Origin: Acidocella sp.
GTDB taxonomy: Bacteria; Pseudomonadota; Alphaproteobacteria; Acetobacterales; Acetobacteraceae
Direction: 5' to 3'
Assembly (NCBI RefSeq): GCF_028687955.1
Contig: NZ_JAQTZC010000001.1
Span: forward strand, 25,870-60,363
DNA: 34,494 nucleotides
Positions within the stretch are counted from its first letter, which is position 1, and each line of letters starts with the position of its first letter. Below are positions 1-34,494 of the stretch, one piece after another. The notes under the pieces were generated by a model. The model worked only from the letters and a program-made list of their open reading frames with translations, was not told the origin of the DNA and made no database searches. Position numbers and translations under genes: made by a program.

Positions 1-2442
1 AAATTTCTGCCGTTGTTTTTGGTCTCCGCCGCCGCGGTGGGGATGGAGACCGCGCTGACGCGCTATTTTGCCGTCGCGAGCTGGTCTGATTACGGGTATT
101 GGGTGATCTCCATCGTGATGGTGGGGTTCGCGTTCTCCGGCGTGTTTCTGGCGCTGGCGCGTGAATTTTTGGTGAAGCGCGCGGCGGTGCTGTTCGCGGT
201 TTTGCCCGCGGTTCTGGTGGCGAGCGGGGCGCTGGGGTATTTCGCCACCATCATCAACCCGTTCAACCCGTTGCAGTTGCAGAACCCGGCGACCTATTTG
301 CCGCAGCTTGCGAATATCGGGTTGTATTATGTGGCGCTGCTGCCGTTTTTCTTCGGCGCGGGGCTGTTTATCTCATTGAGCTTCGTCACCAACGCGCAAT
401 GGATCGGCCGGGTGTACGCGGCGGACCTGACCGGGGCGGGGGTGGGCTCAGTGCTCGTGCTGGGGCTGATGTTTCTGGTGCCGCCCTTTGCGCTAGTGCC
501 GGTGCTGCTGCCCGCTTTGGCGCTGGCGGCGTGGTTCGTGGGGAAATACCGGGTGCGCGCGGGGGTGGCGGCGGTTTTGGTGCTGGCGGGGGCGGAGCTG
601 TTGCTGGCGCTGGGGCCGCAGGCGGCGGTGAGCCCGTATAAGCCGGTGTATCCGCCGCTGCATACGCCGGGCGCGCGGGTGCTGGCGCAGGTGGAGCGGC
701 CGCAAGGAGAGTATCTGCTGCTCGATGATTTCACCGAGCGGGTGAATGACGATATTTCCAACGATGCGGCGATGCTGGGCTATGCCGACCCGCCGCGCAG
801 CTATGGGCTGTACCGCGATGGCATACGCATCGCCAGCCTGCCCAAGGCGGAGGCGCCGATGGCGAGCGGTTATGCGCCCGGCGCGCTGGATGCGCTGCCC
901 TATGCGCTGGAGGCCCGGCCGGATGTGCTGCTGGTGGGGGCCTCGGGCGGGTTTCGCATCGCGGAGGTGCTGGCGCTGGGGGCGGCGCATGTGAGCGCGC
1001 TGGAGCCTGAGCCGGTGTTATATCAGGCGCTGAAGCATGGGCTGGGCGGCTCGCCCGCCTATCCGGCGGATGCGCGGGTGAGCATCTCGGACATGCCGCC
1101 ACGCGCGGCGGTGGCGGGCGCACGGAAATTTGATGTGATCGATATTTCCGCCGATTTCATGGATGCGGCGCCGGCGAATGTGTATGCGTTCTCGGCGCAG
1201 GGGTTGGCGGCTGATCTGGGGGCGCTGAGGCCGGGCGGCGTGCTCTCGGTGCCGGTCTCGATCGAGGATTTCCCCGCCTATGCGCTGCGGATGCTGGCGA
1301 GCGTGAAGGCGGCGCTGGCGCTGTGCGGAATTGCTGATCCGCGGGCGCATGTGGTGGTGTACCGCTCGGCGTGGAACGCGCGGATATTGGTGAGCGATAC
1401 GCCGTTCAGCGCGGGTGAGATCAATACGATCCTAAAGTGGTGTAATGACCGCTCGTTCGATGTCTCATACTACCAGGGCATGGACGTGAAGGCCGCGCGG
1501 GATGATTTATATAACGATCTGCCGGCGGTCTCGTTCAATGATGATACTGTGACATCTTCCGGCGCCGATGATTCCCTCGCCGACGAGGCGGGCGGGGTGC
1601 TGGCGGGGCGGCGCACCGTATCGGCGCGCGCCTTCGACCTGCGGCCGGTGACCGATGACCGCCCGGCGTTTTACGCGATTTTGCGGCTGGGAAAGCTTTC
1701 GCTGCTGCTGGCGCGGTTGCAGATATTGCCGCAGGCGGAGATCGGCGCGCTGGTGAACTTGGCGGTGCTGGCGCAGGCGGGGGTGATCGCGCTGCTGGTG
1801 CTGCTGGTGCCGCTGGCGGCGCCGCGCCAGGCAGGTGGGGCGAAGGTGGCGCTGGCCCGGTCTGTTTTTTATTTTCCCGCGCTGGCTCTGGGGTTTTTGT
1901 TTCTGGAGATTTTCGGCATCGAGCGGGCGAGCGCGTTTTTGGATGACCGGGCGGCCGGGTTCTCGCTGGTGCTGAGCGCGATGCTGATATTCTCCGGGCT
2001 GGGGAGTTTCATCTCCGGCCGGTTCAGCGCACGCCCCGGCCGCGCGGTATGGGGCACGGCGCTGGTGGTGCTGGTTTGGGCGCTGGGCGCGATGATGCTC
2101 AGCCCCGGCGCGCTGGCGGGGAGCGATCTGGCGTTCGGGCTGAAGGCGGCGCTGGTGGTGGGGGCGATGGCGCCGGTGAGCCTGGCCATGGGGCTGCCGT
2201 TCCCGCTCGGGCTGGAGCAGGAGGAACAGCGGTTTTACCTGGCCTGGGCCTGGGGGCTGAATGGCGCGTTTTCGGTTGTGGCGACGCCGCTGGCCAACCT
2301 GTTGTTGCGCAATATTGGGTTACATGCGGTTTTAGGCGGCGCGATTGTGATGTATGGGATCGCCGCGATGAGTTTCCCCGCCTATGGAAAGAGAGAGAAA
2401 GCTTGGTTCAGTTCAATGAGAAAATCAGCCGCCGTGGATTGA
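1..2442 (+). CDS. Multi-pass membrane protein with spermidine-synthase-like domain (5' truncated)
   Basis: The reading frame is open from base 1. The first start-like codon is a TTG at 13 with no visible ribosome site, so the gene very probably begins upstream of the window. The product has several hydrophobic helices in its first ~200 residues, a soluble central part, and a second hydrophobic block in the last ~250 residues. The central part contains a Rossmann-like stretch around residues 300-385 (VLLVGASGGF, then SALEPEP, then FDVIDIS), which resembles the SAM-binding fold of spermidine synthases. The usual GGGDG motif is changed to GASGG, so polyamine synthesis is doubtful. Family placement (fused MFS-like/spermidine-synthase-like) is by pattern only and the real function is unknown. 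Its last 40 bases overlap the next gene, which suggests translational coupling. Confidence 0.75.
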   Translation, partial: KFLPLFLVSAAAVGMETALTRYFAVASWSDYGYWVISIVMVGFAFSGVFLALAREFLVKRAAVLFAVLPAVLVASGALGYFATIINPFNPLQLQNPATYLPQLANIGLYYVALLPFFFGAGLFISLSFVTNAQWIGRVYAADLTGAGVGSVLVLGLMFLVPPFALVPVLLPALALAAWFVGKYRVRAGVAAVLVLAGAELLLALGPQAAVSPYKPVYPPLHTPGARVLAQVERPQGEYLLLDDFTERVNDDISNDAAMLGYADPPRSYGLYRDGIRIASLPKAEAPMASGYAPGALDALPYALEARPDVLLVGASGGFRIAEVLALGAAHVSALEPEPVLYQALKHGLGGSPAYPADARVSISDMPPRAAVAGARKFDVIDISADFMDAAPANVYAFSAQGLAADLGALRPGGVLSVPVSIEDFPAYALRMLASVKAALALCGIADPRAHVVVYRSAWNARILVSDTPFSAGEINTILKWCNDRSFDVSYYQGMDVKAARDDLYNDLPAVSFNDDTVTSSGADDSLADEAGGVLAGRRTVSARAFDLRPVTDDRPAFYAILRLGKLSLLLARLQILPQAEIGALVNLAVLAQAGVIALLVLLVPLAAPRQAGGAKVALARSVFYFPALALGFLFLEIFGIERASAFLDDRAAGFSLVLSAMLIFSGLGSFISGRFSARPGRAVWGTALVVLVWALGAMMLSPGALAGSDLAFGLKAALVVGAMAPVSLAMGLPFPLGLEQEEQRFYLAWAWGLNGAFSVVATPLANLLLRNIGLHAVLGGAIVMYGIAAMSFPAYGKREKAWFSSMRKSAAVD

Positions 2443-3353
2443 TGGCGGGCGCGGCCTCGCTGGCGGCGCTGCCGGCCCTGGCCGCTACGTCCGGCACGTC
2501 CGCCCTGGGCGCCGATGTGCCCGTGCCCGCCATGCTGAGCGTGCCGATGACGCCTAACGGCAAGCCCTGGGACCGCGAAGCTTTTCAGGCGGCGATGGCC
2601 GCGGGTGGCAGGCCGCTCAGCCTGACCGATGCGCAGTTCGCCGCCATTCAGGCGCGCAAACCCGCCGCGATGGCGGCGATCGAGGCTTATCTGAAACTGC
2701 GGCTGGGCGCCGCCGACCCGCTGGTGCTCGCCGCCTTCAAGGCGCTGCCGCGCGAGTATTACCATTATAATTACGAGGAACGCCGCTCCACCTGCGGCGA
2801 TGCCTATGACATTCCGGCCAAGCCCTGGGCCATCGGCTACGGCTCGGCACTCTCGGATTACCTCGGGCAGGCGTATATGACCCAGGTGATCGCGCCCAAG
2901 CCTGGCGAGATTTCGCTGGAGATCGGCACAGGCTCGGGGTTCCAGAGCTCGCTGCTCTCGCGGATCGTGGACCATGCGTATTCCATCGAGATCATCGCGC
3001 CGCTGGGTAATGCGGTGAAGCCGATTTTCAGCCCGCTCGGCTATGACAATGTGACCACCAGGGTCGGCGATGGCTATTATGGCTGGCCCGAGCAGAAGGG
3101 CGGGTTCGATATCATCATCGTGACCTGTGCCGCCCAATATGCGCCGCCGGCGCTGTTCGCGCAGCTCAAGCCAGGCGGGCGGATGATCATCCCGATCGGG
3201 CAGCCGTTCAAGCAAGGGCAGGTTTTTTATGTCTACCACAAAGATGCCACGGGGAAGATCCATTCCCGCCGGGATATGGGATGTTTCTTCATCCCGATGA
3301 CGGGGGCGATGATGAAGGTGCCGGCGGCGCAGGCGAGCGCCACGCCGGCGTAA
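2403..3353 (+). CDS. Protein-L-isoaspartate O-methyltransferase family protein with Tat signal
   Basis: About 316 residues. The start is taken as TTG 2403, preceded by GGAAAGAGAG. This start includes a textbook twin-arginine signal (SRRGLMAGAAS at residues 9-19, then an Ala/Leu-rich core and ALA at ~26-28). An ATG at 2442 would remove the twin arginines. The C-terminal half matches the PCMT family: a SALSDYLGQAYM segment before motif I, SAM motif I LEIGTGSG at residues 172-179, then GDGYYGW, FDIIIVTCAA and LKPGGRMIIPIG. Family members use SAM to methylate isoaspartyl residues for repair. Export is puzzling because SAM is cytoplasmic. Residues ~40-145 are an extra N-terminal region not typical of the repair enzyme. 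It overlaps the preceding membrane-protein gene by 40 bases, so the two probably work together. Confidence 0.8.
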   Translation: MVQFNEKISRRGLMAGAASLAALPALAATSGTSALGADVPVPAMLSVPMTPNGKPWDREAFQAAMAAGGRPLSLTDAQFAAIQARKPAAMAAIEAYLKLRLGAADPLVLAAFKALPREYYHYNYEERRSTCGDAYDIPAKPWAIGYGSALSDYLGQAYMTQVIAPKPGEISLEIGTGSGFQSSLLSRIVDHAYSIEIIAPLGNAVKPIFSPLGYDNVTTRVGDGYYGWPEQKGGFDIIIVTCAAQYAPPALFAQLKPGGRMIIPIGQPFKQGQVFYVYHKDATGKIHSRRDMGCFFIPMTGAMMKVPAAQASATPA

Positions 3354-3403
3354 GCGCGGGTGATTGGAATGAAACAGGGTTTGCAAATTAAGGGAGAGGT
3401 TTC

Positions 3404-4279
3404 TTGATAAAACCGTTGCGTAAGGCCGTGTTGCCCGTGGCCGGGCTTGGCACCCGCTTTTTGCCGGCGACCAAGGCGATGCCGAAGGAAATGTTGACCG
3501 TGGTGGACATGCCGCTGATCCAGTACGCGGTGGACGAGGCGCGCGCCGCGGGGATTGAGCAGTTTTGCATGGTGACGGGGCGGGGCAAGACCGCGCTGAT
3601 TGACCATTTCGATATCGCCTTCGAGCTGGAAGCCACGCTGGCGGAGCGCAGCAAGGGCGAGGCGTTGCAGCTGCTGCGCTCGGAGGCGATGCCGCCGGGC
3701 TCCATCTCCACCGTGCGCCAGCAGGTGCCGCTGGGGCTGGGCCATGCGATCTGGTGCGCGCGCACCTTCATCGGCGATGATCCGTTCGCGATTTTGCTGC
3801 CCGACGATCTGGTGCTGAGCCAGACCCCCTGCATGAAGCAGCTGGCCGATGTGTATCATGAGACCGGCGGCAATGTGGTGGCGGTGACGCAGGTGCCGCG
3901 CGAGCAGACCAACCGCTACGGTATTTTGAAAATCGGCGAGACCCAGGGCAACCGCGTGGAAGTGACCGGGCTGGTGGAAAAACCGGCGCCTGCGGAGGCG
4001 CCGTCTGACCTTTCGATCATCGGCCGCTATGTGCTGCTGCCCGAGGTGATCACCTATCTCTCGCAAATGGAGCGCGGGGCTGGCAACGAGGTGCAGCTGA
4101 CCGATGCGATGGCCAAAATGATCGGCCATACGCCCTTCCACGGGCTGAAGTTCGAGGGTAAACGCTTTGATTGCGGCGATAAGATCGGCTTTCTGGAGGC
4201 GCAGATCGCCTTCGCGCTGGCACGGCCGGAAATGGCTGACGCGGTGCGCGGGTTCCTGAAAAATTACGTGAATGCGTGA
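3404..4279 (+). CDS. galU: UTP--glucose-1-phosphate uridylyltransferase
   Basis: 291 residues, a normal length for bacterial GalU. It makes UDP-glucose from glucose-1-phosphate and UTP in the cytoplasm, for polysaccharide and lipid glycosylation. The N-terminus carries the nucleotidyltransferase signature GLGTRFLPATKAMPKEM at residues 14-30. Further on are VVDMPLIQY, the LPDDLV metal/nucleotide segment, a VEKP motif and ERGAGNEVQLTDAM, all typical of GalU. The start is TTG 3404 with a GGGAGAGG ribosome site about 5 bases upstream; there is no better ATG. It lies 50 bases after the methyltransferase gene and directly before a phosphohexomutase that would supply its substrate. Confidence 0.95.
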   Translation: MIKPLRKAVLPVAGLGTRFLPATKAMPKEMLTVVDMPLIQYAVDEARAAGIEQFCMVTGRGKTALIDHFDIAFELEATLAERSKGEALQLLRSEAMPPGSISTVRQQVPLGLGHAIWCARTFIGDDPFAILLPDDLVLSQTPCMKQLADVYHETGGNVVAVTQVPREQTNRYGILKIGETQGNRVEVTGLVEKPAPAEAPSDLSIIGRYVLLPEVITYLSQMERGAGNEVQLTDAMAKMIGHTPFHGLKFEGKRFDCGDKIGFLEAQIAFALARPEMADAVRGFLKNYVNA

Positions 4280-4286
4280 GGCTGTA

Positions 4287-5690
4287 ATGAGTTTTTCCCA
4301 TAAATTCCATACCAGTTCGCTTCGCGAGTACGATATCCGCGGCATTGTCGGCGAGACGCTGCATGAGGCGGATGCGTTTGCCATCGGCCGGGTGTTCGGC
4401 TCCATCGTCACCGAGGCGGGGGGCCGCAAGGTTGCCGTGGGGCGCGATGGGCGGCTCTCCTCGCCAGCGCTGGAGGCGGCCCTGATAAACGGGCTGATGG
4501 CCAGCGGGGCGGAGGTGATCTCCATCGGCCAGGGGCCGACGCCCATGCTCTATTACGCCGCCTTCACCGAGCCAACCGATGGCGCCGTGATGGTGACGGG
4601 GAGCCATAACCCGTCCAACTACAACGGGTTCAAAATGATGCTCGGCAAGAAGCCGTTCTTTGGCCAGGATATTCTGAACCTGGGCCAGCGGGCGGCGGCG
4701 GGCGAGGTTGTGGCCGAGGCCAAGGGAAGCATGACGCAAAAAGATGTGTCAGCGGCGTATATCGCGCGGATTATGCGCGACTGGGACGGCGAGAAGAAGC
4801 TGACCGTGGTCTGGGATAACGGCAATGGCGCGGCGGGCGATGTGCTGGCCGAGCTGGTGAAGAAACTCCCCGGCAGGCACAAGGTTTTGAACGGCAAGAT
4901 CGACGGGACCTTCCCCGCGCATCACCCCGACCCGACCGTGCCGAAGAACCTGGAACAGCTGATCAACGCGGTGCGCAAGGAAAGTGCTGATGTGGGCGTG
5001 GCCTTTGATGGCGATGCGGACCGGATCGGCCTGGTGGACAATGAGGGCAATATCCTCTTTGGCGACCAGTTTTTGATTTTGATGGCGCGCGATGTGCTGC
5101 GCGAACACCCGGGCGCGACGATCATCGCCGATGTGAAGGCCAGCCAGGTGTTGTTCGACGAGGTGGCGAAAGCCGGCGGCAAGCCGCTGATGTGGAAGAC
5201 CGGGCATTCGCTCATCAAGTCCAAGATGGCGGAGCTTGGCTCGCCGCTGGCGGGGGAAATGTCGGGCCATATTTTCTATAACGACAAATGGTATGGGTTT
5301 GACGACGCGCTGTATGCCGCCGTGCGCATGCTGGGCGTGATTGCGCGCAGCAGCGAGAGCGTGGCGCAGTTCCGCGCCAGCCTGCCGCATGTGGTGAACA
5401 CCCCGGAGCTGCGGTTTGATTGCACCGAGGACCGCAAATTCGAGGTGGTGAAAGAGGTTGCGGCGCGGCTGAAGGCCAGCGGGGACAAAGTCTCCGATAC
5501 CGATGGCGTGCGGGTGAATACCGAGGACGGCTGGTGGCTGCTGCGCGCCTCCAATACCCAGGCTGTGCTGGTGGCGCGCGCCGAGAGCACCTCGGAGGCT
5601 GGGCTCTCGCGGCTCAAATCGGAGCTGGCGGGCCAGCTCGCCGCCTCCGGCCTGGCGCCTGATTTCTCCGGCGCCAACGCCGGGCATTAA
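4287..5690 (+). CDS. Phosphomannomutase/phosphoglucomutase
   Basis: About 467 residues, alpha-D-phosphohexomutase family (ManB/AlgC type). It interconverts hexose-6- and hexose-1-phosphates and so feeds the neighbouring GalU with glucose-1-phosphate and/or makes mannose-1-phosphate. All four catalytic elements are visible: the phosphoserine loop TGSHNP (Ser106), the metal-binding DGDADR (Asp241/243/245), the sugar-binding GEMSGH and the phosphate-binding RASNTQ near the C-terminus. I chose ATG 4287, 8 bases after the galU stop and preceded by GTGAGG. An in-frame ATG at 4272 overlapping galU would add five residues. Tight spacing makes galU and this gene one operon. Substrate preference cannot be read from the sequence. 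Confidence 0.92.
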   Translation: MSFSHKFHTSSLREYDIRGIVGETLHEADAFAIGRVFGSIVTEAGGRKVAVGRDGRLSSPALEAALINGLMASGAEVISIGQGPTPMLYYAAFTEPTDGAVMVTGSHNPSNYNGFKMMLGKKPFFGQDILNLGQRAAAGEVVAEAKGSMTQKDVSAAYIARIMRDWDGEKKLTVVWDNGNGAAGDVLAELVKKLPGRHKVLNGKIDGTFPAHHPDPTVPKNLEQLINAVRKESADVGVAFDGDADRIGLVDNEGNILFGDQFLILMARDVLREHPGATIIADVKASQVLFDEVAKAGGKPLMWKTGHSLIKSKMAELGSPLAGEMSGHIFYNDKWYGFDDALYAAVRMLGVIARSSESVAQFRASLPHVVNTPELRFDCTEDRKFEVVKEVAARLKASGDKVSDTDGVRVNTEDGWWLLRASNTQAVLVARAESTSEAGLSRLKSELAGQLAASGLAPDFSGANAGH

Positions 5691-5699
5691 AAAAGTAAG

Positions 5700-5730
5700 G
5701 GCGGAGCTGCGCAATGCGGCTTCGCCTTTT
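5700..5730 (+). terminator. Probable rho-independent terminator after the phosphohexomutase gene
   Basis: An imperfect inverted repeat (GGCGGAGCTGC at 5700-5710 against GCGGCTTCGCC at 5716-5726, two mismatches, loop GCAAT) is followed by TTTT at 5727-5730. It starts 9 bases after the stop codon and lies 25 bases before dapF. The T-run is short, so termination may be partial. Confidence 0.5.
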
Positions 5731-5754
5731 GCGCCCGCCGCGCTAAAAGCGGGT

Positions 5755-6576
5755 ATGTCGATACCGTTTATAAAAATGCATGGGGCCGGCAACGATTTTG
5801 TCGTGCTGGATGGGCGCGCGGCGCCGTTGAACCTGCCTGCGGCGGTGGTGCGCCAGATCGCCGACCGCCGGTTGGGCGTCGGCTGCGACCAGCTGGTGAT
5901 ATTGGAGCCAGATGCCGAGGGGGCGGATGTGTTCATGCGCATTTTGAATGCGGATGCCACCGAGGCCGGCGCCTGCGGCAATGCGACGCGCTGCGTGGCG
6001 GCGCTGCTGGCCGAGGAGAGCGGCGAGCGGCAGGTGAGCATCCGCACCATTTCCGGCCTGCTGAAGGCGGAAATTATGGGGCCTGGGCTGGTTGAGGTGG
6101 ACATGGGCCCGCCGCGGCTGGAGTGGGGCGAGATACCGCTGAGCAGCCCGGCGGACACGCTGCACCTCAACCTGGGGCTAGGGCCGGTTTTTGATCCGGC
6201 GGCGTGCTCCATGGGCAACCCGCATGCGACGTTCTTCGTCGATGATTTTCTACTTCCCATCGAGAATATCGGGCCGCAGCTGGAGCGGCATAAGATGTTT
6301 CCCGAACGGGCGAACATCGGCTTCGCCAAAGTGGAAAACCCGCAGCGGATACGCTTGAAGGTTTGGGAGCGCGGCGCGGGGCTGACGCTGGCCTGCGGCT
6401 CGGGCGCGTGCGCGGCGGTGGTGAACGCGCAGCGCCGGGGGCTGACGCACGGGCCGGTGAGCGTGGTGATGGATGGCGGCGAATTGTTGATAAGCTGGGC
6501 CGGCGGAGATGGGCATGTGCTGATGCGCGGCCCGGCCGAGACCGCGTTCACGGGCATGCTGCCGGAGATTATGTAA
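5755..6576 (+). CDS. dapF: Diaminopimelate epimerase
   Basis: 273 residues, the normal DapF length. It converts LL- to meso-diaminopimelate without cofactor, for lysine and peptidoglycan. Both catalytic cysteines are in their signatures: AGACGNATRC (Cys74) and TLACGSGACA (Cys214). The N-terminal MHGAGNDF motif and the internal MGNPHA motif are also intact. ATG 5755 is the natural start because it places MHGAGNDF at residues 8-15. The stop codon shares one base with the ftsY start (TAATG), so dapF and ftsY are translationally coupled. In many alphaproteobacteria an miaB-type gene lies between dapF and ftsY; here it is absent. Confidence 0.97.
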   Translation: MSIPFIKMHGAGNDFVVLDGRAAPLNLPAAVVRQIADRRLGVGCDQLVILEPDAEGADVFMRILNADATEAGACGNATRCVAALLAEESGERQVSIRTISGLLKAEIMGPGLVEVDMGPPRLEWGEIPLSSPADTLHLNLGLGPVFDPAACSMGNPHATFFVDDFLLPIENIGPQLERHKMFPERANIGFAKVENPQRIRLKVWERGAGLTLACGSGACAAVVNAQRRGLTHGPVSVVMDGGELLISWAGGDGHVLMRGPAETAFTGMLPEIM

Positions 6577-7493
6577 TGGCGTCAGGATTTTTCGGGCGGC
6601 TGAAGGCGGGGCTCTCGCGCAGCGCCGCCAAGCTGACGGGCGGCATCGCCGGGGTGTTCACGAAGCGCAAGCTTGATGACGCGGCGCTGGAGGAGTTGGA
6701 GGAACAGCTGATCGCGGCTGACCTGGGCGCCGCGGTGGCGGCGCGGATTATCAAGAATTTCCGCAGCACCAGATTTGGCAAGGAGGTGAGCCAGCAGGAG
6801 GTGCGCGAGACGCTGGCTGGCGAGATCAGCCTGATTCTGGCCCCCGTGGCAAAGCCGCTGGCGGTGGATGCGGGGCACAAACCGTTCGTGATTCTCATGG
6901 CCGGGGTGAATGGCGCGGGCAAGACGACGACTATCGGCAAGCTGGCGGCACGCTATCGCCAGGCCGGGCTGGTAGTGATGATGGCGGCGGGAGATACCTT
7001 CCGTGCCGCCGCGGTGGAGCAGTTGCAGGTTTGGGGCGTGCGCGCGGGGGCTGAGGTTGTGACCGCGCCGGCGAACTCCGATGCCGCCTCCCTGGCGCAT
7101 GACGCGCTGGCGCGCGCGCAAAAGGCGGGGGCAGATGTATTACTAATCGACACCGCCGGGCGGCTGCACAACAAGACGGCGCTGATGGAAGAGCTGCGCA
7201 AGATCATCCGGGTGATCCGTAAGCTCGATGAGAGCGCGCCGCATGCGGTTTTGCTCACGCTGGATGCCACCACCGGGCAGAACGCGGTGACGCAGGTGGG
7301 GATTTTCAAGGATATGGTGGAGCTGACCGGGCTGATCGTGACCAAGCTGGACGGCTCGGCGCGCGGGGGCATCGTGGTTGCGCTGGCGGAAAAATTCGGA
7401 CTGCCGATTCATGCGGTGGGCACCGGCGAGCAGATAGAGGATCTGCGAGAGTTCGACCCCGAGGAGTTCGCGCGCGCGCTGGTCGGGGAGTGA
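6576..7493 (+). CDS. ftsY: Signal recognition particle receptor FtsY
   Basis: 305 residues from ATG 6576. This is the SRP-receptor GTPase that docks ribosome-nascent-chain complexes at the inner membrane. The NG domain is complete: a helical N domain (residues ~25-95), G1 GVNGAGKTTT at 110-119, then DTFRAAA, the G3 motif DTAGR, G4 TKLDGSARGG and the closing GTGEQIEDL. The acidic A domain of the E. coli protein is missing, as is usual in alphaproteobacteria; instead there is a short basic N-terminus (GRLKAGLSRSAAKL) that could contact membrane lipid. The reading frame continues upstream inside dapF, but the start overlapping the dapF stop is the only plausible one. Confidence 0.96.
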   Translation: MASGFFGRLKAGLSRSAAKLTGGIAGVFTKRKLDDAALEELEEQLIAADLGAAVAARIIKNFRSTRFGKEVSQQEVRETLAGEISLILAPVAKPLAVDAGHKPFVILMAGVNGAGKTTTIGKLAARYRQAGLVVMMAAGDTFRAAAVEQLQVWGVRAGAEVVTAPANSDAASLAHDALARAQKAGADVLLIDTAGRLHNKTALMEELRKIIRVIRKLDESAPHAVLLTLDATTGQNAVTQVGIFKDMVELTGLIVTKLDGSARGGIVVALAEKFGLPIHAVGTGEQIEDLREFDPEEFARALVGE

Positions 7494-7520
7494 TGGAACA
7501 CAGCAGAAGGAACCGCGAGA

Positions 7521-8300
7521 ATGCGCCTGAAGGATAAAAGGGTTTTTATCACCGGGGCGGGCGGCGGCATCGGCCGGGCCAGCGCGCTGAAATGCGCCGC
7601 CGAGGGCGCGCGGGTGATTGCTTGCGATATCAACCCCGAGGCCGCCATGCAGAGCGTGCGCGCGGTAGCGGATGCGGGCGGCAGCGCGATGGCGGTGATC
7701 GCGGATCTGACAGATGAAGCAGCCTGCAACAAGGCTTTTGCCGAAGGGGCGGCGGCGTTCGGCGGGCTCGATGTGATTTTCAACAATGCCGGGGTGTGTC
7801 TGAGCGGCGATGATGGGCCGGTGGAAACGGACCTGAGCGTGTGGAACCGCACCATCGCGATCAATCTCACTTCCGTTTTTTTGTGCTGCAAGGCGGGGAT
7901 TCCGTATTTATTGCAAAATGGCAACGGCGTGATCATCAACAATGCCTCGATTGTGGCGTTGGTTGGCTCGGCGTTTCCGCAGATCGCCTATACCGCCGCG
8001 AAAGGCGGTGTGCTGGCGATGACGCGTGAAATTGCCGTGATGTATGCCCGCAAGGGTTTAAGGGCGGTGGCGCTATGCCCAGGGCCGACCGCGACACCGC
8101 TGGTGAAGGCGTTTCTGGCGGATGAGCAAGCCTGGAGGCTGCGACGGCAACATTTGCCAATGGGCCGGTTGGCGCAGCCGGAGGAAATCGCCAATCTGGT
8201 GGCCTTTCTGGCCTCGGATGAAGCCAGTTTCATGACCGGGTCAGCCTATGTCATCGATGGCGGGCTGACCAGCGCGTATGTGATCGACGACACAATTTAA
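7521..8300 (+). CDS. Short-chain dehydrogenase/reductase
   Basis: 259 residues, classical SDR family, NAD(P)-dependent. Visible are the nucleotide-binding TGAGGGIG (residues 11-18), an acidic residue after strand 2 (CDIN, which favours NAD), the NNAG motif at 88-91 and the catalytic set Ser143, Tyr157 and Lys161 (YTAAK). The C-terminus has the usual TGSAYVIDGG. Substrate is unknown. It starts 27 bases after ftsY with an AGAAGGA ribosome site, so it may be the last gene of that transcript. Its last 4 bases overlap the end of hemJ on the opposite strand; the shared TTAA supplies both stop codons. Confidence 0.9.
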   Translation: MRLKDKRVFITGAGGGIGRASALKCAAEGARVIACDINPEAAMQSVRAVADAGGSAMAVIADLTDEAACNKAFAEGAAAFGGLDVIFNNAGVCLSGDDGPVETDLSVWNRTIAINLTSVFLCCKAGIPYLLQNGNGVIINNASIVALVGSAFPQIAYTAAKGGVLAMTREIAVMYARKGLRAVALCPGPTATPLVKAFLADEQAWRLRRQHLPMGRLAQPEEIANLVAFLASDEASFMTGSAYVIDGGLTSAYVIDDTI

Positions 8301-8740
8301 GCAACGACGCAGAAGACGATGATGACGAACAGGACCGTCGGGATTTCATTGGCGATCCGGTAGAATTTTTCGGATTTCGTGTTTGCGTCATTCAGGAAAT
8401 CCCGGCCCCATTTCGAGAGATTTCCGTGAAAGCCGGTCATCAGGAGGATCGCCGTCAACTTGGTCCACCACCAGGCGGCGTGCCAGTTCACAGCCCCCGG
8501 GGTGAGAATGAGCAGGATGCCGAAGAAGAAGGTGGAGAGCATCGCCGGGTTGATGATCTGTTGCAGGAGTCTGCGTTCCATGACCTTGAATCGCGCGGAT
8601 TCAGCCGAGCCCGGCGCAAGCTGGCAGTGATACACATAGAGGCGCGGCAGGTAGAACATTCCGGCCATCCACGCGGTGAAGGAGACGATGTGGAAGGCCA
8701 GGAGGATGTGGAAATAAGGTGTGAGCGCTGCGATTGTCAT
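8297..8740 (-). CDS. hemJ: Protoporphyrinogen IX oxidase HemJ
   Basis: 147 residues, four predicted membrane helices, inner membrane. It matches the HemJ/UPF0093 family, which oxidises protoporphyrinogen IX to protoporphyrin IX, the step before iron insertion. Evidence is the N-terminal helix with conserved histidines (His11 and His17 in YFHILLAFHIVSF), the FYLPRLYVYH segment, the RRL pair after the first loop, the KLTAIL helix start and the C-terminal NEIPT motif. It is the last gene of the hemE operon and overlaps the preceding HAD gene by 4 bases (ATGA). It corresponds to Rickettsia RP883 in the conserved origin cluster. Confidence 0.93.
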   Translation of the reverse strand: MTIAALTPYFHILLAFHIVSFTAWMAGMFYLPRLYVYHCQLAPGSAESARFKVMERRLLQQIINPAMLSTFFFGILLILTPGAVNWHAAWWWTKLTAILLMTGFHGNLSKWGRDFLNDANTKSEKFYRIANEIPTVLFVIIVFCVVA

Positions 8741-9396
8741 GCAAGAAATCCGAACAGATCACTCAGGTTTTGCAAAATGGCGCGGGCGCCGGCGGCAAGC
8801 AGGGGCGCGCCATCGCCATGCGGGGCGAAACCGTAGCACGCCATGCCGGCGGCAACCGCGCCGGTGACGCCAAGCACGCTGTCTTCCAGCACCAGGCAAT
8901 TTCGTGGCTGGGTTTGTGACCCGGCGGCCGCGGCGAGAAACAGATCCGGCGCGGGTTTGGCGCGCCCGCCCTTGGCGATGACACCAGCGGCCGAATAGGC
9001 GCGGCCAGCGGTGAGATGGGCAATACCGGTGTAGGAGAATTTAACGTCCAGCTCTTCATCCGATGAATTGGAGGCGATGCACCAGGGGATGCCAAGCGTA
9101 TTCACGCGCTCCAGCATTTCCCGCGCGCCAGGAATGAGTTTTGATTCCGTGCCAAGCGCTGTCACGAGTTTTTGCGCAAGACCGGCGCGCCAGGTGGCCG
9201 GGAGGATGCGGCCGAGGCGCGCCTCGATGACCGGCTGCATATCGGTAATTGACATGCCAAGAAAACGATCCTGCACCTGTTGCGCGGTGATCTCCCAGCC
9301 AAGATCGCAAAGCTCACGCGCGCAGACGGTGGAAGCGACGCCTTCACTGTCGATCAGCACGCCATCGCAATCAAAAATAATCAATTCAGGCCGCAT
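8737..9396 (-). CDS. HAD-superfamily phosphatase (phosphoglycolate phosphatase/beta-phosphoglucomutase-like)
   Basis: 219 residues from ATG 9396; the frame continues upstream inside hemH, but motif I starts at residue 8, so this start fits. HAD motifs are complete: DCDGVL (nucleophile Asp9, acid Asp11), motif II IASNS (Ser109), motif III Lys147 in RAKPAPD and motif IV LEDSVLG (Glu171, Asp172). A helical cap sits between motifs I and II. This class dephosphorylates small sugar phosphates or nucleotides; the substrate cannot be told. It overlaps hemH by 11 bases upstream and hemJ by 4 bases downstream, so it is co-translated within the haem operon. Confidence 0.88.
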   Translation of the reverse strand: MRPELIIFDCDGVLIDSEGVASTVCARELCDLGWEITAQQVQDRFLGMSITDMQPVIEARLGRILPATWRAGLAQKLVTALGTESKLIPGAREMLERVNTLGIPWCIASNSSDEELDVKFSYTGIAHLTAGRAYSAAGVIAKGGRAKPAPDLFLAAAAGSQTQPRNCLVLEDSVLGVTGAVAAGMACYGFAPHGDGAPLLAAGARAILQNLSDLFGFLA

Positions 9397-10429
9397 ATTT
9401 TGTCCATGGGCAGTTTTTATGTGTGGCGGCGCAGGCGCGGCCGCCCTGATGCGAGCAAAGCCCGTTGCCATGCGCCAGCGCACGGCGGGCAAGGCCTGCC
9501 AGCGCGGCGATGAACGCGGGGTCGCTATTGGGCACGGGGGCGCGGAAATAACCGGGGACGCCGCAATGGGCGGCAAGCTCGCGGTTTTCGATATCAAGCT
9601 CCACCAGCGTCTCGATATGGTCTGAGACGAAGGCGATGGGGATGACCAGTACGGCGGTTTTATCCGCCCCGGCCTGTTCTATGGCTTCAATGGTGCTGGG
9701 CGAGATCCATTTTTGCGGGGTCGCACGCGATTGATAGCAGACCAGATGTTCGACTTGCCTGTCCTTGAGCCGGGCCATGACAGAAGCGACGGAGGCTTCA
9801 ATCTGGGATTGATACGGATCACCCCGCGCGATGATGGATTCAGGCAGGCCATGCGCCGAGAACAACAGGCGCAGCCGCGCGCCGGGGGGCAGGCCGGCCT
9901 TGGCCTGGGCGCTGGCGGCATCCACCAATGCGGCGATGGCATCGGCATAGGCCGGATCGTCAAAATAGCAGCAAAGCGTGGTGGTGGGCTTGATCAGCCC
10001 GGCCTGCGCCGCCGCCTCGTGCCAATTGTTGAGCGAAGAGCCGGTGGTGGTGGTGGAAAACTGCGGATAGAGCGGCAGGAGGAGAATGCGATCAGGGTTA
10101 TAGGCTTTCACCGCGCGCGCGGCCTCCAGCGCGAAGGGGTGCCAGTAGCGCATCGCGATAAAGGTTTTGGTATCGCCCCCCATGGCGCTCTCCAACGCGG
10201 TAGCCTGCGCCTGGGTCGCGGCCAGCAAGGGGGATTTTCCGCCCATGAGCGCGTAGTTTTTCTCCGCCGCCCTGGCTGAGGACCGCGCGATGAGCCGGGC
10301 CAGCCAGAAACGGATGAAAATCGGCGCGCGGATGATGGCCTTGTCGGAAAACAGATTGACGCGGAATTTTTTTATCGCCGCCAGGCTGTCGGGTCCGCCA
10401 AGGTTGAACAGGACGATGGCGGTTTTCAT
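9386..10429 (-). CDS. hemH: Ferrochelatase
   Basis: 347 residues from ATG 10429, which gives the classic N-terminus KTAIVLFNLGGPDS. It inserts Fe(II) into protoporphyrin IX, the last haem step, at the inner face of the membrane. Visible are MRYWHPF, LLPLYPQFSTTTTGS, the active-site histidine in LFSAHGLPESII, the CYQSR segment and the FVSDHIETLVELD motif that carries the metal-pathway acidic residues. The C-terminus has several cysteines (residues CSHQGGRACAATHKNC), which might bind an Fe-S cluster as in some ferrochelatases; this is speculative. It overlaps hemE by 4 bases (ATGA). Confidence 0.96.
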   Translation of the reverse strand: MKTAIVLFNLGGPDSLAAIKKFRVNLFSDKAIIRAPIFIRFWLARLIARSSARAAEKNYALMGGKSPLLAATQAQATALESAMGGDTKTFIAMRYWHPFALEAARAVKAYNPDRILLLPLYPQFSTTTTGSSLNNWHEAAAQAGLIKPTTTLCCYFDDPAYADAIAALVDAASAQAKAGLPPGARLRLLFSAHGLPESIIARGDPYQSQIEASVASVMARLKDRQVEHLVCYQSRATPQKWISPSTIEAIEQAGADKTAVLVIPIAFVSDHIETLVELDIENRELAAHCGVPGYFRAPVPNSDPAFIAALAGLARRALAHGNGLCSHQGGRACAATHKNCPWTKYAA

Positions 10430-11448
10430 GCAGGCATCGCGTTGTTGCGGATCAGTTCCATCAACCGCGCGATATTTTCCGGCGGCACATCCGGGGTGAT
10501 GCCATGGCCGAGATTGAAGACATGAGGAGTGCCGCGGAAGGCTTGCAGCAGCCGCGCAACCCCGGTTTCCAGCGCCGCGCCGCCGGATTTGAGCAGCAGC
10601 GGGTCCAGATTGCCCTGAAACACCGTGCCGGGCGGACAGGCGGCAATGGCGGCGGCGGGGTCTGTCACCGTGTCCAGGCTGACCGCGTCCACCCCTGTTT
10701 CGCGCACATATTCGCCCAGCAGCAGGCCGCACAGTCGGGGAAAGCCGATGATTTTAAGGCCAGGATTGGCGGATTTGAGTGCCGAGACGATGCGCCGGTT
10801 CGGTTCGATGACAAATTGGCGGAATTGCGAGGCGGGGAAAATACCGGCCCAGCTCTCAAACAGCATGACGCAGTTGGCTCCGGCGGTAATTTGGCCTTGC
10901 AGGTAGGTGATGGTGGCTTCCACCAGAATATCCAGCACCGATTGCACTAAAGCGGAGTTTTCATACGCCAATGCGCGGGTACGCGGAAAATCGCCGCCGC
11001 CTTTGCCATCCAGCATATAGCACGCCACGGTCGCGGGGCCGCCGGCAAAGCCGATCAGCGCGGTTTGTGGTGGCAGGGCTGCACGGACACGCCGAACGGT
11101 CTCCAGCACCGGCGCATAGACGCCTGGGGCGGCGGCAATGTTCAGCCCGGCGGAATTTTGCAGCGGCGGCAGGAGCGGGCCCTCGCCTTCGGCAAAACGC
11201 AGACCCTGCCCTAGAGCCATGGGGAGGATGAGAATGTCGGAAAAGAGGATCGCGGCGTCAAACCCATAGCGGCGGATGGGTTGCAGGGTGACTTCAGCGG
11301 CGAGTTCCGGGTTCAGGCAGAGCGAGATGAAATCTCCCGCCTGGCCGCGCACGGCGCGGTATTCAGACAGGTATCGTCCGGCCTGACGCATCAGCCACAC
11401 CGGCGGCGGCGAGATCGCCTCGCCGTTCAATACACGCATTAATTTCAT
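10426..11448 (-). CDS. hemE: Uroporphyrinogen decarboxylase
   Basis: 340 residues, normal length. It decarboxylates the four acetate groups of uroporphyrinogen III to give coproporphyrinogen III in the cytoplasm. The family signature PVWLMRQAGRYLSEYR is at residues 16-31 (binding Arg21 and Arg25), with the catalytic Asp in ILFSDIL and the C-terminal FNLGHGI histidine. A GGGAG ribosome site precedes the ATG. It is the first gene of the operon hemE-hemH-HAD-hemJ, which carries three of the late haem steps but not coproporphyrinogen oxidase. Its promoter must lie in the adjacent origin region, so haem synthesis and initiation may share regulatory DNA, as in Caulobacter. Confidence 0.97.
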   Translation of the reverse strand: MKLMRVLNGEAISPPPVWLMRQAGRYLSEYRAVRGQAGDFISLCLNPELAAEVTLQPIRRYGFDAAILFSDILILPMALGQGLRFAEGEGPLLPPLQNSAGLNIAAAPGVYAPVLETVRRVRAALPPQTALIGFAGGPATVACYMLDGKGGGDFPRTRALAYENSALVQSVLDILVEATITYLQGQITAGANCVMLFESWAGIFPASQFRQFVIEPNRRIVSALKSANPGLKIIGFPRLCGLLLGEYVRETGVDAVSLDTVTDPAAAIAACPPGTVFQGNLDPLLLKSGGAALETGVARLLQAFRGTPHVFNLGHGITPDVPPENIARLMELIRNNAMPA

Positions 11449-11578
11449 AACTCCCGCTTAGAGCAAGATGGCGGGTTCTAAAACCCATCCCGGAGAAAAA
11501 TCGGGAATGGCTGTGAAAGTGGGAAAACCACCCTCTTTATCTCTTTTAAGTTAAACGAAGGAGGGGGCAGTGGTACCC

Positions 11579-11587
11579 TGTGGATAG
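11579..11587 (-). promoter_or_regulatory. DnaA box, one mismatch
   Basis: The plus strand reads TGTGGATAG, i.e. CTATCCACA on the minus strand, one base from consensus. It faces the perfect box 36 bases away in the opposite direction. Confidence 0.65.
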
Positions 11588-11623
11588 TGGGGGTTAAGGC
11601 AAGCACGGATAAAGTCCACAAGG

Positions 11624-11632
11624 TTATCCACA
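11624..11632 (+). promoter_or_regulatory. DnaA box, perfect consensus
   Basis: TTATCCACA exactly matches the high-affinity DnaA binding consensus, in the middle of the putative origin. Confidence 0.8.
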
Positions 11633-11801
11633 GCAAGATACAAGCTTTAACCTGTTGATTCTAACGTATCGGGCTAGTTTTCCCACAAGTGAGGAGGGAA
11701 CCCCCTGTTAAGCATCCCCAGTTTACTGTTTCGTAACTTTATCCCCGGTCGCCGGAAAATTCTTCGCGCATGGGAAAACAATCCACGCTATCAACAGCGG
11801 C

Positions 11802-12668
11802 ATGGAAAGTTATAAACACAATATACACCTGATATCCGATGCGACCGGTGACACATTAAGTGCGCTGGCAAGGGCAGCCGTAGCCCAGTTTGATGAAAGC
11901 CAGGTTAATTACCATCGCTGGTCATTGATTCGTTCACGATTGCAGTTGCATCGCGTGCTGGAGGGGGTTCACGCCGAACCGGGGCTGGTATTGTGTTCCT
12001 TGCTGGATACCGCGCTGCGCGAGGAGCTGGATGCGGCCTGTGCGCGGCTGGGTGTGCCGCTGTTGCATGTGCTGGACCCGCTGCTGGAGTTGTTGCAGGG
12101 GCAGTTCGGCGCGCCGGCGAAGCATAAGCCTGGGCGCCAGTATGTGCTGGATGCGGATTATTTCCGCCGCATCGACGCGATGCATTACGTGATTTCGCAT
12201 GATGACGGGCAGGCGCACCGGGGCATGGCGGAGGCGGATGTCGTGCTTGTGGGGGTGTCGCGCTCATCCAAGACACCAACATGCTTCTACCTTGCCAACA
12301 GAGGCATCAAGGCCGCCAATATTCCACTGGTGCCGGGAATTGAGCCGCCGGAATTGCTGAAAGACCCAAACTGCCCGGTGATTGGCCTGACCATCGATCC
12401 GAAATCGCTGATCGGTATTCGCCGCCATCGCCTGCGCCTGCTCGGCGCGGGGGCGCAGCCGGGCTTTGCCCAGAAGAATAATGGTGAATATGTGGATTTT
12501 GAAGCGGTGGAAAAGGAGCTGCTATGGGCCAAACGGCTGTGCAACGCGCGGGGCTGGCCCACCATCGACGTAACGCACCGCTCCATCGAGGAAACGGCGG
12601 CCACGGTGCTTAAGCTCATGGATGCCTGGCACGCCAAGCATGACAAGTTGGCGGAAAAGGACAAATAG
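11802..12668 (+). CDS. ppsR: PEP synthase / pyruvate phosphate dikinase regulatory protein (DUF299)
   Basis: 288 residues. This family is a bifunctional kinase/pyrophosphorylase that switches PEP synthase or pyruvate phosphate dikinase off and on by threonine phosphorylation, linking glycolysis and gluconeogenesis. Evidence is the N-terminal [11 protein letters not shown], the P-loop-like [10 protein letters not shown] near residue 150, [16 protein letters not shown], the LTIDPKSL segment and the C-terminal [13 protein letters not shown], all family hallmarks. ATG 11802 places the first strand correctly. It corresponds to Rickettsia RP001, the right-hand marker gene of the alphaproteobacterial origin. 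An inverted repeat starts at its stop codon. Confidence 0.93.
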
Positions 12669-12736
12669 AGGGCGATTCAAACATTAAATTCGTTCACAAG
12701 CGAGCGTATCTAATGTCATCGCCCTCTGCTTTTTGG
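12667..12736 (+). terminator. Long inverted repeat / probable terminator overlapping the ppsR stop
   Basis: AGAGGGCGAT (12667-12676) pairs perfectly with ATCGCCCTCT (12718-12727). Inside it ACATTA (12681-12686) pairs with TAATGT (12711-12716). GCTTTTTGG follows directly. The outer stem overlaps the last two bases of the ppsR TAG stop codon. The loop of 24 bases is long for a simple terminator, so a processed 3'-end RNA is also possible. Confidence 0.6.
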
Positions 12737-12741
12737 ATTTA

Positions 12742-12866
12742 ATACCAGTCAGCCTTAAGGCTGACTGGTATGCGCGCGGGGCTGGTGGGGCGGCCGCGCG
12801 CAAACTCAAGAGCTTATACCTGCCCGCCACTAAACCCAGAGAGTCAAGCTCTTGGCGGGCTGGTAT
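12742..12866 (+). repeat. 125-bp palindromic repeat element, copy 1
   Basis: First of five copies of a 125-bp element that begins ATACCAGTCAGCC and ends GGCGGGCTGGTAT. It sits between convergent ppsR and ilvE and ends 3 bases before the ilvE stop codon. Parts in order: a perfect 30-bp palindrome (12742-12771), a GC-rich hairpin GCGCGCGG/CCGCGCGC, and a right hairpin with 14-base arms. Relative to the consensus this copy has an A-to-C change in CAAAATCAAG and two changes near the right arm (ACCTGCCC, CACTAAAC). The frame through it is open but is not taken as coding. Confidence 0.92.
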
Positions 12867-12869
12867 AAC

Positions 12870-13769
12870 TTAGGCGGCGCGCTTGGCGACTTCCTCTGGC
12901 GCCATGAGAACCAGGGCTTCGTAGTCGTGCAGCAGGGTTTCAGTGATTTGGCCGGGGGTGAAGTGGTGATCGTCGATCTGACGGACCGCGGTGACCTCGG
13001 CGGCGGTTCCGGCGAGGAAAACCTCCTGCGCCAAGGTGAGGTCCTCTGGGGGAATGTGGCGCTCGATGATCTCAATGCCACGGGCCTTGGCCAGCGCGAT
13101 GACCGTGCGGCGGGTAATGCCGTCAAGGAAGCAGTCAGGGACCGGGGTGTGGAGCTTGCCGTCAATGGCCATGAACATGTTGGCCCCGGTGGATTCACCC
13201 AGAAAACCGTCCCAGGTGAGCATCAGCGAGTCGGTGAAGCCGGCGGCCTCGGCCGTGTGTTTGGAGAGCGTGCCGATCATGTACAGCCCGGCCGCCTTTG
13301 AGGCGGTGGGCGCGGTTTGCGGGTGCGGCCGGCGCCAATGGGCGGTTTGCAGGGTCACACCCTTGAGACGGTCAGCGCCCAAGAAATTGGGCCAGTTCCA
13401 GCAGGCGATGGCGAGGTGGATTTTGGTTTGCTGGGCGGAGACGGCGATCTGCTCCGTGCCGCGCCAGGCGATGGGGCGGATGTAGGCATCGGTCAGATTG
13501 TTGGCGGCCATGACTTCGTAGCACGCTTTGTTGATCTCATCGGCGGTGAAGGGAATATCAAACCCCAGGATTTTGCCGGAGTTGATCAGCCGCTCGGTAT
13601 GCGCCTGGAGCTTGAAGATGTTGCCGGCATAGGCGCGCTCGCCCTCGAACACGGCGGAGGCGTAGTGCAGCCCGTGGCTGAGCACATGAATCTTCGCGTC
13701 GCGCCAGGGGATCAGCTTGCCTTCCCACCAGATGAATCCATCACGATCGTCAAAAGGGATAAGCGGCAT
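12870..13769 (-). CDS. ilvE: Branched-chain amino-acid aminotransferase
   Basis: 299 residues, fold-type IV PLP enzyme for the last step of leucine, isoleucine and valine synthesis (and first step of breakdown). Diagnostic segments are LSHGLHYASAVFEGERAY near residues 30-47, YIRPIAWRG, the catalytic Lys158 in TASKAAGLYM, the DGFLGESTGANMF stretch and GTAAEVTAVRQID that binds the PLP phosphate. It diverges from the MarR gene across a 210-base region and converges with ppsR. Its stop codon abuts repeat copy 1, so the repeat forms its 3' flank. An ilvE gene beside a MarR-OmpR-EnvZ set is, to my knowledge, common in alphaproteobacteria. Confidence 0.95.
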   Translation of the reverse strand: MPLIPFDDRDGFIWWEGKLIPWRDAKIHVLSHGLHYASAVFEGERAYAGNIFKLQAHTERLINSGKILGFDIPFTADEINKACYEVMAANNLTDAYIRPIAWRGTEQIAVSAQQTKIHLAIACWNWPNFLGADRLKGVTLQTAHWRRPHPQTAPTASKAAGLYMIGTLSKHTAEAAGFTDSLMLTWDGFLGESTGANMFMAIDGKLHTPVPDCFLDGITRRTVIALAKARGIEIIERHIPPEDLTLAQEVFLAGTAAEVTAVRQIDDHHFTPGQITETLLHDYEALVLMAPEEVAKRAA

Positions 13770-13944
13770 GGTTAAAAAAACTCCGGTAAGGCTGGTGGCG
13801 AACAGGCGGCGGGTTAGTGGCTTCGAGCCGGTGATTGAGCGTATAATTTTAAGTTGACGCCAGGGGGCATCATCCTAAAACAATCATACGCCGTGATATT
13901 ATGGCGGAAACCCCTTGTAGATAAGTAAGCAATACTGTCATAAT

Positions 13945-13959
13945 AGGTTCTGGAAACCT
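13945..13959. promoter_or_regulatory. Inverted repeat upstream of the MarR gene, candidate operator
   Basis: AGGTT-CTGGA-AACCT ends 21 bases before the marR-type start, in the 210-base divergent region with ilvE. MarR proteins often repress their own promoter through such sites. No convincing -35/-10 pair could be fixed here, so this is a suggestion only. Confidence 0.3.
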
Positions 13960-13979
13960 CGTAGGATTGCGAATCTGCC

Positions 13980-14546
13980 ATGCAAGACACTCCAACTCAA
14001 GGTCTCAATCGTTTGAAGCGCGATCTGCCCCCCGGCTCCACGCACGCGCAGCCAGGCGCGGGGCTGTTATTTCTGCGCGAGGAGGAGTTGCGGGTTGCGC
14101 AGGACATGATGTTTTTCGCGATGCGTGACATCGCCGCCGCCTCGCTGGCGATTTTGTCGGAGTTTGGGCTGGGGCAGGCGCATCATCGCACGCTGCACTG
14201 GATCGGCCGCAAGCCGGGGCTGACGGTGGGGGAGTTGCTGGCGTTTCTGGGCATTACCAAGCAGAGCCTGACCCGTGTGCTAGGGCCGTTGATCCGTGAC
14301 GGCTACGTGGCGCAGACGGCGGGCGCACAGGACCGGCGGCAGCGGCTGCTCACCCTCACCGAGAAAGGCCAGGCGCTGGAGCGGCGGCTGTTTGACTGTC
14401 AGCGGGACCGTTTTCTCGCGGCCTACCGGGAGGCGGGCGGGCCGGCAGTGGAAGGATTCCGCCGGGTGCTGCACGGGCTGACCCTGAAGCAGGGGCGCGA
14501 CTACATCGACAGCTTGGACGCCCACCGCAGCCGGGGGGCGCGTTAG
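13980..14546 (+). CDS. MarR-family transcriptional regulator (PetP-like)
   Basis: 188 residues, winged-helix DNA-binding protein. The HTH lies around residues 75-105 (LTVGELLAFLGITKQSLTRVL), followed by the wing with the family's DRRQRLLTLTEKG segment. The N-terminal ~35 residues are unstructured and Pro-rich. It lies 10 bases upstream of an OmpR-type regulator and a histidine kinase. That order recalls petP-petR of Rhodobacter capsulatus, where the MarR-like PetP and the regulator PetR are both needed for cytochrome bc1; transfer of that role to this gene is inference. The ligand is unknown. Confidence 0.9.
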   Translation: MQDTPTQGLNRLKRDLPPGSTHAQPGAGLLFLREEELRVAQDMMFFAMRDIAAASLAILSEFGLGQAHHRTLHWIGRKPGLTVGELLAFLGITKQSLTRVLGPLIRDGYVAQTAGAQDRRQRLLTLTEKGQALERRLFDCQRDRFLAAYREAGGPAVEGFRRVLHGLTLKQGRDYIDSLDAHRSRGAR

Positions 14547-14556
14547 GGCCGGTGCG

Positions 14557-15252
14557 ATGAGCAGTGAAGGGGCGCATATTCTCGTCGTTGACGACGAACC
14601 GCGCCTGCGCGGGCTGTTGAGCCGCTACCTTACTGAGCAGGGGTTCCGCGTGACGATGGCGGATTCCGCCGCGCAGGCGCGCGACAAGCTGAGGTTCATG
14701 GATTTTGACCTGATGGTGCTGGATGTGATGATGCCCGGCGAGAGCGGGCTGGAGTTGACCGGCGGCCTGCGCGGCGAGCGCGCCCCTGATATGCCCATAC
14801 TGCTGCTCACCGCACGCGATGCGCCAGAGGATATTATCGCGGGTTTCGAGGCCGGGGCGGATGATTATCTGGGCAAGCCGTTTGACCCGCGGGTGCTGCT
14901 GGCGCGCATCCGCGCCATGCTGCGCCGGGCGCAGCCGCCGGCATTGCCCGCCGGGCCGTTGCAGTTGGGCGGCAAGGTGTTTGACGCATCGCGCGCCGAG
15001 CTGGTGGGGCCTAACAACCGGGTGCGGCTGACCGGGGCCGAACTTGCGCTGCTGATGGCGCTGGCGGCCCGCCCGCATGAGATCCTCTCACGCGAGGTGC
15101 TGGCGGCGGCCCTGGGGCTGGACGATGTGAACGAGCGCGCGATCGACGTGCAGGTGACGCGCCTGCGCCGCAAGATAGAGCCAGACCCGCGCGAGCCGCG
15201 GTTTCTGCACACCGTGCGCGGCAAGGGTTATACTCTGAAACCAGGGCCATGA
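14557..15252 (+). CDS. OmpR-family response regulator (PetR-like)
   Basis: 231 residues. The receiver domain spans residues ~7-120: acidic pair Asp12/Asp13 in VVDDEPR, phospho-acceptor Asp56 in VLDVMMPG, Thr85 in LLTARD and Lys107 in GKPFDPR. The C-terminal OmpR-type winged helix (~135-230) has LTGAELALL, DVQVTRLRRKIE and the final VRGKGYTL. It overlaps the following kinase gene by 4 bases (ATGA), which shows they form a pair, and follows the MarR gene in the same operon. Targets cannot be read from the window. Confidence 0.94.
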   Translation: MSSEGAHILVVDDEPRLRGLLSRYLTEQGFRVTMADSAAQARDKLRFMDFDLMVLDVMMPGESGLELTGGLRGERAPDMPILLLTARDAPEDIIAGFEAGADDYLGKPFDPRVLLARIRAMLRRAQPPALPAGPLQLGGKVFDASRAELVGPNNRVRLTGAELALLMALAARPHEILSREVLAAALGLDDVNERAIDVQVTRLRRKIEPDPREPRFLHTVRGKGYTLKPGP

Positions 15253-16574
15253 AACTACGCCCCGGCGGATTTTCGGCTGACCGGGTGCTACGCAGGTTTC
15301 TGCCGCGCACGCTTTTAGGCCGCTCGCTGCTGATCGTACTGATCCCGCTGGTGCTGCTGCAGGCGGTGGCGCTGCTGCTGTTTTATGGCAATCACCTCAA
15401 CGAGCTTTCCCGCCGCCTGGCCGGGGGGGTGGCCGGCGAGGTGGGGTTCATGATTGATGAGATCGACCGCGCGCCGGATACCCGGGGGCTCATCATCCAG
15501 GAGACTGACCGGTATTTTCAGTTCAGCACCGTGTTTTTGCGCAACCAGGTGCTGCGGCGCCTGCCGCCGCCGGATGCGCCAGGCCCGGTTGATGACGATC
15601 TTGCCCGCGGGCTGGCGCAGAATCTGCACCGGCCGTTCAATGTCGCCTGGAATACCACGCCGGGGTTCATCCGGATCAATGTGCAGATGGCTGACGGGGT
15701 GCTGAGCATCGATGTGTCGCGCAAGCGGCTCTATATTGGCACGTTTTATCTATTCCTGGTCTGGGTGATCGGCACCGCCGGGCTACTGTTTGGCATCTCG
15801 GCGCTGTTTTTACGCACCCAGGTGCGCGGGATCACCCGCCTCGCGGTGGCGGCGGAGGCCTTTGGCATGGGGCGCGACCCCGGGCCGATCAAGCCCGAGG
15901 GGGCGGTGGAGGTGCGCCGTGCGGCCGCGGCATTCAACCGGATGCAGGAGCGCCTGCGGCGATTCCTGGCGCAGCGGACCACCATGCTGGCCGGGGTGTC
16001 GCATGATCTGCGCACGCCGCTCACCCGGCTGCGGCTCTCTTTGGCGATGCTGCCGGAAGCCGATGCGGGCGAGATGGCGGAGATGACCGGCGACATTGAG
16101 GAGATGGAGCAGCTGATTGCCACTTATCTCAGTTTCGCGCGCGGCGAGGGCAGCGAACAGGCCGTGCCCACCGATGTGACGGGCTTGCTGGAGGATGTGG
16201 CGGCGGCCGCGCGGCGGGCGGGGGCACGGATAGATTGCGATGCCCCCGAGGGGTTGAGCGCGACGCTGCGCCCCGAGGCGATGCGCCGGGTGCTGACCAA
16301 CCTGATTGACAATGCCCGCCGCCATGCCGGGCAGATGTGGCTCGGCGCAGCGATGAGCGGGCGGACACTGCGGATTGTGGTTGAGGATGATGGCCCCGGG
16401 ATTCCAGCCAGTCAGCGTGAGGCCGTGTTCCGCCCGTTCGAGACGGCCTCGGCGGGCGGTACCGGGCTGGGCTTGACGATCGCCCGCGATATCGTCGGCG
16501 CGCATGGCGGGGATATTTTTCTGCTGGACCGCCCAGGCGGTGGCCTGCGCGTGGTGATCGAACTGCCGGCGTGA
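15249..16574 (+). CDS. EnvZ-type membrane sensor histidine kinase
   Basis: 441 residues. Two membrane helices (about 24-47 and 164-188) enclose a periplasmic sensor domain of ~115 residues. A HAMP linker (~190-240) comes next, then the phospho-acceptor His252 in GVSHDLRTPLTRLRL (HisKA), the N box NLIDNARRHA (Asn355), G1 EDDGPGIP and G2 GGTGLGLTIARD of the ATPase domain. It should autophosphorylate and pass phosphate to the regulator encoded just upstream, with which it overlaps by 4 bases. The stimulus is unknown. Repeat copy 2 begins 8 bases after its stop codon. Confidence 0.94.
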   Translation: MKLRPGGFSADRVLRRFLPRTLLGRSLLIVLIPLVLLQAVALLLFYGNHLNELSRRLAGGVAGEVGFMIDEIDRAPDTRGLIIQETDRYFQFSTVFLRNQVLRRLPPPDAPGPVDDDLARGLAQNLHRPFNVAWNTTPGFIRINVQMADGVLSIDVSRKRLYIGTFYLFLVWVIGTAGLLFGISALFLRTQVRGITRLAVAAEAFGMGRDPGPIKPEGAVEVRRAAAAFNRMQERLRRFLAQRTTMLAGVSHDLRTPLTRLRLSLAMLPEADAGEMAEMTGDIEEMEQLIATYLSFARGEGSEQAVPTDVTGLLEDVAAAARRAGARIDCDAPEGLSATLRPEAMRRVLTNLIDNARRHAGQMWLGAAMSGRTLRIVVEDDGPGIPASQREAVFRPFETASAGGTGLGLTIARDIVGAHGGDIFLLDRPGGGLRVVIELPA

Positions 16575-16582
16575 GGCGGTTA

Positions 16583-16707
16583 ATACCAGTCAGCCTTAAG
16601 GCTGACTGGTATGCGCGCGGGGCTGGTGGGGCGGCCGCGCGCAAAATCAAGAGCTTATACCAGCCCGCCACCAAACCCAGAGAGTCAAGCTCCTGGCGGG
16701 CTGGTAT
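16583..16707 (+). repeat. 125-bp palindromic repeat element, copy 2
   Basis: Same element and orientation as copy 1, between convergent kinase and plsC genes. The flanks are symmetric: TTA precedes the first ATACC and TTAA runs out of the last GGTAT, which could be a TTAA-type target duplication or an extended end. Its only private change from consensus is AGCTCTT to AGCTCCT before the right arm. Confidence 0.93.
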
Positions 16708-16722
16708 TAACCCAATCAGGCT

Positions 16723-17430
16723 CTAGGTTACGCCGGAGTCGTAAAAGTAGGTGGCGAGGCGGGCGAGTATTTCATCCTGCGGGGTTTCGGGCGCGATGGG
16801 CGGGTAGAGCTTCACGGTGACAATGCCGGGTAAAATGCGGAAGGCTTTCGCGCCCCAGGAGAGGCCGGAATCAGTGGCGGCGGGGATAAGCGGCAGGTTG
16901 TTGGCTTTGGCCAGGGCGACGATGCCGGGGTGCAGGCGGGCGCGCTTGCCGGGGAGAACGCGCGTGCCCTCGGGGAAGAGGATGATCTGGCGGCCGGCGT
17001 CGAGGGCCGTGGCACAGTCCGACACCATTTTACGCAGGGCCTGGCCGGCGCCGCCGCGGTCCACCGGGACCATGCCGGTAGGTTCCAGCAGCACCCCGAA
17101 CAGCGGGATTTTGGCCAGCTCACGCTTGAACACAAAGGAGGGGTGGGGCAGCAGGGTCAGCCAGATGAGGACATCGAGGGTGGACTGGTGCTGTGCCGCG
17201 ACGATGGCGCCGCCGGGCGGCGGCAGGTATTCGCGCCCCTCGATGCGCAGCCGGACACCGCAGAACAAACGCAGAGCGGCGAGGCAGATTTTGGCCCAGA
17301 GGATGGGCATGCGGTCAAGCCGCGCATAGCCCAGCCGCCAAAGCAGAATGCCCCAAAGGCTGAGTACGGTGCCGGTGCCGAACATGATGGCGTTGAAGGC
17401 GAGGGAGCGGAGGAAGCGCAGGTTGATCAA
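16723..17430 (-). CDS. plsC: 1-acyl-sn-glycerol-3-phosphate acyltransferase
   Basis: 235 residues, inner-membrane lysophosphatidate acyltransferase that makes phosphatidic acid. The HX4D catalytic motif is HQSTLD (His81, Asp86), with FKRELAKIP, the VDRGG segment and FPEGTR (residues 152-157) as the other acyltransferase motifs. One or two N-terminal hydrophobic segments (~10-55) anchor it. It is the last gene of ftsE-ftsX-ydcF-plsC and overlaps the preceding gene by 4 bases. Repeat copy 2 lies 15 bases beyond its stop codon. Confidence 0.94.
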   Translation of the reverse strand: MINLRFLRSLAFNAIMFGTGTVLSLWGILLWRLGYARLDRMPILWAKICLAALRLFCGVRLRIEGREYLPPPGGAIVAAQHQSTLDVLIWLTLLPHPSFVFKRELAKIPLFGVLLEPTGMVPVDRGGAGQALRKMVSDCATALDAGRQIILFPEGTRVLPGKRARLHPGIVALAKANNLPLIPAATDSGLSWGAKAFRILPGIVTVKLYPPIAPETPQDEILARLATYFYDSGVT

Positions 17431-18059
17431 TCCTGGGTTATGAGACTGGCGGCGAACCGGCGGAATCCTAAGCGCACCACGAGGTACTTGCTATATTCTC
17501 CGGCGAGCAACCGCAATGTGGGCAGGCTGAAGAGGTTGCGCATGGCGGGCGGGCGCACCGGGGCGGCGATGAGAGTGATACCGGGCAGGGCCTGATGCAT
17601 TTCCTGCATGGCGCGGGGCATATGATAGTCAGCGGTGACGACGATGAGCGAGTGGATGCCGTGGGCGCGGACCCAGTTGGAGGTCTCCAGCGCATTGCCG
17701 TGGGTTGTGCCGGCCATGTGGCCGAGGGTTATGGTGCTGGCATAGCGGGTGGCGGCGGCGGCGTCGTCGGCGGTGAAGTCACCCAGATAGGTGCCGCGCC
17801 CGGCGCCAGAGATGAGCAGCAGCGGGGCGTCGCGGTCAGCCAACAGGGCGAGGGCGGCGCTGACGCGGTCATCCCCGCCGGTGAGCGCGACGATGCCGCC
17901 AGCATGGGGCATGGGGTTGGGCGGCGCGGCGGTGAGGACCACGGCGAGGAAGATGACAAAGCCGGCCAGCCAGAGGCCTGCGAGGACAACGAAGCCCTTG
18001 GCGAACAAGCGCAGCACGGAGAAGCGGCGGCGGCGGCGGAAACGGCGGACGCGGGGCAT
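17427..18059 (-). CDS. YdcF-like (DUF218/SanA) membrane-anchored protein
   Basis: 210 residues from ATG 18059. A very basic N-terminus (RVRRFRRRRRF) precedes one membrane helix at about 20-45, so the rest is likely periplasmic. The DUF218 domain shows GGIVALTGGDDR, LLLISGAGRGTY, the conserved LETSNW segment and VVTADYHMPRAM. The family is linked in E. coli to envelope functions, but no reaction is established. Its start shares one base with the ftsX stop (TGATG), and its stop overlaps the plsC start by 4 bases, so all are coupled. The order ftsE-ftsX-ydcF-plsC recurs in alphaproteobacteria. Confidence 0.88.
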   Translation of the reverse strand: MPRVRRFRRRRRFSVLRLFAKGFVVLAGLWLAGFVIFLAVVLTAAPPNPMPHAGGIVALTGGDDRVSAALALLADRDAPLLLISGAGRGTYLGDFTADDAAAATRYASTITLGHMAGTTHGNALETSNWVRAHGIHSLIVVTADYHMPRAMQEMHQALPGITLIAAPVRPPAMRNLFSLPTLRLLAGEYSKYLVVRLGFRRFAASLITQD

Positions 18060-18961
18060 CAGACCAGTTTCCGCAGCCAGCCCCGCACGGTGAGCTGCGC
18101 CGAGCTCCACCCGATGACGGCGGCGGCCAGCGGCAGGCAGGGCAGCGCCGTCCACAACGCGGGCGGCAGGCCGGACAGCCCGTGTTGCAGGCCGTTAAGC
18201 TGGGGCGGCCCGCTGAAAGGCGCGGCCAGCGCGGCCAGCCAGAGTAGCACGGGCAGCGCCACCAGCGCCCCGGCGGCCGCGCCCGCCACGGCGAGGGCGG
18301 TGGCGCGGCTGGCGAAGCGGCTGGCGATGTCGCCATCCTGCGCGCCGAGGCCATGGATGATCTCGATGGTCTCGCGCCGTTGCGCGAGGCCCGCGCGGGT
18401 GGCCAGCGCGACCAGCGCGCCGCCGACCAGGGCGACGATAACCAGCACCGCGGCGGCGCAGGTTTGCAGGCTGCCGGTGAGCGCGGTGACGTGCGCGGCC
18501 CATTGCACGCCGGTTTGCGCCAGTGTGCCGGGGGCTGGTTTGTTCAGTGCCGCGGCGATGGCATCGCCCGGGCCGGGGCCGCTCCAAGTGGCGGTGATGA
18601 CAGCGGGGAGCGGCAGGCCGAGCGCCGCCGCATCCGTACCGAGCCAGGGGGCGAGCAGGTGGTTCAGGGCATCCGTGCTCAGCAGGCGCGGGCTGCTAAC
18701 GCCCGGCATGGTTTGCAGCGCGGCCTGTACGGCGGCCAGGCGGGTGGCGTTGCCGGCGGCGTCCGGCGCGCTGGGCTGGGGCACCTGGATGGTGAGCGCG
18801 GCGGCGGTATCGGTTTGCCATTGCGCGGCGAGCACGGTGCTGGCCAGCGCCCCTGCCACGGCCAGGGCGGCGAGGAAGCTCATGGCCGCGACCAGGACGG
18901 GCAGCATCCAGTCCTCCAGCGCCGAGTGCAGACCCAGCGGGTCGGTATGGTGTTTAGCCAT
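18059..18961 (-). CDS. ftsX: Cell division ABC-transporter permease FtsX
   Basis: 300 residues, four predicted membrane helices: one near residues 20-45, then three after residue ~165. FtsX forms a complex with FtsE at the division site that activates peptidoglycan hydrolases. The large periplasmic loop (~46-160) and the cytoplasmic segment AGLAQRRETIEIIHGLGAQD before the last helices are typical of FtsX. It starts 8 bases inside the end of ftsE, so the two are co-translated. It is Ala/Leu-rich and diverged, and the call rests largely on position next to ftsE plus the ETIEIIHGLGA segment. Confidence 0.92.
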   Translation of the reverse strand: MAKHHTDPLGLHSALEDWMLPVLVAAMSFLAALAVAGALASTVLAAQWQTDTAAALTIQVPQPSAPDAAGNATRLAAVQAALQTMPGVSSPRLLSTDALNHLLAPWLGTDAAALGLPLPAVITATWSGPGPGDAIAAALNKPAPGTLAQTGVQWAAHVTALTGSLQTCAAAVLVIVALVGGALVALATRAGLAQRRETIEIIHGLGAQDGDIASRFASRATALAVAGAAAGALVALPVLLWLAALAAPFSGPPQLNGLQHGLSGLPPALWTALPCLPLAAAVIGWSSAQLTVRGWLRKLV

Positions 18962-19637
18962 GCGCGGTGAGCCGGCCTTCGGCTATTTCCAGCCGCGGGG
19001 CGGGGTAGGCGGAAACCAGTGCGTGGTTGTGCGTGGCCACGATGACGGTGGTGCCAAGCTGGTTGAGGGCGGTGATCAGGGTCATCAGCCTGCTTGCCTG
19101 CTCATCGTCCAGATTGCCGGTGGGTTCGTCGGCGACCAGCAGTTTCGGTCGCCCGACCACGGCGCGCGCGATGGCGACGCGCTGTTGCTCGCCGCCGGAG
19201 AGTTCGTCGGGCAGCGCGCCCAGCCGGTTAGCGAGGCCGACCCAGCGGAGGATTTCAGTGACATCGGCGTGAACTTGCCGCTCGGCACGGCGCGCCAGGC
19301 GCATCGGCAGGGCCACGTTGTCATAAGCGGAGAGATGCGCGAGCAGGCGGAAATCCTGGTAGACCACGCCGATGCGCCGGCGCAGCAGCGCGGCATCGCG
19401 CCGGGAGATTCTGGCGGCATGGGTGCCCATGATGTCAATCCGGCCCTGGGTCGGGTGTTCGGCCAGGTAGATGAGCTTGAGCAGGGTGGTTTTTCCCGCG
19501 CCCGAAGGGCCGGTGAGCCAGCGGAAACCGCCCTCGGGGATTTTAAAATCAACACCGCGCAGCACATCGCGCGCCAAAGCCCCCGGGCTACGGTCCTGAT
19601 GGCGGTATTTTAACCAGACGTCGTCAAATCTAATCAT
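18954..19637 (-). CDS. ftsE: Cell division ATP-binding protein FtsE
   Basis: 227 residues, ABC ATPase partner of FtsX. Walker A is GPSGAGKTT at residues 43-51, the Q-loop is VYQDFRLL (the typical FtsE form), the signature is [14 protein letters not shown], and Walker B is [12 protein letters not shown] with a switch histidine in VATHNHAL. First gene of the ftsE-ftsX-ydcF-plsC operon, divergent from a zinc-ribbon gene across about 207 bases. Confidence 0.96.
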
Positions 19638-19763
19638 TGGACCTTAAAGTTATTTTACACCAGGGGGTTAACCAGGTTTTGGTGGCGCGGCCGCGGCCCG
19701 GATCAGCCCCCGGGCGTTGAGACTGCCGCGCGTGGATAATGTTTAGATAGACCAAAATTTGTG

Positions 19764-19776
19764 TCAATTGAATTGA
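19764..19776. promoter_or_regulatory. 13-bp palindrome in the ftsE/zinc-ribbon divergent region
   Basis: TCAATT-G-AATTGA is a perfect palindrome with one central base in an AT-rich patch between divergent ftsE and the zinc-ribbon gene. It could be an operator. There is no further support. Confidence 0.25.
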
Positions 19777-19844
19777 TTGGCGGCCGAAGGTCATGCAGTT
19801 GTTATTGCGCGAACACGCCAGAAATGCCATTCATAAAGCTGATC

Positions 19845-20372
19845 ATGCGTCTTTTATGCCCGAATTGTTCAGCTGAGTACGAAGTGCCCGATGCGGCGCT
19901 GACGGGGCGCAGCCGCAAGTTGCAATGCGCGCGGTGCGGAACGAGCTGGCGCAGTCAGCCGCTTTCCCCCGATCTGGCCATGGTTTCAGATTTTGCGGCG
20001 GCGCCGGAGACGGTAAGTGAATCCCAGGTCGATGCCCCGCTTGTGGATGCCAAGCTTGCCGATGCGCCATTGGCGGCGGCGGAGGTGGTGAGCGTGCCGG
20101 TGAGTGAGACCGACCCGGCATTGGGGCTGCCGATGTTCCTGACCAGCAGCGGTGATGACGGCGTGGCGCCGTTGCATCAGCCCGGCCAGGGGGATTCCTT
20201 CGCGGATCTGGTGCACGCGGCGCGCAACAACGAGGTTGAATACGAGCCGGAAAAGCGCCCGCCGACGCCGGTTAAAACCGGCACTTTGCGGCTGGTGCTG
20301 ACTCTGTTGCTGCTGCTGGCGGCCGGATTGGCGGGGCTGGCCTTCATCGGGCATTTTGGACATATCGTATAA
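19845..20372 (+). CDS. MJ0042-type zinc-ribbon membrane protein
   Basis: 175 residues from ATG 19845, which puts the zinc ribbon at the very N-terminus: Cys5-X2-Cys8 and Cys28-X2-Cys31 (CPNC and CARC). A low-complexity acidic middle (~40-145) follows, then one membrane helix at ~148-168 and only a few residues after it. Earlier ATG 19824 or 19761 would place extra residues before the ribbon and lack good ribosome sites. Zinc-ribbon proteins next to ftsE are frequent in alphaproteobacteria and, as I recall, often continue past the helix. Here the TAA stop is made by T20370 plus the two A bases at the start of repeat copy 3, so the C-terminus may have been cut by the insertion. Confidence 0.82.
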   Translation: MRLLCPNCSAEYEVPDAALTGRSRKLQCARCGTSWRSQPLSPDLAMVSDFAAAPETVSESQVDAPLVDAKLADAPLAAAEVVSVPVSETDPALGLPMFLTSSGDDGVAPLHQPGQGDSFADLVHAARNNEVEYEPEKRPPTPVKTGTLRLVLTLLLLLAAGLAGLAFIGHFGHIV

Positions 20373-20496
20373 TACCAGTCAGCCTTAAGGCTGACTGGTA
20401 TGCGCGCGGGGCTGGTGGGGCGGCCGCGCGCAAAATCAAGAGCTTATACCGGCCCGCCACCAAACCCAGAGAGTCAAGCTCTTGGCGGGCTGGTAT
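20372..20496 (+). repeat. 125-bp palindromic repeat element, copy 3
   Basis: Same element and orientation as copies 1 and 2, between convergent zinc-ribbon and CtaG-like genes. It abuts the zinc-ribbon gene so closely that its left edge forms the stop codon. One private change (ACCAGCC to ACCGGCC in the right arm) would still allow a G-U pair in RNA. Confidence 0.93.
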
Positions 20497-20573
20497 TAGA
20501 TCAAATCCACCCGGAAACTTGGTCCAAAATTTCAAAGCTGGGCTGTGCTGGTATCGCTCAGGCGGGAAAACAC

Positions 20574-20615
20574 ACGTTGCAACGCAACAAAAAACGTGCT
20601 GCAACGCAACAAAAA
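20574..20615. repeat. Two-unit tandem direct repeat
   Basis: ACGT-TGCAACGCAACAAAAA (20574-20593) is followed at once by ACGTGC-TGCAACGCAACAAAAA (20594-20615). Each unit holds a small inverted repeat (GTTGC-AAC-GCAAC in the first). It lies 4 bases beyond the stop of the CtaG-like gene on the minus strand. There the unit reads as hairpin plus T-run, so a terminator role is possible. Confidence 0.6.
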
Positions 20616-20619
20616 CCGG

Positions 20620-21549
20620 CTATTTTTTCTGCCCGGTCCACTTGGCTTCGTAAATCTTCGCGCCAGGAGGTGGAACAAAGGATTCTTCGGCCTTGATGTC
20701 GGAGAGGCGCAGCGCGTTGAGGCTGATGAGCAGGGCGGCGGTGTTCATCATGCCGGGGGGTATCCACTGGATCAGCCCGCCGAGCATTTGATCATAAAGC
20801 GGGGAAATGGAGGGAAAGAGCCGGCCGCAAAGTGTGTAAAACGAGTACAGATTATCCGTGCTCAACGCGATGTAGGAGCTGACGGCGATCTGCGGGAACA
20901 TCACCAGGAAGCCGGCCGCGGCGCGGGCGAGGTAGGAGAAGCGCGCGGCGGGTTTTGGCCGCGGGTCCAGCACCACCAGCCAGAACAGTAAGCCCCCGAG
21001 CAGGCAGGAGAGGTTCATCACCGCGTAGAGGAACGGGTTGATCATGGCCGCGAAATGCACGGCGGGGATCAGCCAGACATCGGTGGTGATGAGGAAGATC
21101 GCCATGGCGGGCAGCGGGTGGGCCAGCACGCGGCTGAGCCTGTGCACAACCCGGCTCTGGCAGGCGCGCAGCACCCAGGGCGGGACGCCAAGGCGCAGGA
21201 CCTCGGGCATCCAGCCGATGGCGATGCCAAAGGGCGCCGCCATGCCGATAACCACCGCCTGGATGCGGTTGAGGAAGAACATGTGCTGGGAGATGTATTC
21301 AAAATGCGTTTGCAGCACGAAATAAATGCTGCCCAGGCCGAGCAGAAAGAACCACTGGCGCAGGCGGCCGGGTTTTTGCTCCGGCGCGATGCGGGCCATG
21401 CCGCGCAGATACCACAGCAGCATGAACCAGCTGCCGAGGAACACCGGGGCGTTGAAGACGAAGGGGAACAGGTAGGGCAGATGGGCTGGAACGTAGCGGC
21501 ACAGCAGGTCGACGATGACGGCGGCCAGCAGAATCAGGAAATCAAGCAT
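20620..21549 (-). CDS. CtaG-like (Caa3_CtaG family) cytochrome oxidase assembly membrane protein
   Basis: 309 residues from ATG 21549, about eight hydrophobic helices. Family features are the conserved HLPYLFPFVFNAPVFLGSW opening, QTHFEYISQHMFFLNRIQ with histidines between helices, and DVWLIPAVHFAAM. The Caa3_CtaG family (PF09678) is thought to help copper delivery or assembly of haem-copper oxidases; this is not the Cox11-type CtaG. The start lies 8 bases inside the end of the Lrp gene, so the two form one transcript on the minus strand. No oxidase subunits are in the window. Confidence 0.8.
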   Translation of the reverse strand: MLDFLILLAAVIVDLLCRYVPAHLPYLFPFVFNAPVFLGSWFMLLWYLRGMARIAPEQKPGRLRQWFFLLGLGSIYFVLQTHFEYISQHMFFLNRIQAVVIGMAAPFGIAIGWMPEVLRLGVPPWVLRACQSRVVHRLSRVLAHPLPAMAIFLITTDVWLIPAVHFAAMINPFLYAVMNLSCLLGGLLFWLVVLDPRPKPAARFSYLARAAAGFLVMFPQIAVSSYIALSTDNLYSFYTLCGRLFPSISPLYDQMLGGLIQWIPPGMMNTAALLISLNALRLSDIKAEESFVPPPGAKIYEAKWTGQKK

Positions 21550-22033
21550 TTGAACGATCCATTGGCACGCCGGCGAGATCCCGGCTGGTGCGTATTGTTT
21601 GCAGGGTTTGCACCCGGGCGACATGCGCGGCGCCGGTGAGCCGGGCGGTGAGCTGGTTCTCGTGCGCGGCGTCGCGTGCCACCAGCTTGAGCAGGAAATC
21701 GCCGCCGCCGCGGATCATATGGCATTCGCGCACCTCCGGCCAGGTGGCGACCAGGGCCTCGAAACCATCCAGCACCGCCTGTTTCTGGCTCTCCAGCCCG
21801 ACGATGACGAAGAAAGCGATCTGCCAGCCGAGTTTCTGGCCGTCCGTGCGGGCGTGGTAGCCTTGAATGAAGCCGGCCTCCTCCAGCCGGCGCACGCGGC
21901 GCAGGCAGGGCGGGGGCGAAATTCCGGCCCGCCTGGCCAGCTCTACATTGGTCATGCGGCCGTCCTCTTGCAGTTCGGCGATGATCTTGCGGTCGATGTC
22001 GTCGAGCTGGATCGGGTCGGGGTCAGTTGGCAT
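21542..22033 (-). CDS. Lrp/AsnC-family transcriptional regulator
   Basis: 163 residues. The N-terminal helix-turn-helix is LDDIDRKIIAELQEDGRM then NVELARRAGISPPPCLRRV (residues 10-46), followed by a RAM ligand-binding domain with the conserved VRECHMIRGGGDFLLKL. Such regulators respond to amino acids. It diverges from trxB over 181 bases, an arrangement (lrp/trxB/lysR) that I recall from other alphaproteobacteria. It overlaps the downstream CtaG-like gene by 8 bases. Confidence 0.93.
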   Translation of the reverse strand: MPTDPDPIQLDDIDRKIIAELQEDGRMTNVELARRAGISPPPCLRRVRRLEEAGFIQGYHARTDGQKLGWQIAFFVIVGLESQKQAVLDGFEALVATWPEVRECHMIRGGGDFLLKLVARDAAHENQLTARLTGAAHVARVQTLQTIRTSRDLAGVPMDRSNA

Positions 22034-22214
22034 GGCTGGTCCTAAAACACTGGCGGATGGTTCCGCGCAATATAATTACACAAATTCATTTGACCATGGG
22101 GGGAAATTGCCAACTACCGCGCCCCGTATCATAAACGCGCGCTTGTATCGGCGCGAGGTCAACAGATATGCTGCATTCCTGATTCTTAATTATTTTGGTG
22201 GATGATAAACGGAA

Positions 22215-23180
22215 ATGGCTGAGGTGAGGAAAACGCGCATACTGATCATCGGCGCGGGGCCGGCCGGTTACACGGCGGCAATTTATGCGGCGCGCGCCAA
22301 TTTGGCGCCGGTGATGGTGGCCGGGCTGCAGCCGGGCGGGCAGCTCACGATTACCACGGATGTGGAGAATTACCCCGGGTTTGCCGAGACCATCCAGGGC
22401 CCCTGGCTGATGGAGCAGATGGAAAAGCAGGCCGTGCATGTCGGCACCGAGGTCATCTACGATATCATCACCAAGGTGGATTTCTCCGCCCGGCCCTATC
22501 GCGCATGGTCGGATGCCGGGGTGGAGTTCGTGGCGGATGCCGTGGTGATCGCGACCGGGGCGCAGGCGCGCTGGCTGGGGCTGGATTCGGAGAAGATCTA
22601 CCAGGGCGCCGGGGTTTCCGCCTGCGCCACCTGTGACGGGTTTTTCTACCGGGGCAAAAAGGTCGCCGTGGTCGGCGGCGGCAACACGGCAGTGGAGGAG
22701 GCGCTCTATCTCACCCACCACGCCAGCCATGTGACCCTGGTGCACCGGCGCGACAGTTTCCGCGCCGAGAAAATTTTGCAGGACCGGCTGTTTGCCAACC
22801 CAAAAATCACCGTGATCTGGGACCATGCGGTGGATGAGATTCTGGGCGGCGGCACCCCTGCGGTGGTCACCGGGGCGCGGCTGCGCCATGTGAAGACCGG
22901 GGCCGCGCAGGAGATCAGCGTGGATGGCGTGTTCATCGCCATCGGCCACTCACCCGCCACCGGCGTTTTCGGCGGGCAGGTGAACACTGACGCGGAGGGA
23001 TTCATCATAACGAAACCCGGCAGCACCGAGACCTCGGTGCCCGGCGTTTTCGCGGCGGGCGACGTGCAGGATAAAATTTTCCGCCAGGCGGTGACAGCCG
23101 CCGGGACCGGCTGCATGGCAGCTCTGGAGGCGGAGAAATACCTGGCGCAGTTACCCCAGCAGGCAAGTGAGGCAGCATAA
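22215..23180 (+). CDS. trxB: Thioredoxin reductase
   Basis: 321 residues, low-molecular-weight flavoprotein type. It transfers electrons from NADPH through FAD to thioredoxin in the cytoplasm. Evidence: FAD-binding GAGPAG (13-18), the redox-active CATC (Cys137 and Cys140) followed by DGFFYRGK, the NADPH motif VVGGGNTAVEEALYL, the HRRDSFRAEKI segment that selects NADPH, and the C-terminal GVFAAGDVQD. The start ATG is preceded by CGGAA. Only 2 bases separate its stop from the LysR gene. Confidence 0.96.
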   Translation: MAEVRKTRILIIGAGPAGYTAAIYAARANLAPVMVAGLQPGGQLTITTDVENYPGFAETIQGPWLMEQMEKQAVHVGTEVIYDIITKVDFSARPYRAWSDAGVEFVADAVVIATGAQARWLGLDSEKIYQGAGVSACATCDGFFYRGKKVAVVGGGNTAVEEALYLTHHASHVTLVHRRDSFRAEKILQDRLFANPKITVIWDHAVDEILGGGTPAVVTGARLRHVKTGAAQEISVDGVFIAIGHSPATGVFGGQVNTDAEGFIITKPGSTETSVPGVFAAGDVQDKIFRQAVTAAGTGCMAALEAEKYLAQLPQQASEAA

Positions 23181-23182
23181 AA

Positions 23183-24094
23183 ATGACGGGGCAGAAAATG
23201 GATTGGGACAAGCTGCGGGTGTTCCACGCGGTGGCGGAGGCGGGCAGCTTCACCCATGCGGGTGATACGCTGAACCTTAGCCAGTCGGCGGTGTCGCGGC
23301 AGATTTCGGCGCTGGAGGAGGCGCTCGCGGTGCCGCTGTTCCACCGCCATGCGCGCGGGCTGATCCTCACCGAGCAGGGCGAGGCGCTGAACCGCACCGT
23401 GCGCGAGGTGTTCGCCAAGCTGGCGATGACCGAGGCGCTGCTGGCCGAGAGCAAGGAAAAACCGGCCGGGCGGCTGAAGGTGACCACCACGCACAGCTTT
23501 GGCGTGACCTGGCTGGCGCCGCGGTTGAAAACCTTTATGGCCGCGCACCCGGATGTGACCGTGACGCTGTTGCTCGATGACACCGATCTGGACCTGGCGA
23601 TGCGCGAGGCCGATGTGGCGATCCGCATGCACCCGCCGCGCCAGCCCGACCTGGTGCAGCGCCATCTGGGGGAAATCCGCAGCCAGATATTGGCCTCGGC
23701 GGAGTATCTGAAGGCCAACGGCACCCCGCAGATCGTGGAGGATCTCGACCATCACAAGCTGATCCTCTTTGGCGACCGCAAGCCGCCGGTGCCTGATGTG
23801 AACTGGCTGGCCGAGGTGGGCCGCAAGGACGGCACGCCGCGCCGGGGCGTGCTGGAGGTGAACTCCCTACAGGCGATGCTGGTTTGCATCCGCAACGGCA
23901 TGGGCATCGGGGCGGTGCCGGATTATCTGGTACAGGACCCAACAGGGTTGGTGAACGTGCTGCCCGATCTGAAAAAACCGGCCAATGAGATGTATTTTGT
24001 GTATCCCGAGGAGCTGCGCAACAGTAAGCGCGTCTCGGTTTTCCGGGATTTCCTGATCAACAGCATCTCCGAGCGCGGCGCGCATAAGCCCTGA
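23183..24094 (+). CDS. LysR-family transcriptional regulator
   Basis: 303 residues. A typical N-terminal winged HTH (DKLRVFHAVAEAGSFTHAG, then LNLSQSAVSRQISALE) is followed by a type-2 periplasmic-binding-like effector domain from about residue 95 (LKVTTTHSFGVTWLAPRL). ATG 23183 is used; ATG 23198 (MDWDKLRVF) would give a more typical LysR start. It is co-transcribed with trxB. Signal and targets are unknown; a link to redox or thioredoxin control is inferred only from position. Confidence 0.93.
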   Translation: MTGQKMDWDKLRVFHAVAEAGSFTHAGDTLNLSQSAVSRQISALEEALAVPLFHRHARGLILTEQGEALNRTVREVFAKLAMTEALLAESKEKPAGRLKVTTTHSFGVTWLAPRLKTFMAAHPDVTVTLLLDDTDLDLAMREADVAIRMHPPRQPDLVQRHLGEIRSQILASAEYLKANGTPQIVEDLDHHKLILFGDRKPPVPDVNWLAEVGRKDGTPRRGVLEVNSLQAMLVCIRNGMGIGAVPDYLVQDPTGLVNVLPDLKKPANEMYFVYPEELRNSKRVSVFRDFLINSISERGAHKP

Positions 24095-24133
24095 ACGGGC
24101 CATCCGGGAACCGCCAGAGTGCGATGGCGTCTC

Positions 24134-24258
24134 ATACCAGCCCGCCAAGAGCTTGACTCTCTGGGTTTGGTGGCGGGCTGGTATAAGTTCTTGATTTTGC
24201 GCGCGGCCGCCCCACCAGCCCCGCGCGCATACCAGTCAGCCTTAAGGCTGACTGGTAT
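24134..24258 (-). repeat. 125-bp palindromic repeat element, copy 4 (inverted)
   Basis: The same 125-bp element in the opposite orientation. Its only difference from consensus is AGAGCTT to AGAACTT. It lies between the lysR stop and the lysR terminator hairpin (24276-24299), so it appears to have inserted into the 3' untranslated region. Flanks (CTC left, CAG right) show no target duplication. Confidence 0.93.
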
Positions 24259-24275
24259 CAGCCATCTGACCCTGG

Positions 24276-24299
24276 AACCGGCGGATAAGGCCGGTTTTT
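24276..24299 (+). terminator. Rho-independent terminator of trxB-lysR
   Basis: AACCGGC (24276-24282), a 7-base loop GGATAAG, then GCCGGTT (24290-24296) running into TTTT (24296-24299). It is the first terminator-like hairpin with a T-run after lysR, 182 bases past the stop codon, because repeat copy 4 lies between. Confidence 0.65.
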
Positions 24300-24420
24300 A
24301 GGCAAAGTGGCGCGCTATTATGCACGAAGCGCGTGGCAGGCGCGCGACCAGCGGTTGTAAAAAGGCCGATATTACGAAATTAACACTTAAAAATTTTTTG
24401 GTTGTGGCCTATATACAACA

Positions 24421-24548
24421 TTGTTCGGTGCGAGCCGGACTCGTTCAACCCGCGAGGGTTGGATTGGGACTTTGGTCCCAACGTCTCCCAGACGTGAAGC
24501 CTCCCTGTTGACTTGACCCGCAAGCCCCTAGGCTGCGGGTCTTTTTTT
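24421..24548 (+). ncRNA. Candidate small regulatory RNA with intrinsic terminator
   Basis: An intergenic stretch with dense stable hairpins and no credible reading frame. In order: CGAG/CTCG (24431-24443), CAACCC-GCGA-GGGTTG with a GNRA tetraloop (24446-24461), TTGGGAC-TTTG-GTCCCAA (24464-24481), CGTCT-CCC-AGACG (24482-24494), an unpaired segment containing CCTCCC (24500-24505, complementary to a Shine-Dalgarno sequence), and a strong terminator. Upstream is an AT-rich stretch with TATATACAA (24410-24418) that could be a -10 region; no good -35 was found, so the 5' end is approximate. The layout of hairpins, exposed CCTCC and terminator is typical of small RNAs that block ribosome binding. 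I cannot assign a known family. Its Shine-Dalgarno-like end and position between two repeat copies are the only context. Confidence 0.6.
24515..24548 (+). terminator. Strong rho-independent terminator of the candidate sRNA
   Basis: GACCCGC-A-AGCC (24515-24526) pairs with GGCT-GCGGGTC (24531-24541) around the loop CCTA, an 11-bp stem with one bulged A. Seven T bases follow (24542-24548). Confidence 0.88.
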
Positions 24549-24555
24549 GGAGGTA

Positions 24556-24680
24556 ATACCAGTCAGCCTTAAGGCTGACTGGTATGCGCGCGGGGCTGGT
24601 GGGGCGGCCGCGCGCAAAATCAAGAGCTTATACCAGCCCGCCACCAAATCCAGAGAGTCAAGCTCTTGGCGGGCTGGTAT
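24556..24680 (+). repeat. 125-bp palindromic repeat element, copy 5
   Basis: Same orientation as copies 1-3, 7 bases after the sRNA terminator and 120 bases before the convergent kinase gene's 3' end region. One private change (AAACCCAG to AAATCCAG). With the inverted copy 4 it flanks the sRNA as a 547-bp inverted-repeat unit (24134-24680). Between copy 5 and the kinase gene (24681-24800) I see nothing further. Confidence 0.93.
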
Positions 24681-24800
24681 TAAACCAATCAGGTCCTGTG
24701 AGCCTCCCCCGTTCCATTTCCGCACCAAACCCGCCCAAACTGGGGAGCAAGCAAAAAATTCCCCAGAAAAACCAATCACTTCTGCCAAAAACGCCACAAA

Positions 24801-24816
24801 CGCTCCACGTGGAGCG
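24801..24816. other. Perfect 16-bp palindrome with CACGTG core (terminator or parS-like)
   Basis: CGCTCCACGTGGAGCG directly abuts the kinase stop codon at 24817-24819. On the minus strand it is followed by a moderately T-rich stretch (TTTGTGGCGTTTTT), so it may act as a transcription terminator. The inner TCCACGTGGA also equals the centre of parS-type ParB sites (as I recall them, TGTTCCACGTGGAACA), with 12 of 16 positions matching. Confidence 0.5.
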
Positions 24817-26304
24817 TCACCCCACGTCCCAAAGCCGGTGGTTAACCTCCACCAGCCCCGCCTGCGCATCCTTATAAATCCCGAACAAACGGCCATACAT
24901 CGCATGCGCCGCCGCATCCGGCGCGGTCACATCCAGCAACCGCACGCAGCGCGCCACCGCCTGCGCGGGTGAGGCAAACATCCCCACCCCCACACCCGCC
25001 ACCAGCGCCGCGCCAAATGAGGCATCCCCCGCCTCGGTCCGCTCCATCACCAGCCCGGTCACATCAGCGATGATCCTGCGCCAAGCCGCGCTGCGCGCCC
25101 CGCCGCCCATCAGCCGTATCACCCCAAATTCCAGCCCCAGCCCGCGCGCCGCCTCCAGCAGATCGCGAATGGAAAACGCAATCCCCTCATAGAGCGCGCG
25201 CGCGAAATGCGCCCGCGTGTGGGAAATCGTCAGCCCGATGAAATCGCCGCGCAGCAGCGGGTCCCAATAGGGGGCGCGCTCACCCTGCAAATACGGATGA
25301 AACAGCAGCCCATCCGCCCCGGCCGGCGCCTCGCCCGCCAGCACATCCATCTCCGCGAACCCGCCCTGCGCGAACATCAGATCGCGCAGCCAGCGGTGCG
25401 CCGAGGCGCAGGAGTTCGTCCCCGTCGCGGTGTAGTACATCCCCGGCATGATATGCGGATAACAGGAAACCGGCGGGTTCACGCGCGGCCCCTGCGTCGC
25501 CAGATACAACACCCCCGCTGTCGCCAGTTTCACCCCGCCCACCCCGGGTGTCACGGCTCCCACGCCAAAAAATTCCACTGTGGTATCGTTCGCGCCGCAC
25601 ACCACCGGCGTTCCCGCCGCCAGCCCGCAGGCCGCGGCGGCGGCGGGCAACACGCCCCCCACCACGGATGTGGCCTCCACAATCGGCGGCAGGCGCGCCA
25701 TGTCCCAGCCGATCAACCCGCAAAGCTCGGTTGACCAGCCGCGCGTGGCGTCCTCGGCCAGCAGGCTCCCCACCGCGTCGGAGAAATCCGTCTCCCAGGT
25801 TCCGGTCAGGCAAAAGCGCAGATAATCCTTCGCCAGATACAACCGCCGCACCCGCGCCATCACCTCCGGCTCATGGTTCTGCAACCAGGCCAGCATCGCC
25901 AGCGTCCAGGTTGGGTTCACCCGGTTCAGGCCGATCTCCACAATCCGCGCCCCGGCCCGCGCCTGCAACGCGGCGGCCTCGGCGGCGCTGCGCTGGTCGT
26001 TCCACATAATCGCCGGGCGCAGCGCATGGCCCGCCGCATCGGTCAGCACCGGAATATGCGCCCCGGCCGAAACGCCAACCCCGGCGATGTCCCCGGCTCC
26101 GATCCCCGCCGCCTCCAGCGCCTCGGGCACCGCCCGGCACAACGCGGCAAACCATTCCGCCGGGTCCTGCTCAGACCATCCCGGCCGCGCCACCACGGTG
26201 GTCACCGGCGTGCTCGCCTCGCCCGCAACCTTCCCGGCCGCGTTGATGATCGAGACCTTGAGGCTGCTCGCCCCCAGATCGATGCCGCATAGAAATTTTG
26301 TCAT
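24817..26304 (-). CDS. FGGY carbohydrate kinase, xylulokinase-like
   Basis: 495 residues, close to the xylulokinase length. It phosphorylates a sugar or polyol with ATP. Visible are the N-terminal phosphate loop GIDLGASSLKV, SEQDPAEWF, ALRPAIMWNDQRSAAEA, KDYLRFCLTG, DFSDAVG, the catalytic Asp in CGANDTTVEFFGVG, and the adenosine motif LMGGGARSAAWR. The substrate segment that is GQMHG in XylB reads VSAGAH here, so the substrate may not be xylulose. The start overlaps the murI stop by 4 bases, so it is the last gene of the cell-wall operon, an unusual place for a sugar kinase. Confidence 0.88.
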   Translation of the reverse strand: MTKFLCGIDLGASSLKVSIINAAGKVAGEASTPVTTVVARPGWSEQDPAEWFAALCRAVPEALEAAGIGAGDIAGVGVSAGAHIPVLTDAAGHALRPAIMWNDQRSAAEAAALQARAGARIVEIGLNRVNPTWTLAMLAWLQNHEPEVMARVRRLYLAKDYLRFCLTGTWETDFSDAVGSLLAEDATRGWSTELCGLIGWDMARLPPIVEATSVVGGVLPAAAAACGLAAGTPVVCGANDTTVEFFGVGAVTPGVGGVKLATAGVLYLATQGPRVNPPVSCYPHIMPGMYYTATGTNSCASAHRWLRDLMFAQGGFAEMDVLAGEAPAGADGLLFHPYLQGERAPYWDPLLRGDFIGLTISHTRAHFARALYEGIAFSIRDLLEAARGLGLEFGVIRLMGGGARSAAWRRIIADVTGLVMERTEAGDASFGAALVAGVGVGMFASPAQAVARCVRLLDVTAPDAAAHAMYGRLFGIYKDAQAGLVEVNHRLWDVG

Positions 26305-27080
26305 AACGCCCCCTGACAGACTTCATCAAACCCGAATTCCGCCAGCCGCGGCCGCATCACATCCATATCCGCCAACGGTGCTGTAAACCACGCCGCCCCC
26401 GCGCGCGCCGCCGCCGGGGTGGAAAGTCCCCCCGTCACCGCCAGCGTGCGCCTTGCCACCGGCAGCGCCGGATCAAACCACGTCACCCCCGGATACAGCG
26501 CCTCGAATTCCGGGTGCAGAAACGTGTAATGCGTGCAGCCCAGCGCCACCGCATCCATCCGCCCGGCACCGGGCTGGTTGAATAACGGCGCCACCGCACT
26601 CGCCACATCCACCGCATGGCCGCGGAATTTCTGCTCCGCCAGCGCCGCCAGCGTGGGCGCGCCGAGGCTGTGAATTTCACAATCGGGCGCGAATGTCTCA
26701 ATCAATTCGCGCAAATACGCCCGGCGCACCGTCGCGGCGGTCGCCAATACGCCGATCACCCTGGTTTTGCTCGCCGCCGCCGCCGGTTTGATCGGCGGCA
26801 CGCAGCCGATGAAGGGCAGCGCATACGCCGCCCGCAACGCCCCCAGCGCGATGGTGCTGGCGGTATTGCACGCCACCACCACCGCATCCGGTTTCAAAAA
26901 CTCTATGGCCCTGCCGATAAGCCCCACGATATGCACCAGCAGCGCCGCATCGGGTTTTTCACCATAGGGGAAAAATCCGTTATCGGCGAGATAGCTGATC
27001 CGCGCGTCCGGCTGCAACCGGCGGATCTCGCGCACCACGCCCAGCCCGCCAATCCCTGAATCAAAAACAAGCAGATGCAT
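26301..27080 (-). CDS. murI: Glutamate racemase
   Basis: 259 residues. It makes D-glutamate for peptidoglycan. The N-terminus has VFDSGIGGLGV (Asp7, Ser8). The two catalytic cysteines are Cys71 in VACNTAST and Cys182 in ALGCTHYTFL. LADNGFFPYGEK corresponds to the family's DTARFPYG segment. Starts 9 bases after rodA and overlaps the kinase gene by 4 bases, so it is part of the elongation operon. The placement would co-express precursor supply with the cell-elongation machinery. Confidence 0.95.
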   Translation of the reverse strand: MHLLVFDSGIGGLGVVREIRRLQPDARISYLADNGFFPYGEKPDAALLVHIVGLIGRAIEFLKPDAVVVACNTASTIALGALRAAYALPFIGCVPPIKPAAAASKTRVIGVLATAATVRRAYLRELIETFAPDCEIHSLGAPTLAALAEQKFRGHAVDVASAVAPLFNQPGAGRMDAVALGCTHYTFLHPEFEALYPGVTWFDPALPVARRTLAVTGGLSTPAAARAGAAWFTAPLADMDVMRPRLAEFGFDEVCQGAL

Positions 27081-27089
27081 GGCGTCGCC

Positions 27090-28250
27090 TCAGAACTCCT
27101 CGCTGGCGAATTCCACGTCGCGGTGCACATGCACTGACATCAACACGCCAAACCCCAGCATCACCGCCGTCAGCGCCGAACCGCCATAGGAGATCAGCGG
27201 CAGCGGCACGCCCCCCACCGGGATCAGCCCCATCACCATTGAGAGATTGACAAAACAGTACAGGAAAAAATTCGCCGCCACCCCCAGCGCCACCAGCCGC
27301 CCATATACATGCCCGCATGAAATCGCGGTATAAAGCGCCATGGCGATAATGGAGAACAGCAGCACCAGCACCGCCACGCTGCCCAGAAAACCAAACTCCT
27401 CGGCGATGATGGTGAACACGAAATCGGTCTGTTTCTCTGGCAGGAAATTTAGCTGGTTCTGCGTGCCGTGCAGATACCCCTGGCCGGTCAGCCCGCCCGA
27501 ACCCAGCGCGATCTTCGACTGGATGATATTATACCCGGCCCCCAGCGGGTCCGAGCCCGGATTCAGGAAGGTGATGATGCGCGCGCGCTGGTAGTCATGC
27601 AGGTGATGATAAAGCAGGGGGGCCGCCACCAGCATCACCCCCAGCAAAACCGCGAACTTCCACCAGCGCACCCCCGCCCCCAGCATCACCGTGGCGCCGA
27701 TCATCGCGGTGATCACGGCGGTGCCCAGGTTCGGCTCCTTCAATATCAGCCCAACGGGGAGCAAAATCGCCGCCACCGCCGGCAGCAGGAACAAGGCCTC
27801 GTTCAGCCGCTCTTGCGTGGCGCGGCGGAAATACGCCGCCAGCCCCAGAGTGAGAAACAGCTTCATCAACTCGCTCGGCTGAATGTCCATGCCCCCCACG
27901 CTCATCCACCGCTTCGCGCCCAGCCCGGTATGGCCGAACTTCATCACCACCAGCAGCAGCAAAATCCCCAGCGCATAGGCGGGCCAGGAGATTTTGGCGA
28001 TCTGGCGGATATCCACCATCGCGATCCCCAGCATCAGCGCCAGCGCGCCGATGAAGCGGAACAGCTGGCTGTCGGCATAGGGCCGAGGTGCGCCCCCGGC
28101 GGCGGAATACAGCGCCGTATACCCCACCCCCGCCAGCAGGCAGACGCACAGCACGAACAGCCAGTTGACCCGCAGGAGCTTGCTCATCAGGCCGAAGGAA
28201 CGGTCGCGGAACGGCCGTTGCGGCGCCAGCCTTTCGGAATCCATCATCAT
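27090..28250 (-). CDS. rodA: Rod-shape-determining peptidoglycan polymerase RodA
   Basis: 386 residues, about ten membrane helices, SEDS family glycosyltransferase that polymerises lipid II with PBP2 during elongation. Diagnostic parts are AKRWMSVGGMDIQPSELMKL, FLNPGSDPLGAGYNIIQSK, IALGSGGLTGQGYLHGTQ, the FVFTIIAEEFGF loop with the catalytic-region acidic residues, and the closing LISYGGSAL. The start ATG at 28250 overlaps the mrdA stop (ATGA) and is the first of three ATG codons in a row. Confidence 0.95.
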   Translation of the reverse strand: MMMDSERLAPQRPFRDRSFGLMSKLLRVNWLFVLCVCLLAGVGYTALYSAAGGAPRPYADSQLFRFIGALALMLGIAMVDIRQIAKISWPAYALGILLLLVVMKFGHTGLGAKRWMSVGGMDIQPSELMKLFLTLGLAAYFRRATQERLNEALFLLPAVAAILLPVGLILKEPNLGTAVITAMIGATVMLGAGVRWWKFAVLLGVMLVAAPLLYHHLHDYQRARIITFLNPGSDPLGAGYNIIQSKIALGSGGLTGQGYLHGTQNQLNFLPEKQTDFVFTIIAEEFGFLGSVAVLVLLFSIIAMALYTAISCGHVYGRLVALGVAANFFLYCFVNLSMVMGLIPVGGVPLPLISYGGSALTAVMLGFGVLMSVHVHRDVEFASEEF

Positions 28251-30097
28251 GCGCCCCCGCCTCCCAGCGGCACATCCCGCCCGGCTGGATCATGGGTCAG
28301 CGCATGGGTCATCAACGTATGGGCGATCGGCGCCGCCGCCACCCCGCCGTAATTGCCATGTTCGATCACCACGGCCACAGCATAGCGCGGATTGTCATAC
28401 GGCGCGAAGGCGACAAAGAGCGCATTCGGCCGCGCCGCCCAGGCCATGGTGAGGTCATTAAACCCCTGCCGCTTCTCGGCCGCGGTGTTGTCGTGCACCT
28501 GGGCGGTGCCGGTCTTGCCCGCCATCTGCACATTCGGCAGATCAAGCCGGTTGGCATAGGCCGTGCCCGCCGGGGTGTTCACCACCTCGAACAACCCCTG
28601 GCGGACAACCGCCAGATGCGCCGGGTCAACATCGAGCACCGGCCAGTCGCCCGGGGTGGAGCCAATCTGCAAAGTCCCGGCAATCCGCCGCGTGATATGC
28701 GGGCCAACCGCGCTGCCCGTCGCCACCCGCGCGATCATCGTCGCCAGTGCCAGCGGCGTGAGCTGGGTGTAGCCCTGGCCGATCCCTTGCACCACGGTGC
28801 TGCCCTCCACCCAGTGAATCCCATGCTGGCGCGCCCAGTCCAGCGTCGGCACCAGCCCCGTCTCGGCATTAGGCAGATCCACGCCCAGATCGGTGCCCAG
28901 CCCCATCAGCGTGGCCATCTCCGCGATCCGGTCGATCCCCACCCCCAGCGCCACCTGATAGAAAAACACGTCGCAGCTCACCTGCAACGCCGTGGTCACG
29001 GTAATGGAGCCATGGGCCATGTGGTTATCGCACCAGAACACATGGTCACCCAGCTTGAAAAAACCAGGGCAGGTCAAAATCGTCTCCGCCGTGAGGGTGC
29101 CCGCCTTCATCGCCGCCAGCGCCACGGTGGGCTTGAAGGTGGAGCCAGGCGCGAACAAACCCGCGACCGCCTTGTTCTGCAACGGGTGGCCCGGATCGGC
29201 CATCCAGGCATTCCAGGTTGCCTGCGGCACCCCTTTGTCGAACAGCGACGGATCAAACGAGGGGCTGCTCGCCATCGCCAGAATCTCGCCGGTGATGGCG
29301 TCAAGCATCACCACCGCCCCGGTCTGGTCTTTCAGCCCCTGCACCGCCAGCGCCTGCAACCCGGCATCCAGTGCCAGCGTCACCTCCTGCCCCTGCGTGC
29401 CCGGGTCATGCGCCAACTGGCGCACCACCTGGCCATGCACGTTGGTCTCCATCTGCACGAAACCCGGCACGCCGCGCAGCACCGTATCCTGCGCCGCCTC
29501 CACCCCGGTGCGGCCAATGCGCATGCCCGGCAGGCTGAGCACCGGGTCCGCCGCCGCCTCGCGCTGGTTGGGCCGGGCCACATAGCCAACCGCATGCGCA
29601 AGCCCCGGGCCGAACGGGTAGGAGCGGCTGGCCCCCACCTCCACCACAACGCCGGGCAGGTCCGGCGTGTTCACCTCCAGCACCGCCATGTCCGGCCAGT
29701 CCAGATAATCCTTCAGCAGCACCGGAATATAGCCGGGCCGGTGCGCCAGCTCAGCGGCGATGCGCGCCTTCTCGTCGTCGGGCAGTGGCACCAGCCGGTA
29801 GAAATTATCCAGCACCGCCTGCGGGTCAGGCGCCAGCGCCTGCATGAAAAGGGCGCGCCAGTGCTGCTGGTTGCCCGCCAGCACGGTGCCGAAGCGGTCT
29901 GTGATCAGCCCGCGCAGCGGTGCTTCCAGCCGCTCGGAGATCGAGTTTTGCTCTGCCAGCAACGCGTATTTGCCATGCTTGGCGACCTGCAAATTATACA
30001 GCCGCCCCGCGATGGCGCCAAAGATGCCAAATTGCGCCGTGCCGATGAGCAGCGCGCGGCGGGTAAAGGCGGCGCGGTCCTTGGCGTCACGCTTCAT
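28247..30097 (-). CDS. mrdA: Penicillin-binding protein 2 (transpeptidase)
   Basis: 616 residues, class B PBP, partner of RodA in elongation. One N-terminal membrane helix (~12-32), then the pedestal domain with RGLITDRFG (62-70), and the transpeptidase domain with the active-site Ser319-X-X-Lys322 (APGSTFKPT), Ser374-Cys-Asp376 in place of SxN (E. coli PBP2 has SSD) and the Lys528-Thr-Gly motif AGKTGTAQV. Starts 36 bases after mreD and overlaps rodA by 4 bases. Confidence 0.96.
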   Translation of the reverse strand: MKRDAKDRAAFTRRALLIGTAQFGIFGAIAGRLYNLQVAKHGKYALLAEQNSISERLEAPLRGLITDRFGTVLAGNQQHWRALFMQALAPDPQAVLDNFYRLVPLPDDEKARIAAELAHRPGYIPVLLKDYLDWPDMAVLEVNTPDLPGVVVEVGASRSYPFGPGLAHAVGYVARPNQREAAADPVLSLPGMRIGRTGVEAAQDTVLRGVPGFVQMETNVHGQVVRQLAHDPGTQGQEVTLALDAGLQALAVQGLKDQTGAVVMLDAITGEILAMASSPSFDPSLFDKGVPQATWNAWMADPGHPLQNKAVAGLFAPGSTFKPTVALAAMKAGTLTAETILTCPGFFKLGDHVFWCDNHMAHGSITVTTALQVSCDVFFYQVALGVGIDRIAEMATLMGLGTDLGVDLPNAETGLVPTLDWARQHGIHWVEGSTVVQGIGQGYTQLTPLALATMIARVATGSAVGPHITRRIAGTLQIGSTPGDWPVLDVDPAHLAVVRQGLFEVVNTPAGTAYANRLDLPNVQMAGKTGTAQVHDNTAAEKRQGFNDLTMAWAARPNALFVAFAPYDNPRYAVAVVIEHGNYGGVAAAPIAHTLMTHALTHDPAGRDVPLGGGGA

Positions 30098-30133
30098 GGC
30101 GCGCGCCCCCCGCCGGCAGGCGCAAACCCGGCA

Positions 30134-30658
30134 TCAGGCCAATTCAGCCGCCGCGGGGCCGCGATGCATACGAATGAACAGCGCCGCCAGCGCCGGGTAG
30201 AGCAACACCGCGAAGCCGGTTTGTGTCAGCACCGGGCGCAGCGGCAGCACGCCCTGCCCGAGCAGCGATTGCGCGCCCCACGCCAGCACAAACGCCCCGG
30301 CGGCAAAGCCGGAAAAAACCGGCCAGGTGAATAAGAAACCCCGTTGCACCAGCCGGCGGCGCAGCGCCAGCACCAAGCCGTGCAGCAGCAGCAGCAGCAA
30401 CGCCCACAGCCCGACCGGCGAAAAGCCCAGCAGATCCAGCAGCACCCCGCCCGCCATCACCGCTGGCGCGGGCAATGCGGACGGCCGGTACAGCGACCAG
30501 AAAAACACACAGGCCATCGCATAAACCGGGCGCAGCTGCGCCTGTCCGGGCAGGCCGAAATTCAGGCCCAGCACCACCAGCCCGGCCACCAGCGTGCCGA
30601 AGGGAACAGCATAACGCGCCGCCGCATCCAACCGGCGCCACAAGCCTTGCCGCCGCAT
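30134..30658 (-). CDS. mreD: Rod shape-determining protein MreD
   Basis: 174 residues, about five hydrophobic helices, inner membrane. MreD is poorly conserved; the call rests on length, the hydrophobic pattern, LRPVYAMACVFFWSLYRP, the GGVLLDLLGFSPVGLWAL segment (family GlxxDllsgsplGl) and position between mreC and mrdA. Starts 3 bases after the mreC stop codon. Confidence 0.92.
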   Translation of the reverse strand: MRRQGLWRRLDAAARYAVPFGTLVAGLVVLGLNFGLPGQAQLRPVYAMACVFFWSLYRPSALPAPAVMAGGVLLDLLGFSPVGLWALLLLLLHGLVLALRRRLVQRGFLFTWPVFSGFAAGAFVLAWGAQSLLGQGVLPLRPVLTQTGFAVLLYPALAALFIRMHRGPAAAELA

Positions 30659-30661
30659 GCG

Positions 30662-31549
30662 CTATTTTTTCCGGTGATGGACGATGGCGGCGGGCTTGGC
30701 CTTGGTGTGCGGGATCGGCGTCAGCACCGGCAGATTATCCGGGTAGCTGAACAGCCGCAGCAGGCGCAGCGAGTCCAAATCCGCCAGCGGCAGCACCACC
30801 GGCTGGTTTTGCGCATCGTAATGCACCACGCCAACCGGCAGGCCGGGCGGAAACGCGCCGCCAACCGCGCTGGTCAGCACCATCGCGCCTTCAGCGGGCG
30901 GCTGGCCCGGCGCCCAGTAGAGCAATGCCGGGGTGGGGCCGTTGGTTCCGGCCATCAGCGCGGGCGCGCCGCGGGCGCCCAGCGCCACGGGAATCCGGCT
31001 GTTGATATCGGTGATGAGCAGCACCCGCGCCGAGCGGCTCCCCGCCTCGACCACGCGCCCCGCAACCCCGCGCCCGTCCATCGCCACGGCGCCCATCAGC
31101 GGCACGGAGCTGCCGCCAGGCGGCAAATCCACCAGCACCGAACGGTCATAAACCCCGCCCAGATCCGCCACCACATCGCCGGTGGAAAACGCCGGCGCGG
31201 CGGGCGGCGTGTAGTTCAGAGTGGCCTTCAGCGCGTTGTTCTGCGCCTCTAGCGCCATCGCCACCGCCTGCCATTGCAGCAGTTTGGCGTTTTCCGCGCG
31301 CAAGCGCGCGTTCTCGGCGCTCAAGGAAAACAAATGCCCGATCGCCCCGGTGCCGCTCTCCGCCGCCGCGATCGGCCCCGCGAACACGCCGTATACCGGC
31401 GCCAGCACATCATCGAGCCCGGTGCGCAGCGCCCCGGACATTCCCTGGTCAGCGCGGCCGATCAGCACGATGACAAACGACAGCACCAGCATCACCGGAA
31501 ACGTGAGCCGCGACACAGCCTGCCGGAACGGGACCGATAATCTGATCAC
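30662..31549 (-). CDS. mreC: Rod shape-determining protein MreC
   Basis: 295 residues from GTG 31549, giving MIRLSVPFRQAVSRLTFPV, which resembles the usual MreC start. A longer form from TTG 31600 would add 17 residues. One membrane helix (~18-36) is followed by a short coiled coil (SLSAENARLRAENAKLLQW) and a periplasmic beta domain with VVADLGGVYDRSVLVD, GVAGRVVEAGSRSARVLLITD and PPGLPVGVV. MreC is the periplasmic scaffold that activates PBP2/RodA. First gene of mreC-mreD-mrdA-rodA-murI-kinase. Eight C bases in a row on the coding strand (31551-31558) precede the GTG. No mreB is present upstream; yggS is there instead, 55 bases beyond the TTG. Confidence 0.94.
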   Translation of the reverse strand: MIRLSVPFRQAVSRLTFPVMLVLSFVIVLIGRADQGMSGALRTGLDDVLAPVYGVFAGPIAAAESGTGAIGHLFSLSAENARLRAENAKLLQWQAVAMALEAQNNALKATLNYTPPAAPAFSTGDVVADLGGVYDRSVLVDLPPGGSSVPLMGAVAMDGRGVAGRVVEAGSRSARVLLITDINSRIPVALGARGAPALMAGTNGPTPALLYWAPGQPPAEGAMVLTSAVGGAFPPGLPVGVVHYDAQNQPVVLPLADLDSLRLLRLFSYPDNLPVLTPIPHTKAKPAAIVHHRKK

Positions 31550-31655
31550 CGGGGGGGGTGTTCTCCACAAGAAAAATACAAATCGCTGAAACGAGAGCAA
31601 GCATTACAGCCAATTTACATAAGCGGACAGGTCCAGCCGCGCCGATTCCGCCCGC

Positions 31656-32351
31656 CTAAGTAAGATTTAATGATGCGTTGCCGGAATCACGCGCCGGGCG
31701 GACGCCAAAAATCGCGGTGCCGACGCGCACATGCGTGGCCCCGGCGGCAATCGCGATTTCGAAATCGCCCGACATGCCCATCGAGCGCACCGCCAGCCCG
31801 TGCACATCCGCCATTGCCGCCAGGCGCCTGAAATAGGGCAGCGGGTCCACCCCCTCGGGCGGAATGCACATCAACCCTTTCAGCGCCGCGCCAAAACGCG
31901 CCCGGCTGGCCTTTATGAACCCATCCGCCGCCGCCAGGGGCACACCCGCCTTCTGCGGCTCGGCACCTATATTCACCTGCACCAGCAGCTCCGGCAGCCG
32001 CCCCGCCGCCTGCGCCGCTTTCTCGATGGCATCGCTCAGGCGCGCGCGGTCCAGGCTGTCAATCGCGTCGGCGATGCGCACCGCCTGCGCCGCCTTGTTG
32101 GTCTGCAATGCGCCGATCAGATGCAGCTTTGCCCCGGGGATGGGAAATTTTGCCTCCGCCTCCTGCACCTTGTTCTCGCCGAACACCGCCTGCCCCGCCG
32201 CCAGCGCGGCCAGCACCGCCGCGCGCGGGTGGGTCTTGCTCACCGCGATCAGCGTCACATCCGCGGGGGCGCGACCGGCGGCGCGCGCGGCCGCGGCGAT
32301 ACGGGCATGAATGTTTTCCAGATTCGCCGTGATCATCGTAAGGTCAGCCAT
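31656..32351 (-). CDS. yggS: YggS-family PLP homeostasis protein
   Basis: 231 residues from ATG 32351 (ATG 32336 is an alternative). Single-domain PLP-binding protein, similar to the barrel of alanine racemase, that buffers pyridoxal phosphate and has no known reaction. The PLP lysine is in LIAVSKTHP; GENKVQEAEAKFP, LHLIGALQTNK, LLVQVNIGAEPQKAGV, GLMCIPP, SMGMSGDFEIAIAAG and VRVGTAIFG are all family hallmarks. Neither start has a clear ribosome site. Its start codon overlaps that of the opposite-strand ThiE-like gene (CCATGG). Reading frame continues upstream, but only as antisense of that gene. Confidence 0.94.
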   Translation of the reverse strand: MADLTMITANLENIHARIAAAARAAGRAPADVTLIAVSKTHPRAAVLAALAAGQAVFGENKVQEAEAKFPIPGAKLHLIGALQTNKAAQAVRIADAIDSLDRARLSDAIEKAAQAAGRLPELLVQVNIGAEPQKAGVPLAAADGFIKASRARFGAALKGLMCIPPEGVDPLPYFRRLAAMADVHGLAVRSMGMSGDFEIAIAAGATHVRVGTAIFGVRPARDSGNASLNLT

Positions 32352-32943
32352 GGATATACGGTTAATCGCCTGGGGCCGGAGGGTAAAGCGGGGCGGCGCG
32401 CCGCCGCCGCTTTGGCTGTTCTCAGACCCCGCGCGAACGCCGGACCTGCTGGCGGTGGTGCGCGCCTTGCCACCCCGTCTATGCGGCGTGGTGTTCCGGC
32501 ATGATGCCGCGCCGGAGCGCGCCGCGCTGGGCGCGCAACTCGCCACGCTGTGCCGCGCGCGCCGCATTGCCTTGGTGGTCGCGGGGGACGCGCGGCTGGC
32601 GGCCCGCCTGAAGGCCGGGGTACATCTGCGCGGCGGCCGGCGCGCCGGGGTTTTGCTCCTGCCGCGCCACGCGCTTGTCACCGCCTCGGCGCATAATTTG
32701 GCGCAGCTGCGCCAGGCCCAAAAGGCCGGCGCGCGCATCGCCTTCATCTCCCCGGTTTTCCCCACCGCTAGCCATCCCGGCGCCCCGGTGCTCGGCGGCC
32801 CGGGGTTTCGCAATCTGGCGCGGCGCGCCGGGCGGGCTAACCCCTTCGCGCTGGGGGGAATTAACGGCGCAAGCATTCGCAGGCTGGGTAAATTCTGTGC
32901 CGGCGCCGGGGCCATCGAGGCTTTGGCCGCCGTTGCCACATAG
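32350..32943 (+). CDS. Thiamine-phosphate synthase-like (ThiE/TenI fold) protein
   Basis: 197 residues from ATG 32350, with AAGG 8 bases upstream; ATG 32311 would start deeper inside yggS. The pattern of a ThiE/TenI barrel is recognisable: PPLWLFSD, GVVFRHD, AGVHLRGG (family GvHlgq), LVTASAHNLAQLRQA (SvHs), FISPVFPTASHPG (family GPvFpT) and NPFALGGIN (ALGGI). ThiE joins the pyrimidine and thiazole units of thiamine. The pyrophosphate-binding residues are partly changed (HLRGG), so a regulatory or different role is possible. No other thi genes are near. Confidence 0.75.
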   Translation: MDIRLIAWGRRVKRGGAPPPLWLFSDPARTPDLLAVVRALPPRLCGVVFRHDAAPERAALGAQLATLCRARRIALVVAGDARLAARLKAGVHLRGGRRAGVLLLPRHALVTASAHNLAQLRQAQKAGARIAFISPVFPTASHPGAPVLGGPGFRNLARRAGRANPFALGGINGASIRRLGKFCAGAGAIEALAAVAT

Positions 32944-32964
32944 CGGCAATGTTACATTTATTGC

Positions 32965-33004
32965 CTACCAAATAGGTAGACATATGCTTGCGAAACTGTA
33001 ATAT
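32965..33004 (+). promoter_or_regulatory. Candidate promoter and operator upstream of the porin gene
   Basis: An AT-rich patch with TAGACA (32977-32982), a 16-base spacer and TAATAT (32999-33004) resembles a -35/-10 pair. The inverted repeat CTACC-AAATA-GGTAG (32965-32979) overlaps the -35 and could be an operator. It would give the porin an untranslated leader of about 250 bases. No ATG-led gene is credible in 32944-33264. Confidence 0.3.
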
Positions 33005-33165
33005 TCGACAAAATGTTACGGTTTTTCCAAGTGATTTGAAATCCAAATTTCACACTATTGTCATATACATGTGCTGTTTTCGCCACAGGTGTTACAAAAT
33101 TCCCCCGCTGCACAATTACGAGATTGCGCCAGCGCCAGTATGCGGCTTTTAAGGGCGCATCCGAG

Positions 33166-33207
33166 CGGTTCGCCCCCACGGCTGGCTGCTCAGAACCGGG
33201 TTTTTTT
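33166..33207 (+). terminator. Terminator-like hairpin in the porin leader
   Basis: CGGTTC (33166-33171) can pair with GAACCG (33193-33198), followed by GG and seven T bases (33201-33207). It ends 57 bases before the porin start. It may terminate an upstream transcript or act as an attenuator. The loop is 21 bases, which weakens the case. Confidence 0.35.
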
Positions 33208-33264
33208 AACTCGCCGCTAACGTATCCCGCCGGGTCTCCGGCTTAAAATGAGAAGGATTTTTTC

Positions 33265-34494
33265 ATGCGCAAACTGCTCCTGGCCTCCGCGGCCTCGATG
33301 GGCGCTCTGCTCGCCGCCACCTCCGGCGCCATGGCGCAGCCGGCCAAGCCGGTCGCCCCCGGCACCGTCGCCGTGCATTTGAACGGCTATCTGCAGTTCG
33401 CCATCGGCGATATTGGCGGCAACGGCATGACCGGCGGCACCGGCGCCACCGCCTACAAGCTGAGCCCGGTCGGCACCATCGGCGATGTGCGCCTGTACCC
33501 CGGCGTTGACGGCATGACCGAGGACGGCATTGCCTACGGCGCCCAGGTTGAGCTGCGCACCACCACCTCCAACGCCGGCAAGGGCGTGAACAACACCACC
33601 ACCAACAGCTCCGGTGTGAACAGCTTCTATGTCCGCCGCGCCTATGGCTATATCGGCACGACCGAGTTCGGCTATGTCCGCTACGGCCAGACCGACGGCG
33701 CCTTCACCCTGCTGCAGCGCGGCGTGATCGAGGCGTTCGGCGACGGCGCGCAGTGGACGGCGGAAGGCGCTCCCGTCAACCTGCTGCCGAGCGGCGCTCC
33801 CGGCCAGTTCATCTATGCCGACCAGGGCGCGCTCTACACCACTGACAAGCTGGTCTACATCTCCCCGGCCCTGGCCGAGCCGATGCTGGATGGCAAGTTC
33901 AGCGCCGTCATCAGCTTTGAGCCGAACTCCAACGGCATCAAGGAAGGCTACGCCAGCCTGAGCAGCATCAACGGCGCGCAGGTTTCCTCCATCGCCGGTG
34001 GCAGCAACACCCGCCGCCGCAACACGTTTGACGGTATGATCAACTACGGTGTGAACCTCGGCGGCTTCGCCACCCAGGTCTCCGGCGGCTATCTGGCCTC
34101 CTCGCCGCTCGGCAATCTCACCGGCGCGCAGGCTTACAGCAGCATGGGCGTGTTCCAGGCTGGCGCGCAGACCACCTATGGCGGGTTGACCGTTGGCGCC
34201 AACCTCAAGAGCGGCTCGGTTGAAGACGGCTACGCCTTCAAGCCCCGCGGTGCCCGCAACGCGCTGGCCTACACCGTGGGCGCCGTCTACGTTGTCGGCC
34301 CCTACTCGGTCGGCGCGTCCTACTTCAACTCGCAGACCTCCGGCGGCTGGACCTATGGCGGCACCACCGCCCGCACGCTGAGCGAATACGGCTTTGCCAC
34401 CGGCGCCAACTACGCGGTTGCCAAGCCGGTCTCGCTGTTCGTGGAATACATGTACGGCCACAAGCACCAGCCGGCTGCGGCTACCAAGGGCAAC
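33265..34494 (+). CDS. Outer-membrane porin (3' truncated)
   Basis: 410 residues to the end of the window, with no stop codon, so the gene continues beyond. The start ATG has AGAAGGA about 8 bases upstream. A Sec signal peptide (MRKLLLASAASMGALLAATS) has a cleavage site AMA-Q at 24/25. The mature part is a porin-like beta-barrel: Gly/Asn/Tyr/Thr-rich with alternating residues, VHLNGYLQFAIGD as first strand, FYVRRAYGYIGT, FGYVRYGQTDGAF (family FGtlrlGrq), and repeated strands such as GGFATQVSGGY and YSVGASYFN. The Gram-negative porin family forms trimeric outer-membrane channels. Codon use is strongly C-ended, unlike the G/T-rich genes at the left of the window, which fits high expression. Confidence 0.93.
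   Translation, partial: MRKLLLASAASMGALLAATSGAMAQPAKPVAPGTVAVHLNGYLQFAIGDIGGNGMTGGTGATAYKLSPVGTIGDVRLYPGVDGMTEDGIAYGAQVELRTTTSNAGKGVNNTTTNSSGVNSFYVRRAYGYIGTTEFGYVRYGQTDGAFTLLQRGVIEAFGDGAQWTAEGAPVNLLPSGAPGQFIYADQGALYTTDKLVYISPALAEPMLDGKFSAVISFEPNSNGIKEGYASLSSINGAQVSSIAGGSNTRRRNTFDGMINYGVNLGGFATQVSGGYLASSPLGNLTGAQAYSSMGVFQAGAQTTYGGLTVGANLKSGSVEDGYAFKPRGARNALAYTVGAVYVVGPYSVGASYFNSQTSGGWTYGGTTARTLSEYGFATGANYAVAKPVSLFVEYMYGHKHQPAAATKGN

Follow-up and report, generated by a model that had tools for sequence, protein, structure and literature searches.

Comparative analysis indicates that the 353 bp separating hemE from a divergent PPPase gene (positions 11449-11801) are very probably the chromosomal oriC of an acid-loving, Acidocella-like bacterium and a positional homologue of the origin that Caulobacter and Rickettsia have beside hemE. 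The proposed origin combines low GC content with a conserved array of DnaA boxes and, in two relatives, a skew minimum at or near the corresponding gap. It lies in the window, i.e. the whole stretch of 34,494 nucleotides that was analysed, which represents positions 25870-60363 of contig C5 (60,363 bases) in a 2.15 Mb draft of 122 contigs. A sequence-only reading had proposed an origin at this place. The proposal was supported by the box array, by the skew minimum near the gap in the relative G039 (a shallow one in G016) and by parB genes nearby in some relatives; the skew of the window's own contig points the other way. Judged by its sequence, the gap would be an ordinary member of the hemE-linked type of alphaproteobacterial origin. 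For Acidocella and some of its family, the reading supplies an origin model at the level of sequence, which sequencing depth alone could test.

Locus and flanking genes

The left flank of the gap is hemE, encoding uroporphyrinogen decarboxylase (10426-11448, minus strand; PF01208, E=1.5e-105), and the right flank is the gene of a PPPase/DUF299/COG1806 kinase/phosphorylase of the RP001 type (11802-12668, plus strand; PF03618, E=2.8e-86), followed by a class IV aminotransferase gene. Coordinates and Pfam matches agree with the earlier description of 353 non-coding bases between hemE and an RP001 homologue, and they place 11449-11801 in the divergent hemE-COG1806/DUF299 intergenic setting of hemE-linked alphaproteobacterial origins. 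Beyond hemE, the minus strand carries hemH for ferrochelatase (9386-10429; PF00762, E=3.3e-103, residues 103-418 of the open reading frame 9386-10732, the start being placed from the domain position), a HAD-type hydrolase gene (8737-9410, start approximate; PF00702, E=9.7e-18) and hemJ (UPF0093, RP883 type, 8297-8740; PF03653, E=2.6e-53). All genes of the reported order DUF299, hemE, hemH, hemJ are present; hemH and hemJ are not directly adjacent, since the hydrolase gene intervenes. An Rfam search of the window returned nothing at gathering thresholds. The close named relatives of the PPPase protein are from Acidocella species, and the related drafts are labelled Acidocella, Proteobacteria, Alphaproteobacteria, Acetobacteraceae, 'bacterium' or, once, Rhodovastum. 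PPPase proteins of Acidiphilium and Acetobacter are more distant from that of the window than the Acidocella ones.

According to the description in PMC1914354, the Caulobacter origin is located between hemE and COG1806 and combines five CtrA sites with DnaA boxes and an IHF site, and the Rickettsia prowazekii origin occupies the same hemE-COG1806 gap. The gap studied here resembles the C. crescentus origin Cori in its two flanking genes, its DnaA boxes and an AT-rich stretch, and its predicted IHF-like site may correspond to the IHF site of Cori; however, the five CtrA sites of Cori have the form TTAA-N7-TTAA (PMC1914354), and none of this form was found in 27 Acidocella-group gaps. The R. prowazekii origin (RP001-hemE), likened here by description only, is also a gap between hemE and the COG1806 orthologue, but it is longer than 400 bp and CtrA sites are reported for it (PMC1914354). 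The predicted Wolbachia origin keeps the hemE flank as well as DnaA and IHF sites, whereas its other flank is COG1253 (PMC1914354). CtrA sites of the TTAA-N7-TTAA form were rejected as a control element of the present gaps. Their absence is a bar to CtrA control of the Cori type and not to origin function, since some of the predicted origins described in PMC1914354 are also without CtrA sites. Among the openly licensed matches listed, there was no paper on an Acidocella or Acidiphilium origin.

DnaA boxes in the gap and its relatives

The gap was described as AT-rich for its genome, and with the window rather than the whole genome as reference this holds: its G+C content is 48.7% compared to 64.3%, i.e. 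51% versus 36% A+T. A block at 11533-11560 on the hemE side, noted before as AT-rich, reaches 71% A+T and is a putative DNA-unwinding element. To follow the elements of the gap through related genomes, we compared 27 gaps, comprising the window and 26 relatives, some of them very close, with 51-96% identity to the window. We call this set the Acidocella group because several drafts carry other genus names or none. One locus (L053) that represents the same gap as L020 but is made unreadable by Ns was excluded, and an Acidiphilium locus (L055) was kept separate. In all 27 gaps, the corresponding 30-base stretch, at roughly -271 to -241 relative to the downstream start codon, has an A+T content of 57-80%.

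Across the same gaps, DnaA boxes occur, to within two bases, at offsets of -223 (inverted), -178, -123, -63 and -23 from the start codon. Both of the stronger boxes that had been claimed were recovered. Box B2, a perfect TTATCCACA at 11624-11632 on the plus strand (offset -178), is perfect in 26 of 27 gaps and has one mismatch in the other, and the inverted one-mismatch box B1, CTATCCACA at 11579-11587 on the minus strand (offset -223), is within one mismatch in 26 of 27; both stay within two bases of their offset. The PPPase gene was matched in 18 of 19 genomes of the genus (the window's own included), the gap was readable in 17 of these 18, and in every one of the 17 a perfect TTATCCACA precedes the start of PPPase by 177-179 bases. 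A half-like box, AAGTCCACA at 11612-11620 on the plus strand, lies 12 bp before B2; it is visible in the alignment, and 24 of the 27 gaps have CCACA somewhere from -194 to -181.

The weaker boxes that had been mentioned are also present, with two-mismatch sequences at 11679, 11739 and 11788. B3 (TTTCCCACA, 11679-11687, plus strand, offset -123) is within two mismatches in 26 of 27 gaps, no more than two bases from its offset, and within one mismatch in 11. B4 (TTATCCCCG, 11739-11747, plus strand, offset -63) is a weak box that is found within two mismatches in 26 gaps and within one in 4. Another weak box, B5 (CAATCCACG, 11779-11787, plus strand, offset -23), reads TTATCCACG in 7 of 27 gaps; it is within two mismatches in 18 gaps and has three in the remaining 9, including the window. 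The sequence TCCACGCTAT around B5 (11779-11793), which lies just upstream of the PPPase start, belongs to the most strongly conserved parts of the gap, and it may also function in the promoter or leader of PPPase.

Between B2 and B3, a predicted IHF-like site was observed at 11648-11660 (plus strand TAACCTGTTGATT, the consensus being on the minus strand), and YAANNNNYTGATW is found there in 18 of 27 gaps. The IHF consensus that was matched is degenerate. The GANTC site of the earlier description exists at 11657, but as a conserved feature it did not hold, since only 11 of 27 gaps have GANTC near this place; GANTC was thus rejected as a conserved control element. Gap length differs within the group, with 353-362 bp in the window's clade compared to 279-283 bp in the other gaps, and the extra 70 or so bases of this clade lie between hemE and the AT-rich block (11449-11535 in the window).

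If the gap is an origin, DnaA would bind the strong box B2 and the inverted B1 and would then spread across the weaker sites B3-B5, assisted by DNA bending at the IHF-like site. The AT-rich block on the hemE side would open, and helicase would be loaded there, so that two forks could depart.

A chance cluster of DnaA-like sequences would agree with the genome-wide count of perfect boxes, which are not enriched (9 in 2.15 Mb versus 8 for the reversed control pattern). However, in 5000 dinucleotide shuffles of the gap, a perfect box appeared in 0.12%, at least five boxes within two mismatches likewise in 0.12%, and no shuffle combined a perfect box with another one having at most one mismatch. 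Elsewhere on the contig there is a single perfect box, at C5:24265, and within 400 bases of it no further box has one mismatch or fewer. Places common to at least 8 of the 27 gaps, allowing a one-base slip and one mismatch, were -178 (27 gaps), -222 (25) and -123 (11). Among 300 permuted motifs, 295 gave no such place and 5 gave one, the best being common to 18 gaps; box registers were merged in this control, so that one box in two registers counts once. The permuted motifs fall short of the fixed places that the boxes keep across diverged gaps, and a chance cluster is extremely improbable. The significance rests on box clustering and conservation and not on the number of perfect boxes. A conserved cluster of DnaA boxes beyond chance, as belongs to a hemE-linked origin, is present in the gap.

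The array was in part also observed outside the genus. In Acidiphilium iwatense, boxes occupy the three common offsets -178, -222 and -123 of the Acidocella group. A PPPase match was found in 97 of 150 genomes of the order, and the best 27 new loci of these matches, one of which belongs to the Acidocella group, were inspected. The divergent hemE is present in 24 of the 27, and 22 of these 24 family gaps contain at least one box within one mismatch; the other two contain none. Where three boxes are recognisable (L088, L099, L100, L102 and L113), the inverted and the strong box are 43-45 bases apart and the next step is 54-55. Some other genera thus share the spacing of the Acidocella group almost exactly. 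More distant loci of the class (n=6) have the divergent hemE in four cases, all four with boxes at other spacings. At eight Acetobacter loci, the PPPase gene is without divergent hemE, and a single distant one-mismatch box was found in just two of them.

GC skew and rearrangements around the gap

A skew minimum far from the locus had been named beforehand as a finding that would refute the origin reading. On the window's contig, the outcome of this test speaks against the reading and is the main evidence against it; in two relatives (G006 and G008) it does so in part. Each 1-kb bin of this contig between 2 kb and 50 kb has positive skew. As no minimum marks the gap, the window's skew was rejected as direct support. 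The nearest change from negative to positive on C5 lies on the hemE side at a distance of about 35 kb, and it is based on two weak bins at the contig start. Skew has been described as insufficient for locating the origin in several alphaproteobacteria (PMC1914354), and Ori-Finder has been used for origin prediction without a clear skew (PMC3794950).

Among relatives, the expected minimum was found in some genomes and missed in others. G039, a member of the same family assembled as one contig (2,738,877 bp), has positive skew from 0 to 1.28 Mb and negative skew from 1.40 to 2.66 Mb (10/10 samples each). Its cumulative skew minimum is at about -0.9 kb (1 kb steps) and its hemE-PPPase gap at about 2.6-3.0 kb, i.e. 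within 4 kb. For G016:C45, taken as Acidocella sp. KAb 2-4, the minimum is shallow; it falls into the 60-65 kb bin, next to the PPPase start at 65.4 kb, on a curve that varies little from 40 to 95 kb. The minimum is off the gap in the two other informative cases: it is 16 kb away in G006:C8, and in G008:C67 (taken as A. aquatica NBRC 112502) the gap at 204 kb lies between near-equal minima at about 168 and 250 kb, at distances of about 36 and 46 kb. The flat skew of G172 and the weak skew of G049 were set aside as uninformative.

Genes of G008 were called by a simple custom script, and the skew at their third codon positions has the same sign on both strands in 32 of the 35 10-kb bins that have both, which indicates that the skew there reflects mostly replication and not gene direction. 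On contig G008:C67 (L065-L083), at least five clear skew sign changes occur in 370 kb, mostly common to the genes of both strands.

Alignment with A. aquatica revealed rearrangements at the locus. C5:1-31558 matches G008:166761-198973 directly, C5:31621-42439, which includes the gap, matches G008:211087-199181 in inverted orientation, and the next two blocks of C5 match G008:249665-240316 (inverted) and 224773-235541 (direct). The inverted block containing the proposed origin thus measures about 12 kb and is nearly centred on the gap, with further pieces rearranged around it. A sharp turn from positive to negative skew occurs near 24.2 kb of the window (about 24100-24820), not far from where synteny with A. 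aquatica is interrupted, at about 24.5-24.8 kb (C5:50418/50689). It seems likely that the region around the A. aquatica origin is rich in inversions. Given the reversed orientation of the block with respect to the adjoining one in A. aquatica, inversions might be the reason for the missing minimum; they plausibly explain the odd skew of the window, which then weakens the origin reading but does not overturn it.

The same skew data would also fit an ancestral origin from which initiation has moved tens of kb hemE-ward in the window's lineage, to about 2 kb on C5 and about 250 kb in G008, as minima do lie on the hemE side at about 35 kb in C5 and 46 kb in G008. However, the box array is intact in this very lineage (L030-L034), with B1 within one mismatch and B2 perfect. 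The two minima are also not orthologous, as C5:1-31558 matches the sequence on the other side of the gap in G008, and several flips within one 370 kb contig would point to inversions. We therefore regard a relocated origin as very improbable, and an origin at 11449-11801 itself as the better explanation. Where the skew signal is obscured by draft assembly and inversions, the hemE gap is nevertheless recognisable.

hemE, dnaA and partition genes in the family

The pattern of the first box pair was scanned in the 150 genomes of the order and matched 30 of them; the reversed control matched 2. By comparison with the PPPase matches, the pair is in the PPPase gap in 18 of the 30 genomes, just upstream of hemE on a contig without PPPase in two (G045 and G152), and away from any PPPase match in 10, the position being defined relative to PPPase only. 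It occurs once in the window's own genome. The other 120 genomes are without the pattern, including G006 of the Acidocella group, which is missed because the first box differs there.

For G035 and G114, two further family members with single contigs, skew was read at low resolution, from 11 and 9 stretches of 20 kb, respectively. G035 (1.96 Mb, no PPPase match) turns from negative to positive skew between 20 and 30 kb, with hemE at 24.2 kb and dnaA at 0.995 Mb, the opposite skew turn. G114 measures 3.73 Mb and has its PPPase gene at 0.86 Mb. Its turn from negative to positive is at about 3.2-3.6 Mb, although the sample at 0 Mb is flat, and hemE is at 3.56 Mb; the opposite turn is at 1.6-2.0 Mb, with dnaA past it at 2.14 Mb. 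Each of the two genomes has one near-match box only (TTATCCAGA) in the 500 bases upstream of hemE. In both genomes, dnaA would be near the presumed terminus. Since skew turns near hemE in G035 and G114 while dnaA is at or beyond the opposite turn, our data suggest hemE as a better origin marker than dnaA for this family. Family members whose hemE has no PPPase neighbour are paralleled by the non-PPPase flank described for Wolbachia (PMC1914354).

These observations also bear on the idea that the gap is a DnaA-controlled divergent promoter region of hemE and PPPase, with the origin elsewhere. The gap is indeed a divergent intergenic region in which B5 is only 23 bases before the PPPase start, and the missing minimum on the window's own contig would be expected. 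On the other hand, this idea does not account for the skew minima near the gap in G039 and G016, for the box pair just upstream of hemE in two genomes that have PPPase on another contig, or for the skew turns near hemE in two genomes where PPPase is absent or far. A promoter region in place of an origin is thus improbable. A promoter role could be compatible with origin function at the gap.

Taken further, the preferred reading of the gap as oriC leads to an origin module of the family, consisting of an inverted box, 43-45 bases, a strong box, 54-55 bases and a third box, which would be tied to hemE and not to dnaA or PPPase and would be without CtrA sites of the Caulobacter type. Around Acidocella, the module would stay in place in an inversion-scrambled region where gene order and skew mislead, and in some members dnaA would be near the terminus. 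We give this generalization an even chance of being correct. Acetobacter origins have been placed near dnaA by prediction (PMC3751514, PMC13209655), including that of Acetobacter cerevisiae, which a 2026 paper puts beside dnaA at a skew maximum (PMC13209655). If the module is real, the published placement of origins next to dnaA may be wrong for related acetic acid bacteria.

The partition genes were located as well. parB is 5-7 kb from PPPase in three of six Acidocella-group genomes (G005, G006 and G016), on other contigs than PPPase in the window's genome (G000) and G013, and 42 kb away in G008. The distance is likewise 5-7 kb in G039 and about 15 kb in G172. In G039, parB is at 9.2 kb and parS-like sites are at 11.2, 11.3 and 15.1 kb, so that parB/parS are 6-12 kb from the gap. 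Two looser sites of G039 are at 39 and 251 kb, and its dnaA is at 187 kb. The class relatives G027 and G030 have parS-like sites at distances of 6-16 kb. In none of the eight genomes examined is dnaA nearby: it is more than 180 kb distant or located on a different contig.

In G000, G006 and G008, parS-like sites read TGCTCCACGTGGAGCA or TGCTTCACGTGAAGCA, which we take to be a variant of the usual parS core. They were observed at C72:1765, C58:22730 and C79:1136 in G000, at eight sites in G008 and at G006:C8:98647. On G008:C67, these sites and the skew minima at first seemed to be linked, but one of the three sites there is beside parB, and a sample of three is too small for such a link. One site of this type is located beside parB in each of G000, G006 and G008.
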